Notes under the pieces: model-generated | The model's input: only the letters and a program-made list of their open reading frames with translations | What the model was told of the DNA's origin: nothing | The model's database searches: none | Assembly: GCA_017634575.1 (NCBI GenBank) | Contig: JAGBND010000042.1 | Location: 1 to 34,461 of the forward strand | Direction: 5' to 3' | From: Bacillota bacterium | GTDB lineage: Bacteria; Bacillota; Clostridia; Lachnospirales; Bianqueaceae | Length of the DNA: 34,461 nucleotides | In this document: piece by piece, positions 1-34,461 of the stretch | How the letters are laid out: the number at the start of each line of letters is the position of its first letter | Numbering within the stretch: position 1 is the first letter of the stretch | Program-made: the position numbers and the translations under genes

Positions 1-345
1 GGTGTACTCCGGGAAAAGAGACGAAGTAATAATGTAAAGCAGTATCAGCAGCAGGCCGACGATAATCGCGCCCACCACCGAGGTCTGATAGACATTGTAA
101 ATGACGATGGCCAGGGCAATTAATATGCCGCTTCGGTTAGGAAGAACCGTGGCCACAGCCGCGAGAATCAGCTGAATCGCATTGTCGTTAAAAAGACCGG
201 TTCCGCTGAAATAGCTCATCGAAGAGATGTTTTTGAACAGAAGATAAAAACAGACAAATTTAAGAATCATCCGGAGAATCAGGGATGATTTCTGCATAAC
301 CAGCGCAATGACGCTGCGGACTTTATTTAAAATATTGCTCACCAT
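1..345 (-). CDS. Unknown integral membrane protein, N-terminal part (cut by left edge)
   Basis: An open frame begins at an ATG (complement of 343-345) and runs 115 codons without a stop to the window edge, so only the N-terminus is present. The ATG is preceded by a GGGAG-type ribosome binding site about 8 nt upstream. The protein starts MVSNILNKVRSVI and then shows about four hydrophobic segments (near residues 24-42, 57-68, 72-88 and 91-108), with few charges in the second half. I do not recognise the family. It lies 14 nt downstream of the 127-aa membrane protein gene on the same strand, so the two are probably co-transcribed from the promoter at 869-898. The function is unknown. Confidence that it is a real gene is good because of the start signal, the full-length open frame and the operon spacing. 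Confidence 0.7.
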   Translation of the reverse strand, partial: MVSNILNKVRSVIALVMQKSSLILRMILKFVCFYLLFKNISSMSYFSGTGLFNDNAIQLILAAVATVLPNRSGILIALAIVIYNVYQTSVVGAIIVGLLLILLYIITSSLFPEYT

Positions 346-359
346 GACAGTTACTCCCG

Positions 360-743
360 TTATGAATTGAAATCGTTGATTGAGGCCAGCAGCTCATAGT
401 AACGGTCGATCCGTTTCTTGGCGGAGTCATACCGTATGCCGGCAAAAAAGCCGCCGATCCACGATACCAGGATCAAGATAACTGCATAGTACAAAATAAC
501 CTTGACGAAAAGCGTTCCATAGTCGTAGTGCAAAAGAGAAACCCCTTCGATATAGAACTGTTTGACCAGGGTGTAGCCCCAGTAAATGATGTAATAGACC
601 GTAGCCCAGATGCGCAGGGTTAACCGGGTCTTATCCATGTAATCTTCTTTATAATACCGCTTTGCAAAGGAATCGTCTCTGTATTTGTCCGATTCATAGG
701 CGGCGGCCTTGCTCATGAGAATAATTTTTTCTTCGCTGACCAA
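360..743 (-). CDS. Small two-TM membrane protein of unknown function, TTG start
   Basis: This encodes a 127-residue protein. The chosen start is a TTG at 741-743, because GAGGTGGG (complement of 747-754) sits directly upstream with good spacing. The first in-frame ATG is ten codons later and lacks such a site. The N-terminal ~40 residues are charged and soluble (several KxYR/YY residues). Two hydrophobic segments follow, roughly residues 44-62 and 79-102, and the tail is a basic, Tyr-rich segment of about 25 residues. No family was recognised. It is followed after 14 nt by the partial membrane protein gene at the left edge, suggesting a two-protein membrane unit. A sigma-A-type promoter lies about 120 bp upstream. 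The function is not known. Confidence 0.75.
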   Translation of the reverse strand: MVSEEKIILMSKAAAYESDKYRDDSFAKRYYKEDYMDKTRLTLRIWATVYYIIYWGYTLVKQFYIEGVSLLHYDYGTLFVKVILYYAVILILVSWIGGFFAGIRYDSAKKRIDRYYELLASINDFNS

Positions 744-868
744 ATTCCCACCTCGTCTATAATCTATATTGTTTAACGCTTTATAGGCGGCTTCTTTCCT
801 TCCGCTTATCTTTCAGGATATGCGGCGCCGTATGAGCTGCGGCTTTGGAAGAATTCCGTAGTCAATAG

Positions 869-898
869 ATTATAACATATTTAGTAACTTGTATGCAA
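869..898 (-). promoter_or_regulatory. Sigma-A-like promoter for the small membrane-protein operon
   Basis: On the minus strand there is a -35 box TTGCAT (complement of 893-898), an 18-bp spacer and a perfect -10 box TATAAT (complement of 869-874). It points toward the TTG start at 743 and leaves a leader of about 115 nt. The surrounding 744-960 interval contains no gene that I can support. Confidence 0.65.
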
Positions 899-959
899 GT
901 GCAGGAGAAAAGATGATGCGGATTCTTAAGGATTCGCTTTTGCCTTGCCGGGATTCAGG

Positions 960-997
960 AAACGAAAAGAGGCGGCAGGAATATCATCCCTGCCGCC
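960..997 (-). terminator. Rho-independent terminator after the DUF4428 gene
   Basis: A perfect 9-bp stem, GGCGGCAGG (971-979) pairing with CCTGCCGCC (989-997), encloses a 9-nt loop. Read on the minus strand it is followed by the T-rich tail TCTTTTCGTTT. It lies about 75 bp downstream of the DUF4428 stop codon and upstream of the next minus-strand promoter. Confidence 0.75.
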
Positions 998-1070
998 CCG
1001 TCATTTCAGATCAGGACTTCAGCCTGCAAGGCTGCGGTCCTTAGCCGGACGGTATCGTCCGAAAATCGTT

Positions 1071-1820
1071 TTATGCGAGGGGGCCTCCGCAGTATTCGCA
1101 GCATCCGCTTGCATCGGGAATGGTGGATGCTCCGCAATGGGGACATTTAACTGCCATTTTAGGCGCATTGGCCTGGGCGATTTCTTCCCTGATTTCCGCC
1201 CGCGCATTGGTAAGGACAGATTCGATTTCCTTGCCCATATCGTAATATTCTTTGAATTCCTGAGGCATGGCGCCGCGGAGATTCACCGACACCGGGCGAG
1301 GCGTTTTGACGGAGCTGGGATTCAGCCTGACCGAGATCGTATCGAAGTAGTCGTGGTTGACATTGATCTTAACGGTGAAATCGTAGGAATATTCATATCT
1401 CGGCGGCACGTAGCTGACCATTTTTCCTTCGTTGTTCTTGATTTTGAGTTCGTTTTTATGCTCATCAATATCCAGCATGCAGCCGGTTACCTGGGAATAG
1501 TCCAGCACATCCGGGTTGGCGCTGATAATATCCCTGGCGCCGGTGACAACAAATTTCCTGGCATCTTCATCCAAAAGGATCTTTGTATTTTTGCCCAGGC
1601 TTCTGGTGATATGCAGACGCTCCACTTCTTCCTGGTTGGCGGCGCGATAGGAAAGCTGTGCTTTGATGTCGTTAACCGTGCTTCTTCTCCGGTCGCTGAA
1701 GAAAGGAGACAGCTTCGCCGCGCAGTCCTTGCACAGGTTGCCGTCTTCCAGCTTGCGGTTACCGAGCATTCCGATTTTTTGTCCGCAAATATCGCAATAT
1801 TTCTTATCAAAAAGTCCCAT
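1071..1820 (-). CDS. DUF4428 zinc-ribbon protein
   Basis: This is a 249-residue protein. The N-terminus (MGLFDKKYCDICGQKIG) carries a CxxC...CxxC zinc ribbon with Cys at about 9, 12, 30 and 33, matching the DUF4428 domain often found in Firmicutes. The middle ~150 residues are a mostly beta-looking region without recognised motifs. The C-terminus carries a second zinc ribbon, with CPHCG and CEYCGG cysteine pairs, separated from the core by an Ala/Glu-rich helix. The start at 1820 was preferred over an ATG 19 codons upstream because GGGAGGAAG lies immediately ahead of it. A terminator follows at 960-997, so it is probably monocistronic. The role is unknown. Related proteins often combine DUF4428 with a PH-like or lipid-binding middle domain, but I cannot confirm that here. 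Confidence 0.8.
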   Translation of the reverse strand: MGLFDKKYCDICGQKIGMLGNRKLEDGNLCKDCAAKLSPFFSDRRRSTVNDIKAQLSYRAANQEEVERLHITRSLGKNTKILLDEDARKFVVTGARDIISANPDVLDYSQVTGCMLDIDEHKNELKIKNNEGKMVSYVPPRYEYSYDFTVKINVNHDYFDTISVRLNPSSVKTPRPVSVNLRGAMPQEFKEYYDMGKEIESVLTNARAEIREEIAQANAPKMAVKCPHCGASTIPDASGCCEYCGGPLA

Positions 1821-1885
1821 AATCTTCCTCCCTTGATGGTTTAGTTTGGATCGCAGCCGTTTTGTCTGCCAATGCATCTGCGCCC

Positions 1886-1901
1886 GCAGCTATCAAGCTG
1901 C
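1886..1901 (-). other. Small leader hairpin upstream of the DUF4428 gene
   Basis: GCAGCT (1886-1891), a 4-nt loop and AGCTGC (1896-1901) form a perfect 6-bp stem about 65 nt upstream of the DUF4428 start. A -10-like TATACT lies further upstream (complement of 1923-1928), but I see no convincing -35 box. The hairpin has no U-tract, so it is not a terminator. Confidence 0.3.
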
Positions 1902-1988
1902 AGAAGCGGTTTTCCTTTCTTCAGTATAAAGCAAAATGAACCAAAAAACATCCCCTAAAAGAAGGATTTTTAAAAAAAGCAACGATTT

Positions 1989-2750
1989 CTAAATCTTAAA
2001 GGCCTTTTCCACCGGGACGGCAAAAACAATTCCCTGGGCTTTGGATCTCAGTCCGTACTGCCCGTTCACCGCTTGAAGGATATCATCCAGTACATCCTCC
2101 GCCGCCAGAATGGTAAGCAGCTCCCGCTCCCTGGAGAGATTGATGCCAAACTGCTGCATCAGATCTTCTGTGCCGGCAAGGCGGCCTCTGATGACGGTTC
2201 CGCCTGTGGCGCCGGCTTTTCTGGCCACAGCCATTACCTCTTCCGTATAGCCGGCATTAACGGCAATCAGGATCAGGCTTCTCTTAACGCCGGATCCGGG
2301 GGCTTCCAGAGAAGCGCCTTTATCCCGCTGCTCCGCCGCCTGCGCGCCCTCCGAAGCTTCTGATGTTCTTTTTGTTTTTTCTTTGGATGCGTCCATGCTG
2401 AACCTCCCCGCCTGTTTTTGTAAAATCGTTGCCGCCAGCGTGCCGATCGCGTTCAGGGGAACCAGCATGATAATGCCTCTTCCCCTGCCAATGTGATCGA
2501 TGCTCCCTGCTACCTCCCGAACAAACCGTTCCGTCTGTCCCCGCAGGCCAAAGCTCAGGATCAGGTCCTTTTCACTGGTTCCAAGACCAATGATGTCCAT
2601 CATTTCCGATGTGGCCGTTCCCGTGCCAAGGGCGATGAAGTGGTTTCTAATTCCACGTTTCTTTAATTCCTCTAAAAGCAGCTGTCCTTTACCCCTGTCA
2701 GCGATGGAATAAAGCAGCATGATATCGTTTTCGTCTTTACCTGCTGGCAT
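1989..2750 (-). CDS. Tandem PII-like domain protein (partner of DUF1538 membrane protein)
   Basis: This is a 253-residue soluble protein. Residues ~10-103 and ~156-253 each resemble a PII-like (GlnB/GlnK-type ferredoxin-like) module. The two are joined by a charged, low-complexity linker (~112-155) rich in Lys, Glu, Ala and Ser. The C-terminal module has the PII-style ending GIVFAVPVEKAF, and the first has the equivalent GIIMLVPLNAIG strand. No canonical uridylylated T-loop tyrosine is evident, so classical nitrogen signalling should not be assumed. The gene begins 12 nt after the DUF1538 stop, and its AGAGGG ribosome binding site overlaps the end of that gene, so the two are coupled. Family knowledge: PII-like proteins are frequently encoded beside DUF1538 proteins. 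I infer that this one senses a ligand and gates the membrane partner. The stop is TAG. Confidence 0.72.
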   Translation of the reverse strand: MPAGKDENDIMLLYSIADRGKGQLLLEELKKRGIRNHFIALGTGTATSEMMDIIGLGTSEKDLILSFGLRGQTERFVREVAGSIDHIGRGRGIIMLVPLNAIGTLAATILQKQAGRFSMDASKEKTKRTSEASEGAQAAEQRDKGASLEAPGSGVKRSLILIAVNAGYTEEVMAVARKAGATGGTVIRGRLAGTEDLMQQFGINLSRERELLTILAAEDVLDDILQAVNGQYGLRSKAQGIVFAVPVEKAFKI

Positions 2751-2762
2751 GTTAAACCCTCT

Positions 2763-4283
2763 TTACTCGTAGTAATACAAAATACCGTCTTCGATCAGAT
2801 CCAGCTCGGCTTCCGCCTGACGCATGCGTTTTTTGCTTTGAATGCGGCTGATCAGTCCCATGCTTTGTATGGTGATCAGGGGCGTCAGCGCAACCAGCGC
2901 CACAATGCCAAAGGCATCCGTCAAAAGATTGCCGCCCAGCACCTCACAGGCTCCCATGGCAAAGGGAAGAATGAAGGTGGTGGTCATGGGTCCGCTGGCT
3001 ACGCCGCCTGCATCAAAGGCAACGCCGGTATATACTTTCGGGACAAAAAAGCTGATGGCAAGGGAAAGGGCATATCCAACGATCACAAAGGGAAGCAGCG
3101 ATACGCCGGTAAGCACCCGCAGCATGGCTGCGCCGATAGCAACCGCAACGCCGATGGACAGGCCAAATCCGATCGCCCTTCCCGAGATCGCGCCGCTGGT
3201 GACCTCCTCGACTTGTTTTTTCAGCACGTGAACCGCCGGTTCTGCGGAAACGACAAAATATCCCATCAGCATGCCTGCGGGAATAATGCTCCAGGTAGTG
3301 GTGATCTGACCGTTAGCCAGTTCTCTGCCAATCAGCGTGCCGGCGGGCATAAAACCGATATTGGCGCCGCACAGAAATAGCACCAGTCCGGCATAGGTGT
3401 AAAGAAAGCCTACGATAATACGCATGATCTGATGGCGGTGGAACCGTCTGGTGAAAAGCTGGAAGATCAGAAAAACCAGAATCAGCGGCGCCAGGGCGCC
3501 GAACACCTCCAGCATATAGTCAGGAAATGCCTGTAAAAACATCCAGAAGGCCTGCCGGGTATTGGCGACCTCCAGAATCGCCGTCTGTGAAGTGGAAGCT
3601 TCCGGTTTAAACAGAATGCTTAAGAGCAGAACGGAAAGAATCGGGCCGATGCTGCACAGCGCCACCAGACCGAAGCTCTGGTCCGATGTGTCGTCGCTAA
3701 CCGATCCGGCAGCCAGACCGGAGCCCAGGGCCATAATAAACGGCACAGTGATCGGACCGGTGGTTACGCCGCCGGAGTCAAAGGCGGCGGGTATAAAATC
3801 CTTGGGCGCAAAGAAGGACAGGGCGATTACAATCGCATAGAAAACGAGGAGCAGCTTGGAAAGGGCCAGATGAAACCGTATTCTCAAAAAGGCTATCAGC
3901 AGAAAAATACCGACGCCGCCTGCTACCGACCAGATCAGGATCTGGTCTTCTATAGCCGGGATCTGATTTGCCAGCACCCGAAGATCCGGCTCAGCCGTGG
4001 TGATCAGAATGCCCAGCAGTAACGCGATGGTGGCAGGAATGAACGCCCGTTTATACCGGCCCAAAAACAATCCCATCTGCTCTCCAAGAGGCGTCATGCT
4101 CATATCAGAGCCCAGCGTGAACAGTCCAATACCCGCAATCAGCATCAATGCTCCGAAAACAAAGAGCGTCAAAACGCCGGTGGACAGGGGCGTCAGGCTG
4201 ATGCTGAACAAAAGGACAATGACGGTAATGGGCAGAACCGATTGAAGGGATTCCAGCCATTTATCCCTGAGATTTCTATACAT
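2763..4283 (-). CDS. DUF1538 family membrane protein with two homologous halves
   Basis: This is a 506-residue polytopic membrane protein with about 12-14 hydrophobic segments. An internal duplication is visible at an offset of about 250 residues: ITTAEPDLRVLANQI (95-109) matches VVSAEPAVHVLKKQV (344-358); the FDSGGVTTGP motif (168-177) matches FDAGGVASGP (423-432); and SFGLVAL matches AFGIVAL. The Gly-rich GGVxxGPxT loops in both halves look like the functional re-entrant or substrate loops. DUF1538 proteins are presumed transporters, but the substrate is unknown to me. The start has an AGGAG site 6 nt upstream. The gene has its own promoter (4321-4349), back to back with the AraC regulator promoter, which suggests it is that regulator's target. 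The PII-like gene follows directly. Confidence 0.82.
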   Translation of the reverse strand: MYRNLRDKWLESLQSVLPITVIVLLFSISLTPLSTGVLTLFVFGALMLIAGIGLFTLGSDMSMTPLGEQMGLFLGRYKRAFIPATIALLLGILITTAEPDLRVLANQIPAIEDQILIWSVAGGVGIFLLIAFLRIRFHLALSKLLLVFYAIVIALSFFAPKDFIPAAFDSGGVTTGPITVPFIMALGSGLAAGSVSDDTSDQSFGLVALCSIGPILSVLLLSILFKPEASTSQTAILEVANTRQAFWMFLQAFPDYMLEVFGALAPLILVFLIFQLFTRRFHRHQIMRIIVGFLYTYAGLVLFLCGANIGFMPAGTLIGRELANGQITTTWSIIPAGMLMGYFVVSAEPAVHVLKKQVEEVTSGAISGRAIGFGLSIGVAVAIGAAMLRVLTGVSLLPFVIVGYALSLAISFFVPKVYTGVAFDAGGVASGPMTTTFILPFAMGACEVLGGNLLTDAFGIVALVALTPLITIQSMGLISRIQSKKRMRQAEAELDLIEDGILYYYE

Positions 4284-4320
4284 AGGCTACTCCTGGAACG
4301 ATCTGATGGTCTTAATCGTT

Positions 4321-4349
4321 AGTATATCATTATTTGACTTATTTGTCAG
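4321..4349 (-). promoter_or_regulatory. Promoter for DUF1538/PII operon
   Basis: On the minus strand there is a -35 box CTGACA (complement of 4344-4349), a 17-bp spacer and a -10 box TATACT (complement of 4321-4326), followed by a ~35-nt leader to the DUF1538 ATG. A weak TGAC-6-GTCA inverted repeat (4335-4348) overlaps the spacer and -35 box. Confidence 0.65.
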
Positions 4350-4356
4350 TGGATTA

Positions 4357-4386
4357 TTGAAAAGATGTGGATATATCTTGTATAAT
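4357..4386 (+). promoter_or_regulatory. Promoter for the AraC-family regulator
   Basis: TTGAAA (4357-4362), an 18-bp spacer and a perfect TATAAT (4381-4386) precede the AraC start codon by about 45 bp. Its -35 box is only 7 bp from the -35 box of the divergent DUF1538 promoter, so one bound regulator could affect both. Confidence 0.7.
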
Positions 4387-4431
4387 GAATATATCGTATG
4401 TTACAGATTGTGTTCCGGGAAGGAGGTCTGT

Positions 4432-5313
4432 ATGATCGAATTTGACCATTACGCGCAGTATCATGAAACGAAAATCCATGAAAAGCCGGGGTTTGCCTAT
4501 AATACATATCTTTGCACCATTCCGTTGGATTTCAAACGGGTTGCCCTTCATTGGCACGACCAGATGGAGATTATCTATATTAAAAAAGGCTCCGGCACCG
4601 TTTCGGTGAACCTGGAGCCTATGAAGGTCAGCGCCGGCAGCATTGTTCCTGTTCTGCCGGGGGAAGTTCACGGAATCGAGGGCGATCCCGGGGTGAGAAT
4701 GGAATATGAAAATATCATATTTTCCCTTTCCATGCTGGACAGCGTCGAAGAGAACGACTGGTGCCGACGGCATGTGATTGCGCCGCTGATGAGCAGCACC
4801 ATGATCTTTCCCAGGCCGATTCATCCGGGAACCCCGTTTCACGATCAGGCGTCCGCCTGCCTGGACCGGGCCGATTCCATATGCGAAAAGCAGCCCCCGG
4901 GCTATTATCTGCTGGTCAAGGGCTGCATGTTTGAGCTGTTATATGCGCTTTATACCTATAAACTGACGGAAGTTTCGCCGCAGAATACCAAAAACATGGA
5001 TCAGCTGAAAACGCTTCTGAGCTGGATCAAGCAGCATTATACCGAGCCGCTGACCATAGAAAACGCCGCTGATTTCGCTGGCTACAGCCCGGCCTATTTC
5101 ATGCGGCGTTTTAAAGAAGCTACAGGACAGACCTTTGTCCACTATCTGAACGACTATCGCCTGGCCTCCGCTTCCTACCGCTTGGCCGAAACCTCTGATT
5201 CCATTAACGATATTGCCGCGCAATGCGGATTTAACAATTTCTCTTATTTTATCCGGCTGTTTCGAAAGAAGTTCGGGGTTTCTCCGGGAACATACCGCAA
5301 GCATCTGGCTTAA
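4432..5313 (+). CDS. AraC-family transcriptional regulator
   Basis: This is a 293-residue protein. The N-terminal half (about 20-110) is a cupin-like AraC sensing domain with a His-rich strand (ALHWHDQMEI) and a LPGEVHG strand typical of small-molecule-binding cupins. The C-terminal ~100 residues form the double helix-turn-helix DNA-binding domain, ending in the signature IAAQCGFNNFSYFIRLFRKKFGVSPGTYRK. The start at 4432 (MIEFDHY) has a textbook AGGAGG site 5 nt upstream. An open reading frame extends 42 codons further upstream, but that would run over the promoter. Divergent transcription from DUF1538/PII suggests it controls that operon and itself. The effector is unknown; sugar-type AraC regulators are common in this family. 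It converges with the RND gene (49-bp gap), where I see no clear terminator. Confidence 0.9.
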   Translation: MIEFDHYAQYHETKIHEKPGFAYNTYLCTIPLDFKRVALHWHDQMEIIYIKKGSGTVSVNLEPMKVSAGSIVPVLPGEVHGIEGDPGVRMEYENIIFSLSMLDSVEENDWCRRHVIAPLMSSTMIFPRPIHPGTPFHDQASACLDRADSICEKQPPGYYLLVKGCMFELLYALYTYKLTEVSPQNTKNMDQLKTLLSWIKQHYTEPLTIENAADFAGYSPAYFMRRFKEATGQTFVHYLNDYRLASASYRLAETSDSINDIAAQCGFNNFSYFIRLFRKKFGVSPGTYRKHLA

Positions 5314-5362
5314 GGCTGCTCCTCTCCTCCGAACCAGGATAGAATTCGCAACGTTGCCGTTA

Positions 5363-8300
5363 CTAAATTTCCAAAATCTTCAAGTCTTCCTCGCTGACAG
5401 CCTTCATATCTTTTTTATTCATCATATCGTAGATACAGGGAATAACAAAGAGCGTCATCAGCGTGGCATACAGCAAGCCGCCGATACAGACGATGGCGAT
5501 CGGCCGCATGAGAGACGTGCCGGGGGAACGGGTTACAGCCATGTCGATCAGGCCCAGGATAGTCGTCAGCGATGTCATCAGGATGGGACGCATTCGGGTC
5601 ACGCCTGCCTCCACGATAGCCTCCACACGCTCTTTTCCATCCAGGCGCAGCTGGTTAATATAGTCTACCAACACAATACCATTGTTAACAATAATACCGG
5701 TCAGCATGACAAAACCTACCAGAGAAACGACGCTGATTTCCAGATTAAACACCAGAAGGCCGATAAAGCCTCCCGTGAAGGCTAAAGGAATCGTAAACAT
5801 AACGATAAACGGGCTTTTCAGGGACTGGAACTGCGCTACCATGACCAGGTATACCAAAACCACGCCCAAAAGCAGCATCAGAAGCAGCTGTTCAATGGCA
5901 TTCATAATCTGCTCATTTTCGCCGGCCATCTGGCAGGTCACGCCTTCACCCAGATCCAAGGACGCAATACGGTTCTCCACTTCTCTGGAAACCAGGGAGA
6001 CATTGTAGCCATCCTCGATTTGGGCCGTCACCTGGATATAGCGGCGCTGATTCAGTCTGCGAATGGTGGAAAGAGAGTTTGTTCTCTCTATGGCAGCCAC
6101 ATCGCCCAGCCGAAGAGAAATATCCTCTCCCATCATGTTCTGGCCGGTCACTTCAAAATCGGTCAGGTCGGAAAGGGATATTTTGGCGCCGGAACGCTGC
6201 TCCAGGATAACGCTGGTGGTGGTGCCTTCCAGCTCCATGGTGGTAGCCGTGGCTTCGTCCGTTAAGGCTGAAGAAAGGCTCATGAAAATCTGCGCTACCG
6301 TAAAGCCTTTCTCCATGGCTTTATTCCGGTCAATATAGATATGGATGGATTCGACGCTTTCATCCAATCCGTCGACTACGTCCTTGGTTCCGGAGACGGA
6401 ACGCACCGTTTCGCCCACCAGGGCTGCGGCATTCTGAAGGGCATTCATATCTTCCGCATAGATTTCGGCGGTGACTCCGTTTCCCGTCAGCAGCCCCATG
6501 TAGCTGTTCATTACAGAATCGGCGGTGACTTTACAGGGAAGGTCCTTGCAAAGCGCTTCGATCTTTTTGCCTACCGCATTTCCGCTGCCGCCTTCATCCT
6601 TCAGATTGACATAACAGGTTACATCAAATTCTCCGCCGGAGGTGGACATCAACAGTCCGCTGCCGGAGGAAGACATGGAGGCGCCCATGGTGCCGATCTC
6701 GTCCAGGGTAAGGATTCGTGAAATGACCTCATCCGCCAAAGCAGACGCTTCTTCCATGGTCGCCTCTTTCGGCATCTCAATATTGACGCTGATGTTGGGA
6801 AGATCGATCTGCGGAATAAAGGTAAAGCCTCGTTCCAGACTGAAAAACAGCGTGGAAGCCAGCAAAACGATCGAAGCGATTAAAACAACGGCCTTGCGCT
6901 TTAATGTCCAGCGAAGCAGTTTCTCATAGAGCTTCAGCACCGGACCAAGAAGGAAATCCCGATGCTCCTTATGGGTCACCAGCATTTTCGAGGCCATCGC
7001 CGGCACCAGGGTGATGGACACAATCAGACTTGCCATCAGCGAAAAGGTCAGGGTCAGCGCCAGATCCGTAAACAGCTGTTTCGTTAGACCTTCCACAAAA
7101 ACAATGGGCAGGAACACACATACCGTGGTAAGGGTGGAAGCCGTAACCGCGCCCACCACCTGAGCGGCGCCGGAAACGGAAGCCTGAATAATATTCGCTC
7201 CCTTGCTCCGGAGACGGAAAATATTTTCGATGACCACAACCGAGTTATCCACCAGCATGCCCACGGCCACAGCCAGGCCCGAAAGGGAAATCATATTAAT
7301 GGTAACGCCGGAAAAGTACATCAGCACGATGGCAAAAATCAAACTCACCGGAATGGATACCAGGGTAATCAGCGTCGGCCGGATATCCTTCAGGAACAGG
7401 AACAGGATCAAAACAGCAAAAACCGCGCCAAGGCCGAGGGAACGCAGGATGGTATTCACAATCAGGTAGATATAGCTGCCCTGATCCATCAGCGTGACGA
7501 AATGAAGACCCGGATATTCCGCTTCCAGGGCCCGAAGCCTGGTCTCGATATTGCCGGTTACCTCCGCTGTCGCAAAGGTGCTCTGCTTCTCAAAGGTCAG
7601 GGAAATGCCATCCACACTGCCCAGCTTGGAATAGGATTCGGCGCTGTTGTCCGTGACCATGATCGCCGCCACATCCTTTAAATAGATGGGCAGCACGCCG
7701 TCGATATGCAGATCAAAGAGCATCAGGTTCTGGAATTCCTCGACGGTGGTCATTTCATCACCCACGGAAACCATATAGCTGACGCCGTCCTGCTTGACAT
7801 ATCCGGCAGGCATGGAGAAATTCTGCGCAGTCAAAATAGCGCTGATGGTATCCATGGTCAAAATATGATAAAGATTGGCCTGAGCCAGGGTGGATTCTCT
7901 GGTTTCTTCGATCGTCGTCAGCCCCTGCTCCACTTGGGTGAGGGCTCCGGAGACAGCGATCTGGTTGGCGGAAAGGTCCGCCGCAGCCTGCGCGATCTGC
8001 AGAAGGCCGCTGGTTTTCTGGGCGGAAAGCAGCAATGCCGCATCCTGCAGCTGCATCATGCCCGCGTCAATCTGGGAGAGGCCGTCCTGCAGCGCTTTAT
8101 TGCCTTCATCAATCTGCAGGATGTTCGCATCCATCTCGGCTAAAGACGCATCCAGGTTTTCCTCGGAAATGCCCTGGGCCTCCAGCGCCTCCCGGGCCTG
8201 CTGGATCCGGGTCTGAATATCCTGATAAGCCGCCTGGGATTCCTGGATTCTTCCTTCCAGGGTGGCGGCATCCAGGCCATAGGCAGAAAGCTGCGTCTGA

Positions 8301-9406
8301 AGCTCGGCATAGGAGGCTTCAGCCTGCTGGTAAGCCGCGCTGTTTCTGATTTCTGCAATGGCAGCTTCAATCTCTTCAGGGGTCAGATCGGCTCGTTCCT
8401 GCAGCTCCTGAATCTGGGCGGTAAAACCATCCCGAACAGCCTGAATCGTTTGCATTGTCTCCCGTAGCTGGATCATGTTTTCAATATCTGCGGATATGGC
8501 AGCGGCCTGGGTCTGAAGGGTTTCCAGGCCTGTTTTCAGGGCAGTCAGGGCATTCTTGGTGGTTTCCAGGGTTGTCCTCGCCGTCTGAAGCTGGGCAATC
8601 TGGTCCTGCAGCTGCGCCTTGGTTTCGATCAGCTCTGTCTGTTTTTCACTGATCTGCGCCTCGCCCGCCGCTGTTTGATTGGCTAAGGCGGAAGAACCCG
8701 CATTCAGCTCTTCCCTGGCGGCGTCCATCTGCTCCTGCGCATCTGTCAGCTCCTGCTTTGTACCGGCCAGCTCGCCGGCAGCTTCAGAAAACTGTTCCTC
8801 AATAACCTTGGCAATGGCTTCATTCCATAGATCGATCTTCTGCTGCGAAAGCACCACATGAACTTCCTGGGTAATGCCGCCGGAGGCCGATACCCTGGCC
8901 ACTCCGGAAATGCCTTCCAGCTTGTTCATAATGGTGTCATTCAAAAACTCGGTCAGCTCCAGGGTGGACATGTCATCCACGGAAACAGCCGCCACCTCGA
9001 TGGGAATGACCGAAGGATTGATTTTCAGCACATAAGGGGTGCCCACCATTTCATCCCAGGAGGATTCCAGAACCGCGATGTTCTGCTGGATATCGACGCC
9101 GATGGTGTCCATGTTGACATCCTCTTCAAATTCCAGCATGACAAGGCCGTAGTTTTCCTGAGAGTTTGAGGTCACCTCTTTAATATGCTCCAGGGTGGAC
9201 ATGGACTGCTCCATGGGCCGCACCACCTCCAGCTCCACCTTTTCGGGGCTGGCGCCGGGGTAGGTCGTCATGATAATAATATAAGGGAAGTCCATGTTGG
9301 GAAACAAATCCGGGGTCATGCGCAGGTAGGCCACCACGCCAAGCACCAGCACCGCAATCACTGCAACAAATATGGTTAAGGGTTTTTTTACACTAAATTT
9401 CGGCAA
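5363..9406 (-). CDS. RND-family exporter with long extracytoplasmic coiled-coil insertion
   Basis: This is a 1347-residue RND permease (HAE1/AcrB-like, longer than the usual ~1030). TM1 is at residues 10-29. The porter-like domain follows, then TM2-TM6 from about 645. The TM4 relay motif is GMLVDNSVVVIEN, so the second Asp of AcrB's DD pair is Asn here, a variant seen in many Firmicute and Bacteroidetes RNDs. The TM10 motif is VNNGIVLVDYIN. A Gln/Ala/Leu/Glu-rich heptad-like stretch at ~195-515 is inserted where AcrB leaves its PN2 subdomain for the TolC-docking domain, and probably forms a long helical hairpin. The TTG start is favoured because AAAGGGGG precedes it and the next Met (residue 30) would remove TM1. 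The gene lies 18 nt after the LTA-synthase-like gene. No adaptor or TolC homologue is nearby, as expected for a single-membrane cell. The substrate is unknown; an envelope lipid, glycolipid or drug is possible. Confidence 0.9.
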   Translation of the reverse strand: MPKFSVKKPLTIFVAVIAVLVLGVVAYLRMTPDLFPNMDFPYIIIMTTYPGASPEKVELEVVRPMEQSMSTLEHIKEVTSNSQENYGLVMLEFEEDVNMDTIGVDIQQNIAVLESSWDEMVGTPYVLKINPSVIPIEVAAVSVDDMSTLELTEFLNDTIMNKLEGISGVARVSASGGITQEVHVVLSQQKIDLWNEAIAKVIEEQFSEAAGELAGTKQELTDAQEQMDAAREELNAGSSALANQTAAGEAQISEKQTELIETKAQLQDQIAQLQTARTTLETTKNALTALKTGLETLQTQAAAISADIENMIQLRETMQTIQAVRDGFTAQIQELQERADLTPEEIEAAIAEIRNSAAYQQAEASYAELQTQLSAYGLDAATLEGRIQESQAAYQDIQTRIQQAREALEAQGISEENLDASLAEMDANILQIDEGNKALQDGLSQIDAGMMQLQDAALLLSAQKTSGLLQIAQAAADLSANQIAVSGALTQVEQGLTTIEETRESTLAQANLYHILTMDTISAILTAQNFSMPAGYVKQDGVSYMVSVGDEMTTVEEFQNLMLFDLHIDGVLPIYLKDVAAIMVTDNSAESYSKLGSVDGISLTFEKQSTFATAEVTGNIETRLRALEAEYPGLHFVTLMDQGSYIYLIVNTILRSLGLGAVFAVLILFLFLKDIRPTLITLVSIPVSLIFAIVLMYFSGVTINMISLSGLAVAVGMLVDNSVVVIENIFRLRSKGANIIQASVSGAAQVVGAVTASTLTTVCVFLPIVFVEGLTKQLFTDLALTLTFSLMASLIVSITLVPAMASKMLVTHKEHRDFLLGPVLKLYEKLLRWTLKRKAVVLIASIVLLASTLFFSLERGFTFIPQIDLPNISVNIEMPKEATMEEASALADEVISRILTLDEIGTMGASMSSSGSGLLMSTSGGEFDVTCYVNLKDEGGSGNAVGKKIEALCKDLPCKVTADSVMNSYMGLLTGNGVTAEIYAEDMNALQNAAALVGETVRSVSGTKDVVDGLDESVESIHIYIDRNKAMEKGFTVAQIFMSLSSALTDEATATTMELEGTTTSVILEQRSGAKISLSDLTDFEVTGQNMMGEDISLRLGDVAAIERTNSLSTIRRLNQRRYIQVTAQIEDGYNVSLVSREVENRIASLDLGEGVTCQMAGENEQIMNAIEQLLLMLLLGVVLVYLVMVAQFQSLKSPFIVMFTIPLAFTGGFIGLLVFNLEISVVSLVGFVMLTGIIVNNGIVLVDYINQLRLDGKERVEAIVEAGVTRMRPILMTSLTTILGLIDMAVTRSPGTSLMRPIAIVCIGGLLYATLMTLFVIPCIYDMMNKKDMKAVSEEDLKILEI

Positions 9407-9424
9407 AGGGGCACCCCCTTTCCA

Positions 9425-11653
9425 TCAGCGCCGATCGTAAAGCTGCTCGTATATTAAGTCGTAAAAATCGGTTCCGATAATACCGCTGCAATAGTTCAAT
9501 TTATTGGTTACCAGCTTGCTGACATTCTCCACATATTGATCCGGCAGCGTCATATTGGGGTCCACAGGGGTAAAGGTATCGGTCATATAGATATAGGTTC
9601 CGTAATTTGTTTTCCAATCGCCGTCGATTTCAAAAACCAGGGCTTCCTGGTCAGAGAAAACATCTCTGCCGGGCAGCAGGCGCGAATCCCAGTCGCATCC
9701 GAAAAGGTTCAAAAGCGTAGGCAGAATATCCAGGCTCATGACCGGCTCATCGACGATAATCGGCGCCTGATCCTCCAGGCATCCGCTCCAGAGAATCAGC
9801 CGGCTGGAGTCGCGCTGCAGATAGTTGGTCACCTCGAAGCGGTACAGCTCGCTGAGATAGACCAGCGAGCCCAGCGGGGCGTCATCATCGAGGCCGTAGG
9901 GAAAATGGTCGCCGCAGATAACCACCACCGTATCGTCCGCTATTTCCTTCTCTTCCAGCAGCTTAATCAGCTCCGTCATGGCGTCTTCCAGCTCCAGGTT
10001 GCAGGCGATGTAGCCTTTTACGATATCCGAGTATTCCAGATTCATCTTTTCAACCCGTTCCCAGTTTTTATCCACCATGGCGTTTCGATCCCGGGTATAG
10101 AGGCTGTGGCCGGAGACAGTCATGTAATAAATATTGAAGGGCTGGTGATCCGCATAAAGGGGGAAGGTATTCACCACCGTCTCCAGATCGCTCTGGGGCC
10201 ACTGGTTGGTCACGTATTCTTCCATGCCGGTTCCGAAGCCCATGAAGCCTTCGGAATAGCCCAGCAGGTTGTGAGTGGTTTCACGGTCATAGAAATTCGC
10301 ATCATTGGCATGGATCGCCATCCCGTAATAACCATTCAGACGATAAGCCATATCCAGCCACATTTTATGGGAGGTGGCATCCGACATGGAAGCGCCGCCG
10401 GTCATGGGATGAACGCCAAAAAGCACTTCGGTTTCGCCTCCTGTGGTTCCGGCGCTGGCAGGCTGGTAAAAGTCCGTAAACTGAATGCCCTTTGTTGCCA
10501 TTCGATGCAGGGTAGGCGTCGTTTTTTCATCAATCACATAGCCGCTGAAGGCTTCCGCGCATATGAGAATCAGATTTTTGCCCTCAAACATGCCGGTATA
10601 TTCGTTCTGCTTTGATGGGGTCAGATTTTTGGCATAGGCATACATGGAAGAAAGCTGGGAACTGTAGGCATCTTTCTCCAGACTGTCAAAGTCGATGGGA
10701 AGCATGCTGTATTCAGGATCCATAAGGCTGTATTTTTTAGGGGCAGCCGCTTCGCCGGAGGCGCTCTTAGCGGAAGGATCTGTCTGGCTGTTTTCTGTCT
10801 GAGCCGCAGAAGGATCAGCGCCGGACAGTTCATTTTGCTGCGTCTTTTCCGATGTCTCAGCGCTCTGACTTTGGCTTGCTTTCTGAGTCCCATCATCCAC
10901 CTTCAGGGCATCAGAGCCCGCGTCGGCCTCGAAGGCAATCTCATTATTGTTCAAGTGCAGAAGCTCCAGCCTGACGCCCTCTAAAAGCCCGAATTGATCG
11001 ACGGCGCTTTGAAAGCTGTAGCTGGCGCTGTGCATCGCCCGCAGCCTTGGCTGAAACCGTATGCCCGCAAGCGCCACTGCAAAGCAGGTCAGAGAACAGA
11101 CGCCTATCACCAAAGACCGAAGCAGGGTTCCAGGGCGGTTTTTAAAGCATCGTGAAGCCAGCAGAAAATACAGTAAAACAGGCAGCCAAAAAAGCAAAAT
11201 ATGCACAATTCCGGAAAAGCTGAAAACCAGGGACAGGGTTTCGGACATAAAGCCTCTGAACATGCCCGCTGCGCCGTTTACGATGGTTTTCAAATTGTAC
11301 AGAACCTTAAAGGCCTTTAAAATAAAGAATTCCACAAGAAAGGGAATCGAAAGCAACAGCAGCATCAGCGCTGCGGTTATGTTCCTGACCGCATCTCGTT
11401 TGATCAGGAGCAGCGGAATCGTCAGCAGCAGTCCAAGGCCTGCGGAATAAAGCAGGATCAGCAGGACGCTGTTGATGGTGAAAACGCCACGGGAGGAAAT
11501 GTGAAACAAAAGCTCCATGTAAAGGACGCAAAGAGGAAGAAAAACGAGCTCTCCAACAAGGGCAAAGCGCATTTTCCGCTTTTCCATCCTCTCCTTTTCC
11601 GCCTGCAGACGGGCTCTGCGCTCCTGAATTCTGCGGCTTACATCATCACTCAT
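9425..11653 (-). CDS. LTA-synthase-like membrane sulfatase (phosphoglycerol transferase family)
   Basis: This is a 742-residue protein. About five N-terminal TM helices (within residues 30-200) are followed by an unusual Ser/Gln/Ala/Glu-rich low-complexity linker (~245-307), then the extracellular alkaline-phosphatase-type sulfatase domain. Key residues are visible: metal-binding Glu367 (ICAEAF), the probable catalytic Thr404 in an AGTTGGE motif equivalent to the GKT of LtaS, His516 in SGHS, and the Asp582-His583 pair in CGDHFPYG. Family members polymerise glycerol phosphate onto a glycolipid anchor, or transfer phosphoglycerol to other envelope glycans. The long linker is atypical for housekeeping LtaS, so a modifying role is possible. 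The start has an AGGT site 4 nt upstream. The gene begins 12 nt after the lipase-like gene and is followed by the RND gene, suggesting joint action at the envelope. Confidence 0.88.
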   Translation of the reverse strand: MSDDVSRRIQERRARLQAEKERMEKRKMRFALVGELVFLPLCVLYMELLFHISSRGVFTINSVLLILLYSAGLGLLLTIPLLLIKRDAVRNITAALMLLLLSIPFLVEFFILKAFKVLYNLKTIVNGAAGMFRGFMSETLSLVFSFSGIVHILLFWLPVLLYFLLASRCFKNRPGTLLRSLVIGVCSLTCFAVALAGIRFQPRLRAMHSASYSFQSAVDQFGLLEGVRLELLHLNNNEIAFEADAGSDALKVDDGTQKASQSQSAETSEKTQQNELSGADPSAAQTENSQTDPSAKSASGEAAAPKKYSLMDPEYSMLPIDFDSLEKDAYSSQLSSMYAYAKNLTPSKQNEYTGMFEGKNLILICAEAFSGYVIDEKTTPTLHRMATKGIQFTDFYQPASAGTTGGETEVLFGVHPMTGGASMSDATSHKMWLDMAYRLNGYYGMAIHANDANFYDRETTHNLLGYSEGFMGFGTGMEEYVTNQWPQSDLETVVNTFPLYADHQPFNIYYMTVSGHSLYTRDRNAMVDKNWERVEKMNLEYSDIVKGYIACNLELEDAMTELIKLLEEKEIADDTVVVICGDHFPYGLDDDAPLGSLVYLSELYRFEVTNYLQRDSSRLILWSGCLEDQAPIIVDEPVMSLDILPTLLNLFGCDWDSRLLPGRDVFSDQEALVFEIDGDWKTNYGTYIYMTDTFTPVDPNMTLPDQYVENVSKLVTNKLNYCSGIIGTDFYDLIYEQLYDRR

Positions 11654-11665
11654 ATATACCTCAAT

Positions 11666-12625
11666 CTATTCATCGTTCTCGACAAAGCTGATCAGATCCT
11701 TCCACCAGGCATCCACCGCCTCATCGCCGGAACGGTAGATCTCGTGACGGGCGTTCTCGATCCGAATCAGCTTACCCTTGGGAAGCGCTGATGCAAAGGC
11801 CACCTGAGGGGCCGCCTCCACTGTATTGTCATCACTGGCCTGGAAAATCAGAACCGGAATCTGAACCTTCTCCGGCTCGCCCTTTTTCAGAATTCGTCTG
11901 GTAACGCCCATGGATTCATAAGTCCACTGATAGGTAGGCGCGCTGTTCTGGAATTCCGGACGGGACTTACGGATCTCGTTATACCAGTTAAAACGCTCCA
12001 GACCGCTGGCGCAGGAATCCTCAAACTTTTCTTCTCCGGTGTATGGGCCGGCCAGGAAAATGCGTTTTCTCTTTCTGCCAATGGCGCCCGCGCCCAGACA
12101 AATCGCCTGCCCCACCGCTGCCGGCACGCCGCCGGTGGAGGGCGCGATCATGGGCGAATTCAAAACCGCCTTGTCAAACAACAGCTTTCCCTTCTCCAGG
12201 GTCAGCGCAGCTACGGCGCCTCCCATGGAATGAGAGAACAGAATGAACGGCCGCTGCGCCTCCTTCATCCAGCGGTCATAGACCACTTCCACGTCGTCCA
12301 GATAGTCATCGAAGCGCTCCACATGGGTCAGATAGTGGGCTTTCAGGTGAGGATCCCGTTTGGAACGGCCGTGTCCGCGCATATCCAGCGCCGCCACCGA
12401 GTAGCCAAGCTGAAGGAAGGAATAGATCACTTCACTGAATTTCTCAATGTTTTCCGTAAAGCCGTGCAGCAGGAGCACTGTTCCCTTCGGTTCATCAGCG
12501 GTAAAGAAGGAAGTATAAAGCAGCGTGCCGTCTTTGGATTTAAGGCCTTCGTTCTGACGCCTTTCCTGCAGGTAAGGCAGCACCACCTGATTCATTTGCT
12601 GTGTATAGTTTTCTGAACGGATCAT
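11666..12625 (-). CDS. Alpha/beta hydrolase, lysophospholipase/monoglyceride lipase type
   Basis: This is a 319-residue soluble serine hydrolase of the Hydrolase_4 (PldB/monoacylglycerol lipase) type. The nucleophile motif SHSMGG places the catalytic Ser at about residue 133. The preceding oxyanion strand is LLLHGFTEN and the family's ALDMRGHGRS motif follows. The acid is an Asp in QASDDNT (~266) and the catalytic His lies in NARHEIY (~294). I chose the start MIRSENY at 12625 because GGAAAGGAAA precedes it. The frame extends 13 codons further upstream without a good ribosome binding site. Family members cleave acyl chains from monoacylglycerols or lysophospholipids. Directly upstream of an LTA-synthase-like gene, a role in recycling membrane lipid is plausible but inferred. 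There are no TM segments or signal peptide. Confidence 0.88.
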   Translation of the reverse strand: MIRSENYTQQMNQVVLPYLQERRQNEGLKSKDGTLLYTSFFTADEPKGTVLLLHGFTENIEKFSEVIYSFLQLGYSVAALDMRGHGRSKRDPHLKAHYLTHVERFDDYLDDVEVVYDRWMKEAQRPFILFSHSMGGAVAALTLEKGKLLFDKAVLNSPMIAPSTGGVPAAVGQAICLGAGAIGRKRKRIFLAGPYTGEEKFEDSCASGLERFNWYNEIRKSRPEFQNSAPTYQWTYESMGVTRRILKKGEPEKVQIPVLIFQASDDNTVEAAPQVAFASALPKGKLIRIENARHEIYRSGDEAVDAWWKDLISFVENDE

Positions 12626-12676
12626 GACAGATTTCCTTTCCATAATGATATTCCATGTTGTCATCTATCGCGCAAT

Positions 12677-13597
12677 CTATAGCGTAAGTCCCAGCTCTTC
12701 CGGAAGAAACCGGGGACAGACATTCTCTTTTGTGGCAATCACCGAGGCTGCCAGACGGGTTCCGATCTCGCAGGACTCCCTCAGGCTTTTTCCATAGGTA
12801 AGGCCAATGGCGGCGCCGGCAAAAAAGCTGTCTCCGCAGCCGGTGGTATCCACCACCTCAACCTTTTGAGGGGGCACCATGCCATGTTCGCCGCCAAGCT
12901 CGGCGTAAACAGCGCCCTTGGGGCCCATGGTCACGATCATCCGCGGGATCCGGGCCTGCCGGATTTTCACGCACAGCTCGTCCATCAGCGCCTCTGGGCT
13001 AAGGTCCTGATATTCCTCAGAGAACAAAAGGCCTGCCTCCTGCTCGTTGCATACGATGCAGGCCGTTCGTTTCAGAAGATCCCTCCGCTCCAGGGCAATG
13101 GACATATTGGAGACAACGGCATAGACCGCTTTCTGATACTTGTCTGCCAGGTCGAAAATCATCTTGACGAGATCCGGATCCATATCGATTTCTACCACCA
13201 CACTGTCTGCGCTGCTGATGATCTCATCGCCGTGCTCTTCCAGAATCTGTCCAATTTCGGACAAATCGGGCCGCTGCGAAATGGAGGCCACCACATCGCC
13301 GTCGTTGTCGAAGATGGCGAGCCAGGTACCCATTCCTCCCGGAACCTTGCGGATATAGCGGGTGTCCACCATATGACGGCTGAGTTTATCAATGACATCC
13401 TGTCCGGTTCCGGTCTCATCCACCACACTGACAAAGGTAGGTCTCAGCTCGATATTGGCGATATCTTCCGCTACGTTGCGGCTGACGCCGCCGTGGATCT
13501 GCATGATCCGGCCCACATTGCGCCCTGCCGGTATATATTTGGCAGAAGGGTATCCCTTTACATCCACAAATACGGCACCGAAAATGACAATTCCCAT
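12677..13597 (-). CDS. PfkB-family carbohydrate/nucleoside kinase
   Basis: This is a 306-residue ribokinase-superfamily kinase. The N-terminal substrate-binding motif includes IHGGVSRNVAEDIA (~35-48). The second signature DTTGCGDSFFAGAAIGL (~250-266) carries the anion-hole Gly residues and catalytic Asp256; an Ala common in this motif is Cys here. An NEQEA segment (~184-188) matches the magnesium/ATP region. The substrate cannot be told from sequence; ribokinase, fructokinase and pseudouridine or nucleoside kinases all belong here. The start codon lies 3 nt after the stop of the EutH-like permease, and its AAGAAGG site is inside that gene's last codons, so expression is coupled. The context suggests it phosphorylates what the permease imports or what GH42 releases. 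Confidence 0.88.
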   Translation of the reverse strand: MGIVIFGAVFVDVKGYPSAKYIPAGRNVGRIMQIHGGVSRNVAEDIANIELRPTFVSVVDETGTGQDVIDKLSRHMVDTRYIRKVPGGMGTWLAIFDNDGDVVASISQRPDLSEIGQILEEHGDEIISSADSVVVEIDMDPDLVKMIFDLADKYQKAVYAVVSNMSIALERRDLLKRTACIVCNEQEAGLLFSEEYQDLSPEALMDELCVKIRQARIPRMIVTMGPKGAVYAELGGEHGMVPPQKVEVVDTTGCGDSFFAGAAIGLTYGKSLRESCEIGTRLAASVIATKENVCPRFLPEELGLTL

Positions 13598-13600
13598 TCC

Positions 13601-14668
13601 TTAATCCTTCTTTCTGGTAAAGAGTACAGCCAGCAATACGGCTGCAATGGCTCCGGCGCATTTGGAAAGGATCAGCGCCAGCGTATAGTCCGGTTCCACC
13701 CCGGAAACAAACCCGATATGAGCTCCAAACATGGCTGTGGAGCAAAACAGCGCGGCTATATTGACGATTTTTCCTCTGCGGTCCATGTTCTTGACCAGGG
13801 ACAGCACCGGAATGGCGGAAACCAGTCCCACCAGCAGGGCCATCATGGAAGTATCATTCATTCCAAGCTTCTTTCCAAGCAAGGAAAGAGGCTTCTTCAG
13901 CGCCCTTTGCAGAAGCTCCGTCAGCGGCAGCGCCCCCAAAAGGAAGACGCATACCTGGCAAACCACCGCCATGGCCTCGGGAAGCGGCATCAGCTTGGGA
14001 AGAAAGGCTGCCCCGGTCAGCTGTTTTACGGCTCCCAGCACCAGGCCCACCGTCAGGATAATTTTCAAGAGGACCGTCAGAACCTGAAAGCCTTTGATCA
14101 TTTTTTCAGGGATGCGATACAGCAAAAGGCCGAGCAGCAGGGAAAGGATGATCAGCGCAAGGTTCTGTTTCAGGACAGTCAGAAAGGAAAGGCTGAAAAG
14201 AAGGCCGCCAAGGATCAGGGCAAAAGGCAGGGTGACCATGCCAATGGCCATCCCCACGGCAAACGAGGGCTGATCCTCCTTTTGGAGAATCTGCGAACCC
14301 ACGGGAATGGTGAAAACCAGCGAACAGCCCAGGGTCGCGGTGGGAACAAGACCTGCATAGGTTCCGATCAGCGGGTCGATCTGCAGGGCTTTGGCCAGGT
14401 GATAGCCGCCCATATCAATGGCAAGAAAAGACGAAAGCATGGAAGGATCCAGCCCTATGCCGGAAAAGAAGGCTTTCGCCCCCTCCCCCATTCCGCCGGA
14501 AAGAAGGCCTGTCAGACACAGAATGCCGGCCATGGAAAAGGCCGTAGGGCCCAGAAGCTGAAAGCCTTCTTCAAACCGGGCGCCCAGTCCCCACCTGTTT
14601 CCGAGAATCCGGTCCAGGCCGCCCAGCACGATACCGGCCGACACGATCCACATCAGCGCGCCATTCAC
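13601..14668 (-). CDS. EutH-like permease
   Basis: This is a 355-residue, ~10-TM protein that I recognise as a relative of the ethanolamine permease EutH. Shared features include an N-terminal LDRILGN segment, FEEGF..LG, an AIDMGGYHLAK motif equivalent to CDMGGFFLAK of EutH, a VFTIPVG strand, RIPEKMIKGFQ matching FIPEKMINGFQ, and a late MDRRGKIVN matching MDTRGKVIN. It is slightly shorter than E. coli EutH (~400 aa). No other ethanolamine genes (eutABC, microcompartment shells) are in the window. Its start overlaps the GH42 stop codon by ATGA, and the PfkB gene follows after 3 nt, so it is translated as part of a GH42-permease-kinase unit. The substrate may therefore not be ethanolamine; an amino alcohol, polyol or nucleoside fragment is possible. 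Confidence 0.78.
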   Translation of the reverse strand: MNGALMWIVSAGIVLGGLDRILGNRWGLGARFEEGFQLLGPTAFSMAGILCLTGLLSGGMGEGAKAFFSGIGLDPSMLSSFLAIDMGGYHLAKALQIDPLIGTYAGLVPTATLGCSLVFTIPVGSQILQKEDQPSFAVGMAIGMVTLPFALILGGLLFSLSFLTVLKQNLALIILSLLLGLLLYRIPEKMIKGFQVLTVLLKIILTVGLVLGAVKQLTGAAFLPKLMPLPEAMAVVCQVCVFLLGALPLTELLQRALKKPLSLLGKKLGMNDTSMMALLVGLVSAIPVLSLVKNMDRRGKIVNIAALFCSTAMFGAHIGFVSGVEPDYTLALILSKCAGAIAAVLLAVLFTRKKD

Positions 14669-16788
14669 AGCGAAATTCTCTCGGTCCCGGCATCGCGCAG
14701 GGTTCTTTTCAAAATCTGAATCCCCTTCGGCGGCAGGGTGATCCTGCCGGATACGAGACTGCCATCCAGAAGGGAATAATGGTCATAATAAACGCCGCCA
14801 TCGGCCAGGAGGGAGACCTGAACCGGTTCGGGATAGAAATTGTTCAGGAAAAGATAGGTTTGCTTTCCATCCGAGCGCACCGTGGCCTCTACCCCTTCCG
14901 GAATCTGATCCAGCACAGGCTTCAGGCCTAGTCGGATGCAAAGATCCTTAAAGAAATCCAGATAGAAGTCTTTCTTCATTCTGGCCGCCAGGTAGATCGC
15001 CTTTCCTTCTCCATAGGCATGAGCCGTAACGGCCGGATAGCCGGCATAAAAGTCGTGCAGGTAACGGCCAAGGACCTCTGCTTTGGTTCCGGCTGCCTCT
15101 TCCGGATCCAGGATGTGCGCCAGGCCGCAGTAAAAATGCGCGGGATAGACTTTCCGGTTCCACTCGATTTCGTTATACTGCTCCGGATATAGGCTGTCCA
15201 GCTCCTCTTCCCAGATTCCCAGGGTCTCTTTGAGCGGTCCGGGAAATCCTCCCAGGAAGCAAAGATCCGTGTCGTTTACATAGCCGGTGATGCAGCTGGT
15301 AACCCAGGTGCCGCCGTTTTTGACAAACTGCTCTATTTTTTTCTCGAAGCCGTTTCTCAGCATGTACATAAGGGGGGTGACCACCAGCTGATATTTCTCC
15401 AGGTCACAGGTTTCATCGATAATATCCACGGGGATGCCCAGACGGTAAAAGGCTTCGTAGTATTCCAGCACCATCTCCTGGTAGTTTTTATGATCATTAT
15501 GGGCGAACTGCGCATCATCGTAGGCCCACCAGTTTTCCCAGTCGAAAAGAACCGCTGCCCTGGCAGGATAAGTGGTTCCGACGATTTCATCCAGGCCGGA
15601 GAGCGCTTTTCCCGTCTGACAGATCTCTTTAAAGATTCTGGTTTTTCCCTGTCCCTCGTGGTCAACCACCGCGCCATGGAATTTTTCAGAGGATCCGCGG
15701 CTTTTGCGGAACTGGAAATACATGACGCTGTCGCTTCCATGGGCAACCGCCTGCATGCTGTGGGACAGATGCGCTCCCGGCGCATAAATTTTGGATACTG
15801 GCTGCCAGTTCACGGCGGAGGGGCAGCTTTCCATCAGGAGGAATGGCTTGCCTTTCTTCAGAGACCGGAACAGGTCATGCATAAAGGCTGTCTCCATGGC
15901 AACCGAGGCATCCTCCCGGGTATTCTTCCACAGGGGATAGTTGTCCCAGGATACCACGTCCAGCTGATCCGCCAGCTGAAAATAGTTGATGGGTTTAAAC
16001 CAGCGCATCAGGTTGGCGGTGCAGGGCTTATCCGGCGTAATTTTCTTCAGGGGAGCCGTTTCCAGCTCATAAAAATCCACATATTGCCAGGTGGTAAACC
16101 GATGCCAGTCCAGGTTCAGACCATGAAGATTCATGTCGCCCCGTTCAGTGGGCGGCTCGATCTGGGAAAAATCATCGAACCGATGGGACCAGAAGGTGGT
16201 CCACCAGGCATCGTTCAGGGCATCGATGGTGCCGTAGCGGGCCTTTAAAAAGTCTCTGAACCGCTCCTTGCAATAGGGACAGTAGCAGGCGCTGTCGCCG
16301 CTGCCGCCGTATTCGTTGGAGATATGCCACATGCCCAGAGCGGGATGGTCTTTATAGCGTTCAGCCAGAAGGGTGTTGATTTTCGTGACCTTCTCCCTGA
16401 AATAGGGGGAAGACAGACAGGCGTTGTGCCGCCCGCCGAACTCGTTTCTGACGCCGTTTCGCTCGATTCTCAAAACTTCGGGATGTTTTTTGGCCATCCA
16501 GACCGGGCGCGCGCCGGAGGGCGTAGCCAGGTTGGCCTTCATGCCGTTCTCGGCCAAAAGGTCCATCACCTCATCCAGCCAGGAAAAATCATAGACATCC
16601 TCTTCCGGCTCCAGCATGCTCCAGGAAAAAATGCCGATGGATAATACATTGATGCCTGCCTCTTTGGCCAGGCGCATATCCTGGGGCCAGATGGTATCCT
16701 TCATTTTGATCCACTGTTCCGGGTTGTAATCCGCTCCGTGAAGGATGTGGGGAACAGAAGCAATAACGGGCTTATAACGATTAGACAT
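14665..16788 (-). CDS. GH42 beta-galactosidase
   Basis: This is a 707-residue cytoplasmic glycoside hydrolase family 42 enzyme. The TIM barrel starts at GADYNPEQW. The acid/base is Glu159 in WHISNEYGG and the nucleophile is Glu320 in LLMES. A structural zinc site is suggested by Cys124 and the ACYCPYC cluster (Cys168, 170 and 173), as in Thermus-type GH42. The family trimerisation domain (~400-600) and a small C-terminal beta domain follow. There is no signal peptide, so it acts on imported oligosaccharides such as lacto- or galacto-oligosaccharides, or on arabinogalactan-derived galactosides or alpha-L-arabinosides. The start has AAGAGGA 6 nt upstream. The stop overlaps the EutH-like start (ATGA). 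The upstream MATE gene ends 68 nt before it. That gap holds only a 6-bp hairpin without a U-tract, so read-through from MATE is likely. Confidence 0.93.
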   Translation of the reverse strand: MSNRYKPVIASVPHILHGADYNPEQWIKMKDTIWPQDMRLAKEAGINVLSIGIFSWSMLEPEEDVYDFSWLDEVMDLLAENGMKANLATPSGARPVWMAKKHPEVLRIERNGVRNEFGGRHNACLSSPYFREKVTKINTLLAERYKDHPALGMWHISNEYGGSGDSACYCPYCKERFRDFLKARYGTIDALNDAWWTTFWSHRFDDFSQIEPPTERGDMNLHGLNLDWHRFTTWQYVDFYELETAPLKKITPDKPCTANLMRWFKPINYFQLADQLDVVSWDNYPLWKNTREDASVAMETAFMHDLFRSLKKGKPFLLMESCPSAVNWQPVSKIYAPGAHLSHSMQAVAHGSDSVMYFQFRKSRGSSEKFHGAVVDHEGQGKTRIFKEICQTGKALSGLDEIVGTTYPARAAVLFDWENWWAYDDAQFAHNDHKNYQEMVLEYYEAFYRLGIPVDIIDETCDLEKYQLVVTPLMYMLRNGFEKKIEQFVKNGGTWVTSCITGYVNDTDLCFLGGFPGPLKETLGIWEEELDSLYPEQYNEIEWNRKVYPAHFYCGLAHILDPEEAAGTKAEVLGRYLHDFYAGYPAVTAHAYGEGKAIYLAARMKKDFYLDFFKDLCIRLGLKPVLDQIPEGVEATVRSDGKQTYLFLNNFYPEPVQVSLLADGGVYYDHYSLLDGSLVSGRITLPPKGIQILKRTLRDAGTERISL

Positions 16789-16856
16789 AATATTCCTCTT
16801 TCCGCTGTCATGCTCCCATCGCTGATCAAAGGATGGGGCGTTCCGGCTGAGTATTA

Positions 16857-18212
16857 TTAAACGGCTGCCTGGGCAAAGAGCTTCTTTCGGGTGATCAGAT
16901 ATGCCGTTGTCATGACAATGCCTGTAATGACCCAGGAGATGGGATAGACCATCATCAAAGTAGAAAACTCATGGTGTATGGATACCACCGTGAAAACCCA
17001 GATCAAGCGGAATGCGCAGGTTCCGCAGATGGAAATGATCATCGGGGTCAGGGATTTGCCCATGCCTCTCAGGCAGCCGCCGCTGATCTCGTAGGTTCCG
17101 ATCAGGAAATGAACGCTGAGGGTGATGGTAATGCGCATCATGGCGTAGGTGATTACCTCGGGGTCCGTGGTGAAAAGCTGAATCAGCGTTCCTCTCAGCA
17201 GGAAAATCAGCAGGCAAAGCACGACGCCAACGCCGATGCCTAAGCCAAACACGATGCGGAACACCTTCTTGCACCGGTCATATTTGCCGGCCGCAAAGTT
17301 CTGGGAGGTAAAGGTAACGCCGGCCTGCACAAAGCTATTGATGACGCAGAAATCGATAAAGTCAAAGTTCTGGGCTGCGGTATTGCCGGCCACGGCGAGA
17401 GAGCCAAAGCTGTTCACAGAGCTTTGGATGACCACATTGGAAAGAGAAAAGACGGTTCCCTGAAGGCCAGCCGGAAGCCCTACCCTGAGGGTTGTGATCA
17501 GATCGCTTTTCCGGATGCGGATCTTTTTGATGGAAAGACGGAAATCCTCTTCTTCCCTGGCCAGGAAAAACCAGACCATCGCCGCACTGATCACGTTGGA
17601 CGCGACGGTTGCCACCGCAACGCCGATGACGTGCAGATGGAAAACCACTACCAGAAGCAGGTTCAGCAGCACATTCAGAACGCCGCCGATGGTCATGGCG
17701 ATCAGCGGCCGTTTGCTGTCGCCCTTGCTTCTTAAAATGGCCGAACCGAAGTTATATACCATAATAAACGGCACGGCAAAGAAATAGATGCGCAGATACA
17801 GTGCTGCCAGATCGATGACGTCCTGGGGTGCGCTCATCAGCATCAAAAGGGGTTTTGCGAGAAACATGCCCAGCACAAACACGATCATGCCGCAGGCGAG
17901 GGAAATGCCGATGGTGGAATGAACCGCTGCATTAATCTCTTCCCTTTGTCCGCGGCCGATCATGGAAGCAATCAGCACGTTGGAGCCCAGGGAAAGACCC
18001 ATAAAGAGGGAAAGCAGCAGGCTGATGAGTGAAGAGTTGGAGCCCACTGCCGCCATGGCCGTTGAACTGGCAAAGCGCCCCACTACGGCCAGATCGGCCG
18101 CATTGAAAAGCTGCTGAAGCACGCTGGTAGCTGCCAGAGGCAGCGCAAACATGACGATCTTGTCTACCAGGGAGCCATTTAACATATCGACACGGGTACT
18201 TTTAGAAGACAT
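16857..18212 (-). CDS. MATE-family efflux transporter
   Basis: This is a 451-residue, 12-TM MATE (MOP superfamily) protein with two homologous halves. It begins with the typical LNGSLVDKIVMFALPLAATSVLQQLFNAADLAVVGRF segment and carries ALYLRIYFFAVPF and GDSKRPL loops common to the DinF/NorM-like Firmicute group. Such proteins export cationic drugs, lipids or metabolites using sodium or proton gradients. The start has AAAGGA 6 nt upstream. The leader contains a terminator-like hairpin with U6 (18236-18260) downstream of a promoter at 18304-18332, suggesting attenuation. It is the first gene of a seven-gene same-strand run down to the RND exporter. It is divergent from the E2-like acyltransferase. 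Confidence 0.92.
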   Translation of the reverse strand: MSSKSTRVDMLNGSLVDKIVMFALPLAATSVLQQLFNAADLAVVGRFASSTAMAAVGSNSSLISLLLSLFMGLSLGSNVLIASMIGRGQREEINAAVHSTIGISLACGMIVFVLGMFLAKPLLMLMSAPQDVIDLAALYLRIYFFAVPFIMVYNFGSAILRSKGDSKRPLIAMTIGGVLNVLLNLLLVVVFHLHVIGVAVATVASNVISAAMVWFFLAREEEDFRLSIKKIRIRKSDLITTLRVGLPAGLQGTVFSLSNVVIQSSVNSFGSLAVAGNTAAQNFDFIDFCVINSFVQAGVTFTSQNFAAGKYDRCKKVFRIVFGLGIGVGVVLCLLIFLLRGTLIQLFTTDPEVITYAMMRITITLSVHFLIGTYEISGGCLRGMGKSLTPMIISICGTCAFRLIWVFTVVSIHHEFSTLMMVYPISWVITGIVMTTAYLITRKKLFAQAAV

Positions 18213-18235
18213 TCGTTTTCCTTTGCTGAATAGGT

Positions 18236-18260
18236 AAAAAACCGGCGCACTTTGCGGCGG
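18236..18260 (-). terminator. Attenuator-like intrinsic terminator in the MATE 5' leader
   Basis: On the minus strand a stem of 7 out of 8 paired bases (complement of 18242-18249 with 18253-18260, one C-C mismatch) encloses a 3-nt loop. It is followed at once by six U residues (complement of 18236-18241). It sits between the promoter at 18304-18332 and the MATE ribosome binding site, so it would cut transcription before the gene unless prevented from folding. Confidence 0.6.
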
Positions 18261-18270
18261 ATGGGTTAAT

Positions 18271-18287
18271 TCTGCGTTTCAGGCAGA
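18271..18287 (-). promoter_or_regulatory. Upstream leader hairpin of the MATE transcript
   Basis: TCTGC (18271-18275) pairs with GCAGA (18283-18287) around a 7-nt loop, forming a hairpin between the transcription start and the attenuator-like hairpin. Its CGCA arm segment could instead pair with the TGCG arm of the terminator hairpin, a possible anti-terminator. This is an inference from base pairing by eye. Confidence 0.35.
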
Positions 18288-18303
18288 GAGAAGTAATCAA
18301 TTT

Positions 18304-18332
18304 ATCATACCGCGAAACTCACCCCAGAACAA
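18304..18332 (-). promoter_or_regulatory. Promoter for MATE and downstream operon
   Basis: On the minus strand there is a -35 box TTGTTC (complement of 18327-18332), a 17-bp spacer and a -10 box TATGAT (complement of 18304-18309). It would give a leader of about 85 nt to the MATE ATG. The 18213-18519 interval has no gene; it holds this promoter, two leader hairpins and the divergent acyltransferase promoter. Confidence 0.6.
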
Positions 18333-18438
18333 GTGGAAATTCTTACGAAAATTCATCGATTCTGCGCAATATCTTGACAGATAGAAAAGGGAGATCATTT
18401 CTGCACAAAAGAGCCTCCGGACATTTACGGAAGACCGC

Positions 18439-18468
18439 TTGACATTTGACATCAAATGTCATTATAAT
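18439..18468 (+). promoter_or_regulatory. Strong promoter with embedded palindromic operator
   Basis: A perfect TTGACA (18439-18444) and perfect TATAAT (18463-18468) are separated by 18 bp. Between and overlapping them lies GACATTTGACATCAAATGTC (18441-18460), a 9-bp perfect inverted repeat with a 2-bp centre. This is the usual geometry for a repressor operator (TetR- or MarR-type dimers bind such sites). The regulator is not encoded next to it. Confidence 0.75.
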
Positions 18469-18519
18469 CTAAACAATCATCTGGGTTTGATTAAAAAACC
18501 CTTGTAGAGGGAGATTGCT

Positions 18520-19341
18520 ATGAAAAGAGCCGATGGCGTACGCGTTAAAAACGAAGCCCCTATGTATTACCTGGTCCCGCATGTTCTTCCCAAACGATAT
18601 GATGCCATGAACATGTGCACGGTGGATATTCCCATCAAACCGATGCAGGATTACCGGAATGCAAAACGGAAGGAAGGCATCCAGATTTCCCATCTTGCTC
18701 TGGTCCTTTGCGCTTATATGCGGGCGGTGGAAAAGTTTCCTGCCTTAAACCGCTTTATTGCCAACAAGCGGATTTATCAGCGCAACGAGGTCTGCGCTTC
18801 CATGGTCGTCCTTCGCCCCGGCCACGAAAATGATACCATGGCAAAAATGTATTTCAATCCCAAAACCGATACGATTTTCGATGTTCAGCGGATCGTGGAC
18901 ACCTATATTAACGGAACAAGGGACGAAAACAATTCCAATTCACTGGATAAACTCATGGCGCTTATCATGAAATACGATTTTCTGGTGGCCGGCATTATGA
19001 ATGTGCTTCGCTTTGCCGACCGCCACGGACTGCTGCCGAAGGCCATCATCGACGCCAGTCCTTTCCACGCCACGCTGCTGATCACCAACCTGGCCAGCAT
19101 CCGCACCAACCATATTTACCATCATCTCTACGAGTTCGGCACCACCAGCGTGGGGATCGCGATGGGCAATCCCAGAGAAATCCCCCACACCACTGTAAAA
19201 GGCGAAATGACTCTGGAACGCTGCATTCCCCTTGGCATTGTCATGGATGAGCGCGTTGCCTCAGGCCACTATTTTGCACAGGTGTTCGCCTATGTGAAGG
19301 ATTTGCTGCGGCACCCGGAGAAAATGGAAAAACCTCTTTGA
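18520..19341 (+). CDS. Orphan E2-type (2-oxoacid dehydrogenase/CAT-fold) acyltransferase with degenerate active site
   Basis: This is a 273-residue protein resembling the catalytic domain of 2-oxoacid dehydrogenase E2 and chloramphenicol acetyltransferase. The N-terminal KRYDAMNMCTVDIPI strand and an ISHLALVLCAYMRAV helix fit the fold. Near the C-terminus LGIVMDERVASGHYFAQVF (~238-256) aligns with the E2 signature DHRxxDG, but the catalytic His is Glu244 and the Asp is Ser248. There is no lipoyl or subunit-binding domain and no E1 or E3 gene nearby. It may therefore be catalytically altered, a binding protein, or use another residue. The start has an AGAGGGAGA site. A strong promoter with a palindromic operator precedes it, and a long structured inverted repeat begins 4 bp after the stop. 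Family call moderate; activity unknown. Confidence 0.65.
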   Translation: MKRADGVRVKNEAPMYYLVPHVLPKRYDAMNMCTVDIPIKPMQDYRNAKRKEGIQISHLALVLCAYMRAVEKFPALNRFIANKRIYQRNEVCASMVVLRPGHENDTMAKMYFNPKTDTIFDVQRIVDTYINGTRDENNSNSLDKLMALIMKYDFLVAGIMNVLRFADRHGLLPKAIIDASPFHATLLITNLASIRTNHIYHHLYEFGTTSVGIAMGNPREIPHTTVKGEMTLERCIPLGIVMDERVASGHYFAQVFAYVKDLLRHPEKMEKPL

Positions 19342-19345
19342 CGTC

Positions 19346-19444
19346 GCAGCCATATATCCTGTCTGCATACTCTGCCGCAGCCTTGACTGTGTATAGAATT
19401 CTTCATAGTTGCGGAAGCCGTCTGCAGGCAGGATATATGGCTGC
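19346..19444. repeat. Long structured inverted repeat (possible 3'-UTR RNA or palindromic element)
   Basis: The outer arms at 19346-19367 and 19423-19444 are 22-bp inverted repeats with one mismatch that would be a G-U pair in one RNA strand. Inside, CCGCA (19375-19379) pairs with TGCGG (19410-19414), and ACTGTG (19386-19391) pairs with CATAGT (19404-19409), leaving a 12-nt loop. The element starts 4 bp after the acyltransferase stop codon. There is no U-tract directly after it, so it is not a standard terminator. It could be a 3'-UTR stabiliser, a small RNA or a miniature mobile palindrome. Confidence 0.75.
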
Positions 19445-19523
19445 TCTGTTTTGGTGGGAGGAAGGATCCAAATGGTCGGTATTAATTATATTCTATTGAA
19501 CAATGATTGATTGCTTGAAGAAA

Positions 19524-19553
19524 AAAGGACGCTTGACGCGTCCTTTCTCTTTT
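19524..19553. terminator. Bidirectional intrinsic terminator between acyltransferase and GH3 genes
   Basis: AAAGGACGC (19524-19532), a 5-nt loop and GCGTCCTTT (19538-19546) form a perfect 9-bp stem. On the plus strand it is followed by CTCTTTT. On the minus strand it runs into six T residues, so it can end transcription from the GH3 gene and from the convergent acyltransferase gene. The rest of 19445-19612 shows nothing else I can support. Confidence 0.85.
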
Positions 19554-19612
19554 AGGTACATTGAGTATTTTTTGCTATATTAAGTGCGTTTAGTGCATGA
19601 ATTATACAGCTC

Positions 19613-21904
19613 TTATACGCCCATGTTCTCGGGTTTTGTAAGAGCGGGAACAGCGTACTTTTTGACGCGGTCGTCGCAGATGACGCCGGCGTAGTTGAGG
19701 CCGTAGGCAAAGTCATATTTGTGTCCGACGGAGTCGGTATAGCATTCCATGTCTCTCGGAACATCCTCAAACTGTTTTTCTACATCGTCCATGTCTTTGG
19801 GCATCTGCATGGGCAACAGTCCTGAGGGCTCGCTTGCGCCGCAGACGACTGCTGCCAGCGCTTCAGAGGATGCGGTTCCTCCGCCGTAGTTGGAGAGCTG
19901 GGAGAAGGTAACCAGGATGCCATCCACCGCAGGCTCGAACTCGTGGAAGCACAGCGGACGGCCGGTGAACATGGCTACCACGGAGGGAACGCCAAGTCTC
20001 TTTGCGGTTTCAGCCATTTCAAGGATCTGATCCAGCTGTTCTTCGTTGGTGGTCAGGGCTTTGCGTCCGAAGTAGCTGCGGTTTTCCTTGGTGCCGTCGT
20101 CCAGGGTATCACCGGCAATGGAAACCTTGCGCACATAGGGTCCATCCGCAACATAAGGTCTGTACTGACGGGTCAGCGGCACGAATTCGTGATCTTCGTT
20201 CCGGCCGTCCTGCGGGAAGGAGTTACCCGGTTCCTTGGCAGGAATCAGGATCAGGTCAATGTCCTTCAGCTCTTCATCCGTCAGACGGGTAATGTTGGCG
20301 CCGTCTACATGATCCGTGATGACATCGAAATATTTGGCTGCCATCTCCAGACTGATGGGATAGCTTGCCTTCGGCTCGGACTGAACGATACCGCGCACAT
20401 GATCCATTTCCTTGTGCGGCGCTTCATACAGAGCGGGCATATAAACCTTGATGCGGCCATCATGCGGACGGATCGCGCCGTTTTCATTTTTCACCATAAC
20501 GACGGATTTAATCTGAGCCTTCAGCGCTTCTGCCTGCTTGTCGGCGCTGTTTACGTCTGCCAGCGCAGCTTCCTCATCCAGATAGGGATCCTCGAAAAGA
20601 CCGGTCATGAAATATCCCTGCAGCAGACGCTGAGCGGAATGGGCAAAGGCCTCGTCCATCACTTCCTTGCCGACCTTCTCGCAGCCATAGTGGTAGGCAT
20701 CGATCAGCACCTGGGGATTGGAGCAGCCGCCCATCTGGTCGACGCCGACCATGATGGCAATAAAAGCGCGCTCAGCCGGATCCACATCCGGATCTTCGAT
20801 ATGTTTGCCCCAGCCGCAGGAACGTTTGCCTTCCTTTTTGCCTTCGTTCAGGACCATCCAGTCGGTGCAGACAACGCCGGTGAAGCCGTATCTCTTGCGC
20901 AGCAGCTGGTTGATCTTGTAATCAGAGAAGCTGGAGCCAACGGGCTCGCCAAGGGAACCATCCTCTTCAAAGGCAGCCGAATAAGAGCTCATGATAGCGG
21001 CAGCGGAACCGGTTTTGCCGTTCAGCTTGAAGGCGCCGTCAACAAAGGGAACCATCAGGGCTTCGAAGTTCTTGCCGGGGTAAACGGCATATTTGCCGCC
21101 TTCCAGGTGCGCCTCTCTTCCGCCCTCCGTGGTGCCTTCGCCGGTCCAGTGCTTGGCCATGGCCGTAATGGAATCCTTGCCCCAGCCCAGGTCATTTCCG
21201 TTTTCGTCGTAGGTGCTCTGCAGACCGTCGCAGAAAGCGCGGGCCATATCACGGGAAAGAGCGGGATCTTCACCAAAGGTGCCGCTGTTTCTGAACCATC
21301 TGGGCTCGGAGGAAATATCTACCTGCGGCGCCAGGAAGCAGGCAACGCCCAGGTCTCTGAGCTCCCTGGACTGGCATTTTGCGGATTCCAGCGCAATCTC
21401 CGGATCGAAGGTGGCTGCCAGAGACAGGTTGCCGGGCCAGTCGGAAACGCCTTGTCCGTTTCTGGGATCCGATGCGAAATAGCAGGGAATGCCAAAGTCT
21501 TTGCCTTCTACATAGCGCTGCATGTTGTTGGACCAGGCAATCTGAACCTCATCCGGAATTCCGCCCATGCCGCAGGAATTCAGCACGCTGCGCAGATGCT
21601 GGTTCAGGAAGGTCTTCTGTTCGTCATTGACATCCTTGCCGATATTGAATTGATGGGCAGAGAAGCACATCAGACCGGCAACCTGTTCGACGCTTAAGCG
21701 TTTTGCCAGATCATCCGCGCGCTCCTCGGGAGAAAGACGCCAGTCCTCATAAGGCAAAAGCTCACCTGTCTTAGCCAGGTCCTTAAAGGCAAAGCCATCC
21801 TTTTCGATGATTTTAACACCGCTTTCGGGGCTATAGGTAAGCCGTTTTCCGCCCTCATTCTCCACGATGTTAAACGCATACTTGGTTTGTTTCTCAGTCC
21901 ACAT
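19613..21904 (-). CDS. Glycoside hydrolase family 3 protein (beta-glucosidase/exo-glycosidase type)
   Basis: This is a 763-residue GH3 enzyme. The N-terminal TIM-barrel domain contains the substrate-binding KHW (Lys251-His252) and the nucleophile Asp348 in VVCTDWMV. The alpha/beta C-terminal domain has the FSQLSNYGGGTASSEALAAVVCG segment, and a short tail follows. There is no signal peptide, so it should be cytoplasmic. GH3 enzymes release terminal glucose, xylose, arabinose or GlcNAc; the exact specificity is not readable here. The start has a perfect AAGGAGG site 5 nt upstream. It follows a 131-aa unknown protein by 42 nt, probably in the same transcript from the promoter at 22432-22460. 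The bidirectional terminator at 19524-19553 lies 60 nt after the stop. Confidence 0.9.
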   Translation of the reverse strand: MWTEKQTKYAFNIVENEGGKRLTYSPESGVKIIEKDGFAFKDLAKTGELLPYEDWRLSPEERADDLAKRLSVEQVAGLMCFSAHQFNIGKDVNDEQKTFLNQHLRSVLNSCGMGGIPDEVQIAWSNNMQRYVEGKDFGIPCYFASDPRNGQGVSDWPGNLSLAATFDPEIALESAKCQSRELRDLGVACFLAPQVDISSEPRWFRNSGTFGEDPALSRDMARAFCDGLQSTYDENGNDLGWGKDSITAMAKHWTGEGTTEGGREAHLEGGKYAVYPGKNFEALMVPFVDGAFKLNGKTGSAAAIMSSYSAAFEEDGSLGEPVGSSFSDYKINQLLRKRYGFTGVVCTDWMVLNEGKKEGKRSCGWGKHIEDPDVDPAERAFIAIMVGVDQMGGCSNPQVLIDAYHYGCEKVGKEVMDEAFAHSAQRLLQGYFMTGLFEDPYLDEEAALADVNSADKQAEALKAQIKSVVMVKNENGAIRPHDGRIKVYMPALYEAPHKEMDHVRGIVQSEPKASYPISLEMAAKYFDVITDHVDGANITRLTDEELKDIDLILIPAKEPGNSFPQDGRNEDHEFVPLTRQYRPYVADGPYVRKVSIAGDTLDDGTKENRSYFGRKALTTNEEQLDQILEMAETAKRLGVPSVVAMFTGRPLCFHEFEPAVDGILVTFSQLSNYGGGTASSEALAAVVCGASEPSGLLPMQMPKDMDDVEKQFEDVPRDMECYTDSVGHKYDFAYGLNYAGVICDDRVKKYAVPALTKPENMGV

Positions 21905-21946
21905 AGGGTCCTCCTTAAAATATATGTTAGTGATGTACTGACAATA

Positions 21947-22342
21947 TTATTTTCCGTCTATGATATCCGCAAGATCCAGGCCAAGCAGCTGTTTTGCCTT
22001 GATTTTGGCAGCCTTCCGGGCTGACCAGTCGGCTTCGCCAAGCACAACCGACACATTGTAGGTGAACATAAACCGGACTAGATCCTCCACCGTGTTAATC
22101 TCGCCTAAATGAGCGGTTACCTCCGCTTCGAAGTTCTCTTCGTTTCTGCCTTCCGCTTCGGAACGATCCGCAAACACATGGGAAGGATCCACCTTTTCAA
22201 AGGTTCCTCCAATGGAATCATCATGAATTTTAAAGGTTCCGTCTTCATTGATTGCCATCAGCGTCCCATCGTAAACGCGTCCTCCGAAGGACCAGACATA
22301 AAAGACCAGATCACCGACTTTAAAACCGTTCGTATTAGCCAT
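21947..22342 (-). CDS. Small hypothetical protein upstream of GH3
   Basis: This is a 131-residue soluble protein. Residues ~5-55 look like a small beta-barrel with a Tudor/SH3-like rhythm (KVGDLVFYVWSFGGRVYDGTL, then FKIHDDSIGGTFEKVDPSHVF), followed by an acidic helical stretch and a C-terminal Lys/Ala-rich helix (ARKAAKIKAKQLLGL). I do not recognise a named family. The start has AGAGGA 7 nt upstream, and the gene lies 42 nt ahead of GH3 on the same strand, so co-expression is likely. Its function, and whether it relates to carbohydrate use, are unknown. Confidence 0.75.
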   Translation of the reverse strand: MANTNGFKVGDLVFYVWSFGGRVYDGTLMAINEDGTFKIHDDSIGGTFEKVDPSHVFADRSEAEGRNEENFEAEVTAHLGEINTVEDLVRFMFTYNVSVVLGEADWSARKAAKIKAKQLLGLDLADIIDGK

Positions 22343-22431
22343 AGCTTTTTCCTCTTCCGTAAAGATCTGAACATCAAAACTTTGCAGCTCTCCATTTTGG
22401 ATAACTGCAAAAGTCTTTGATTCTTTGTTAT

Positions 22432-22460
22432 ATGATACCAGAAAAAGCCTTCGGTATCAA
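22432..22460 (-). promoter_or_regulatory. Promoter with inverted repeat ahead of the 131-aa/GH3 genes
   Basis: On the minus strand there is TTGATA (complement of 22455-22460), a 17-bp spacer and TATCAT (complement of 22432-22437). TGATACC (22433-22439) and GGTATCA (22453-22459) form a perfect 7-bp inverted repeat with a 13-bp spacer covering both boxes. It is a candidate operator, although part of the symmetry comes from the promoter hexamers themselves. Confidence 0.5.
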
Positions 22461-22486
22461 CCATCTGTTATGCTTCCTGCCCAAAT

Positions 22487-23140
22487 TTATCTGCTTTCAG
22501 GAAAGGCATACTCCGCCAGGTGATGGGCATTCGCCCCGCCCTCCCGAAGGGATGTCACGCAGACATTGCAGTAGCCCGCTGTCCGTTCGGTGGTGATTTT
22601 GGCTGCCTCTTCCTGATAGGTGGCAAGCCATTCCTCTTTGGGAAGCACATGGATATAGTCGCTCAGATACTTGTCAAAATAGTCAGGCGCTTCCTTTTTG
22701 TTCTGCGGATAGGCCTCATGGAGCAGAAAGCTGCCGTCGTAGATGACCTCATCCCGGTTCGGTTCCAGCTCCACTACCTCCATGTTCATGCGCTTCATGG
22801 CCTCGCGCATCGCATCCTGAAGCGAATGCTTTCCTCTTGCCCGGAAGCAGTCCTGCAGGGTAATGGCTTCTCCCTGATAATCCGGCCAGGCAAAGTCCTC
22901 TCTTCCCAGCAGAAATTCAAACAGATTGACCTGGGGAATGTCCGGGCGCACCTCTTCAAGCACCCGCATGCAGCTCATGCAGACCGTGACGATCACATCT
23001 CCCTCCTTGGGAAGGGAATTGGTCACGTGACAGCATCCGGCAATCTTCACATCCGGCTGGGTTTTCAGATAGTCCGCGATCCTGGCAGCCGTCTGGGGAA
23101 AATTCCTTTTGAAATTACAGCTTGGATAATAAATATACAT
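22487..23140 (-). CDS. Cys-rich (CCG-like, HdrB-type) putative Fe-S/redox protein
   Basis: This is a 217-residue soluble protein. Cysteines occur at 8, 36-37 (GCCH), 54 and 57 (CMSC), 98, and 191 and 194 (CNVC). The C..CC..CxxC arrangement resembles the CCG domain of heterodisulfide-reductase subunit B and glycolate-oxidase/lactate-utilisation iron-sulfur proteins, but spacing is shorter and the Gly-Cys-Cys-His variant replaces CCG. I therefore give it only a tentative family. The start at 23140 was chosen for its AAGGAGG site; an open frame extends 17 codons upstream. It begins 10 nt after the GH2 stop, so it is in the GH2 transcript, an odd partner for a glycosidase. It could handle electrons or bind metal. 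Function unproven. Confidence 0.6.
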   Translation of the reverse strand: MYIYYPSCNFKRNFPQTAARIADYLKTQPDVKIAGCCHVTNSLPKEGDVIVTVCMSCMRVLEEVRPDIPQVNLFEFLLGREDFAWPDYQGEAITLQDCFRARGKHSLQDAMREAMKRMNMEVVELEPNRDEVIYDGSFLLHEAYPQNKKEAPDYFDKYLSDYIHVLPKEEWLATYQEEAAKITTERTAGYCNVCVTSLREGGANAHHLAEYAFPESR

Positions 23141-23150
23141 CGCATCCTCC

Positions 23151-24875
23151 TTACGTTTCAATAGCGGCCTTCTGACGGTTAATGGCGGCAATCACCTCAG
23201 GCGGGAACTTGGGCTTTCGGTGATAGGTATACAAACCGTTCTGCTCCTGCTCCACATCCGTCAGCTGCGTGTAGCAAAAGCCCATATGCTCCGGATTGGC
23301 CAAAAGGGCTGTGGTTAAGCCTCTGTAGCGCTCCAGATATTCTTCCTCTGTTTTGGGACCTTCTCCATAGCCCCAGCCGGATGCATCATCCGTCCAGCGG
23401 ATTCCGCCGTATTCGCTGACGAACATGGGTTTAATCCCGTCATAGTGTTCTTTGGGCTCCAGGCGGTCATACAGCGGCGCACCCGGGGCATATCTTGCGG
23501 CAAAAATCTGCACATTCTGCTCGTAATCGTGGGTATCGTAAACATCGGTTTCCGTATGCAGTCCGCCGCTGGTATCGATCACCGGCCTGGTTCTGTCGAT
23601 GGCTTTCGTGGCGCGGTATACGCTCCGCAAAGTAAGCTCTCTCAGGCCATCTCCGGACTCTCCCCAGACCTCGTTGAAGGGACACCAGCCGATAATGGAC
23701 GGATGGTTATAGTCTCGCTGCACCACTTCGATCCATTCCTTCAGCACGATCCCCAGGGTATAGCTTCTGGAAGGGTCGATGCCCCAGCTGGGATATTCGC
23801 CCCAGCACAGGTATCCCAACCGGTCCGCCAGATATAAGAACCGGGGTTCAAAAACCTTCTGGTGGAGTCTGGCGCCGTTAAAGCCCATGGCAATGGACAT
23901 TTCGATGTCCTGCCTCAGATCCGCTTCCGATGGCGCAGTATAGATTCCGTCCGGATAGAAGCCCTGATCCAGCACCAGCCGCTGGAATACGGTTTTGCCG
24001 TTAATCTGACAGGCCTTTCCTTCAAAGCTGATGCTGCGAAGGCCGATATAGCTCTTCACCCGGTCGATGACCTGTCCGTCCTTCCAAAGCTCCAGGGACA
24101 AATCGTACAGATAAGGATTCAGCGGCTCCCAAAGCTTCGGGTTTTGAATCTTCAGGGTAAGGTAAGCATGATCGCCGCAAACCTCGGCGCAGGCCGAGGC
24201 GTTTTCCACGCCCTTCTCCAGGGCGCTGATCTTCACGCTCAGTGCTTCGTCCGGATGATTGTTTTTCAAAAGCACATCGGCGTAACAGATTCCCTGAGCC
24301 GGATCCGTGGTAAAAAACGCGGTTTCCATGTAGCTTTGAGGAACCCATTCCAGCCAGATGGTCTGCCAGATTCCTGTAGTTCTGGTATAGGAGCATGCAT
24401 AGGAATGGAACCGGTCGGACTGTTTGCCGAAGGGCTGACGGCCGCTGCGCTGATGATCCTCGCAGCAGATGGTAATCACATTGTCTCCCGGAACCAGAAA
24501 ATCCGTGATGTCGAAGGAGAAGGACACATATCCGCCTTCATGGACGCCGGCGCTTAAGCCATTGATCCATACCTCGGTTTTGTAATCGGCGGCGCCGATA
24601 TGCAGCAGCGTCCGTTTGCCCGTCTGATCAGGCGGGAGCAAGAAGCTCCTGCGGTACCAGACCGCTTCCATAAAGTCTTTATAGCCAATGCCGGAGAGCT
24701 CGGACTCCGGACAGAAGGGAACCAGGATTTTCCGGGAATAAGCCTTTTTCTCTAAAAAGCCCTGTTCCCGGCCGGTGCCCGATAAATCCAGTTCAAACTC
24801 CCACTCTCCATTCAGATTCAGCCAGGATGAACGTTCAAACTGAGGAAAAGGATGTTCGGGACGGGGAATGCACAT
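23151..24875 (-). CDS. Glycoside hydrolase family 2 protein
   Basis: This is a 574-residue GH2 enzyme. It has an N-terminal sugar-binding jelly-roll (LNLNGEWEFELD, then WYRRSFLLP and GAADYKTEVWINGLSAGVHEGGY), an Ig-like middle domain, and a TIM barrel with acid/base Glu402 in WCPFNEVWGE and nucleophile Glu488 in FVSEYGG. At this short length it resembles beta-glucuronidase/compact beta-galactosidase GH2 members rather than LacZ (~1000 aa). The substrate is not determined. The start at 24875 (MCIPRPEHPF) was chosen because GGAGG lies upstream, though at a long 9-nt spacing; the frame extends 22 codons further. It has a promoter at 24999-25027 and no signal peptide. The Cys-rich protein gene follows by 10 nt. 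Confidence 0.9.
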   Translation of the reverse strand: MCIPRPEHPFPQFERSSWLNLNGEWEFELDLSGTGREQGFLEKKAYSRKILVPFCPESELSGIGYKDFMEAVWYRRSFLLPPDQTGKRTLLHIGAADYKTEVWINGLSAGVHEGGYVSFSFDITDFLVPGDNVITICCEDHQRSGRQPFGKQSDRFHSYACSYTRTTGIWQTIWLEWVPQSYMETAFFTTDPAQGICYADVLLKNNHPDEALSVKISALEKGVENASACAEVCGDHAYLTLKIQNPKLWEPLNPYLYDLSLELWKDGQVIDRVKSYIGLRSISFEGKACQINGKTVFQRLVLDQGFYPDGIYTAPSEADLRQDIEMSIAMGFNGARLHQKVFEPRFLYLADRLGYLCWGEYPSWGIDPSRSYTLGIVLKEWIEVVQRDYNHPSIIGWCPFNEVWGESGDGLRELTLRSVYRATKAIDRTRPVIDTSGGLHTETDVYDTHDYEQNVQIFAARYAPGAPLYDRLEPKEHYDGIKPMFVSEYGGIRWTDDASGWGYGEGPKTEEEYLERYRGLTTALLANPEHMGFCYTQLTDVEQEQNGLYTYHRKPKFPPEVIAAINRQKAAIET

Positions 24876-24998
24876 ACAAGTCAACCTCCGTATCAGAATA
24901 TTGGCAGATCTGCGGCCATCAGGCAAAAGATCTGATGACAAGGATCCTCCTGAAATGGTCTGAAATCATTTCCATTTGAGGGCGATTCAGCTGCTTTC

Positions 24999-25027
24999 AT
25001 TATATCAATTCCTGCATCAAAATACAA
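24999..25027 (-). promoter_or_regulatory. Promoter for the GH2 operon
   Basis: On the minus strand there is TTGTAT (complement of 25022-25027), a 17-bp spacer and a perfect TATAAT (complement of 24999-25004), about 120 bp upstream of the GH2 start. The 24876-25187 interval holds no gene, only this promoter and the divergent symporter promoter. Confidence 0.6.
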
Positions 25028-25050
25028 CGAAAGCCTTGAGCCGCTTCTAA

Positions 25051-25079
25051 TTGACATTTTAAACTAATTGTTGCATAAT
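25051..25079 (+). promoter_or_regulatory. Promoter for the NSS symporter
   Basis: A perfect TTGACA (25051-25056), a 17-bp spacer and CATAAT (25074-25079) give a ~100-nt leader to the symporter ATG at 25188. No strong leader structure was seen. Confidence 0.65.
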
Positions 25080-25187
25080 ATACCTTTGCGGATTCATAGG
25101 GAAAAGAATGGCTTATTGATGCATAATTCTTCCAAAACTATGGATCCGTCCTATATCTCTCATTCTCACATAACAGGAGACATTTTC

Positions 25188-26558
25188 ATGGAAGCAGAAA
25201 AACAGAGCCGGGGCGTATTCTCCGGAAAACTCGGTTATGTACTGGCAGCAGCCGGTTCCGCGGTCGGTTTAGGCAACATCTGGCGCTTTCCCTATCTGGC
25301 GGCCGAATACGGCGGAGGCATTTTTCTTCTGACTTATCTGATTCTCGCTTTGACCTTCGGTTATACGCTGATGGTTTCCGAAACAGCCCTGGGCCGCATG
25401 ACCGGGAAATCTCCCGTAGGCGCATTCCGAAAGCTGAAAAACACCAGGCTTTCTCTGGCGGGAGGCTGGATCAATGCCATTATCCCCATGCTGATCCTTC
25501 CCTACTACAGCGTCATCGGCGGCTGGGTCGCCAAATACCTGTTCGAATATATGGCAGGCCATGTAGCCGAAACCGCTTCCAGCGAATATTTCACCGCTTT
25601 CATCAGCAATGCCTCCTCCGCTGAGGGATGGTTCCTTGTTTTTGCTTTTCTCACCATGCTGGTCATCGCGCTGGGCGTAGAGAACGGCGTGGAAAAAGTC
25701 TCGCGCATCATGATGCCCGGCCTGGTGATACTGGCGGTGGTGATGGCCATCTATTCCATGACCAGACCCGGCGCGGTGGAAGGCATCAAGTATTTCCTGA
25801 TTCCCGATCTCTCCCATTTTTCATGGATGACGGTGGTCGCGGCCCTCGGCCAGATGTTCTATTCTCTTTCGATTGCCATGGGCATTCTGATCACCTATGG
25901 CTCCTACATGAAAAAGGATGTCAACATCGAAACCTCCATGCACCATGTCATCTTCTTCGACAGCGGCATCGCCATCTTGTCCGGTCTGATGATTATTCCG
26001 GCTGTTTTCGCCTTCTCCCCCGGCGATGCAGGCGCCCTTTCCCAGGGACCTTCCCTGATGTTTGTCACCATGCCCAAGATTTTCCATTCCATGGGCGGTG
26101 GCCGGTATGTGGCCATTATCTTTTTCGTCATGGTTTTGTTTGCGGCCCTCACCAGCTCCATTTCTCTGGCTGAAACCTGCGCCTCCACCTTCCAGGATGA
26201 GCTTCACTGGAGCCGGAAAAAGTCAACCATCATGGTCGGACTGATCGTTCTGGTGCTGGGAACCTTCTCTTCCCTTGGCTTCTCCACCCTTTCAAACGTT
26301 CGTCTTCTGGGCATGCAGATTCTGGATTTTTTCGACTTCCTGACCAACTCCCTGATGATGCCCATCTCCTCCTTTGCCATCTGTATTTTTGTTGTCTATG
26401 TGGTAGGCGTCAAAAAAATAGCAGAGGAAGTCAAGCTTTCCTCTGCGTTCCGGTTCGAGGGCATGTACAAAGTCTTTATCAAATACATTGCGCCCTTCTT
26501 CGTCATGGTAATTCTTCTTAGCTCCATCGCCAACGTACTGGGCATTATCCATATTTAG
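25188..26558 (+). CDS. Neurotransmitter:sodium symporter (NSS/SNF) family transporter
   Basis: This is a 456-residue, ~11-12 TM LeuT-fold transporter. The N-terminal signature GSAVGLGNIWRFPYLAAEYGGG (TM1, sodium and substrate site) is intact. TM6 (YSLSIAMGILITYGSYM) and TM8 (FAALTSSISLAET) motifs also match bacterial NSS proteins such as Tyt1, TnaT and MhsT. These import hydrophobic or aromatic amino acids with sodium. The start at 25188 was chosen for the AGGAGA site 7 nt upstream, since the frame extends 40 codons upstream with no hydrophobic content. It is a single-gene unit with its own promoter and a terminator directly after. The flanking genes do not tell the substrate. Confidence 0.92.
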   Translation: MEAEKQSRGVFSGKLGYVLAAAGSAVGLGNIWRFPYLAAEYGGGIFLLTYLILALTFGYTLMVSETALGRMTGKSPVGAFRKLKNTRLSLAGGWINAIIPMLILPYYSVIGGWVAKYLFEYMAGHVAETASSEYFTAFISNASSAEGWFLVFAFLTMLVIALGVENGVEKVSRIMMPGLVILAVVMAIYSMTRPGAVEGIKYFLIPDLSHFSWMTVVAALGQMFYSLSIAMGILITYGSYMKKDVNIETSMHHVIFFDSGIAILSGLMIIPAVFAFSPGDAGALSQGPSLMFVTMPKIFHSMGGGRYVAIIFFVMVLFAALTSSISLAETCASTFQDELHWSRKKSTIMVGLIVLVLGTFSSLGFSTLSNVRLLGMQILDFFDFLTNSLMMPISSFAICIFVVYVVGVKKIAEEVKLSSAFRFEGMYKVFIKYIAPFFVMVILLSSIANVLGIIHI

Positions 26559-26562
26559 TGCC

Positions 26563-26604
26563 GTGCAGCGGCATGGCAACAGCATCATTTCGACGCCGCT
26601 GCGC
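26563..26604 (+). other. Hairpin directly after the symporter gene
   Basis: GTGCAGCGGC (26563-26572) pairs with GCCGCTGCGC (26595-26604), 10 bp with one U-G wobble, around a 22-nt loop. It stacks just ahead of the terminator at 26610-26636 and has no U-tract of its own, so it may protect the mRNA end. Confidence 0.5.
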
Positions 26605-26609
26605 GTTTC

Positions 26610-26636
26610 AGGCCTTCTTTAAAGAAGGCCTTTTTT
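26610..26636 (+). terminator. Intrinsic terminator of the symporter, overlapping the end of the convergent gene
   Basis: AGGCCTTCTTTAAAGAAGGCCT (two runs joined at 26610-26631) is a perfect 22-bp palindrome followed by TTTTT. It overlaps the last codons and the stop (26619-26621) of the minus-strand membrane protein gene, so the same bases code for protein and end the opposite transcript. Confidence 0.85.
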
Positions 26637-27284
26637 ATATAGAATCCGGGAGACGGCCACCGTAAAGACAACGCCCACGGGAACCATGATTCCCACAGTG
26701 CCTGCGTTCAGGGCCGGCACGAAAATGAACAGCACCAGCATCAGGATAACCGGCGCAATGGAGATTTTCCAGTTTTTGGAGATAAAAACCACGCCCAAAG
26801 CGCCGAACAGGGCTGGAAGAATCTGGGCGAAAGCCGGCGCCAGCACCGGCGCATTCAAAAGAGGTGTCAGCGGTTTAATCAGAATGACGCCGATAATAAT
26901 AATCAGCGTCGTCACAATACTGGAGATGGCAATGGCAATGGTGGAAACCACTTCCCCCTCCTCGGAGCTGGCCTTCACGTCCGCCTGCTCCAGGGCATTG
27001 ATGGCTACCGGCAGCTTCAGGTTGGAAATATTGCCGGTGACGAAGGACAGGTAGGACCCGCCTGCGCCAAGCATGGGAATATAGGTAAAGGTCTCGATCA
27101 GCCCGACGGCCCAGTACATGGGCGCCGTGGCCAGAAGCCCCATTAAAAAGCCATGCCAGTCCGGCCCTGCGCCATAAATCAGGCCCACCAGCACCGGGAA
27201 CAGCAGGAGCAAAACGGCCATGGAAAGATTCCAGATGGTCCCGTCGCGATGCACCGAATCCATATAGCTCATCTGTGTTTTCAT
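26619..27284 (-). CDS. Multi-pass membrane protein, partner of DUF5058 protein
   Basis: This is a 221-residue protein with a short soluble N-terminus (~18 residues) and about six to seven hydrophobic segments. A central GAGGSYLSFVTGNISNLKLPVAINAL loop (~74-98) is conserved-looking and precedes an acidic loop (KASSEEGEVVS). I do not know a named family. It starts 24 nt after the DUF5058 gene, with AGGAGG 9 nt upstream, so the two are translated from one message. They probably form a two-subunit membrane complex. Because they are divergent from an M20 peptidase and share its operator region, an oligopeptide, N-acyl amino acid or amino-acid transporter is a reasonable guess, not a demonstrated role. 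Its 3' end doubles as the neighbour's terminator. Confidence 0.75.
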   Translation of the reverse strand: MKTQMSYMDSVHRDGTIWNLSMAVLLLLFPVLVGLIYGAGPDWHGFLMGLLATAPMYWAVGLIETFTYIPMLGAGGSYLSFVTGNISNLKLPVAINALEQADVKASSEEGEVVSTIAIAISSIVTTLIIIIGVILIKPLTPLLNAPVLAPAFAQILPALFGALGVVFISKNWKISIAPVILMLVLFIFVPALNAGTVGIMVPVGVVFTVAVSRILYKKGLL

Positions 27285-27308
27285 GTGAACATGCCTCCTT
27301 TCCTGTGA

Positions 27309-28046
27309 TCAGCCCAAAAGACTTGTAATCGGAATCGCGCTGGCCATGCCTAAAATCAGGCTGATGGGCAGCGCATAATCAGAAATCCAGCGCCAGCCGA
27401 ATTTTGCTCTCAAGGCGCCGCAAAGAAGCATCAGAACAGCCGAAACAAACATGACCAGCACAGGAATCAGGCCGGCGCTGTTTCCCGTAAAAACGCCCAG
27501 CAGGTCACAGAACACATAGCCCAGGAATGCGGAAATCATGCCGATAAACATGGAATTGGAGAATATTTCGGCCCATTTTTTATCCCGGCCTTCCATGGTG
27601 ATCATTCCCGAAAGAAGCTTTTTGCAGACCAGCGGAACCAGCCAGATTCCCAGAAAAATACTGACGGTCATAACCGCTGCAACGGTTATATATTGAGAGG
27701 CCGTCAGGCTGGAGACCTGGCCAAAGGTAAGGCCCATGGCGCTTTCCGCGTTGGAAGCGGCGATGGTTTCGTAGGAAAGCGAGCCGACCACGCTAAGCCT
27801 CAGCCAGGGAAGCGGCAGTCCCAGGTCTTTGGAAAGGGTAATGACGCTGATTACAATGGCGATGGCAGGGGCAATGGTGAAAACCGCTGCCGTGGATGCG
27901 ATTTTCTTCAGTTTTTCCTTTTTTATACCGATTTCAATGCCCCGTCTCCAGGCTTTGATCAGGAAATAGACCGACTGTCCCAGCACAGCCGCCACGATAA
28001 TTCCCACCATCAGAAACAGGATCGGGCTGTTGACATTAAATTCCAT
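27309..28046 (-). CDS. DUF5058-type membrane protein
   Basis: This is a 245-residue protein with about six TM segments. The N-terminal TM is followed by a basic loop (KAWRRGIEIGIKKEKLKKIAS), then FTIAPAIAIVISVITLSKDLGLPLPWLRLSVVGSLSYET, which I associate with the DUF5058 family of Clostridia. A polar ASNAESAMG segment lies between TM3 and TM4. The family has no established function. The start has AGGAGGGAG 6 nt upstream. It is the first gene of a two-gene unit with the 221-aa membrane protein. Its promoter region, with a 16-bp palindrome, is shared with the divergent M20 peptidase, which suggests coregulated uptake and hydrolysis of one substrate. Confidence 0.68.
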   Translation of the reverse strand: MEFNVNSPILFLMVGIIVAAVLGQSVYFLIKAWRRGIEIGIKKEKLKKIASTAAVFTIAPAIAIVISVITLSKDLGLPLPWLRLSVVGSLSYETIAASNAESAMGLTFGQVSSLTASQYITVAAVMTVSIFLGIWLVPLVCKKLLSGMITMEGRDKKWAEIFSNSMFIGMISAFLGYVFCDLLGVFTGNSAGLIPVLVMFVSAVLMLLCGALRAKFGWRWISDYALPISLILGMASAIPITSLLG

Positions 28047-28162
28047 GAATCTCCCTCCTACTGCAATGTATTTATGGTTAAGATGCCCGTCCCCTGGACA
28101 GGCTCCGGACCGTCTTGCATATATTTTCGATTTCGTGCATTTTTATTCACATCATATTCAAA

Positions 28163-28191
28163 AACTTACCACGAATTCTTTCAAATGTCAA
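28163..28191 (-). promoter_or_regulatory. Possible promoter of the DUF5058 operon
   Basis: On the minus strand there is a perfect -35 box TTGACA (complement of 28186-28191), a 17-bp spacer and a poor -10 box TAAGTT (complement of 28163-28168). The weak -10 suggests that an activator may be needed. The -35 box overlaps the left arm of the 16-bp palindrome. Confidence 0.4.
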
Positions 28192-28203
28192 TGGCGCCAT
28201 TGA
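28188..28203. promoter_or_regulatory. 16-bp perfect palindrome between divergent promoters (operator candidate)
   Basis: TCAATGGCGCCATTGA is fully self-complementary. Its left arm overlaps the minus -35 box (28186-28191) and its right arm overlaps the plus -35 box (28200-28205). A dimeric regulator bound here would touch both divergent promoters. No regulator gene is adjacent. Confidence 0.65.
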
Positions 28204-28228
28204 TTTAGCACCATTCCTGATGTATACT
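28200..28228 (+). promoter_or_regulatory. Promoter for the M20 peptidase/NAD genes
   Basis: TTGATT (28200-28205), a 17-bp spacer and TATACT (28223-28228) give a leader of about 75 nt to the ATG at 28311. Confidence 0.6.
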
Positions 28229-28244
28229 TTTTAAGATAAGGCGC

Positions 28245-28275
28245 TTTTGCCATGGGGCATGCTGCTCATGCAAAA
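28245..28275 (+). other. Leader hairpin upstream of the M20 peptidase
   Basis: TTTTGC plus ATG (28245-28254, one bulged C) pairs with CATGCAAAA (28267-28275) around a 12-nt loop in the 5' leader. There is no U-tract after it, so it is not a terminator. Any role in mRNA stability or regulation is unproven. Confidence 0.35.
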
Positions 28276-28310
28276 GGATGTATATATAAATAAACCAGGA
28301 GGATATATTC

Positions 28311-29627
28311 ATGAGCCGTTCCGATGATTATGCACAGATTCTGTCCAGGATGATCCAATGCGAAACCATCTCCTTTTTCGGTCAGGAGGATCTGACCAAA
28401 TTTGAAAAGTTCCACGCCCTGATTCATGAACTCTTTCCAAATGTATTCGAAACACTGACAGAAGAGGTTTTCCACGGAAGCCTGCTGCTTCGCTGGAAGG
28501 GTACCGATGCTTCCCTGGATCCTGCCCTTTTCATGTCTCATCATGACGTGGTAGAAGCAGGCGGCGTCTGGAAGCACGCGCCCTTCTCGGGAGATATTGC
28601 CGAAGGCAAGGTCTGGGGACGAGGCACCATGGATACCAAGGGCAATCTGTTCGGCATCCTGCAGGCCATTGAAGAGCTGATTCAGGAAGGCTATGTGCCG
28701 ATCCGCGATATTTATGTAGAAAGCGCCTGCAACGAAGAAACCACCGGAGAAGGCGCTGCAGAGATTGCAAAGGTTCTGAAGGACCGGGGCATCCACCTGT
28801 ATTTCACCATGGATGAGGGCGGCATGATTCTTCCCGATCCCATCGGAGGGGCCAACGGCACCTTTGCCATGATCGGCGTTGGGGAAAAATGCGCCGTGGA
28901 TCTGAAATTTATTGCCAAATCTAATGGCGGCCATGCCTCTACTCCGGGGAAAAACACCCCGCTGGTCAGGCTTGGCAAATTTATGGCAGCCGCTGATGCG
29001 TCCCATATTTTTACCGTAGAGATGGAGCCGGTTATCCAGGAAATGTTCCGCCGCATCGGTCCCACCATGAAAAAGCCCTTAAACACCCTGACCGCCAACA
29101 TCGATAAAACGAAAAAGCTGATGGAAGCCGTCGTTCCTGCCATCTCCCCCACGGCCGCCGCGCTGCTGCGCACCACCCTGGCCTTTACCATGGCCGGCGG
29201 TTCCGACGGCACCAATGTGCTTCCCCAGGAGGCCTGGATTGTGGGCAACATGCGCTGCTCCCATCATCAGGGAAAGAAAGGCAGCATCGCCGCCATCACC
29301 AAGCTGGCTAAAAAATACGACCTGACGGTGGAGATTCTGCACGAGCATATCGAGTCGCCCATCGCCGACTACAACGATCCGCCTTTTAAGCTGGTGGAGA
29401 AAATCTGCCATCAGATCTATCCGGATGTCATTCCGGCCCCTTATCTGATGACCGGCGCCAGCGACAGCCGCAGCTTCGCCCTGGTCTGCGAGAACGGGAT
29501 TCGGTTCGCCCCGTTTTTGATCAGCGACCAGCAGCGAAACAGCATTCACGGCCTGGACGAGAACATTGATGTCTCTTCCCTGGCTCCCGCTGTTGATTTC
29601 TTCAAAGCCATGATGAAAGAGCTTTAA
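28311..29627 (+). CDS. M20-family metallopeptidase (dipeptidase/carboxypeptidase type)
   Basis: This is a 438-residue di-zinc M20 hydrolase. Expected residues are visible: His77 and Asp79 in SHHDVV, bridging Asp108 in GRGTMDTKG, catalytic Glu142 and metal Glu143 in NEETTGEG, Asp168 in TMDEGG, and a late His in SIHGLDENI. The inserted dimerisation lid domain lies at ~200-310. Family members hydrolyse dipeptides or N-acyl amino acids. The enzyme is cytoplasmic, with no signal peptide. The start has AGGAGG 8 nt upstream. It is divergent from the DUF5058 pair under a shared palindrome. nadE follows after 45 nt without a terminator, so it probably heads a peptidase-nadE-nadD-pncB transcript. Confidence 0.92.
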   Translation: MSRSDDYAQILSRMIQCETISFFGQEDLTKFEKFHALIHELFPNVFETLTEEVFHGSLLLRWKGTDASLDPALFMSHHDVVEAGGVWKHAPFSGDIAEGKVWGRGTMDTKGNLFGILQAIEELIQEGYVPIRDIYVESACNEETTGEGAAEIAKVLKDRGIHLYFTMDEGGMILPDPIGGANGTFAMIGVGEKCAVDLKFIAKSNGGHASTPGKNTPLVRLGKFMAAADASHIFTVEMEPVIQEMFRRIGPTMKKPLNTLTANIDKTKKLMEAVVPAISPTAAALLRTTLAFTMAGGSDGTNVLPQEAWIVGNMRCSHHQGKKGSIAAITKLAKKYDLTVEILHEHIESPIADYNDPPFKLVEKICHQIYPDVIPAPYLMTGASDSRSFALVCENGIRFAPFLISDQQRNSIHGLDENIDVSSLAPAVDFFKAMMKEL

Positions 29628-29672
29628 GACGATCCCCACGCTATTTGCGCAAGTTCTCAAATGGAGGTATAT

Positions 29673-30425
29673 ATGAATTCATATCAGTTTGACGCGGTAA
29701 AAGTCCGGGACAGTCTGGTTCAGGGCATAAAGGATCTGGCCGCTTCCCAGGGTTTTTCAAGAGTCGTGATCGGCATTTCCGGCGGTAAAGATTCCACCGT
29801 TTGCGCCGCGCTTTGCGCAAGAGCCCTCGGCAAAGAAAACGTCTACGGCATCATGATGCCGGACGGGGAGCAAAAGGACATCGCCGACAGCCGCAAGGTC
29901 TGCGAAGTGCTGGGGATCCATCAGAAAACCGTTAATATCGGCGCCATGCACCGCTCCCTTCTGGAGGCTGTGAAAGCTGATGGCTTCGAAGTTCCGTTCC
30001 ATCAGGAAAGCGACTTTAACGTGGGACCCCGTCTTCGCATGACAACCCTTCGCTACATCGCTCAGGCCATCGGCGCCAGGCTGGTGGGCACCGGCAATCT
30101 TTCCGAGGCAACCGTTGGTTATTGCACCAAGGATGGAGATACCTCCTGTGATTTCTCCCTTTTGGGAAACCTGACAAGCGTGGAAGTGGTTGAAGTCGGT
30201 CTGACCATGGAAGAGCTTCCGAAAGAGCTGGTGCAGAAAACGCCTTCCGATGGTCTCTCCGGCAAAAGCGACGAAGAACGTCTTGGCCTGAAATATGCGG
30301 ATATTCATGCGTACCTTAGGCTCGGCACCTGCGGCGATTTTGAAACGGATGAAAAAATCCGTCGAAAAGAACGGGCGAACATGCATAAACGACAGATGCC
30401 GGTTAAAATCAATCCCTTTGTGTAA
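29673..30425 (+). CDS. nadE: NH3-dependent NAD+ synthetase
   Basis: This is a 250-residue ammonia-dependent NAD synthetase: deamido-NAD + ATP + NH3 gives NAD + AMP + PPi. The PP-loop SGGKDS is at residues 36-41. The motifs GTGNLSEATVGYCTKDGD and LGNLTS lie in the nicotinate- and ATP-binding region, and KTPSDGLSGKSDEE and the C-terminal KR..MP are typical of NadE. It lacks the nitrilase/glutaminase domain of the long form, so it uses free ammonia. The start at 29673 was preferred over an ATG four codons upstream, because the GGAGG ribosome binding site lies between them. It sits between the M20 peptidase and nadD (10-nt gap). Confidence 0.95.
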   Translation: MNSYQFDAVKVRDSLVQGIKDLAASQGFSRVVIGISGGKDSTVCAALCARALGKENVYGIMMPDGEQKDIADSRKVCEVLGIHQKTVNIGAMHRSLLEAVKADGFEVPFHQESDFNVGPRLRMTTLRYIAQAIGARLVGTGNLSEATVGYCTKDGDTSCDFSLLGNLTSVEVVEVGLTMEELPKELVQKTPSDGLSGKSDEERLGLKYADIHAYLRLGTCGDFETDEKIRRKERANMHKRQMPVKINPFV

Positions 30426-30435
30426 GAGGCCTGTC

Positions 30436-31113
30436 ATGAAAAAGGTACTGGCTTTTTTCGGCGCCTTCAATCCCCCAACCAGAGCTCACCTGGAGTTGGC
30501 AAGGCTTAGCGCCGGGCAGACCGGACGGGAGGGTGTGATATTTGTCCCGTCAAAAATGGACTATATCCAAAACGATCAGCATAAGGATTTTTCTTTTTCC
30601 GATGAAGATCGTTACCGTATGCTTCAGTCCGCCTGCATGGGGGATCCGTCCTTGATGGTTTGCGATTGGGAATTGAAGCAGCCGCATCAGCCCCGCACCT
30701 ATGAAACCCTGTGCCATCTGAGAGACGAAGGTTTTTCTCCTTCTCTTCTGATGGGCTCTGACAAGCTGCCCGAGCTGGAGCATGGCTGGCTTTATGTTCC
30801 GGAAATCGTTCGTGAATTTGGCATTGTATGCATGAGCAGAGATCTGCAGAATGTTAAGAGCATTCTCCATGAGGATCCATTTCTTCATGGCCTCTCAGGC
30901 GGCATTCAGGTTGTTGAATCCCCGGCTGCGTATCAGACCATCAGTTCTACCAGGGTCCGCCGGATTCTGAAAGAAATCGCCCGGCTGAAAACACTGCCCG
31001 GCCCGGCGGATGAAGCGGCCCTCCAACAGATTCAGGAAAAGAAGGCCGCGCTTGCCGGACTTGTCCCTGAGCCGGTACTGGCTATTCTGCTCAGCAAAGC
31101 GTTTAAGATCTAA
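30436..31113 (+). CDS. nadD: Nicotinate-nucleotide adenylyltransferase
   Basis: This is a 225-residue nucleotidyltransferase: NaMN + ATP gives NaAD + PPi. The N-terminal GAFNPPTRAHLELA (8-22) is the alpha-phosphate-binding motif, here with Thr-Arg-Ala-His instead of the usual H/TxGH. The C-terminal ISSTRVR (169-175) is the second signature. A ~50-residue tail includes an extra Ala/Gln-rich helix before the usual VPEPVLAIL end, making it slightly long. The start has AAGAGG 6 nt upstream and is 10 nt after nadE. Together with nadE and pncB it completes the nicotinate-to-NAD route. The altered first motif could broaden or shift substrate preference. Confidence 0.85.
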   Translation: MKKVLAFFGAFNPPTRAHLELARLSAGQTGREGVIFVPSKMDYIQNDQHKDFSFSDEDRYRMLQSACMGDPSLMVCDWELKQPHQPRTYETLCHLRDEGFSPSLLMGSDKLPELEHGWLYVPEIVREFGIVCMSRDLQNVKSILHEDPFLHGLSGGIQVVESPAAYQTISSTRVRRILKEIARLKTLPGPADEAALQQIQEKKAALAGLVPEPVLAILLSKAFKI

Positions 31114-31177
31114 ACCTTTCATACGGCCGGCTGCGCGTCTGCCGCTAGGAAAAAACATATTCAAGGAGTCCACTGTC

Positions 31178-32380
31178 ATGAAACTTCAGCCCATTGTGAT
31201 TTCCCTGCTGGATACCGATCTGTATAAGTTCAACATGGATCAGGTCATCTTCCACAAGCACACGGATCTGTCCGGCGAATACTATTTCCGCTGCCGCAAC
31301 AAGGATATTGTATTCACCCAGGAAATGTTTGATGAGATCAATGCCCAAATCGACCATTTGTGCACCCTTCGCTTCACTAAACAGGAGCTGGATTACCTGC
31401 GCAGCATCCGCTTTATTAAAAGCGACTATGTGGAGTTTTTAAGGCTCTGGCACCCGATCCGGGACTATGTGGAGACTTATCTGAAAGAAAACGGAGAACT
31501 GTGCATTATCGTCCGCGGCCCTCTCTTCTCCGCCATGCAGTTTGAAATTTATCTGCTGGAAATCGTCAACGAGGTCTATTTCCGCTTCAAATACGACTAC
31601 GAAATGCTGCGGAATTCTGCCAGACGGAGACTGGATGAAAAAATACGCCTGCTGAATGAAGGCGTCTACAATTTCACATTTGCCGAATTCGGCTGCCGCC
31701 GCCGTCTTTCCAGAAAATGGGAAGAGGAAGTGATCCGCCGTCTGGCCACGGAAACCAAAAACTGCATCGGCACCTCCAACGTGTATTTTGCCATGAAATA
31801 CAATCTGACCCCCATCGGCACCTACGCCCATGAATTCGTCCAGATGTATCAAGGCATCGATTCCATTCCCTTAGCCTATACCAACCACTATGCGCTGGAA
31901 GACTGGTACGATGAGTACCGGGGCGACAACGGCACCGCCCTGACCGATACCATCACCACGGATCTGTTTTTGCTGGATTTCAACCGGGCCATGGTCAACA
32001 ACTTCAATGGCGTCCGCCATGACAGCGGCAATCCTTATGAGTGGGGCGAAAAAATCCTGGCGCATTACAAAAAATACGGCGCAGATCCCAAATCCAAGCT
32101 GCTGCTTTTCAGTGACAGCCTCGATTTTGACCGCGCCCAGGCACTTTACGATCACTTTAAGGATCGCTGCAAGGTCAGTTTTGGCATCGGAACCTTCTGC
32201 TCCAACGATACCGATGAAGAACCATTAAACATTGTCATTAAGCTGCAGACCGTAAACGGCCGCGCCGTGGCCAAGCTTTCCGACAGTCCCGGCAAGGCTA
32301 TGTGCCGCGACGAAAACTATCTGGAGTACTTAAAGCGTTCTGTTGCCTTCCGCATGGAACGGGAAAAGGAATGGCGCTGA
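31178..32380 (+). CDS. pncB: Nicotinate phosphoribosyltransferase
   Basis: This is a 400-residue enzyme: nicotinate + PRPP (+ ATP) gives nicotinate mononucleotide. It begins with SLLDTDLYKFNMDQ, the NAPRTase N-terminal motif. It contains GTSNVYFAMKYNLTPIGTYAHEF, which includes the catalytic-site His, then the VRHDSGNPYEWGEK phosphoribosyl-binding segment and the late FGIGTFCSND motif. The start has AAGGAG 9 nt upstream; the 64-nt gap from nadD shows no promoter or terminator. This is the entry step of the Preiss-Handler pathway, and nadD and nadE follow it in pathway order although gene order is reversed. The last codons and stop are part of the terminator at 32365-32397. Confidence 0.95.
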   Translation: MKLQPIVISLLDTDLYKFNMDQVIFHKHTDLSGEYYFRCRNKDIVFTQEMFDEINAQIDHLCTLRFTKQELDYLRSIRFIKSDYVEFLRLWHPIRDYVETYLKENGELCIIVRGPLFSAMQFEIYLLEIVNEVYFRFKYDYEMLRNSARRRLDEKIRLLNEGVYNFTFAEFGCRRRLSRKWEEEVIRRLATETKNCIGTSNVYFAMKYNLTPIGTYAHEFVQMYQGIDSIPLAYTNHYALEDWYDEYRGDNGTALTDTITTDLFLLDFNRAMVNNFNGVRHDSGNPYEWGEKILAHYKKYGADPKSKLLLFSDSLDFDRAQALYDHFKDRCKVSFGIGTFCSNDTDEEPLNIVIKLQTVNGRAVAKLSDSPGKAMCRDENYLEYLKRSVAFRMEREKEWR

Positions 32381-32397
32381 GCCATTCCTTTCTTTTT
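32365..32397 (+). terminator. Intrinsic terminator overlapping the pncB stop codon
   Basis: AAAGGAATGGC (32365-32375), a 5-nt loop that contains the pncB TGA stop, and GCCATTCCTTT (32381-32391) form a perfect 11-bp stem followed by a CTTTTT tail. The final pncB residues are therefore fixed by the terminator. Confidence 0.88.
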
Positions 32398-32490
32398 AGC
32401 TATTTTTTTTTGCTATACCCTTCTTATACCATTCCTTTGCTCTTTCCGCTTAGACCTTAGCTCTTGGGTCTTTGCCCTTAGCCTTGCGCT

Positions 32491-33114
32491 TTACTTTCCG
32501 TCCGGGAAGCTGGTAAAGAATTCATGCTCCAGCGCAGGCAGTCCTTCTTTTTCTTTTTGCGCTGCAATGGCCTTCATCAGGAAGGCCATATTTTTTGCCA
32601 GATTACGCATGGTCTGCAGCCCTTCCAGGTCTTTTTCCACATCCTCGGCTTTGAATCCATGCACCTGGTTCCAGTAACTGCTGGATGCAACCGGCATGCT
32701 GGATATGGTAAAGTATTTATTCAGCACATCAAAGCTGGCTGTATTGCCGCCTCTGCGGCAGGAAACAACGGCAGCGCCCACCTTCATCTGTTTGGAAAAG
32801 CCGGTGCTGTAAAACAGGCGGTCCAGGAAGGACAGGATGTTTCCGTTGGGCGATCCGTAATAAACCGGGCTTCCAATCAGCAGTCCGTCCGCCTCTTCAA
32901 ACTTTTGGGCGGTTTCTGCCACGAGATCGTTAAAGACGCAGTGTCCGTTTTTGGAACAGAAGCCGCAGGATATGCAGCCGCGGATATTCACTTTTCCCAC
33001 CTGCACCAGCTCGGTTTCAATGCCTTCTTTGTTCAGTGTGTCCATCACTTCCTGAAGGGCTCTGGCGGTGCATCCGTTTACGTGGGGACTTCCGTTTAAT
33101 ACCAATACTTTCAT
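32491..33114 (-). CDS. Flavodoxin-like NAD(P)H-dependent FMN reductase / iron-sulfur flavoprotein
   Basis: This is a 207-residue flavodoxin-fold protein. LVLNGSPHVNGCTARAL (~3-20) binds the FMN phosphate and GSPVYYGSPNGNILSFLDRLFY (~81-102) contacts the isoalloxazine ring. A cysteine group, GCISCGFCSKNGHC (~46-59), resembles the cluster or cysteine site of iron-sulfur flavoproteins (Isf-like). The likely role is a small FMN-dependent oxidoreductase, substrate unknown. The start has AAGGAG 8 nt upstream. It converges with pncB across a ~110-bp gap (32381-32490) holding the pncB terminator and a T-rich stretch. The 201-aa unknown gene ends 41 nt upstream on the same strand, so they may share a transcript. 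Confidence 0.88.
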   Translation of the reverse strand: MKVLVLNGSPHVNGCTARALQEVMDTLNKEGIETELVQVGKVNIRGCISCGFCSKNGHCVFNDLVAETAQKFEEADGLLIGSPVYYGSPNGNILSFLDRLFYSTGFSKQMKVGAAVVSCRRGGNTASFDVLNKYFTISSMPVASSSYWNQVHGFKAEDVEKDLEGLQTMRNLAKNMAFLMKAIAAQKEKEGLPALEHEFFTSFPDGK

Positions 33115-33155
33115 GTTAATAGCTCCTTTTTATGTCACAGTTCCTGAATCGTTTT

Positions 33156-33761
33156 TTACAGCTTAAGGCATTCCCTGATCCTTTGTTCTCCCTCTTCCAG
33201 CAGCTGATCCGTCTGCTCCGGCGCGCATGCCGGATTGTCCGGTATGGGAAGGCTCAGGGTCTTGAATAAAAAGTCGATGGCCGTCTGACGGTCAATTTGC
33301 AGATAGACAAAATTCGGCTGCGCCGATCCGTCATTCACCCTGGCCTCCAGGTAGGTAAAACCCTGCTCATCGATATAGGCGGAGGGACTCTGTGATGTGG
33401 CCGGCGCCAGCACCTGACCCAGCTTTTTCTCTTTATCGGGCGTCATCCGGTAAGAGAAAGGACTGCCCTCCATATGGGCATAGGGAGCTGCAGATACCAT
33501 TTCCGTCTTCAGACGTCTGCCGAAGCCCAGCTTCCTGGCGACTTCAATATGAGAAACCGAGGGCTGCTTTTTTGCAAATTCATCCAGCGCGTCATCCGCA
33601 AAACGCAGCAGATCCTGATTGCGCTTCCAGATATATTTCAGGTTGTCTCTGCCCCCGCTTTGAAAGGAAGAGCTGACTTTTTGTTGGCGTTCATCCCGTT
33701 TTTTACGCATTTCAGCCAGTTTTTGTCTGGCATAATCATCATCAAAATCGAAATAACTCAT
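33156..33761 (-). CDS. Hypothetical protein (201 aa)
   Basis: This is a soluble, unrecognised protein. The first ~35 residues are a charged helix (DYARQKLAEMRKKRDERQQ). Residues ~40-70 are helical and acidic (QDLLRFADDALDEFAKKQPS). A beta-rich C-terminal half follows (QGFTYLEARVNDGSAQPNFVYLQIDRQTAIDFLFKTL), and an acidic helical end finishes it. There are no TM segments, signal peptide or metal motifs. The start has AAAGGA 6 nt upstream and an extended -10 promoter at 33850-33878. It may be co-transcribed with the flavodoxin-like gene 41 nt downstream. The function is unknown. Confidence 0.75.
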   Translation of the reverse strand: MSYFDFDDDYARQKLAEMRKKRDERQQKVSSSFQSGGRDNLKYIWKRNQDLLRFADDALDEFAKKQPSVSHIEVARKLGFGRRLKTEMVSAAPYAHMEGSPFSYRMTPDKEKKLGQVLAPATSQSPSAYIDEQGFTYLEARVNDGSAQPNFVYLQIDRQTAIDFLFKTLSLPIPDNPACAPEQTDQLLEEGEQRIRECLKL

Positions 33762-33849
33762 ATGTGTTCCTTTCCGCCGGATTCGTTTTAGCGCTCTTTA
33801 AAATAAAAGATAATCGATCCATAAGCCTCTATTTTGCAGAGGATATCTT

Positions 33850-33878
33850 AGTATAGCATGAAAGAAAGGAAATTTCAC
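33850..33878 (-). promoter_or_regulatory. Extended -10 promoter for the 201-aa protein gene
   Basis: On the minus strand there is GTGAAA (complement of 33873-33878), a 17-bp spacer ending in TGC, and TATACT (complement of 33850-33855). The TG dinucleotide makes it an extended -10. The -35 is weak. A small CCTCT/AGAGG hairpin lies in the leader. Confidence 0.5.
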
Positions 33879-33891
33879 GCCAAATTTCGAT

Positions 33892-34461
33892 TTAATCCTG
33901 ATTCAGCCCTTCTACCCGCTCCCAGACTTCCTTCATGTTAATCCGGCATTCCCCGTTCCAGATGCCCACCGGTATTTCTTCGTCAAAAGAATAGAGCGTG
34001 CAGAATTCTTCTTTTTCAGGCTGATAGACAAATACCTTGTGCTGCAGGGGATCAATCATCCAATATTCTTTTACCTTTGCTTCCATATATTTGGAAAGCT
34101 TTAAACCCATATCCTTGCGCCGGCTGGTTTTGGACAAAATCTCGATCACCAGATCGGGAGCACCGAAAATACCGCGCAGTTTTGTTTTGGCGGGATCGCA
34201 GATAATCAGAATATCCGGCTGCAGAATAGTAGGCTGTCCATAAAGAAGCCGCACATCCAAGGGAGACATGAAGACTCTACAGGTTCCCTGTTTTTGCCTG
34301 ACAAACAATTGAAACAAAAAAGTCAGTTCAGCAATTATTCCCTGATGCACTGTCGATGGTGCTTCCATCAGATAAAAATCCCCGTCAATCAGCTCGACCC
34401 GCAGATCATCAGGGAGCGCATAGTAATCTCCGATGGTATAGCGGAAGCTTGGTTTTCTGGA
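33892..34461 (-). CDS. Uma2 (DUF820) family putative nuclease, 5' end cut by right edge
   Basis: The frame is open to the window edge: 31 codons upstream of the first internal Met read FRYTIGDYYALPDDLRVELIDGDFYL, the usual Uma2 N-terminus, so the gene extends beyond the window and only 189 residues are present. The PD-(D/E)xK-like core is visible: ELIDG with the first acidic residue, APSTVHQ, QPDILIICD with the second acidic residue, and APDLVIEILSKTSRRKDMGLKLSKYMEAKVKEYWMIDP with Glu and Lys. Uma2 proteins are common in cyanobacteria and Firmicutes, often in many copies. A nuclease fold is predicted but the role is unsettled. It is followed by the promoter and 201-aa gene; a weak AT-rich 7-bp hairpin after the stop may end it. 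Confidence 0.85.
   Translation of the reverse strand, partial: SRKPSFRYTIGDYYALPDDLRVELIDGDFYLMEAPSTVHQGIIAELTFLFQLFVRQKQGTCRVFMSPLDVRLLYGQPTILQPDILIICDPAKTKLRGIFGAPDLVIEILSKTSRRKDMGLKLSKYMEAKVKEYWMIDPLQHKVFVYQPEKEEFCTLYSFDEEIPVGIWNGECRINMKEVWERVEGLNQD

Follow-up and report, generated by a model that had tools for sequence, protein, structure and literature searches.

What the docking domain of an RND pump does in a cell that lacks an outer membrane is an unsettled question. The locus analysed here, a stretch of 34,461 nucleotides of Bacillota DNA (the window), encodes an RND exporter with a ∼320-residue insertion at its docking domain. We asked where this insertion sits, what structure it is predicted to adopt, and what it might do for a pump that stands alone.

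The exporter and its insertion site

The encoded protein is of a known kind, an HAE1-type RND exporter. It matched PF00873 (ACR_tran) with 634 bits in two stretches separated by a break, covering profile positions 3–237 and 198–1019 of 1021, the second of which corresponds to protein residues 516–1328; no other family, MMPL included, was reported at E values up to 0.001. A comparison of residues 1–1200 of the AF2 model with the PDB gave an AcrB-like fold (Foldseek E down to 4.6e-44; VIA Z of 27–29 over up to about 850 residues), with MtrD, AcrB, AdeJ, MexY and CusA among the matches. Like AcrB, MtrD and MdtB (HAE1, PF00873), the protein shows the family match before and after the insert, the same fold, the docking subdomains and the TM4 aspartate (D720, equivalent to AcrB D407); unlike them, it carries a 320-residue coiled-coil insert in the docking subdomain DN and is found without an adaptor or an outer-membrane channel. 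The proton relay of AcrB comprises D407, D408 and K940, and some HAE1 relatives do not have all three. Here, the D408 and K940 positions are occupied by N721 and N1241, in contrast to AcrB. Among those insertless Clostridial HAE1 proteins whose positions allowed scoring, most show this VDN/NN pattern too, and it therefore appears to be the mark of a sub-lineage, not a reason for exclusion from HAE1.

The first-pass annotation had described a coiled-coil insertion of ∼320 residues in a 1347-residue RND protein, which is confirmed by the open reading frame, the split PF00873 match and the heptad statistics given below. Residues 195–515 correspond exactly to nucleotides 8824–7862. Mapping the boundaries onto AcrB, as had been proposed, placed the insertion between the Q197 and L198 positions, where it interrupts DN after the first strand and before the first helix, close to the beginning of the subdomain. 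The annotation had put it in place of the docking domain; its position at the beginning of the docking subdomain is correct, but the docking domain is kept and not replaced, since all of the sequence after the insertion aligns through the end of the family profile, and the insert lies at the adaptor-docking edge. The site is six residues past the position equivalent to AcrB N191, which in E. coli becomes disulfide-linked to AcrA P57C (PMC8300762), and the PN2–DN linker touches the membrane-proximal domain of AcrA (PMC5404916). The coordinates of all features are collected in Table 1.

Table 1. Features of the pump gene, its insertion and the adjacent gene, in window coordinates.
Feature	Position	Strand	Basis or remark
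Sulfatase/LTA-synthase-superfamily gene	9425..11653	(-)	18 nt upstream of the pump gene, same strand
HAE1-type RND exporter gene	5363..9406	(-)	1347 aa; begins at a TTG that lines up with the ATG start in homologues
Residues 1–194: TM1, PN1, PN2, first DN strand	8825..9406	(-)	PF00873 match and DSSP of the AF2 model
Gln189, aligned with AcrB N191	8840..8842	(-)	Alignment; AcrB numbering
Insertion, residues 196–515	7862..8821	(-)	Profile match, alignments; AcrB numbering
Ascending base helix, residues 188–223	8738..8845	(-)	AF2 model m87ad764c7c55
Break (possible hinge), ascending arm, residues 224–234	8705..8737	(-)	Mostly pLDDT <50; matching break at 234–240 in L057
Ascending shaft, unbroken 103-residue helix, residues 235–337	8396..8704	(-)	AF2, pLDDT 74–92 over most
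Tip, two short helices, residues 338–382	8261..8395	(-)	AF2; homologue occupancy lowest around here
Descending shaft, residues 383–478 (helices 383–410, 415–478)	7973..8260	(-)	AF2
Break (possible hinge), descending arm, residues 479–485	7952..7972	(-)	pLDDT <50; matching break at 372–376 in L057
Descending base helix, residues 486–515	7862..7951	(-)	AF2
Residues 516–1347 with the stop codon: remainder of DN, return to PN2/PN1, all other membrane, PC and DC parts	5363..7861	(-)	PF00873 198–1019; Foldseek/VIA

The missing adaptor and the flanking genes

A search with an adaptor profile matched nothing in the window, in agreement with the earlier claim that no adaptor gene lies nearby. The single adaptor match in the organism's own genome adjoins a MacB-type ATPase gene. 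In the same genome, which is 78% complete, no match to a TolC-type channel (OEP, PF02321) or to Omp85 (PF01103) was found, which supports the outer-membrane-free cell that the annotation had assumed. All 29 plain insertless Bacillota HAE1 loci have an adaptor gene next to the pump, as against 0 of 102 loci of the clade, a contrast of one clade with the rest that represents essentially one evolutionary event. HlyD_3 (Pfam) was found in 20 of the 50 flank proteins of the insertless loci, and no HlyD family is among the 25 Pfam families listed for the 99 flank proteins of the clade. No HlyD or lipoyl family was recognised in the RND protein itself by Pfam or NCBIfam, and it does not qualify as an adaptor–RND fusion. 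Clade members with inserts of 12–44 residues likewise have no adaptor gene; the arm is thus not required for working without an adaptor, and was probably added after adaptor loss.

Capture of an adaptor hairpin was considered as the origin of the insert. Adaptors of the AcrA/MacA/HlyD family bear a long α-hairpin that occupies the same pump face, and an adaptor profile built from 21 adaptor proteins of the insertless loci matched 30 inserts, weakly (up to 20.8 bits), and none of the reversed inserts under default filters. It also matched one of 38 SMC coil pieces (−3.2 bits), a control whose coils differ in composition; a more suitable extracytoplasmic control was looked for and not found. Such an origin is a possible one, but the likeness may reflect coiled-coil composition only. 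These adaptors are separate proteins with lipoyl and barrel domains, which are absent from the insert.

The closely spaced upstream gene offers another reading, namely a lipoteichoic-acid or lipid exporter that cooperates with the LTA-synthase-like enzyme encoded next to it and uses the hairpin as an aid in polymer presentation. The short spacing on a shared strand is in its favour, as is the recurrence of the adjacency in a genome of the same genus. The adjacency is common to that genus only, however, and tblastn found no relative of the neighbour beside the pump at loci from other genera. In addition, the neighbour scored 82.8 bits against a cut-off of 970 bits for true LTA synthase, and the recurrent neighbour in the wider family is a TetR-type regulator (29 of the 99 flank proteins), as for drug or toxin pumps. 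The association raised by the first-pass annotation is thus not a family feature, and we regard this exporter reading as very improbable.

A predicted hairpin of variable length

The 321-residue segment is rich in Ala (18%), Gln (13%), Glu (11%) and Leu (11%); it contains a single proline and lacks both Cys and Trp. The periodicity of LIVMF residues in the insert peaks at 3.48, with a power that was reached by 1 of 1000 shuffles. Across 78 homologous inserts, hydrophobic pairs occurred at 2.23 times expectation at lag 7 and 2.02 times at lag 14, with the remaining lags up to 15 at ≤1.25 times. The excess of lag 7 over lags 3 and 4 in these inserts indicates a narrow hydrophobic seam, mainly one Leu-type residue per heptad.

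The AlphaFold monomer that had been suggested as a check predicted residues 196–515 as a long antiparallel helical hairpin, with breaks near the base and a small helical tip (AF2; pTM 0.52, hinge pLDDT <50). The chain is modelled as rising for about 142 residues, turning over about 44–45 and descending for 134, which would reach ∼20–21 nm if straight. The breaks stand at equal heights in the two arms. A split at a single turn, which gave arms about 152 and 175 residues long, was rejected, as it placed the breaks at unequal heights, and a separate 45-residue tip equalised them. The same plan was predicted for the homologue L057, in which the insert has 218 residues and the two arms are reduced by 45 and 54 residues, and the lengths of the two arms co-vary among 47 homologues (Pearson 0.90, Spearman 0.72).

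Inserts of 56–396 residues were located at the equivalent position in 78 database loci, and a homologue from the same genus (G003) has one of 312 residues at the identical position; across the whole clade, the length ranges from 12 to 472 residues. This range suggests that the adaptor was probably lost first and that the arm was elongated later at the vacated adaptor dock. The spread of lengths, and the Ser/Glu/Ala-rich low-complexity stretches inside the inserts of two same-family members, could also be understood as near-neutral growth, in which a loop made permissive by adaptor loss expanded by repeats into a coil without a specific job. Against this, the matched arms, preserved heptads and scarce proline (mean about 1% over the 78 inserts) point to selection for a hairpin, and inserts of 150–400 residues are kept across several families. 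We consider near-neutral growth improbable.

The insertion site, the heptads, the hairpin topology, the co-varying arms and the clade-wide adaptor absence, as read from sequence and structure prediction, lead us to a tentative preference, held at somewhat under an even chance, for a solitary adaptor-less AcrB-type exporter whose DN hairpin at the adaptor edge forms part of a trimeric stalk. If the protein functions, like AcrB, as a trimer, three hairpins would stand on the docking ring. They would fill the space held by adaptor hairpins in tripartite pumps, form a stalk outward through the periplasm-like zone into the wall, and guide or deliver the exported substrate away from the membrane. 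A built-in arm at the spot where AcrB holds its adaptor suggests a one-piece route for extending the pump outward from the membrane, and a role as stalk or guide through the wall zone is our best inference.

The narrow seam counts against a stalk, as it appears to fall short of what a packed six-helix barrel would be expected to show; an a/d-type seam of this kind is typical of a two-helix coil. It favours a brace or anchor, in which the hairpins would carry no substrate. They would instead hold the pump in place within the wall zone, keep it at a distance from its neighbours, or attach, chiefly by the variable tip, to a wall polymer or a surface protein. The distal part of the hairpin is indeed the most variable among homologues, in both occupancy and sequence, the predicted breaks near the base would suit a flexible tether, and the short-insert relatives persist without an adaptor. 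Nevertheless, Pfam and NCBIfam recognised no wall-binding domain in the insert, the site is the adaptor dock and not an arbitrary loop, and the near-equal arms with long high-confidence shafts suggest that reach is important. A brace or anchor is the less likely of these two roles, though a credible one.

Comparison with known systems

The strongest form of the stalk reading is a closed conduit like that of MmpL5, in which the three hairpins would zip into a continuous six-helix tube carrying the substrate. HAE1 pumps are trimeric with a central funnel, and three times two helices would fit. MmpL5 provides the precedent, as its 196-residue insert forms a hexameric barrel of about 13 nm in an AlphaFold2 trimer, and deletion of the coil abolishes efflux (PMC12501195). 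The MmpL5 coil, however, is inserted at a different site, and its tube is reported to have a wide hydrophobic seam; the seam here is narrow, and neither a methionine-lined nor a type II seam was seen in the inserts. Only 9 of the 78 inserts contain Cys, as opposed to the conserved tip disulfide of MmpL5, and a tube would lose its continuity at the predicted breaks close to the base. We judge a closed conduit unlikely. Similarly doubtful is the proposal that a large clade of adaptor-less RND pumps in gut Clostridia independently evolved a one-polypeptide wall-spanning stalk for export, with three hairpins at the former adaptor dock forming a six-helix tube that replaces adaptor and channel in cells lacking an outer membrane.

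A phylum-level search for another, independently arisen lineage with a coil insert found none. Two solitary RND proteins from other families of the phylum (L215 and L218) resemble the present case in having a DN-region insertion of about 175–244 residues and no adaptor in the flanks fetched; yet their insert lies later, around the DN β-hairpin, and is not coiled-coil-like. Three further candidates (L212, L213 and L217) carry C-terminal extensions instead. A literature search for RND coiled coils in Firmicutes returned mycobacterial cases alone, and a limited search of open-access papers found no description of an adaptor-less coil-arm clade. The clade is represented in many gut bacteria that are common (Lachnospiraceae, Oscillospiraceae), and its pumps may act there on bile acids, drugs or compounds with antimicrobial activity. 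The whole clade dropped the adaptor and most members bear a coiled-coil arm at the vacated dock, and the graded arms provide a natural length series in which adaptor independence can be studied together with reach and export.

SwrC (YerP) of Bacillus subtilis, whose substrate is surfactin, is likewise an RND exporter of a Gram-positive bacterium; it is not known to have such an insert or to work with an adaptor. YerP has been placed in the NFE group (PMC8277102). The mycobacterial HAE2 proteins MmpL5, MmpL4 and MmpL10 are similar in that the RND pump bears, within a periplasmic domain, an extracytoplasmic antiparallel coiled-coil hairpin and TolC is absent, which upholds the loose comparison drawn in the first-pass annotation. 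The insert of MmpL5 lies in PD2 of the second loop, whereas residues 196–515 lie in the first loop, within DN; furthermore, MmpL5 has an MmpS partner and no docking domains. The likeness arose by convergence at a different site, and the clade represents a second, independent case besides MmpL5 of a coiled coil extending an RND pump.

The heptad insert and its site

The pump gene has a TTG start codon; close homologues begin with ATG at the aligned position (MPKFSVKKP...). ACR_tran was the sole Pfam family matched in its product, split in two stretches, the second of which pairs residues 516-1328 with profile positions 198-1019. The segment singled out in the first-pass annotation (8824-7862) encodes exactly residues 195-515. 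The insert is abundant in Ala, Gln, Glu, Leu and Thr, with a single proline. Its hydrophobic period is 3.48 residues, reached by 1 of 1000 shuffles, and across 78 homologous inserts hydrophobic residues recurred at spacings of 7 and 14 at 2.2 and 2.0 times expectation, with all other spacings at or below 1.25 times. Judged by its sequence, the coiled-coil-like stretch proposed earlier is a true heptad coiled coil, and chance composition is excluded.

With AcrB numbering anchored on N191, Q197 and L198, the pump sequence HVVLSQQKIDLWN before the insert aligned with AcrB RIWMNPNELNKFQ, and LTMDTISAILTAQN after it with LTPVDVITAIKAQN. The insert therefore lies between Q197 and L198, within docking subdomain DN, with its first strand on one side and its first helix on the other. 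Therefore, the claim that the insert stands where the TolC-docking domain should be was correct as to region and overstated otherwise, as the docking domain is kept and bears the insert. In E. coli, AcrB N191C and AcrA P57C form a disulfide (PMC8300762), and the PN2-DN linker contacts the AcrA membrane-proximal domain (PMC5404916). The insertion site is six residues past the N191 position and is thus at the adaptor-docking edge.

An AlphaFold2 run on residues 1-1200 with 46 homologues (pTM 0.52) modelled the segment as long helices (188-223, 235-337, 383-410, 415-478 and 486-509, the second unbroken over 103 residues), with short tip helices at 343-354 and 357-375. The pLDDT was 74-92 over most of the shaft and mostly <50 in the breaks (224-234 and 479-485). 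Taking 338-382 as the tip, the shafts (103 vs 96 residues), breaks and base helices (36 vs 30) are level, as an antiparallel hairpin requires, and the insert is predicted to be such a helical hairpin. The model of homologue L057 (218-residue insert) repeated this layout: its breaks fell at 234-240 and 372-376, and its arms were 45 and 54 residues shorter. Ascending and descending lengths (142/134 in the pump, 98/92 in L057) co-varied over 47 sequences (Pearson 0.90, Spearman 0.72; alignment-dependent). If straight, the arm would measure ∼21 nm at 0.15 nm per residue.

Coordinates of the pump gene, its neighbours and RND genes of other loci
Feature	Coordinates	Strand	Remarks
RND protein gene (pump)	window 5363-9406	minus	1347 residues
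Proton-relay positions	window 7244-7249, 5684-5686		D720, N721, N1241 vs AcrB D407, D408, K940
LTA-synthase-superfamily protein with Sulfatase domain	window 9425-11653	minus	18 nt upstream of pump
DUF1538 membrane protein, then second small gene	window 1989-4283	minus	DUF1538 gene adjoins pump in same-genus genome too (L136)
RNDs with longest inserts	L009:1426-5871; L010:1390-6033		420, 472 aa; distal Ser/Glu/Ala-rich low-complexity stretches (AESSAAESS...)
Insertless RND (G117:C56)	L214:3249-7703		1485 aa; C-terminal TolC-like OEP domain (best stretch 1268-1476, E 1.7e-33)
Insertless RNDs	L212:4322-8401; L213:3982-8352; L217:28-3810		C-terminal extensions of 300-400 residues without Pfam match
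RNDs outside clade	L215:4503-8174; L218:3009-7013		175-244 residue non-coiled-coil insertions, DN hairpin region

Relatives and gene neighbours

Scanning GTDB species genomes returned at least 574 relatives, the best 80 loci of which belonged to Lachnospiraceae, Oscillospiraceae and other Clostridia. Inserts in 87 sequences were 12-472 residues long, with a median of 281. A fully supported branch parted insertless HAE1 proteins from insert-bearing ones; in a second tree, the insert-bearing clade comprised a group with 12-44 residues (one with 85) and a group with 50-472, some of whose inserts look secondarily shortened.

At the proton-relay positions, the VDN...NN pattern recurs in almost the whole clade and in the majority of the insertless Clostridial HAE1 pumps that were scored, so a reduced relay seems to drive these pumps. 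The suggested pairing of the insert with LTA-synthase-like genes proved genus-level only: this neighbour is kept in the same genus only, and its protein scores far under the LTA synthase cut-off.

Adaptor and outer-membrane partners

An adaptor gene stood beside all 29 plain insertless Bacillota HAE1 pumps (20 + 9 loci), mostly ≤25 nt away, whereas none was found at 86 clade loci (both flanks reaching 1.5 kb or more in 71 of them) or 16 further ones (0/102). Fisher's test on adaptor presence (20/20 vs 0/86) gave 5e-22 for sequences that are related and not independent; on the tree, the contrast comes close to one single loss. As an independent line, Pfam placed HlyD_3 in 20 of 50 proteins flanking insertless pumps; no HlyD family was among the 25 families listed for 99 clade flank proteins, where TetR_N was most frequent (29/99). 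Two weak adaptor matches near clade loci were a biotin-carrier-like protein and a lipoprotein, neither of them an adaptor.

The window gave no adaptor-profile match, in line with the earlier remark of no adaptor gene nearby, though the profile detects the genome's own distant MacA-type adaptor at 62 bits; this single match adjoins a MacB-type ATPase gene. TolC and Omp85 had no match in the same genome, which is 78% complete.

Among the insertless RNDs, L214 is adjoined by an adaptor gene and is an apparent fusion of pump and outer-membrane channel. No adaptor was found in the flanks fetched for L212, L213 and L217, nor near L215 and L218, which are perhaps another adaptor-less design.

Proposed role of the arm and known systems

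Clade members with 12-44 residue inserts likewise have no adaptor, so a pump of this clade does not need the arm in order to work without one. The adaptor was probably lost first, leaving the docking edge free, with the arm growing later at that edge. The first-pass observation thus stands, and its interpretation holds in part, sharpened to the reading that, in this adaptor-less clade of pumps, the insertion marks the dock from which the adaptor has gone.

HAE1 pumps are trimers, as established for AcrB, so three arms would rise from the docking ring. Their likeliest job, proposed tentatively, would be that of a stalk that leads exported substrate out across the wall zone. The main rival, in which the arms brace or anchor the pump and make no contact with substrate, is less likely. 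The strong form of the stalk reading, in which six helices close into a tube as in the MmpL5 model (PMC12501195), is improbable, as the inserts have a narrow hydrophobic seam, rare Cys and no methionine-lined face seen.

By sequence and fold the pump is an HAE1 RND protein, its core matching MtrD, AcrB, AdeJ, MexY and CusA. It is a variant of this family but no tripartite system: an adaptor partner and TolC were both looked for, and neither was found. It is no MmpL protein, as it bears its insert in another domain and matches ACR_tran only; any resemblance of its working to that of MmpL5 would be convergence at most.

Follow-up and report, generated by a model that had tools for sequence, protein, structure and literature searches.

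A dispersed palindromic repeat of a Bianqueaceae bacterium that may form 3'-UTR hairpins

The window, a stretch of 34,461 nucleotides from one contig of a Bacillota bacterium of the family Bianqueaceae, carries a long hairpin between two convergent genes, which encode a protein with a 2-oxoacid dehydrogenase acyltransferase catalytic domain and a glycoside hydrolase family 3 protein (Table 1). A first-pass annotation, made from the sequence alone, had described this hairpin as a 99-bp nested inverted repeat starting 4 bp after a stop codon, with a 22-bp outer stem containing one wobble-type mismatch. The outer stem was borne out at exactly those positions: read directly, its 22 positions comprise 21 Watson-Crick pairs and one U-G, and four bases separate the TGA from the left arm. 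The arms thus lie as described over the 99 bp, but the repeat as defined by its family is slightly longer. The predicted folding energy of positions 19340-19450 is -58.2 kcal/mol, whereas shuffled versions average -31.3 (sd 3.7); the z is -7.28 and none of 200 shuffles is equally good, in agreement with the claim of a better-than-chance fold. The inner stem is real as well, but its exact geometry differs from the proposed 5-bp and 6-bp stems with a 12-nt loop; the predicted inner fold consists of short 2-bp steps, a 7-bp inner helix around CCGC/GCGG and a weak apical part. The separate terminator placed about 80 nt downstream is indeed a conventional terminator-like hairpin, and it may serve the convergent glycoside hydrolase gene too.

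Table 1. The hairpin in the window and its neighbours; positions count from the first letter of the window.
Feature	Positions	Strand	Basis or remark
Upstream ORF, 273 aa, 2-oxoacid dehydrogenase acyltransferase catalytic-domain protein	18520-19341	+	PF00198, Pfam E 3e-8
Stop codon TGA of the 273-aa upstream ORF	19339-19341	+	
Whole repeat copy (covariance model match)	19344-19449	+	106 nt, 105.5 bits
Left arm of long stem (GCAGCCATATATCCTGTCTGCA)	19346-19367	+	Outer part variable among copies, pairing kept
Near-invariant core, left part CTGCATACTCTGCCGC	19363-19378	+	Core helix and conserved internal loop; alignment
Apical part, with TARAAT-like stretch	19379-19410	+	Moderate conservation, 80% mean column identity
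Near-invariant core, right part GCGGAAGCCGTCTGCAG	19411-19427	+	Alignment of copies
Right arm of long stem	19423-19444	+	Complementary to 19346-19367
U-rich 3' edge (TCTGTTTTG)	19445-19453	+	Family feature
Separate ordinary terminator-like hairpin with U-rich tail	19524-19546	+	Outside the repeat
Convergent gene, 763 aa, glycoside hydrolase family 3 protein	19613-21904	-	

BLASTN with a 111-base query matched the source genome (an assembly of 2.64 Mb in 157 contigs, 77.66% complete) at 41 places at E<=1e-3, one of them an antisense self-match. Stretches of about ±1.5 kb were taken around these places, the copies were aligned, and a covariance model was built on 32 of the 40 copies then known. 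Search of the same genome with this model returned 78 matches, which reduced to 49 distinct places after merging of opposite strands, together with one extra fragment of the repeat on contig C8. The hairpin in the window is one copy of this dispersed ~106-nt repeat, and the count of 49 is a lower bound because the assembly is incomplete. The ends of the repeat are sharp within a few bases (5' GTCGCC; 3' GGCTCTG and then T), and homology outside the element is absent in most copies. A conserved, unpaired GTC forms the 5' end. The letters of the outer helix of about 18 pairs vary by copy, with 64% mean column identity over most of it; the core CTGCATACTCTGCCGC / GCGGAAGCCGTCTGCAG reaches 98% column identity, asymmetric internal loop included, and the apical part of about 33 nt stands at 80%.

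Covariation analysis, which the first-pass annotation had put forward as a check, gave a clear result: pairing is kept while the arms change. Among the 32 aligned copies, 98.2% of 958 cells pair and 19 of 30 pairs show changes on both sides. The covariation score of 0.486 compares with 0.139 in shuffles, none of 500 shuffles being as high, and with at most 0.096 when the pairing is slid out of register. Eight copies stood outside this alignment, namely a truncated one (L010), five irregular ones (two at L013 and one each at L016, L033 and L038) and two near-duplicates of L027 (L026 and L034). Over all 49 copies and the fragment, standard pairs occupy 1,399 of 1,434 cells (1,364 Watson-Crick and 35 G·T), the remaining cells being 17 A·C and 18 of other kinds.

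Covariance model search found no copy of the repeat in six congeners, nor in twelve further genomes of the family except for one match in G013 (E 4.8e-4), which falls in a low-complexity coding-like stretch and was rejected as chance. When 295 genomes sampled evenly across the order were searched at E 1e-6 with stricter filters, the source genome was the sole match, and no match was obtained in phages, plasmids and viral contigs. A pattern scan for the exact core through 84,980 species genomes hit a single stretch, L054; it lacks paired arms, contains a long gap and lies inside a coding frame, which from its FGTDGFRG motif we take to be phosphoglucosamine mutase-like, and it was likewise dismissed as chance. 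Because the scan requires the exact core letters, diverged relatives could escape it. The first-pass annotation had proposed BLASTN of the element against its own and related genomes, and had counted a lack of copies in related genomes against it. Such copies are absent from the relatives searched, the six congeners included, but the source genome alone holds 49. The absence from relatives indicates, at the resolution of these searches, that the repeat family is young or newly acquired in the species. One congener, G003, has a different dispersed palindromic repeat of its own (L101:3004-3110 and L129), located downstream of two genes; it has 15 matches in G003, two in G005 and none in G006 or the source genome (G000).

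By approximate gene calls from a simple hexamer-trained gene finder, none of the 49 copies overlaps a predicted gene, and all are intergenic. A gene in the sense direction lies upstream of 34 copies and is lacking for the other 15. In the sense copies the median distance from stop codon to element is 23.5 nt; it is 50 nt or less in 29 of the 34, and in 10 the element starts within 15 nt of the stop codon. The genes on the 5' and 3' sides are arranged sense/anti, that is convergently, at 17 sites, sense/sense at 16, anti/anti at 8 and anti/sense at 6, and two copies lie at contig ends. Of the 17 elements at convergent sites, 15 lie closer to the gene that would transcribe them in the sense direction (p 0.002; this and the other p-values given here are optimistic because the copies are related by descent). 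The sense bias at purely co-directional sites is weak (16 to 8, p 0.15).

Some of the non-sense copies are found in apparent 5' leaders, on contigs C157, C68 and C86. These antisense copies (L012, L013 and L011, respectively) end in TCGG or TCGA, not TCTG, and those on C68 form a tandem pair; they possibly constitute a separate, leader-located subfamily. Close inverted pairs of copies, with 3' ends facing each other about 70-135 nt apart, occur at three loci, L012 (C157), L017 (C26) and L029 (C151). At L136:2712-3318, tandem short repeats that read FPQSLGDSWSISM in one frame lie between two copies of the element.

Just past the end of the model, T accounts for 62-69% of the letters at positions 2-4. 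TTTT is present at 21 of 48 sense edges, compared with 5 of 49 antisense edges and 13 of 144 control stretches, and the tail score of the edge is 3.06 against 2.40 in controls (p 4e-8). The edge scores of sense copies and others are similar (3.16 vs 2.83, p 0.11), so the U-rich edge belongs to the element itself. This enrichment begins a few nucleotides after the stem, and a standard terminator scan leaves the element uncalled. Separate conventional terminators do not discriminate, being found at 11 of 34 element-bearing gene ends and at 6 of 26 control ends. At one copy (C26:36160, L039), the congener G005 has retained the two convergent genes, and a short hairpin of ordinary type takes the place of the element between them; the site is syntenic and element-free, and its intergenic sequence has diverged too far for insertion ends to be defined.

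Additional information came from the imperfect pairs. G·U is tolerated in RNA, and the same change appears as A·C on the opposite strand. All 49 copies together hold 35 G·T against 17 A·C, or 33 against 16 once two near-duplicates are removed (p 0.02). Sense copies have 30 G-U to 6 A-C and all others 5 to 11 (Fisher p 4e-4), in a split examined only after the overall G-U excess was known. Permuting the context labels among copies in 20,000 shuffles gave the same p of 4e-4, and the difference persisted when duplicates and degenerate copies were removed (38 left; 21 to 5 vs 3 to 6, p 0.013). Reconstruction from the nearest copy assigned the G·U pairs of sense copies to A>G in 14 cases and to C>T in 15, with one unassigned. 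Since A>G is as frequent as C>T, one-sided cytosine deamination is insufficient to explain the excess. From this orientation-dependent polarity we infer selection on the fold of the transcribed strand, which appears to be the form under constraint. The earlier suggestion of an mRNA-stabilising 3' end agrees with these data in that both the location of the copies and their wobble polarity suit a transcribed 3'-end structure; stabilisation itself would be a plausible consequence of such a structure.

The first-pass annotation had also offered a palindromic mobile repeat as an identity. The repeat is evident from its 49 places in the source genome and mobility is suggested by the dispersal, since copies at unrelated sites in one species need some copying mechanism, but neither a transposase nor a clear target duplication was found. 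No mobiliser for the repeat was recovered, and the ORFs listed in the intervals separating three neighbouring copy pairs included none recognised as a transposase. The longest direct repeat in the flanks averages 4.23 nt versus 3.91 nt in swapped flanks, where the highest of 50 controls is 4.19, and the flank comparison revealed no consistent target duplication at the element ends. Dyad symmetry of the flanks is slightly above that of swapped flanks; when REP-flanked copies are left out, none of 100 controls reaches the observed value. Extended flank pairing is 8.1 vs 6.4 pairs for swapped flanks (none of 20 controls as high), a small effect that stems partly from REP-embedded copies. At L030, L031 and the window locus the congeners have a different gene order, so that comparison with putatively empty sites yielded no clear answer there.

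The source genome does encode one intact IS200-like RAYT transposase of 248 aa (PF01797; L096, G000 C122:15000-19000, positions 1737-2483 of that stretch), which sits between inverted 25-nt copies of AACACAGGGGACGGTTCTCTGTGTT (arms 789-813 and 2623-2647). AACACAGGGGACGGTTCTCTGTGTT is a second palindromic repeat of this genome, unrelated to the hairpin element. This REP occurs within 60 nt of 6 of the 48 element copies with full flanks, and some of these copies appear nested inside it. Two other PF01797 matches were seen, one in a stretch on C51 without an inverted repeat and one in a fragment on C125. The resident RAYT was considered and rejected as the obvious mobiliser, its own flanking REP being different in sequence from the element.

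Comparison with known systems places the element among MITE-like palindromic dispersed repeats in general, as it has tens of copies, a shared structure and an intergenic location. In the passages cited, the closest system in layout is YPAL/RU-2 of Yersinia, a dispersed intergenic long hairpin of ~168 bp that is not A+T-rich and lacks TA ends, targets sites at or adjoining dyad symmetry and is thought to affect upstream transcripts (PMC2229807). As described there, YPAL is longer and enterobacterial and has target duplications of 3-26 bp and an ORF, whereas the present element is ~106 nt long, lacks a clear target duplication and has been found in a single species. ERIC, NEMIS/Correia, RUP and bcr1 are, in the sections cited, intergenic hairpin repeats of ~100-170 bp with tens of copies or more, and ERIC RNA hairpins have a reported effect on the expression of neighbouring genes (PMC2229807, PMC2267715). 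According to these accounts ERIC, NEMIS and RUP have TA-ended terminal inverted repeats and target duplications, in contrast to the GTC...TCTG ends of the element, which contain no TA. Among the 92 such repeat families of Cozzuto et al. (PMC2267715), Table 3 lists the structured intergenic stem-loop repeats Clop-1 of C. perfringens (93 bp, 44 copies, 28 complete) and Clot-1 of C. tetani (74 bp, 19 copies, 16 complete), to which the likeness is one of tabulated description only. GTAG- and CGTC-tagged REPs are palindromes whose one end bears an unpaired tag and which occur chiefly downstream of genes; the CGTC type is presented in the cited part as having no known transposase and a tag that varies to TGTC (PMC3733652). 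By the same account their stems measure 5-13 bp (GTAG) and 8-9 bp (CGTC), the latter with a 4-5 nt loop, A/T first stem pairs and a CCA tail. The element differs in its ~22-bp stem with conserved internal loops, 33-nt apical part, G-C start and TCTG tail, and it does not flank the intact RAYT gene as GTAG REPs do, this gene being flanked by a different repeat. Two further papers were drawn on in part for comparison (PMC12306157, PMC2759123). The element family was not found in the open-access literature, which was searched by text rather than by sequence. It is best read as a hairpin repeat of MITE/REP-like kind that would work in the manner of YPAL, ERIC or NEMIS and lies outside the definition of every family tested, Clop-1 and Clot-1 having been compared by description and YPAL by length and layout.

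Taken together, we favour, with a probability of roughly 0.6, a species-restricted palindromic repeat whose transcript forms a 3'-UTR hairpin with a role in transcription termination, in stabilisation of the upstream mRNA or in both. A small non-autonomous element would spread through the genome, presumably by transposition, and its copies would settle mostly between genes, preferentially a few tens of nucleotides past stop codons and in the sense orientation. Upon transcription of the upstream gene, such a copy would become a long 3'-UTR hairpin ending in the U-rich edge. The hairpin would most likely end or slow transcription there and probably also shield the upstream mRNA from 3' exonucleases. 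A protein might recognise the near-invariant internal loops, or they might serve as a site for RNase III.

A clearly less probable reading holds that selection acts on DNA, with the folded single strand of a selfish palindrome serving as a transposase substrate, as REP hairpins do for RAYTs. Complementarity would then be kept by mobility or by hairpin-templated repair, and the sites behind stop codons would be tolerated insertions. Dispersal within one species, the copies beside or inside the resident RAYT's REP (6 of 48), the slight excess of dyad symmetry in the flanks and the conserved unpaired 5' GTC, reminiscent of the CGTC-tagged REPs as characterised in the cited part of PMC3733652, would all suit such an element. 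However, a DNA mechanism blind to strand gives no reason for the G-U/A-C polarity to track gene orientation, tolerance of insertions alone does not account for the stop-proximal position, on the 5' side, of 15 of the 17 convergent copies, and the RAYT's own REP has a different sequence.

The position behind stop codons and the U-rich 3' edge would also be expected of ordinary intrinsic terminators multiplied by gene conversion or duplication, without mobile character, and the congener with an ordinary hairpin at the same place between a conserved convergent pair points in the same direction. We consider this origin improbable, as terminators do not need a 33-nt core conserved to 98% with its internal loops, some copies lie upstream of genes, and most share no homology past the element. 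Free-standing small RNA genes, another proposal of the first-pass annotation, found no support and are very improbable. The strongly conserved fold and the TARAAT-like stretch in the loop would be compatible with them, but the start within 15 nt of the stop codon in 10 of 34 sense copies leaves little room for a promoter of their own; the window contains no Rfam 15 match above the gathering threshold, and matches at six loci fell far below the cut-off.

A bolder extension of the 3'-UTR reading, which we regard as doubtful, is that the element is a newly acquired, spreading and protein-recognised 3'-UTR module placed behind about thirty unrelated genes of one species, where it would replace terminators and subject them to one shared post-transcriptional control. 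If so, the wobble polarity, reversing as it does with gene orientation, would be the visible mark of selection for the RNA fold. The separate repeat of G003, absent from the source genome, speaks for rapid turnover of such repeats in the genus. For many palindromic repeats, the published picture is that of a DNA parasite whose RNA role is a guess. Should the polarity prove valid in more strains, it would provide a sequence-only test of RNA-level versus DNA-level selection applicable to any hairpin repeat.
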